Shown here: one piece after another, positions 1-20,758 of the stretch
How the letters are laid out: every line of letters starts with the position of its first letter
Position numbering within the stretch: position 1 is the first letter of the stretch
Source: a virus
IMG/VR virus record: IMGVR_UViG_3300017917_002247
Span: 1-20,758 of that record
DNA length: 20,758 bases
Reading direction: 5' to 3' (one strand)
Made by a program: the position numbers and the translations under genes
The notes under the pieces: model-generated
Seen by the model: only the letters and a program-made list of their open reading frames with translations
Databases searched by the model: none
Told to the model about the DNA's origin: nothing

Positions 1-3000
1 AAATGCATTAGTAAAGGTAATTAATGTAGGTGAGAATGGGTCTATATGCTGCCAATTAGCAGTTCCCGGTGCAGTTGTTGTACCTGTAACACTTTTACAT
101 ACATAAAATGCATAAGTTGATCCTGTTTTATATTGTACAAAATCACCCGCCAAATATGTTACAGTACCTCCAGAAATATAGTTTATAGGTTTATTATAAA
201 TATATCTATAAACTCTAGTACCATCAGTTACGATATCACCATAATTAAACTGTGTGAAATCTGTACTTGATCCCGTATAAGTAGTTATAGGCCCATAAGT
301 GTATGGTTCAATATTAGAATAGGTTATATCTTTATATCTCCATTTCTCATACCCCCAAGGTGTGAATAATTTAGGATCATATTCTGTTATTTCAACAAAA
401 CATGAGTGACCGGCATTAGGATGATAAATGTCTCTAATGTTTTTTGGTAATATATCATTTAAATCACAATGGAAGATTGTGGTTTCCTCAATACAAACAA
501 ATAATCTATAAATATCTACTGTTTCTATTGTATAACCAGTTGAAGTCAAAACAGGTTTTTTATAACTATTAATCTTGTATTTAACAATATCATTTAATTG
601 ATAGTTAATAATCTTAGGATTAAATTCTTCCGCAAATTCAAGTAATTGTAAATATTCTTCACTAGAATAAATCGGGTCTTCTAATAAATAAGTTAAGTTA
701 TTAACAGTATAATTTTTATCTTTAAACTCTGTCTCAAAAGGTTTATTAAAATCATACTTATCATAACCCTCAATACCAAATGATGTACCATCAATATTTA
801 TTGAACCAGTAGAACCAGTTGATACAGGTGATTTACTACCATTTATATGTGATCTATTAGGTGCATACGGTATGGTTTTACTATATACACTATCTCTTTT
901 AATCTGTTTTTTACCAATACTGATATTAAATGATGGTGAAGCAAATTCATAAGCTGTAGGTGTATTACCTAAATACCAATCAGTTAATGTTATATCTTTT
1001 GTTACTGTTATACCATATTCACCTGCTAAGTTATCACTATTTTCTTTACGTTCAATAGGTAACTTTCTGGTCTTAGCCTTAAATGTAAAATCTATTTTAT
1101 CATAGTTTATTGTTTTATCATATACTAATGATGATATGTTTAAAATATCTTCTGTGTCTCTATATTTCTTATAATAATCAGAGTATAGTTTATTGAACAA
1201 TAAATCAGGGTCGGTATTACCAACTACCTTTGGTTTAACTATATCAAAATAAGATTGACTTTGCCCTTGTGTTGCTATTTTATAAACGTCTTTATCAGCA
1301 ATATTAATTGTTGTTTGATTAATAATATCTTCTTTACCTAATAAAGGTTGAATAGATAATATTTTTTCAAATATGCTATTATTATTTATTAACCTACCAG
1401 CATTAAATAATAATCTAAACCTACCATCATTTATAGGGTTATATTCACCATAAGATACCTCTGAATGAGTATAATCTATTTCTTCATATCTTTTTAATTT
1501 ACAAGGAAAATCTACAGGTTGGATAGCAAGATACACTCTATCATTTTGTCTAAAAAATCCTTCATAAACAAAATTATATATTCTATCATCGGCTAAAGAG
1601 CCTCCAATAAATGTGAATTCTTGTTGATTATAAATTAGTCCATTTTGGTCTACTAACTTAACAATAACAGTTTGTCTATTATTTCTTATTAAATCTGTAT
1701 CAAAATATAAATTAATATCAAACTTATAAAAACCAATATCTTTTATCAAATAATAAGGGTTATTGGATTTAACTAAAGAAACATCTTCAAGAGTATCAGC
1801 AAAACCTTCATTAATTGAAGTGATTGATACAAAGTTATCGATATTAGGTACTAAATCTAATTCATCAGTTAAAGTATGGATTAAACTAGTATCATTAAGA
1901 TTATAAAATGGCCCTATATTATCTGAATTTATTGGGTATAAACCATCAAATTCAGCAATAAGCTTATTATCAATAAACAACTTATCACCAACATATATAT
2001 CATCAACTTTGTATGTTGTATCAATTGTTAATCCACTAAAAATTTGATAAGTATCAATTACCTTTGATAGATTAATTGATAATGTATCATTCATCGGGTT
2101 AAGATTATGCTTATTGATATAAGCATAATCTATATGCATTAAAGGGTCAGTTTTGGCTCTTTTTGAATATTTGTATGCCAAACCATTTCTATAAGGTGTT
2201 AACGTTGATCCAGTAGGTGTAGATGCAGTACCTATAGCAGTTGTTCCTGTTATTTCATAAAAATTACCACTATAGCTAACAACATCACCTTGATAATAAG
2301 TAACACCATTAGACCATGCTTTACTTCTTCTATAAGGCACTAACCAATTACCATCTTTTAGATATTCTCCATCTAATGGTTTAGTTGTTCCAGTATATAA
2401 ACTATAACCATAGTAATAAGGTTGTTTAATAACCCTATCTGTATTTGTATTGTCGGTATAATACGCAACATCTGGTATTGTATATTGGGTATCTGCTGAT
2501 GTATATGCTCCCGGTTCTAAATCTATTACACTACCTGCAATATCAAAATAACATGTATGTGCTTTAGGTGGTGGGCAATCAAAATTAAACCCTAATTCAA
2601 TATAAGCTAATGCTTTTGATATTGAATTTATAAAAAACTCTCTTTCAATATTTGTGGGATTAGGACAGTCAGCAAATGTTATAGTATGTGAGTTAGCATT
2701 TTTTGGTATAATATCAAATGCTGGTCTATCATAATCAACTGTAATACCAGTAACACCATTATACTTTTTATATATGGTATAAGTGCCTCCCGGTTTATTG
2801 TATTGTACGTTAATTATAGTTATTTGTGATGTAGTATTTAATTCAGTATTATTAGGTGTTAATAGATTATTATCTTCATCATAAGTATTAACTGTTCTAA
2901 GCCTATACAAATCACCCCTAGCTACAACAAATACACCGTATCTACCACCAACTGATTCTGACGTAAGTCCGGTAGCAACAACTAATGTATTAATATTGCC

Positions 3001-5673
3001 ACCAAAACTGTTTTCTGTATAATCAGTTAAATTATCGTATAAATAATATGATCCTTCCCTTTCGCATTCATCTTTAATGCTGTAATATTTACCTCTATAA
3101 AGATTAACACTATTATCAATACCCTTATTACTTTCTTTTAATTGATTGTAAATTGATAATGGTGTAGACAATGCCTTGGCTGTATTATAAACCCTTCCGC
3201 CATTAATTTCTATACTATTAGTACCCTGATTAATTCTTTTTAAAGCATCATTTGTGAATTCTGACCCTTTATCAATACCGGCTTTATACTTGTATTTATT
3301 ATCAAGTAAATCAGAGTTCTTAACTTTTTTACCAGCATTAAATATAGTTGTTGCAGGTATAACCTGTTTAATAAGTTGAACCCAATATGTATCAAATTGA
3401 TTAATAAAATCAATACCTACACTATTACTAATATCTTTACCATAAGATTTTTTAAAATCATAATACAACTTCCTAAGTGTAGGATAAACAATAAATGTTT
3501 TTCTATTTCTTGGATCAATAAAGTTGTTAAGACAATCTTTAATAAACTGTGAAAAAGTTATATTAGTAGGATTAACACTGTTTGTATATGGTGACCCATA
3601 ATTAGTATCAATAATAAGTCTATTGCGCTTAAAATACCTATAAATTAAGAAATCAATAACTCTTTGTGAATTAAGATAGATTTCAACCTCTTTCGTATTA
3701 ATCAGTAATCTACTATTAAGAACTTCATAAGAAGTATCCGAATCTATATCTTCATTAATAGTAGCAGACTCGGTGTAAACCCAAGACTTCTTATTATCAA
3801 TTGTTTTAACGAGTTCAAAACCTTTTATACCATCAAAGTCTCTAAACTTATCAAGATAAGTTTTACCGTTATCATAAGGACCAACATTTTCTTTATCAAT
3901 AACAATATAACCACCTGCCTCTTGATAAGCTACATCAGTCGGTGCCGATGGGTATCCTTCTGAATCAAATGGATATAAACCAACCAGATTAGCTGGATCA
4001 TCTTCTCCCAAAGCTTCCGCTATCTCTAAATACTTATTATTAGCGTCTAATTTCGCTTCTGTTAAGTAGATATACTCATTAATGTCTATTATATAGTCAG
4101 GTATCCCGACGATCTCTAATAGGGCTTCTATGGCTTTTCTAGTACCTTTACTTTTGAATAGATATGCTGTATTCAACAATAACCTTCTCCATACTTCAAT
4201 ATCAAACTCTTGTGGTGTGATAGTATCTTCCAGAGGTTGACTTATCGTGAATAAACTTGTAATTATAGCATCATCATCATCTAATCTATTTGTATCCCAA
4301 CCTAATGTCTGAGCAAAGTTTTTAATTAACAAATCAGGGACATTATCTATTTTATCATAACTTACATTTCTCATGTAAGCAAGTGAATCAACATACACTT
4401 TAACAGCATCAAATCCTCTACCATATAACTGTAAAACATTTTCCATTTTACGATCTACGGTATCAAACTCTTTAAAGGCCTCAGTTGTTAATGTTCTACT
4501 AATTAAATCACTTTTAAAACTATCAAATGATTCAGCGATTGAATTTAATTCTAATACATATTCATCATATTTTGTTGTAAACACATCTAAATTATAATCA
4601 TCATATAACGGGAAATATAATACCACAGGTTGTATTACGGACTTACCAGTATCATCTGATACCGGCACATTAATTTTTGTCGCATATACTTTGTTTTGAT
4701 TATCAAAGTTTAGTAAAAATTTAGCGACATCGCTTAATTCTTCATAAAACTTATTAACTATAGTTTTATTTGGTTTTAAATAAAATTTGGTGTTAACATT
4801 ATTATTATCATCTTTTACATCTGCAAATGGAAAACCATTAACAGTTACTGACAAATTTGTTCCTGCTGCTCTCAATACTACATCAATGATATCGAATTCT
4901 TGATCATTAAAGAAAACAGTATAATCAGTATAATATTTTGAAAAGTTTCTAATGACAGCACGATCATCGTAATCATTTAAAGTCGTACCAGTACTGTTAT
5001 ATTCAATATTAAAAGGGTTTCTTATCGCACTTGAGTTAATTGTAATAGTAGACGTGTTGTTATTCTTATTTTCAATATAAGAAACAACGTTACGAATGTT
5101 TTGACCCAAATATTCTACTTTAATTGCAGCCGGGAAGTTAGAAATAATTTCTACCAACCCATTCTTAATTCTCTCCTTTAATGAAGAAAACAATACAAAT
5201 CTACTGACATTACTAGTGTCGACATTAAATTTAGGTTTTAGTTTGTTTTCAACATAATTAGATAAATTATTTGGTTGAACACCTAATGTATTAGAGATAC
5301 TTTCTTGTGTATAAGATACCGGTGCGTTTGTTTCTCCAGATATATTTGTCTGGATTACACTAATATCTTTAACAATACTAAAATTACCGAGGGTTAGGAA
5401 TGGGTCACCGCCAAATTCATTATTATTGGCAAATTGCATACCAACTAATCCGCCACCAAAGGTATCATTACCACTAGCTAAATTACCCCCCTTTGTTATT
5501 ACAGTTCTAGTGACTTTTTCGTATTCAGCAAAAGTGAAACATGGTACATAACATAATATACCATCTACATTATACTCTCTAAAACCATCTGATCCTAATT
5601 CTCTTGCTTTGTTTATTGCTTCTTCTTTAGTTGAATATACAAAACGTAGTATAGGTGAATTAATTACTGCCAT
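1..5673 (-). CDS. Giant tail/baseplate protein with P2 gpI-like segment and CBM-like modules (3' end outside window)
   Basis: The frame from ATG at 5673 stays open to position 1, giving 1891 codons with no stop. I translated several stretches directly, including the start, 4084-4260, 2221-2400 and 1-300. The N terminus is MAVINSPILRFVYSTKEEAI. At about 486-525, QEFDIEVWRRLLLNTAYLF followed by KSKGTRKAIEALLEIVGIP matches the signature of phage tail protein I (P2 gpI), a wedge protein related in position to T4 gp7. After about residue 1100 come short aromatic modules resembling CBM5/12: W1120 to Y1139, about 1810-1827 and about 1838-1878. This suggests a protein anchored in the baseplate with distal carbohydrate-binding parts. 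Codon use and AT content match the rest of the operon. The start lies 5 nt after the previous stop (TAATAAAAATG). Adhesin or fibre roles are alternatives; the C terminus is unseen. Confidence 0.75.
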   Translation of the reverse strand, partial: MAVINSPILRFVYSTKEEAINKARELGSDGFREYNVDGILCYVPCFTFAEYEKVTRTVITKGGNLASGNDTFGGGLVGMQFANNNEFGGDPFLTLGNFSIVKDISVIQTNISGETNAPVSYTQESISNTLGVQPNNLSNYVENKLKPKFNVDTSNVSRFVLFSSLKERIKNGLVEIISNFPAAIKVEYLGQNIRNVVSYIENKNNNTSTITINSSAIRNPFNIEYNSTGTTLNDYDDRAVIRNFSKYYTDYTVFFNDQEFDIIDVVLRAAGTNLSVTVNGFPFADVKDDNNNVNTKFYLKPNKTIVNKFYEELSDVAKFLLNFDNQNKVYATKINVPVSDDTGKSVIQPVVLYFPLYDDYNLDVFTTKYDEYVLELNSIAESFDSFKSDLISRTLTTEAFKEFDTVDRKMENVLQLYGRGFDAVKVYVDSLAYMRNVSYDKIDNVPDLLIKNFAQTLGWDTNRLDDDDAIITSLFTISQPLEDTITPQEFDIEVWRRLLLNTAYLFKSKGTRKAIEALLEIVGIPDYIIDINEYIYLTEAKLDANNKYLEIAEALGEDDPANLVGLYPFDSEGYPSAPTDVAYQEAGGYIVIDKENVGPYDNGKTYLDKFRDFDGIKGFELVKTIDNKKSWVYTESATINEDIDSDTSYEVLNSRLLINTKEVEIYLNSQRVIDFLIYRYFKRNRLIIDTNYGSPYTNSVNPTNITFSQFIKDCLNNFIDPRNRKTFIVYPTLRKLYYDFKKSYGKDISNSVGIDFINQFDTYWVQLIKQVIPATTIFNAGKKVKNSDLLDNKYKYKAGIDKGSEFTNDALKRINQGTNSIEINGGRVYNTAKALSTPLSIYNQLKESNKGIDNSVNLYRGKYYSIKDECEREGSYYLYDNLTDYTENSFGGNINTLVVATGLTSESVGGRYGVFVVARGDLYRLRTVNTYDEDNNLLTPNNTELNTTSQITIINVQYNKPGGTYTIYKKYNGVTGITVDYDRPAFDIIPKNANSHTITFADCPNPTNIEREFFINSISKALAYIELGFNFDCPPPKAHTCYFDIAGSVIDLEPGAYTSADTQYTIPDVAYYTDNTNTDRVIKQPYYYGYSLYTGTTKPLDGEYLKDGNWLVPYRRSKAWSNGVTYYQGDVVSYSGNFYEITGTTAIGTASTPTGSTLTPYRNGLAYKYSKRAKTDPLMHIDYAYINKHNLNPMNDTLSINLSKVIDTYQIFSGLTIDTTYKVDDIYVGDKLFIDNKLIAEFDGLYPINSDNIGPFYNLNDTSLIHTLTDELDLVPNIDNFVSITSINEGFADTLEDVSLVKSNNPYYLIKDIGFYKFDINLYFDTDLIRNNRQTVIVKLVDQNGLIYNQQEFTFIGGSLADDRIYNFVYEGFFRQNDRVYLAIQPVDFPCKLKRYEEIDYTHSEVSYGEYNPINDGRFRLLFNAGRLINNNSIFEKILSIQPLLGKEDIINQTTINIADKDVYKIATQGQSQSYFDIVKPKVVGNTDPDLLFNKLYSDYYKKYRDTEDILNISSLVYDKTINYDKIDFTFKAKTRKLPIERKENSDNLAGEYGITVTKDITLTDWYLGNTPTAYEFASPSFNISIGKKQIKRDSVYSKTIPYAPNRSHINGSKSPVSTGSTGSINIDGTSFGIEGYDKYDFNKPFETEFKDKNYTVNNLTYLLEDPIYSSEEYLQLLEFAEEFNPKIINYQLNDIVKYKINSYKKPVLTSTGYTIETVDIYRLFVCIEETTIFHCDLNDILPKNIRDIYHPNAGHSCFVEITEYDPKLFTPWGYEKWRYKDITYSNIEPYTYGPITTYTGSSTDFTQFNYGDIVTDGTRVYRYIYNKPINYISGGTVTYLAGDFVQYKTGSTYAFYVCKSVTGTTTAPGTANWQHIDPFSPTLITFTNAF
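40..246 (-). repeat. Two adjacent CBM5/12-like modules near the window edge
   Basis: Residues about 1810-1827 (NYGDIVTDGTRVYRYI) and about 1838-1878 (TYLAGDFVQYKTGSTYAFYV, then TAPGTANWQHI) share the Y-GD-V-G-Y pattern. The second ends in the family-typical P-W pair. A third, looser YQLNDIVKYK lies near residue 1691 (about 603). Together with the module at 1120 they form a degenerate series, which may continue past position 1. Confidence 0.5.
2179..2319 (-). other. CBM5/12-like module in the giant protein
   Basis: Residues about 1119-1165 contain AWSNGVTYYQGDVVSYSGNF followed by YEITG, with the W-Y-GD-V-Y-G-Y spacing of chitin-type CBM5/12 modules. A Thr/Ser/Gly linker rich in GTAST follows. 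The module may bind a host surface glycan; ligand identity cannot be read from the sequence. Confidence 0.5.
4099..4218 (-). other. P2 gpI-like (phage tail protein I) segment inside the giant protein
   Basis: These codons give residues 486-525 of the giant protein. The helical pattern V-RRLLLN-AYLFKSKGTRKAIEALLEIVG matches the most conserved part of tail protein I, where a Lys/Arg-Gly-Thr turn links two helices. The match was read by eye and not scored. Only this core is clear; the flanking sequence diverges. Confidence 0.6.
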
Positions 5674-5678
5674 TTTTA

Positions 5679-6581
5679 TTAGTTTGGTAACGGTATGTTA
5701 TCTAATGTTTTGCTTGTATCTATATCTGTTCTAATTCTTCTAACCTCATAATGACCTATATTTGGGTCATCAATCTCATATAGATCATATTGTTTATAAA
5801 TTGTGCCATCAGTATTATAAAGTGTGTAAATACCATCTTTAAGTGATTTACTTTGTTCACCAAATAACGCTATTGATAGACTTTCTATATCAAAATCTAC
5901 AACCTCAATTTCTTTGACTATCGGGTTAAAACTGGTATTACTTAATATCACATTTTGCCCTTTTCTACCAATAAATGGTTGTGCTGTAGGTCTAAATGAT
6001 GGTGCAGTATTTGGTGTAACTGTACAAAATAGTAAACTACCTGTATTATTATACGCATATTTAATACCTTTTTGTGTAGTACCATTACCAATTGATTGCG
6101 TTGCTTCACACAAAAAACTAGTAGTTACTATTTTATATAAACCCTCAATTTTTGAACCATTATTATTTAAGTATTCAACTCTATATCCATCAAGACCATT
6201 ATTAGTAAATTTACGAATGAAATCAATTGGTGCTGAGTTCACATCAAAAACTAAACCTTTAATATCTGGTACATTAACGAGCTCACCGCAATCAAGAATA
6301 GTTGTTCTTATTTGTGCTGGTCTAATATAGATTGTATATATACCTTTCTGATTAAATACATCTTTTGGTAGTGTTAAATTATATAAACCACCAAGTAATT
6401 CTGATGTACTGCCTCCAAGTTCTTGATTTGAATACAAAGGTTTAATCACCGTTGATCCAGATAATTTTTTTATAACTTGCTGTTCACCAGATGCCCTTGT
6501 TCTTGAATATATAACAATGACCTCAATATCATTCGGATTAACATCTGCTGGCCTTTTAAAACCGTAATTACCTAAACTCAT
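5679..6581 (-). CDS. Putative tail/baseplate protein of beta-rich type, unknown
   Basis: At 300 residues, not recognised. It opens with MSLGNYGFKRPADVNPNDIE followed by strand-like segments (VIVIYSRTRA, KGIYTIYIRP, DGIYTLYNTDGTIYKQYDLYE) that suggest at least two beta-sandwich domains, about 1-95 and 215-285. The Gly-Ile-Tyr-Thr core occurs twice (near residues 80 and 250), which may mark two similar strands rather than a true repeat. Cys residues occur near 98, 157 and 185 without a clear pairing. The start shares ATGA with the preceding gene. Five bases separate its TAA from the giant gene, so it may act as that protein's partner or attachment factor; this is inferred from position alone. 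An antisense open frame of 138 codons inside it is a shadow. Confidence 0.55.
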   Translation of the reverse strand: MSLGNYGFKRPADVNPNDIEVIVIYSRTRASGEQQVIKKLSGSTVIKPLYSNQELGGSTSELLGGLYNLTLPKDVFNQKGIYTIYIRPAQIRTTILDCGELVNVPDIKGLVFDVNSAPIDFIRKFTNNGLDGYRVEYLNNNGSKIEGLYKIVTTSFLCEATQSIGNGTTQKGIKYAYNNTGSLLFCTVTPNTAPSFRPTAQPFIGRKGQNVILSNTSFNPIVKEIEVVDFDIESLSIALFGEQSKSLKDGIYTLYNTDGTIYKQYDLYEIDDPNIGHYEVRRIRTDIDTSKTLDNIPLPN

Positions 6582-7222
6582 AGTATGCCGTTTTTATTTA
6601 CCTTAAAAAACCCAAGACCAGTCTTTTTTAACTCCTGTAATGTCCTAGTTTTATTTAACTTACTTATTGATTCAAATACACTATTTGCACCTCTATCTAT
6701 AAATACACTACTTTGTATTTTTGGCTCTTCTGCTATGCTGTCATATAACATATAAACCGGTTTAGATGTATAATCATCATTAGGTATAGTTTTATATGTA
6801 ACACGTCCATTAATCTCCTCATATAATATAGGATTTGATGTACCAACACCAATATAATACTTATAATAATAACTGTCATTAGTTACATCATAATTTTCTA
6901 TTATGGCAACTAAATCACTACCAGATATTAGTATAGGTTTACCCAAATTGTTCCTATTAAAATTACCATTTAACTCATCTTGAGTTAAAATTGTACCTAA
7001 CTTTGAATTAGTAATACCTGTAATATAAGTTATATCTTGAGAAAATAAAGTTGTTAAACCTGTTAAATCCGAATATACGGTCTGACTAATAACCATATTG
7101 TCTAAATTAACTCTATTGATATATCCATCCGTATCAACATACACCCCATTAGCTGATATATTCTGATCTAATTGTAATAGGCAGTTAATATCAGTTTGTA
7201 TTTGTTCTATATTCAATGTCAT
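6578..7222 (-). CDS. Small putative tail/baseplate protein, unknown
   Basis: At 214 residues, not recognised. The N-terminal third (IEQIQTDINCLLQLDQNI) is helical. The middle is beta-prone with many Tyr and Asn (DSYYYKYYIGVGTSNPILYE). The C-terminal 45 residues form a compact, better-defined unit, FIDRGANSVFESISKL followed by RTLQELKKTGLGFFKV, which looks like a conserved docking or capping segment although I cannot name it. Both ends share ATGA overlaps of 4 nt with the flanking genes, so it is translated by coupling. Being small and lying between two larger structural genes, it could be an adaptor; that is a guess from size and position. Confidence 0.55.
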   Translation of the reverse strand: MTLNIEQIQTDINCLLQLDQNISANGVYVDTDGYINRVNLDNMVISQTVYSDLTGLTTLFSQDITYITGITNSKLGTILTQDELNGNFNRNNLGKPILISGSDLVAIIENYDVTNDSYYYKYYIGVGTSNPILYEEINGRVTYKTIPNDDYTSKPVYMLYDSIAEEPKIQSSVFIDRGANSVFESISKLNKTRTLQELKKTGLGFFKVNKNGIL

Positions 7223-9765
7223 AATAATGAAAAGTTAATAGTATCGGTTAGTTCTGTTATGCTAGAATCATTTAAATCTTCAAATACCGCTTTATAAACT
7301 ACATTACATCTTAATGTAGAAGGTATATCAAAATTATATGAAAACAGTAAGTAATTAAAATAGGTTTTTACATCTAAATCTATAATTTCACTTGGCTCAA
7401 TAATAGATTTGGTTTGATTTGTAACCATATTAACAACGACCGAGAAATCGTTATCAAATAGACTTGATTGATCTCTATTTGGAACTAACCTATGGTAATA
7501 TCTCATTAAGTTAATATAGTCGGTTTTTATTTCACTAATAGGTTTTAGTGTTAATATCGCATTCTTTACTATGTTTATACTCTGTGTATTAACACCCGTT
7601 AATTGCCCATTAGTTGGGTCTATATTTGCTAAACTTGTTATATACTGATCATATAACTGTTTATATTCGTTCAAATTTTTAAGCCAAAACTTTCTATTTT
7701 GAACAAAATTAACATTTGGGTATTTATTAAACGTAAATGTGTAAGGAGTATTTTGATATGTTATACCATTTACAGTTAATCTAATTCCGGTATTAGTAGC
7801 AACGCTTTGACCTTTTGGTGTGGTATTTTGGGTAAGTTCTATTCTACCTATAGTACTAGAATTTCTACTTAAAATAACATGTTTAATTGCAGTAGAGTTT
7901 AACAGATAATCAGTATATTGATTAAGAGTTTCAAACTTAGATTCAACCTCTCTTTTATATACTAATTCTTTATCAGCATCAGACCAGTCTTTAGCAGGTT
8001 TTATATAGAATCCACTTGAAACCATTGTGCCTGTATCAGTAAAAATAAAACCAGTATTGGAAGCAAAAGTATTGCCGCTAGAAATAAACCTTAAATCGGT
8101 TGGTATTGATAATTCGCCATATTGGTAACTTATATCATAGAAAAAGTCATCAATATCAGCTTTACGCATTGCAACATAAGTAGGATTTGTATGTGTACCT
8201 AATACAACATTCATGAAACCATTATCATTTATTAAATCTATAAACTTGACATAAATATTATCTTCTGGATAATCTGGTAATCTTGAAGTTGTATCCCCAT
8301 ACGCTAATTTGATTGAAGCGTATCTATTAAACTGATCTAATCTAGTTTTTTCAACAGTAACAAGAGGCTGTTTATTTAAAGTATTACCGCTTAAACTTAT
8401 AGTATCAAAAAATAAATCTTTAAGTTTAAATCGCTTATTTGATTGATTTTGTATTCTTATTTTACCTAAACTATTCTCAATAGATAAGTTACCTCTATCA
8501 TTAATCAAATCATATCTATTAAACTTAAAATCAGATCCAAAAAAATACTTTAATTCATTGTTAGTAAACAACGTATAAGTTAAAGTTTTAAAAACTGTAT
8601 TAACTACATTTGCATTCTCATACACATTATTTCTAAACATTACATCTAATAAACCATCTTCAAATAGTGTATTATTGATACTAATATCTTTGTTTATACT
8701 ATTGTTTTTAACCATTGTACCAAAATATGATACTGGTACTGGTTGGGTTGGTCTAAATATAGGCACCTTTTTATCAGACCAGTATGTATCAATTACTAAC
8801 TCAAATAAATCAATATCTGGTGTTTCTATAGTATAATCATTCCCATCAAATAGTAATGTATCGTATTGTAATAGAGATTTATTCAATACAATTTTAGAAT
8901 ACTCATATTTAACATTAAAGTCTTCATTTGAAATGACCCACCTTCTATTGTTTGTGCTAATGCTTGCCGGTATCATTGGGATACGTCTATTATTTGCAGC
9001 ATCATAAAAATAGTACTTAGCATATAACTCATTGAACCCAACTTTAGTAAATGATATAGAATAACCTTCTTTAGTTTTGTCTAAAGTGAATAAAGGTCTT
9101 AATGTTTTACTCTCACTTAATACTTCTGTATCACAATATCTCTCACTAACAGGTACCTTAGTGGTCATTATTAATTTTTGTCTTATAGGATCATTACTAT
9201 CAAAATATTCAATAATTAATCCACTTGCATACAAATAAGGTTTATCATTATAATTATTGACCCACGTTGTTTGTTTAGATTTAAAAGGTATTGCAAATGA
9301 TGGATAATATATAGGTAAATCAGTGAATGTTGGTCTTGGTAATGATATATCAGTAACAAAACTTTGTGATATTAAACCACTATTAATAAGTGTTTCACTA
9401 GGTAATAAATTAGTATTGTAAGGTCTTGGTATAGCATAATATTGATAGTCTGTTATTAATGACTGTCTTTGTATAGTCAAAGCTAAATTATTAATATCAG
9501 TTTTAAGTGTTTTGTAATTACTATCAATAAATCTATCTAATGTATCACCAGATACAAGCGGATTAAATGTATTAAAGAAAAATAAGCAATAACTTACATT
9601 GGTAAATTTATTTCTAAATTCATACAATTCATTATCAATAATAGGGTTAACTGAAAGCCCTATATTTTTATTTAAAAAATCAATGTTGTTTTCACTCTGA
9701 TTAGATTTACCAATATCAGAGTTAATATCCAATACAATATTAATATCTTTGTCTATCTTTAACAT
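7219..9765 (-). CDS. Large putative tail/baseplate structural protein, unknown family
   Basis: At 848 residues this is the largest complete protein of the operon, with no recognised domain. It begins with MLKIDKDINIVLDIN and is rich in Asn, Thr, Tyr and Ile, with long beta-prone stretches typical of phage fibre or baseplate proteins. The first 250 residues contain a PRPTFTDLPIYYPSFAIP segment followed by WVNNYNDKPYLYASGLIIEY. The C-terminal 150 residues look more helical (KNLNEYKQLYDQYITSLANI, then LKPISEIKTDYINLMRYYHR). No signal peptide, membrane segment or collagen-like repeat is present. The ATG at 9765 overlaps the preceding gene by 7 nt. It ends in TGA within an ATGA shared with the next gene, evidence that TGA is read as stop here. 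Function is inferred only from position. Confidence 0.55.
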   Translation of the reverse strand: MLKIDKDINIVLDINSDIGKSNQSENNIDFLNKNIGLSVNPIIDNELYEFRNKFTNVSYCLFFFNTFNPLVSGDTLDRFIDSNYKTLKTDINNLALTIQRQSLITDYQYYAIPRPYNTNLLPSETLINSGLISQSFVTDISLPRPTFTDLPIYYPSFAIPFKSKQTTWVNNYNDKPYLYASGLIIEYFDSNDPIRQKLIMTTKVPVSERYCDTEVLSESKTLRPLFTLDKTKEGYSISFTKVGFNELYAKYYFYDAANNRRIPMIPASISTNNRRWVISNEDFNVKYEYSKIVLNKSLLQYDTLLFDGNDYTIETPDIDLFELVIDTYWSDKKVPIFRPTQPVPVSYFGTMVKNNSINKDISINNTLFEDGLLDVMFRNNVYENANVVNTVFKTLTYTLFTNNELKYFFGSDFKFNRYDLINDRGNLSIENSLGKIRIQNQSNKRFKLKDLFFDTISLSGNTLNKQPLVTVEKTRLDQFNRYASIKLAYGDTTSRLPDYPEDNIYVKFIDLINDNGFMNVVLGTHTNPTYVAMRKADIDDFFYDISYQYGELSIPTDLRFISSGNTFASNTGFIFTDTGTMVSSGFYIKPAKDWSDADKELVYKREVESKFETLNQYTDYLLNSTAIKHVILSRNSSTIGRIELTQNTTPKGQSVATNTGIRLTVNGITYQNTPYTFTFNKYPNVNFVQNRKFWLKNLNEYKQLYDQYITSLANIDPTNGQLTGVNTQSINIVKNAILTLKPISEIKTDYINLMRYYHRLVPNRDQSSLFDNDFSVVVNMVTNQTKSIIEPSEIIDLDVKTYFNYLLFSYNFDIPSTLRCNVVYKAVFEDLNDSSITELTDTINFSLL

Positions 9766-11258
9766 TTTAATCGTTTATATTCACTAAAGTTATCATCAGT
9801 AAACAGTCCTGTATTATCAAATAAACCATTTATATAATCTCTAAAATTAAATATGTATGATTGATTTGTTCTTGTAGGAACATTCCTGACATTAACTAAG
9901 TCATTATCATCATTAGTATTTAATTTAGTGTATTTTTTCTCTGCATTTACAATAAATCTTATATCATTGTAAACATATAGAGCATTATTAATAAATGGGT
10001 AATCTACATTAGCTGCCGTTAATGGATCTACGTAAGCATAATCTTTAACATCTCTCCATATATATCTACCATTATTAAGTAATGTTGCATAATATGGTGT
10101 TAGTTCCTGATTACTAGTGGTCTGCAATTCACCCAATAATCTAAGTTGTTTTATGTAAAATGGGTTATAATGATATAATACATCACCCAACATAAAACAG
10201 TGTTTTAAAGTGGTAAGTTCAGTTTCAACTTGTTCTAGTACAGACCAAGAACATATTGAATGTATATATTTCTGACCTATATATACACCATTAGTATTTT
10301 CTATATAATCACTACTAGTACTTTCAATAAACTCACTTAAATTAGATTTTATGCCGCCATTATACATGATACCAATAACAATATTTGTTATCGGATAACC
10401 TTTATGATTCAATAAGTTCTCAATATTAGTATCTATATCATTAACAAAATTGTAAATGTCTGAATTGAAACAATTTTTACTAAATGAGCATACATCATAA
10501 TCAGGGATTATATCTATAACTTCTAATTGTTTAAAATAATACTGTATTAACTCACCATTTTTAACTTTTCTGAAATTTAGATCTGGTTTAAGTAGTTTAA
10601 CAACATTTGGTCTATCTTCATATAATGCAGATAATTCACTATTCTTAAAACCGACATTACCTATCAATGTATCTGTAACCGTATAACCTGTTACGCTTTG
10701 TATAGCAGGTCTTGTATCTCTTAAATACACAATACCATTTGTATATTCATCAACCACATATAATCCAGATGATATTTCACTATTTGTTGTATTTGTCACA
10801 TAAAGCGTATCACCAAATTCAACATCACATTCAAATAAGGGTTTAAAACATAACCTATTAGGTATATCTATATTTAACTCATACGCAATCTTTGCTGGAA
10901 TACCCTTCCTTAAATCAAATTCATTATTCGCTGTTTTTACATAAAGTTCTTCACCTGTTTCAACCAATACAACAATCGACCAATTATCTTTATTAAAAGA
11001 TAATTTAGTTTTATCAATATTGATAGATGAATATATGTTATTATTAAGTAAAATAACCGGGTTTGTATTAATTATAGGATCAACTTTACCATATAATCTA
11101 AGATTATTAGTGGCATTTTTTTCTAACTGATATTGTTGAATACCAGATATAGTGTAATAGTATTTGTCATCCACCATTCTTTTTTCTGCCGATTCAACAG
11201 TTAATGGTAGAGATATATCACTTTTAATACCTATTGTTTTATCTAATCTCTCTTTCAT
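9759..11258 (-). CDS. Putative tail/baseplate structural protein, unknown family
   Basis: At 499 residues, with no recognised domain. The sequence is mostly beta-prone and Asn/Tyr-rich, without signal peptide, membrane helix or obvious repeats. A middle part (about 235-330) mixes helices and a NIVIGIMYNGGIKSNLSEF segment, followed by an aromatic stretch (GRYIWRDVKDYAYVDPLT, then DYPFINNALYVYNDI). Seven Cys residues are scattered without a metal-binding spacing. The start ATG overlaps the previous stop by one base and its end overlaps the next start by 7 nt, so it is fixed in the operon by coupling. Its surroundings make a virion function likely; a more precise role cannot be read from the sequence. 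Confidence 0.55.
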   Translation of the reverse strand: MKERLDKTIGIKSDISLPLTVESAEKRMVDDKYYYTISGIQQYQLEKNATNNLRLYGKVDPIINTNPVILLNNNIYSSINIDKTKLSFNKDNWSIVVLVETGEELYVKTANNEFDLRKGIPAKIAYELNIDIPNRLCFKPLFECDVEFGDTLYVTNTTNSEISSGLYVVDEYTNGIVYLRDTRPAIQSVTGYTVTDTLIGNVGFKNSELSALYEDRPNVVKLLKPDLNFRKVKNGELIQYYFKQLEVIDIIPDYDVCSFSKNCFNSDIYNFVNDIDTNIENLLNHKGYPITNIVIGIMYNGGIKSNLSEFIESTSSDYIENTNGVYIGQKYIHSICSWSVLEQVETELTTLKHCFMLGDVLYHYNPFYIKQLRLLGELQTTSNQELTPYYATLLNNGRYIWRDVKDYAYVDPLTAANVDYPFINNALYVYNDIRFIVNAEKKYTKLNTNDDNDLVNVRNVPTRTNQSYIFNFRDYINGLFDNTGLFTDDNFSEYKRLKC

Positions 11259-13474
11259 TATTTAAAGTAGATGTTTTCTATGTCTATTAGTGAATTTGCC
11301 CCATCCCACATACCAAAATAATAGTATTTGCCATTATACATATTATTTTGTTTACCATAAGATGAATAGACAGTATTTGCAATTAGATCAGGTAAATCAT
11401 TTGTAATATCCACAATTTCTATTTCTAATGCAGTTTTATAATTTCTAAAATCACAACAATTAACAAATAATCCAACTGTTACGGTATCATTAAGTGCTTT
11501 ATTATACGGTGGATGTACATTAAAAGAATTAGCTTCACTATTTTTACTTTTAGCCAAATCTCTTGAATATGGTGTACCCCTATAAACAACACTACCTGAA
11601 TTATCTCCAAAATTAACAGTATCTAATTGGCCATATATATCAAGATTATTAGAAGTAAAATCATTACTGTTAAATAATTCTTCAAATACTGGACCTATGT
11701 TTTTACCAATTGTATCAAGATTAACAAACGTTGAACTTCCACCAACATCGGTACCAATGCCATAAATTATTTCCTCTATAACACCAAGATATTTTAATCT
11801 ATTAACATCAACAATATTATCAATTACTATTGAAAAATTTTTAACAATAAAAAATGATATAGTATCTCTATATAAACTATTAACAGAAATTCTAGGTAAA
11901 AAACATGAACCTATTACTTCTGTATCTCCAGTTATATTACTTATAGGATGTTGCCAAAATACTTTATCAGATTTATTGGTATCAATTTTTGGTATATATG
12001 GAATATTTAACCCGTTCTGATTTATAGTATTACCATGCGATTTATATAAAGTTTTTATCGTATAAAACTTACGTCTATTATTTAATATATCATATTCAAA
12101 ATTACCCCAATAAGTACCTAACCAACCGCCTATGTTAGGGTCTCCTTCATTGTTGGCAGGTATTCTAACACCAGATAATACTTGATGTTTAAATCCTCCC
12201 CAAGGTCTTCTGGTACCGTAATTAATCTTATCCGCCTCGTAAAACTCAAAACAATATGAACCTTTAGTTGGTACACCCAATGTTTTATTTTCAGTAGGTA
12301 TTTTATCACCGTATTCATTAGTCATGTAATAATCACTATACATTGGTAAATTAATCTTGAATACTCCACTAGATTTTGGAAATCTATATGTACCAATTCT
12401 TTTTCTTGTACCAACAGTATTAGTATCATCCATTTTATAAATCACCACTTCTAATTCCTGAACAGGATAAAACCCACCGGCTATTCTACCATCTTTAGTT
12501 TCACCATAAACACTATTTGCTTCTATAACAGAATTTTCGTCCAATCCTGAGTCGTTATTAATGGTAAAATATGAGCCGTCAAAATTGTAACCTATGTATT
12601 CAGGGGATGATCCTATAAAACCAAAAAATGTTGCAGTTGGAATAAAAGTATAATCAATAGTAAAATTACATTCAGTAATACCTACGTTATTATTATCACC
12701 CCAAAAAGGTAAGACATTTAATTGTTTAACCTCAGTGAAAATATTTGGCATCTTATCAATATCAACATTAACCTGCACTTCATAATCACCATTACCAGTA
12801 TAAATAAATCCCGGTATATTTGATACATCATCTAATGTTGAACCAGATATATTTGCAGATATAAAAGACTTTATTGAATTTATTGTCTCTCCACCAGATA
12901 ACTGATTAGCTAAATCACTTGCATTAATATTGAAACTATTTGTATCAAACAAATCAAAATCCATTCTAACTTGATGTGGGCCAACCGGTACGCCAAATAT
13001 CATATAATCACCATTTTCGTTTGTCGTTGCAGTGAATTTATAATACTTGTTATATACTTCCTCTAATATAGGATAATTAACAAAATCATTCACATCTGGA
13101 AAGCTTCCTACAGCTCTATGTGATGCGTTTTTAGCGTTCCTAACCCTTGGTAGTAGATTATGTCTCAAACCATTAGGGAAAGCGTCTGTAGGGCTTGTAA
13201 ATGGGTAATATTTGATAATATCATTCCTTAACAAATCATCAGTTGTTATAGGTATAAAAACACTAACTTTTGCATTTTGTACACCAACTCCATTTTTTAG
13301 TTTTATACTACCGGCAATTACACCTTCATTAGAAGATACTCGATTATAAACATCATCAGATGATACAACTAAAGATAAGACTTTGAGTTCATCAAAGTCT
13401 TGTTCTAAATTTAAACTAATGACATTATCAGTATTTAAATCATCTACCTTTAATACGATATTTTCTATGTCCAT
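11258..13474 (-). CDS. Putative baseplate/tail protein with carboxypeptidase-regulatory-like domain
   Basis: A 738-residue soluble protein that I cannot name. Near the N terminus a beta-sandwich of the carboxypeptidase-regulatory/transthyretin-like type is visible in two halves. IAGSIKLKNGVGVQNAKVSVFIP (53-75) opens it and TTNENGDYMIFGVPVGPHQV (150-169) closes it, matching the G-V-G-A-V and D-G-Y-G-PG-Y patterns of that fold. The intervening 70 residues (PTDAFPNGLRHNLLPRVRNA and onward) are an insertion. The remainder is rich in Tyr, Asn, Gly and aromatic residues, as in virion proteins. Its place directly after the gp6-like gene suggests a wedge or peripheral baseplate role, perhaps replacing T4 gp7 or gp8; that is positional inference. 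Its TAA overlaps the next ATG by one base. No catalytic motif was seen. Confidence 0.65.
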   Translation of the reverse strand: MDIENIVLKVDDLNTDNVISLNLEQDFDELKVLSLVVSSDDVYNRVSSNEGVIAGSIKLKNGVGVQNAKVSVFIPITTDDLLRNDIIKYYPFTSPTDAFPNGLRHNLLPRVRNAKNASHRAVGSFPDVNDFVNYPILEEVYNKYYKFTATTNENGDYMIFGVPVGPHQVRMDFDLFDTNSFNINASDLANQLSGGETINSIKSFISANISGSTLDDVSNIPGFIYTGNGDYEVQVNVDIDKMPNIFTEVKQLNVLPFWGDNNNVGITECNFTIDYTFIPTATFFGFIGSSPEYIGYNFDGSYFTINNDSGLDENSVIEANSVYGETKDGRIAGGFYPVQELEVVIYKMDDTNTVGTRKRIGTYRFPKSSGVFKINLPMYSDYYMTNEYGDKIPTENKTLGVPTKGSYCFEFYEADKINYGTRRPWGGFKHQVLSGVRIPANNEGDPNIGGWLGTYWGNFEYDILNNRRKFYTIKTLYKSHGNTINQNGLNIPYIPKIDTNKSDKVFWQHPISNITGDTEVIGSCFLPRISVNSLYRDTISFFIVKNFSIVIDNIVDVNRLKYLGVIEEIIYGIGTDVGGSSTFVNLDTIGKNIGPVFEELFNSNDFTSNNLDIYGQLDTVNFGDNSGSVVYRGTPYSRDLAKSKNSEANSFNVHPPYNKALNDTVTVGLFVNCCDFRNYKTALEIEIVDITNDLPDLIANTVYSSYGKQNNMYNGKYYYFGMWDGANSLIDIENIYFK

Positions 13475-13475
13475 A

Positions 13476-15299
13476 TTAGATTAAGTTATTACTAAGAGTA
13501 GTTGTTCTAACAACAATATCTCTTTGTGGGTATCTAATTTGTAATATCTGATTAGATTCACATTTCAAAATATTATTGCTAGTATTTATTTCTCTTGTGG
13601 TAGTATTATTTAAAGGTTGATTTATCGTGTTGCTGCTATATTGACCACCAACTTTATTGAACACTTTAATATAGTTTATGTTCTGTACTGTGTCAATATT
13701 TGATATAAGTCTAATCAACTTACCTAAGTTATATGATCTACCTGTATCAATTTTTGAATTTTCAAACTCACTGTTGATAAGATCAATGATTCTATTGCTA
13801 GTTTCTATTTGAGTTGTATTATCAATCAATACACTCACTTCAAATCCTAAATCAATTACTTGTCCGGGTTTAATAAGTATGTAATCATTTAACATTCTAT
13901 AATTTGATAAATATGCTCCCACATTTTCCATTACAGTAGATGTTACTTGATTGGAAATTTTGCCCTCATTATCATAAGATAGTAAATTGACTTCTATTTT
14001 ATTGTTTACTTGTCTTACACCTACTTTAGCTGGGGCACCAAAATCTTTTGGTAATGAAACCAATAACGCTTTATAATCATTTAATGTGACTGCTCTTTTT
14101 TGAGATGCAAAGTTATATGCAATCATATTTCTTAATTCTTCAATATCTAACTCTTCGCCCCCACCAACTGCTGGAGTTACGTTTGTAACACTTAAAGAAC
14201 CTTCAACAACGGCGTTTGTTCTAACATCACTACCATTTATTTCAATATATTTTGTACCAAATGAATTAATAACATTAACACCTACATTACTATTACTGCC
14301 ACCGCCTATTCTATACCTAATGTACATTGTGTGATTTTTAAACGGTGCTTCACCTAAACTACTATTATTCAATAACGACTGTAAATCAAATGTTCCACCA
14401 TCAACAAAATCGTCAAGAATATCAAACCCTGAATTTGTTTGATTACCAAATGTTATTTTGCATTGATTATTTGGTAAATATTTTTTGATATAACGTTTAG
14501 TTGTATCTAACCACTTACCTGCTGGAATGCCATTACTGTCAACAGCTTTACTTCTATCTCTAACAAAAACACTTTTTTGTGCTAAGGCATCAACTTCATA
14601 CCACAAATAATCCTCATTTGAAAAGTCGTTAATAGATGGTTGAGATGATAAGTTTGTGCCGGGCTTCATTATTACGCTTTGTACAGATAATACGTTATCA
14701 TCTGGTAAAATAAGAGAATAAAACGGTTTAACATCTGCATTACCAAAAACCTGTGTAAATACTTTACTAATACCGGCTATTACTATACCCGTTTTAGTTA
14801 ATCTATATGCCACAATAATCCCGTTTGATGTAATAGGAGTTTTTGTTCTATCTAATACACCTGATATATTGAATGGTGAAGAAAAATCAACATCATATAA
14901 TAATTCATAACTATTATTACCACCTAATACCTGAGTACCTGCTTTAAGTATTGGCATATACGAAGGGTCAGCATCGTCACCAAATGCTGGTACTTGAACT
15001 GTAAACTGACATATAGCAATGCTTGCTGATTTATTTGGTAAGCTTAACCCATAAGTTTCGGCTAATCTATATAATGATTCCCTTTTTTGAGCAGTATATA
15101 AAAATACCTCATTAACGGATCTATCAATACCATGATTTAAAGTATCAGCAATACCAGCATTTAAATCAGCTAACACTGACATTATTGATCCATCATTGAA
15201 ATTATTAATTAGATCTGGATAATAATTTTTTATGTAATTATACTGTTCTTCTTTAAGTGATTTAAAATCCCTAACAGCATAAGATAATGTTCTTGCCAT
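13476..15299 (-). CDS. Baseplate wedge protein, T4 gp6 / P2 gpJ (Baseplate_J) family
   Basis: This 607-residue protein forms the inner ring of the baseplate wedge in contractile tails. The N-terminal helical part (about 1-90) has the family look, with DGSIMSVLADLNAGIADTL and later QKRESLYRLAETYGL. A mid-region KITFGNQTNSGFDILDD (about 281-297) and YRIGGGSNSNVGVN (about 329-342) resemble the FG-G and GGG-S-NV signatures of T4 gp6 and related proteins. GGGEELDIEELRNMI (379-393) followed by KRAVTLNDYKALL (401-413) is the most diagnostic stretch of the Baseplate_J domain. The size is close to T4 gp6. It starts one base after the gp25-like stop and is followed one base after its own stop by the 738-residue gene, so translation is probably coupled. 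The C-terminal 120 residues look like a mixed alpha/beta dimerisation region. Confidence 0.88.
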   Translation of the reverse strand: MARTLSYAVRDFKSLKEEQYNYIKNYYPDLINNFNDGSIMSVLADLNAGIADTLNHGIDRSVNEVFLYTAQKRESLYRLAETYGLSLPNKSASIAICQFTVQVPAFGDDADPSYMPILKAGTQVLGGNNSYELLYDVDFSSPFNISGVLDRTKTPITSNGIIVAYRLTKTGIVIAGISKVFTQVFGNADVKPFYSLILPDDNVLSVQSVIMKPGTNLSSQPSINDFSNEDYLWYEVDALAQKSVFVRDRSKAVDSNGIPAGKWLDTTKRYIKKYLPNNQCKITFGNQTNSGFDILDDFVDGGTFDLQSLLNNSSLGEAPFKNHTMYIRYRIGGGSNSNVGVNVINSFGTKYIEINGSDVRTNAVVEGSLSVTNVTPAVGGGEELDIEELRNMIAYNFASQKRAVTLNDYKALLVSLPKDFGAPAKVGVRQVNNKIEVNLLSYDNEGKISNQVTSTVMENVGAYLSNYRMLNDYILIKPGQVIDLGFEVSVLIDNTTQIETSNRIIDLINSEFENSKIDTGRSYNLGKLIRLISNIDTVQNINYIKVFNKVGGQYSSNTINQPLNNTTTREINTSNNILKCESNQILQIRYPQRDIVVRTTTLSNNLI

Positions 15300-15300
15300 T

Positions 15301-15684
15301 TTATAGTTCTATTGTTATATTGTCGTTATATTCAAATGTATTATCTGTGAATAGATAATTTATTGATACTATTAATGTGCTCCTATTTTCATCCCTCTCG
15401 TAATTAACACCTTTAATTTTAACATTAGGGATATAATTTTCAACATCATATATCTCTTGAGTAACTTCCTGCCTCATAACCTCATCATTTTGATCAAATA
15501 ATAGATATTTAAGCCTAGTACCAAATTCTGGATACATATATCTTGATCCCTTATCTGTCATAAAATAATGTATAAGCATAGTTTTAGTTTCCTCAATCGG
15601 AGAGGTTGTCAATTTAAAATAATCACCATTTTGTGAATCCTCAAATGGGAATGATATGCCGTATGTAGTTTTTCTAACACTCAT
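15301..15684 (-). CDS. Baseplate wedge protein, gp25/GPW family
   Basis: This 127-residue protein belongs to the gp25/P2 gpW/TssE-type wedge family of contractile tails, which links the baseplate wedge to the sheath. The family core is visible: a helix with the M-L-I-HYF-T-KGSR pattern, then YPEFGTRLKYLLFD (about 51-64), an alternating helix (EVMRQEVTQEIYDVE), and a C-terminal beta hairpin ending NITIEL. Length is typical of the family. The usual Glu-Pro-Arg motif appears to be replaced by ENY at about 82-84, before IPNVKI. It is the first gene of the tail operon. The gp6-like gene starts one base after its stop, the same order as T4 25 and 6. It has no signal peptide or membrane segment. Confidence 0.88.
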   Translation of the reverse strand: MSVRKTTYGISFPFEDSQNGDYFKLTTSPIEETKTMLIHYFMTDKGSRYMYPEFGTRLKYLLFDQNDEVMRQEVTQEIYDVENYIPNVKIKGVNYERDENRSTLIVSINYLFTDNTFEYNDNITIEL

Positions 15685-15690
15685 AATACC

Positions 15691-15698
15691 AATTTATA
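15691..15698 (-). promoter_or_regulatory. Possible T4-type late promoter before the baseplate operon
   Basis: On the minus strand the 57-nt gap after the terminator contains TATAAATT, a 7 of 8 match to the T4 late consensus TATAAATA. It lies between the terminator and the first baseplate gene, where a new promoter is expected. It ends only 6 nt before the ATG, so a T4-like initiation distance would give an almost leaderless mRNA. In DNA this AT-rich the match could be chance, and no second copy was identified before another operon. Confidence 0.25.
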
Positions 15699-15708
15699 TT
15701 AAATAGAA

Positions 15709-15741
15709 CAAAAAAGAAAGGCCCCAAATTGGGGCCCTTTT
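15709..15741 (-). terminator. Intrinsic terminator after nrdA, symmetric on both strands
   Basis: The arms GGCCCC (15720-15725) and GGGGCC (15731-15736) pair around an AAATT loop. On the minus strand the stem is extended by an A run pairing with TTTCTTTTTT, which then forms the T tract. The nrdA stop codon directly abuts it. On the plus strand a run of six T follows as well, so the element could work in both directions, although no plus-strand gene was found to use it. The G/C-rich arms stand out sharply from the AT-rich surroundings. It separates the helicase/nrd unit from the baseplate operon. Confidence 0.88.
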
Positions 15742-18180
15742 TTATGCTGAACATCCTTCACATTCAAAATAACTATTTTCAGGTTTAGGAGGTAAAACCA
15801 TTTCACTAAAATCATGTCTTTCTGGCGTGACTTCATGTGTAATTTTAGGTTTATTATCCATATCTGATAATTTAACTGCCAAATATGTTGGAGTACTATC
15901 AACAGCCTGTGTTTTATAGTAATAACATAATGTTTTAAGTCCTAACTTATGTCCTAATAATAACGCACTTGTCATTTTTGAAATAGTATTGTTGGCCATA
16001 TAGATATTCATTGATTGTGATTGATCAATAAATGGTCCTCTGTCTGCCGCCATTTCAATAATCGATTTTTGTTTGATATTCCAAATTGTCCTATATTTAT
16101 CAATCAAATGATTTACTTTATTCACAATAGATTGATTACTCAAATCAAGATATTGCTCATAAGGTAATTTAGAAATATCACCCTTATTGATAATAAGAGT
16201 ATCTTTAACATGTTGATTCCAAATACCTAATGCAGATAAATCATCAATGACATATTTAGACACAATTGTAAATTCACCGCCAATAACTTTTCTATTATAT
16301 ACATTACTAAACTGTGGTTCAACCATTTCATTAGAACCAGTAATTTTAGCAGATGATGCTACTGGCATTACAGCAGTAAACAAACTATTACATATACCAT
16401 GTTTAATAACACTTGATTTAAGCTCATCCCATTTATCTTTACCTAATTTTAGTTTAGACTGATCATAGCCCCATAAATCAAATTGGAATTTACCCTCTGA
16501 CATCGGAGAACCTTTAAAATATTTATATGGTTCATATTGACCGTTAATTACCAATTCGTTAGAACCTTGAATTGCGGCAAAATAAATGTTCTCAAATATT
16601 TCTTTATTTAACTCCCTTGCTTCCGGCGAATCAAAAACATAGTCAAACATAAAGAATACATCTGCTAATCCTTGTACACCAATAGCTAATGCTCTTTGAT
16701 TAAGACCACCAATTCTACCTTTTTCAGTAGAATAGTCATTAATATCAATAGCACGGTTAAGCATTTTTACTGTTGTTTTAACAGCATTTCTCATTTCTTC
16801 AAAGTCAAAATAAACTTTATCATTAACCTTTTTAACAAAGTTTTTAAGAACCATAGAAGATAATGTACATTGAGCAGTTTCATCTGGTGTTGCGACTTCA
16901 AAAATTTCAGCACATAGATTTGACATTATAAGCGGACCAATATTAGATTGATTAGACTTATAGTTAGCATTATCTTTTGATAAGATATAAGGGACACCAG
17001 TTTCTGTATGTGCTTTATAAATCTCTTTCCACAAGTCTTGTGCTTTAATTTTTTCGCCCAAACCCAACTCGATTGCTTTATCATAAACACGATTAAATTC
17101 ATCACCATAGATTTTATGTAAAGCAGGTAAACCAGCATCTTCAATATCTTTAGGACACATTAAATACCAATCCCCGTCATTTTCAACAGCTTCAAAAAAC
17201 CTAGATGGACACCACAATGCCAAAAATGTATCTCTTGCTCTAAGTTCATCTTTACCGGTCTGACTTCTGATATGAATAATATCAAAAATGTCTTTATGCC
17301 AAGGTTCAACATAAATCGCAGCAGCACCCGGTCTTCTACCTTGTTGATTAAAGAATCTTAGATTTTCATTAACCATCTTAATGTATTTTAATAGACCACC
17401 AGCATTGCCGCCACTTGATTTAATTTTAGTTTTGGCTGATCTAACATTTGAAACACACAAACCAATACCAGCAGCATTACTAGAATAATCACAAATATCA
17501 CCCATAGTTTCAATAATACCACGTCTTGAGTCCTCTTTATTCTCAATTAAGGTACATGAAATTAACTGAGGGTAAAATTTACCTGAGTTAATCATAATAG
17601 GTGTTGCTGCTGATATTTGCTGATTTGACAAATAATTATACAAAACCTTAATTTCATCTAAAGTATCTGCAAGCCATGTAGCAACCCTTAAATACATGTA
17701 TTGTGGTCTTTCTATTAATTTACCAGTATTGTCTTTAAGCAAGTACACTTGTTTAAGTGATTCTACTGCAAAATAATCATACAACTCATCTTTGGTTAAA
17801 TCAATAATATTATCGATGTCTTTACCAATAGATTTAACTTTATTGATATATTCAGGGTGTAGAATATTTTTACCATCTAAAGATACTGTTAAATCATAAA
17901 AACTCGGATTAGTGTCTTTATATAAAGAAGTTAATGCAATACTTGCAGCAAACTTAGCATAATCTGGGTGAGTTGTTACCATTGAATTAGCTATTCTAGC
18001 TAATTCACCATCTATTTGATTTGTTGAGACTGATAAATCATCTGTTGGTAATGATGTAATAACTTTGACAAAGAGTGACGCTGTATCTACATTTAATCCT
18101 TTAGCAGCAGCCCTAATTCTTTTGTCAATTTTAGATGGGTCAAAATTTACTGTTTTACCGTTACGTTTAATTATTTTCAT
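15742..18180 (-). CDS. nrdA: Class I ribonucleotide reductase large catalytic subunit (R1)
   Basis: At 812 residues this subunit reduces ribonucleoside diphosphates to deoxy forms, supplying phage replication. An N-terminal ATP-cone (about 1-90, beginning IKRNGKTVNFDPSKIDKRI) suggests feedback control by ATP/dATP. The 10-stranded barrel carries the active site: C209 (SCTLIEN) and C438 (CTLSSM) form the reducible pair, C423 is the thiyl-radical cysteine, and N421 and E425 assist in SNLCAEIFE. Y753 to Y755 in CYYYK occupy the radical-transfer position, normally two tyrosines. The C-terminal CEGC (C807, C810) is the shuttle pair that passes electrons from thioredoxin or glutaredoxin. RPGAAAIYVEPWHKDIFD and TGKDELRARD resemble eukaryote-like R1 proteins. 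The length is normal and no intein or intron is present. The start at 18180 is preceded by AGTAACAAAA. The stop codon lies in the base of the terminator hairpin. Confidence 0.96.
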   Translation of the reverse strand: MKIIKRNGKTVNFDPSKIDKRIRAAAKGLNVDTASLFVKVITSLPTDDLSVSTNQIDGELARIANSMVTTHPDYAKFAASIALTSLYKDTNPSFYDLTVSLDGKNILHPEYINKVKSIGKDIDNIIDLTKDELYDYFAVESLKQVYLLKDNTGKLIERPQYMYLRVATWLADTLDEIKVLYNYLSNQQISAATPIMINSGKFYPQLISCTLIENKEDSRRGIIETMGDICDYSSNAAGIGLCVSNVRSAKTKIKSSGGNAGGLLKYIKMVNENLRFFNQQGRRPGAAAIYVEPWHKDIFDIIHIRSQTGKDELRARDTFLALWCPSRFFEAVENDGDWYLMCPKDIEDAGLPALHKIYGDEFNRVYDKAIELGLGEKIKAQDLWKEIYKAHTETGVPYILSKDNANYKSNQSNIGPLIMSNLCAEIFEVATPDETAQCTLSSMVLKNFVKKVNDKVYFDFEEMRNAVKTTVKMLNRAIDINDYSTEKGRIGGLNQRALAIGVQGLADVFFMFDYVFDSPEARELNKEIFENIYFAAIQGSNELVINGQYEPYKYFKGSPMSEGKFQFDLWGYDQSKLKLGKDKWDELKSSVIKHGICNSLFTAVMPVASSAKITGSNEMVEPQFSNVYNRKVIGGEFTIVSKYVIDDLSALGIWNQHVKDTLIINKGDISKLPYEQYLDLSNQSIVNKVNHLIDKYRTIWNIKQKSIIEMAADRGPFIDQSQSMNIYMANNTISKMTSALLLGHKLGLKTLCYYYKTQAVDSTPTYLAVKLSDMDNKPKITHEVTPERHDFSEMVLPPKPENSYFECEGCSA

Positions 18181-18195
18181 TTTTGTTACTGTTTA

Positions 18196-19143
18196 TTAAA
18201 AATCTTCGTTAAACTGGATTATTTCATTGGTTTTTGCTTTTTGATATTCTGCTGGTCTTGCTTCAAAGAAATTGGTTTTTGTTTCAACTGCAATACCGTT
18301 CATAAAATCAAATGGTTGTGTAACATTAAACTGTTTTTCCACACCTAGTTTATGAAGTAATTCATCAACAATAAATTCCAAATACCTTTTCATCAGATCA
18401 GCATTCATACCAATTAATGATACTGGTAAAGACTCAGTTATAAATTCCTTTTCAATCTCAAGTGCAGATAAAAATATCTCTTTAATTCTATCTCTTGATG
18501 GTTTGTTTTTTACGTGATTGTTAAAAAGATGTAATGCAAATTCACAATGCAAATTCTCATCTTTAAATATAAACTGATTTGCTTGAGATAAACCCGGCAT
18601 TAAACCTTTACTTTTTAACCAAAAAATAGAAGCAAACGAACCAGCAAAAAATATACCTTCAACCGCAGCGAAAGCCAAAAGTCTTTCAGCAAACGAATCA
18701 CTTTTAATCCATTTAAGTGCCCACTCAGCCTTTTTCTTAACAATAGGGTTTGTTTCAATAGCATTAAAACATTCAAGTTTTTCTTCATGTCTTTTTATAT
18801 AAGTGTCAATCAGTAATGAATACATGTGACTATGAATATTTTCCATCATAAGCTGAAATCCATAAAAGAATTTAGCTTCTGGATATTGTACTTCATTTAA
18901 AAAGTTCATAGCCAAATTTTCATTTACTATACCATCACTCGCAGCAAAAAATGATAGCACATTCTTAATGAAAAACCTAGAATTCTCATCCAATGAATTC
19001 CAATCATTAAGATCATTTGATAATTCAACTTCTTCTGCTGTCCAATAGGCAGATTGATGTTTCTGATAGAAATCAAAAATATCTTGATGTTCTATTGGGA
19101 AAATTACAAACCTGCCCGGATTTTCAATCAAAATCGGTTCCAT
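18196..19143 (-). CDS. nrdB: Class I ribonucleotide reductase small subunit (R2), eukaryote-like
   Basis: At 315 residues this is the radical-generating subunit of aerobic ribonucleotide reductase, acting with the nrdA product encoded 15 nt downstream. All expected metal ligands are visible: D70 in [10 protein letters not shown]101 and H104 in ENIHSHMY, E162 in [14 protein letters not shown], and E196 and H199 in DENLHCEF. The radical tyrosine is Y108. The C-terminal tail ends NEDF, an acidic-aromatic end like those that dock R2 onto R1. Motifs such as [24 protein letters not shown] and KGLMPGL match the eukaryotic R2 branch far better than Escherichia coli NrdB. One position differs: eukaryotic proteins usually read HSEMY where this one has HSHMY. 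The gene is uninterrupted, unlike the intron-containing nrdB of T4. The start at 19143 follows an AT-rich 39-nt gap without a Shine-Dalgarno. Confidence 0.95.
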
Positions 19144-19182
19144 ACGTTATTTGTTTTGTTTAGTTTATTTTTATAGGTAAGT

Positions 19183-20655
19183 TTAAATAGCTGCTTGAAC
19201 TTTAATTTGACTACTAGTTTCCTCAAATTCTTTTAACTGTTTTTCCTTTTCTTGTTTCTGTAATAAATATTTCGCCATAGCTTTAGCACGTGTATCTTGT
19301 TCAGTATTTTTCTTATGATCACTAGCTGATGTTGGGTTAATTGGTTTATCAAAACCATCAATAGAAAATGTTTTACCTAAATCTACTTTACATCTTTCAT
19401 TATCAAATATAACACCCCTAAATTCTACACCATCTTTACCGTCTCTGTTTTTTGAGATAAACATATTACCAGTTTTCTGATCTCTGTCACTCTGAGTTTT
19501 AGCTATAGTTAATATAACGTGAGCAGCCTGTGCTTTTTTAATTGATCCACCAATCTGTTCAATACCAACAGTATCTTTATCAACTGATGATCTGCCACCT
19601 TGAGTTGCTGCCCATAAAGCCACATTCTCATCACTGGCCATACTTTCCATACTCCTAATAAGTCTACCCTCATTATGATTAACATCAGCAGACCTTTGAG
19701 CATAGTCAACATCCATACAATCAAGATAGTCAATAATTACTAAATCAATTTTAGGATTTTTAGCATTTATCTTCTTTATTTCTTTTCTAAGAATAGAAGG
19801 TGTAGTCGAACCATCACTTGAATACCTAATTGTATGTAATTTATTAGGTCTATTTTTAAGATCCTTTGTCTCCTCTAATACTTTATCCTTAATTAATAAT
19901 AACTCTTCGTCAGACGCTTGATAAATTGATTTAAGATACTTACTTTTCATTTGTCTTACTGTATCTTCAAAAATAATATGAAGAACGTTATAACCAGCAA
20001 GAAATGCATTTACAGCAAATATAGTAAATAATGTGGTTTTACCAGTACCAGTTGGTGCTATAAGTAAACCCAATGTACCTTTATTTAAACCTCCATTTTT
20101 TAAACATCTATCAAGTTCCGGCAAACCTGTAGGAATTGGCTCACTAAATTGTTCGTCAAATATATCTTCTACGTTATTATAGAAGTTAAATGCTTCTGTA
20201 TCTTCTTTAAATGTGATGGCATCTTTTATTTGGGCCTCAATTAAATTATAATCAATAGTACCTTTTTTTAGTTTACCTTGAATATCATTTAATACATTTG
20301 TGACTCTTTTAAGTTTACAAAATTCAAGAGCAGTCTCTTGTACATTGTAATTAATATCAGTTATTGATTTAATATTTTGTAATGTCTCCAATAACTGATC
20401 TCTAAATGCATCATTATCTTCTGTATTTAATCTAACCTCTGTATCTAATACAGAAAAGGACGGTGCCACCTCATGCTTAACATAATACCTTTTAATCAGT
20501 AAAACAAGTTTTGCAAGAGCCTCCCTTGGAAAGAAAGAAGGCTCTATGATTTCAATAATTTTTTCTGCAAACTTACTATCAGTTAAAATTTCATTTATAA
20601 GCTGTAATTGATATTCGGCACCTAAATGTGAAAAATCTTTGTTAGTTATTTGCAT
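19183..20655 (-). CDS. DnaB-family replicative DNA helicase (T4 gp41-like)
   Basis: A 490-residue ring helicase expected to unwind DNA at the phage replication fork using NTP hydrolysis. The N-terminal part (about 1-150) is helical, like the DnaB/gp41 N domain. The RecA-like motor follows at about 170-435. Walker A is APTGTGKTT at 200-208, with K206 and T207 binding nucleotide. Walker B is DLVIIDYLD at 304-312. TQGGR at 351-355 matches the sensor/polar motif, and SKNRDGK at 401-407 sits where family members carry the arginine finger and basic loop. The length is close to that of T4 gp41. The tail after 440 is charged and low in complexity, with a Lys/Glu-rich helix at about 455-480. The ATG at 20655 is preceded by GAACAAAA with no Shine-Dalgarno. 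An upstream gene overlaps by 14 nt, and nrdB follows after 39 nt. A DnaB-type recombination ATPase is a weaker alternative. Confidence 0.9.
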   Translation of the reverse strand: MQITNKDFSHLGAEYQLQLINEILTDSKFAEKIIEIIEPSFFPREALAKLVLLIKRYYVKHEVAPSFSVLDTEVRLNTEDNDAFRDQLLETLQNIKSITDINYNVQETALEFCKLKRVTNVLNDIQGKLKKGTIDYNLIEAQIKDAITFKEDTEAFNFYNNVEDIFDEQFSEPIPTGLPELDRCLKNGGLNKGTLGLLIAPTGTGKTTLFTIFAVNAFLAGYNVLHIIFEDTVRQMKSKYLKSIYQASDEELLLIKDKVLEETKDLKNRPNKLHTIRYSSDGSTTPSILRKEIKKINAKNPKIDLVIIDYLDCMDVDYAQRSADVNHNEGRLIRSMESMASDENVALWAATQGGRSSVDKDTVGIEQIGGSIKKAQAAHVILTIAKTQSDRDQKTGNMFISKNRDGKDGVEFRGVIFDNERCKVDLGKTFSIDGFDKPINPTSASDHKKNTEQDTRAKAMAKYLLQKQEKEKQLKEFEETSSQIKVQAAI

Positions 20656-20758
20656 TTTTGTTCTTATTTACTCCCTGTTTTTTTACTAAAATTCTTTGAA
20701 AATCTCTAATGAACTCTTTAGTTAAATGTCTAATGTTAACATTGTTTCTAACTGTTGC
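20642..20758 (-). CDS. 3' end of an unidentified gene upstream of the helicase (partial)
   Basis: This open frame enters from the right edge and ends at a TAA at 20644-20642, giving 38 visible residues. They are basic and Asn-rich (VRNNVNIRHLTKEFIRDF, then a Lys/Asn-rich end). Codon use resembles the neighbours: AGA for Arg, TTA for Leu, and A or T at most third positions. The frame overlaps the helicase start by 14 nt. The competing frame gives only 11 residues before a stop near 20722, which would leave a 66-nt gap before the helicase. I prefer the longer frame because of its codon use and the compact gene packing, but the edge makes this uncertain. No domain can be recognised, so no function is proposed. 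Confidence 0.5.
   Translation of the reverse strand, partial: ATVRNNVNIRHLTKEFIRDFQRILVKKQGVNKNKNANN

Follow-up and report, generated by a model that had tools for sequence, protein, structure and literature searches.

The (gp6)2-gp7 unit is a conserved scaffold of the baseplate wedge and carries a gp25-type protein on its core bundle (PMC10457771). In XM1 the tail spikes are bound by the gp7-type subunit, and gp17, described as the ortholog of T4 gp7, is only 242 aa long (PMC10457771). Since T4 gp7 itself has 1,032 aa, the size of proteins occupying the gp7 role varies widely. Wedge proteins bearing CBM are also already known. Gp119 of Vp4, a baseplate wedge 3 protein, possesses CBM folds that are absent from its homologues, and it binds cells (PMC11406892). 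Alg11 of AlgoCIS is a core-bundle wedge component with an added domain of two CBM folds that forms the cage around the spike, and the authors of that study regard the gp7-like part as a hotspot of re-engineering (PMC8894135). Here, a giant open reading frame (ORF) of a viral contig is compared with these systems.

The giant ORF and its gene neighbourhood

The window, meaning the whole stretch of DNA analysed, is an IMG/VR virus record of 20,758 bases. The giant ORF occupies positions 1..5673 on the minus strand, starts with ATG and encodes at least 1,891 aa, its 3' end being cut at the contig end with no stop before it. A 95% identical locus on a contig of 133,874 bases (L002) contains the full-length protein of 2,352 aa.

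The ORF belongs to a baseplate cluster. Upstream of it, and transcribed in the same direction, are genes of a gp6-like baseplate wedge protein, its expected partner (13476..15299, minus strand; 607 aa; phrog_6 E 1e-18, phrog_219 E 6.7e-16), and of a gp25-like sheath initiator (15301..15684, minus strand; 127 aa; PF04965 E 4.4e-7, over the cut-off), followed by ribonucleotide reductase subunits and a DnaB-type helicase. The same linkage recurs among relatives, as gp25 was found exactly once in each of the eight larger genomes tested, at coordinates within ~15 kb of the wedge gene. No second PF09684 candidate was detected in the records of the four relatives checked (G001, Microcystis phage Mel-JY01, Flavobacterium phage immuto and LR756508), and those of Mel-JY01 and immuto contained no PF09684 match at all.

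Two further features of this neighbourhood were recorded. In the interval from the giant ORF to the gp6-like gene, positions 11258-13474 of the window encode a 738-aa protein with a PF13620 carboxypeptidase-regulatory-like domain (E 2.7e-4, below the cut-off). On the other side of the ORF, the genes at L002:17129-22561 encode proteins of 907, 392 and 111 aa that apparently share an N-terminal 'LTDKG/LTDLGR'-like motif, at which the first two match each other weakly (E 0.011).

A gpI/gp7-like signature supported at the family level

In a search of one genome, the PF09684 (Tail_P2_I) profile matched residues 494-534 (4072..4194, minus strand), with their K-x-K-G-T motif, with an E value of 0.005, and its scores of 10.8-11.7 bits are below the cut-off of 20.6; PHROG 5726 'tail protein' gave E 0.42. 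The match lies within a predicted helical gpI/gp7-like segment, residues 371-545 (4039..4563, minus strand), that is 99.4% identical to its counterpart in L002. A scan of 65 diverse homologues of this segment with the complete set of 24,736 Pfam models matched Tail_P2_I most often, in 22 homologues against 5 for the runner-up family; because the members are related, these are not 22 independent votes, and no scanned member reached a convincing Tail_P2_I E-value by itself (best 0.015). In four separate lineages, this segment is also where the gpI profile aligned. The signature is thus weak in any single sequence and strong at the level of the family. The gpI signature reported in the initial annotation at about residues 486-525 is accordingly retained, with its position corrected.

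Profile-profile comparisons were judged against decoys. Against a P2-gpI alignment the segment scored 30.7 (E 6e-4 for this one comparison; maximum of 40 column-shuffled decoys 16.9), and against T4 gp7 it reached 22.8, barely above the decoy maximum of 21.4. A second conserved region, the C-terminal anchor of the core (residues 701-800, ..LIKQVIPATTIFNAG..; 3274..3573, minus strand), matched the corresponding anchor of a distant clade with a score of 42.1 (E 3.7e-7; decoy maximum 17.2). Significant comparisons of the core profile required alignments on both sides; against single sequences of T4 gp7, P2 gpI and XacN1 nothing significant was obtained. Whole-protein phmmer and profile searches of PDB sequences returned no match, and a scan of viral contigs with P2 gpI recovered near-identical P2-like copies only. 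The choice between the labels gp7 and gpI is a question of role: the statistics favour gpI, and size and gene context resemble gp7.

AlphaFold2 models of residues 1-830 and 371-545 were of low confidence (mean pLDDT 56.2 and 61.7, respectively) and placed helices across residues 367-521, where they are expected for a gpI/gp7 segment. Foldseek searches with both of these low-confidence models found no significant fold match in the PDB, and among viral models the hits were confined to phage relatives with no name or a loose one.

A conserved core in a large family of hypothetical proteins

Two profile scans of viral contigs identified at least 561 and at least 556 confirmed relatives. By blastp coverage, the part common to the 80 nearest of them spans residues ~60-800, and together with the alignment this delimits a family core at residues 61-800 (3274..5493, minus strand), the sole region that nearly all relatives have in common. 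The full proteins of these near relatives are mostly ~980-1,120 aa long, with a minimum of 712 aa, and complete proteins in a more distant set range from 958 to 2,362 aa. The gpI/gp7-like segment is also conserved in Mel-JY01 (WWT39511), immuto (YP_010114574) and an uncultured 484-kb phage (ORF of LR756508), in each case shortly after gp6-like genes. These three are homologous to the window protein in the core and occupy the same place after gp25/gp6, but they are 1,265-1,400 aa long, as opposed to at least 1,891 in the window, and differ in their inserts and C-termini.

The suggestion that a gpI signature within a large protein is unusual is not supported: T4 gp7, with its 1,032 aa, bears a corresponding KG motif, and hundreds of related contigs encode the segment within proteins of ~1,000-2,400 aa. 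As the core is common to the relatives, gp25 is nearby in the eight genomes tested and no other gpI-like protein was found in the four checked, the wedge part appears to be the standard protein of the family, and what sets the lineage apart is confined to the C-terminal ~1,550 residues. The three phage homologues named above are annotated as hypothetical or lack annotation. The analysis offers a probable identity for a large and widespread phage protein family hitherto annotated only as hypothetical.

Selective constraint follows the same partition. Between the window and L002, dN/dS was lowest in the segment 371-545 (0.011) and the anchor 701-800 (0.009), amounted to 0.03-0.05 in the remaining core after residue 60 and to 0.07 in the whole C-terminal arm, and reached its maximum within the arm, 0.135, around the CBM. 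The sharing pattern across relatives and this contrast in dN/dS together indicate a conserved wedge-type core joined to a lineage-specific arm.

An unannotated ORF of Xanthomonas phage XacN1, ORF325 (L006:18371-28312; 3,313 aa), lies directly after gp6 and has an N-K-G-T motif near residue 2340; it is perhaps another giant wedge-type protein, the profile comparison not being significant.

The C-terminal arm and its CBM5/12-like module

The arm comprises ~1,550 residues, from residue 801 onward (1..3273, minus strand; about 801-2352 in L002), and was delimited by blastp and homologue searches. Up to residue ~1132 it is common to one relative, L093; beyond residue ~1131 it was found in only the window and L002 among the viral contigs and phage records searched. 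Residues 1119-1148 (2230..2319, minus strand) match the CBM5/12-like profile PF02839 with 30.5 bits as an isolated segment, over the cut-off of 26.2, and with 23.2 bits, under it, within the whole protein. The match is partial, covering 30 of the 44 profile positions, with the last third of the profile missing. CBM5/12-like modules had been proposed from residue ~1120 onward. The first of these stands as a Pfam-grade match when isolated, whereas the stretches past residue 1148 recognised by eye in the translation, including a second CBM5/12-like one at residues 1836-1880 (34..168, minus strand), matched no Pfam profile. No significant family match other than the CBM was found in the arm. The module at 1119-1148 would be the best candidate for contact with a cell-surface glycan.

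Apparent additions to the wedge gene in other relatives

The origin of such arms may be illuminated by two relatives with giant wedge-type proteins, L094 (L173:2333-11371; 3,012 aa) and L098 (L174:4460-13429; 2,989 aa). Part of their C-terminal region matches a separate protein of 1,250-1,307 aa (E 4e-51), whose gene immediately follows that of the wedge protein in L099, L101, L105 and L112. In L094 and L098 the wedge gene thus seems to have fused with the next gene, unless a split occurred in the other direction. By analogy, a tail gene next to the wedge gene may have been fused to it and so have given rise to the window arm. The indication of fusion concerns only those other relatives and is an analogy for the window arm, because the latter has no separate homologue: no separate copy was found in viral contigs or phage records, and identity with the downstream gene of other relatives was rejected, as the arm shows no similarity to either the SprB-repeat or the 1,250-aa family found there.

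The SprB-repeat proteins belong to one family, represented at L172:8040-10169 and L128:8193-10340, that directly follows the wedge gene in 62 of the near-relative loci and whose members are mostly 700-1,500 aa long where complete. SprB repeats (PF13573) were detected in the two of these proteins that were scanned (E 3.9e-28 and 1.6e-8). The repeat is named after a gliding adhesin of Flavobacterium, and the post-wedge protein may be a host-like adhesin that the phages employ. A different arrangement occurs in L148 (L175:4081-9635), where ~170 residues near the end of a 1,539-aa wedge-type protein are 37% identical to the 300-aa protein encoded immediately downstream, a pattern like that of a domain duplication.

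Discussion

Family-level homology and gene neighbourhood make it probable that the giant ORF encodes a gp7/gpI-type wedge subunit of a contractile phage tail. The combination of a wedge part and a glycan-binding-like module on one chain, suggested in the initial annotation, is upheld to the extent that the gpI/gp7-type identity is most likely and a CBM5/12-like module is present. The phage would be large, AT-rich and contractile-tailed, its nearest isolates infecting Flavobacterium and Microcystis. The ORF product would serve as the gp7/gpI-type subunit of the (gp6)2-gp7 baseplate wedge, with residues 371-545 and 701-800 binding two gp6-like copies and sitting under gp25. The arm (about 801-2352) would project to the edge of the baseplate and contact the host, its module at 1119-1148 touching a cell-surface glycan.

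These steps differ in strength. That the arm is the host-contacting part is a proposition on which we are about evenly balanced. A broader and rather unlikely extension is that in several lineages a single chain of 2,300-3,000 residues has resulted from a merger of the structural wedge subunit with a baseplate arm that contacts the host, and that glycan contact could in this way act on the (gp6)2-gp7 trigger directly, with no separate fibre. If the arm does bind host glycans, trigger and sensor would be one and the same chain.

Plausible, while falling short of an even chance, is a wedge protein whose arm is architectural, forming either a cage or peripheral scaffold around the spike or a platform for fibres, with a CBM-like fold that is structural and binds no sugar. 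The two-CBM-fold domain of the Alg11 wedge component, which builds the spike cage (PMC8894135), may offer a precedent, and the absence of the last third of the profile from the window match and the overall constraint on the arm (dN/dS 0.07) agree with it; on the other hand, the CBM-bearing wedge protein of Vp4, Gp119, binds cells (PMC11406892), and within the arm it is the CBM region that changes fastest. It is improbable that the protein is not a wedge subunit but an adhesin or tail fibre in which a gpI-like motif occurs by chance. This reading might be argued from single-sequence matches that all remain under curated cut-offs and from the lack of a match in the fold search. Against it, the signature is family-wide (22/65), keeps a constant position before a second conserved segment, ranks with the most strongly constrained regions of the chain and occurs with gp25 nearby in all genomes tested and no other gpI found in four.

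Taking the protein as a wedge subunit, its relation to the known systems can be specified. P2 gpI and PF09684 resemble it in the KGT signature region, in gene neighbourhood and in a profile-profile score above decoys, but P2 gpI has 176 aa, as against more than 2,000 in the window lineage, and the window protein does not reach the PF09684 cut-off. T4 gp7 is a better comparison than the small P2 gpI: its KG motif lies in a helical segment, as is predicted for the window protein, and it is encoded near gp6 and gp25 and falls in the size class of the near relatives, although sequence similarity is at the edge of noise and the window lineage adds ~1,550 C-terminal residues. The C-terminus of the wedge subunit emerges as a site at which large elements peculiar to a lineage are appended; in two relatives this apparently happened when the wedge gene fused with its downstream neighbour.

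Vp4 Gp119 is similar in being a wedge-type protein that bears CBM, and it is itself the cell-binding protein in Vp4; it is a homologue of A511 Gp105, not of gp7/gpI, and its CBM folds are from other families. AlgoCIS Alg11, from an Algoriphagus system, is likewise a wedge component enlarged by a CBM-bearing domain, but it is part of an extracellular injection system, and its added domain forms a spike cage; the likeness considered here is one of architecture. Set beside these systems, the window protein most likely elaborates on a design already known and is not a new kind of machine, ordinary in kind and unusual in size.
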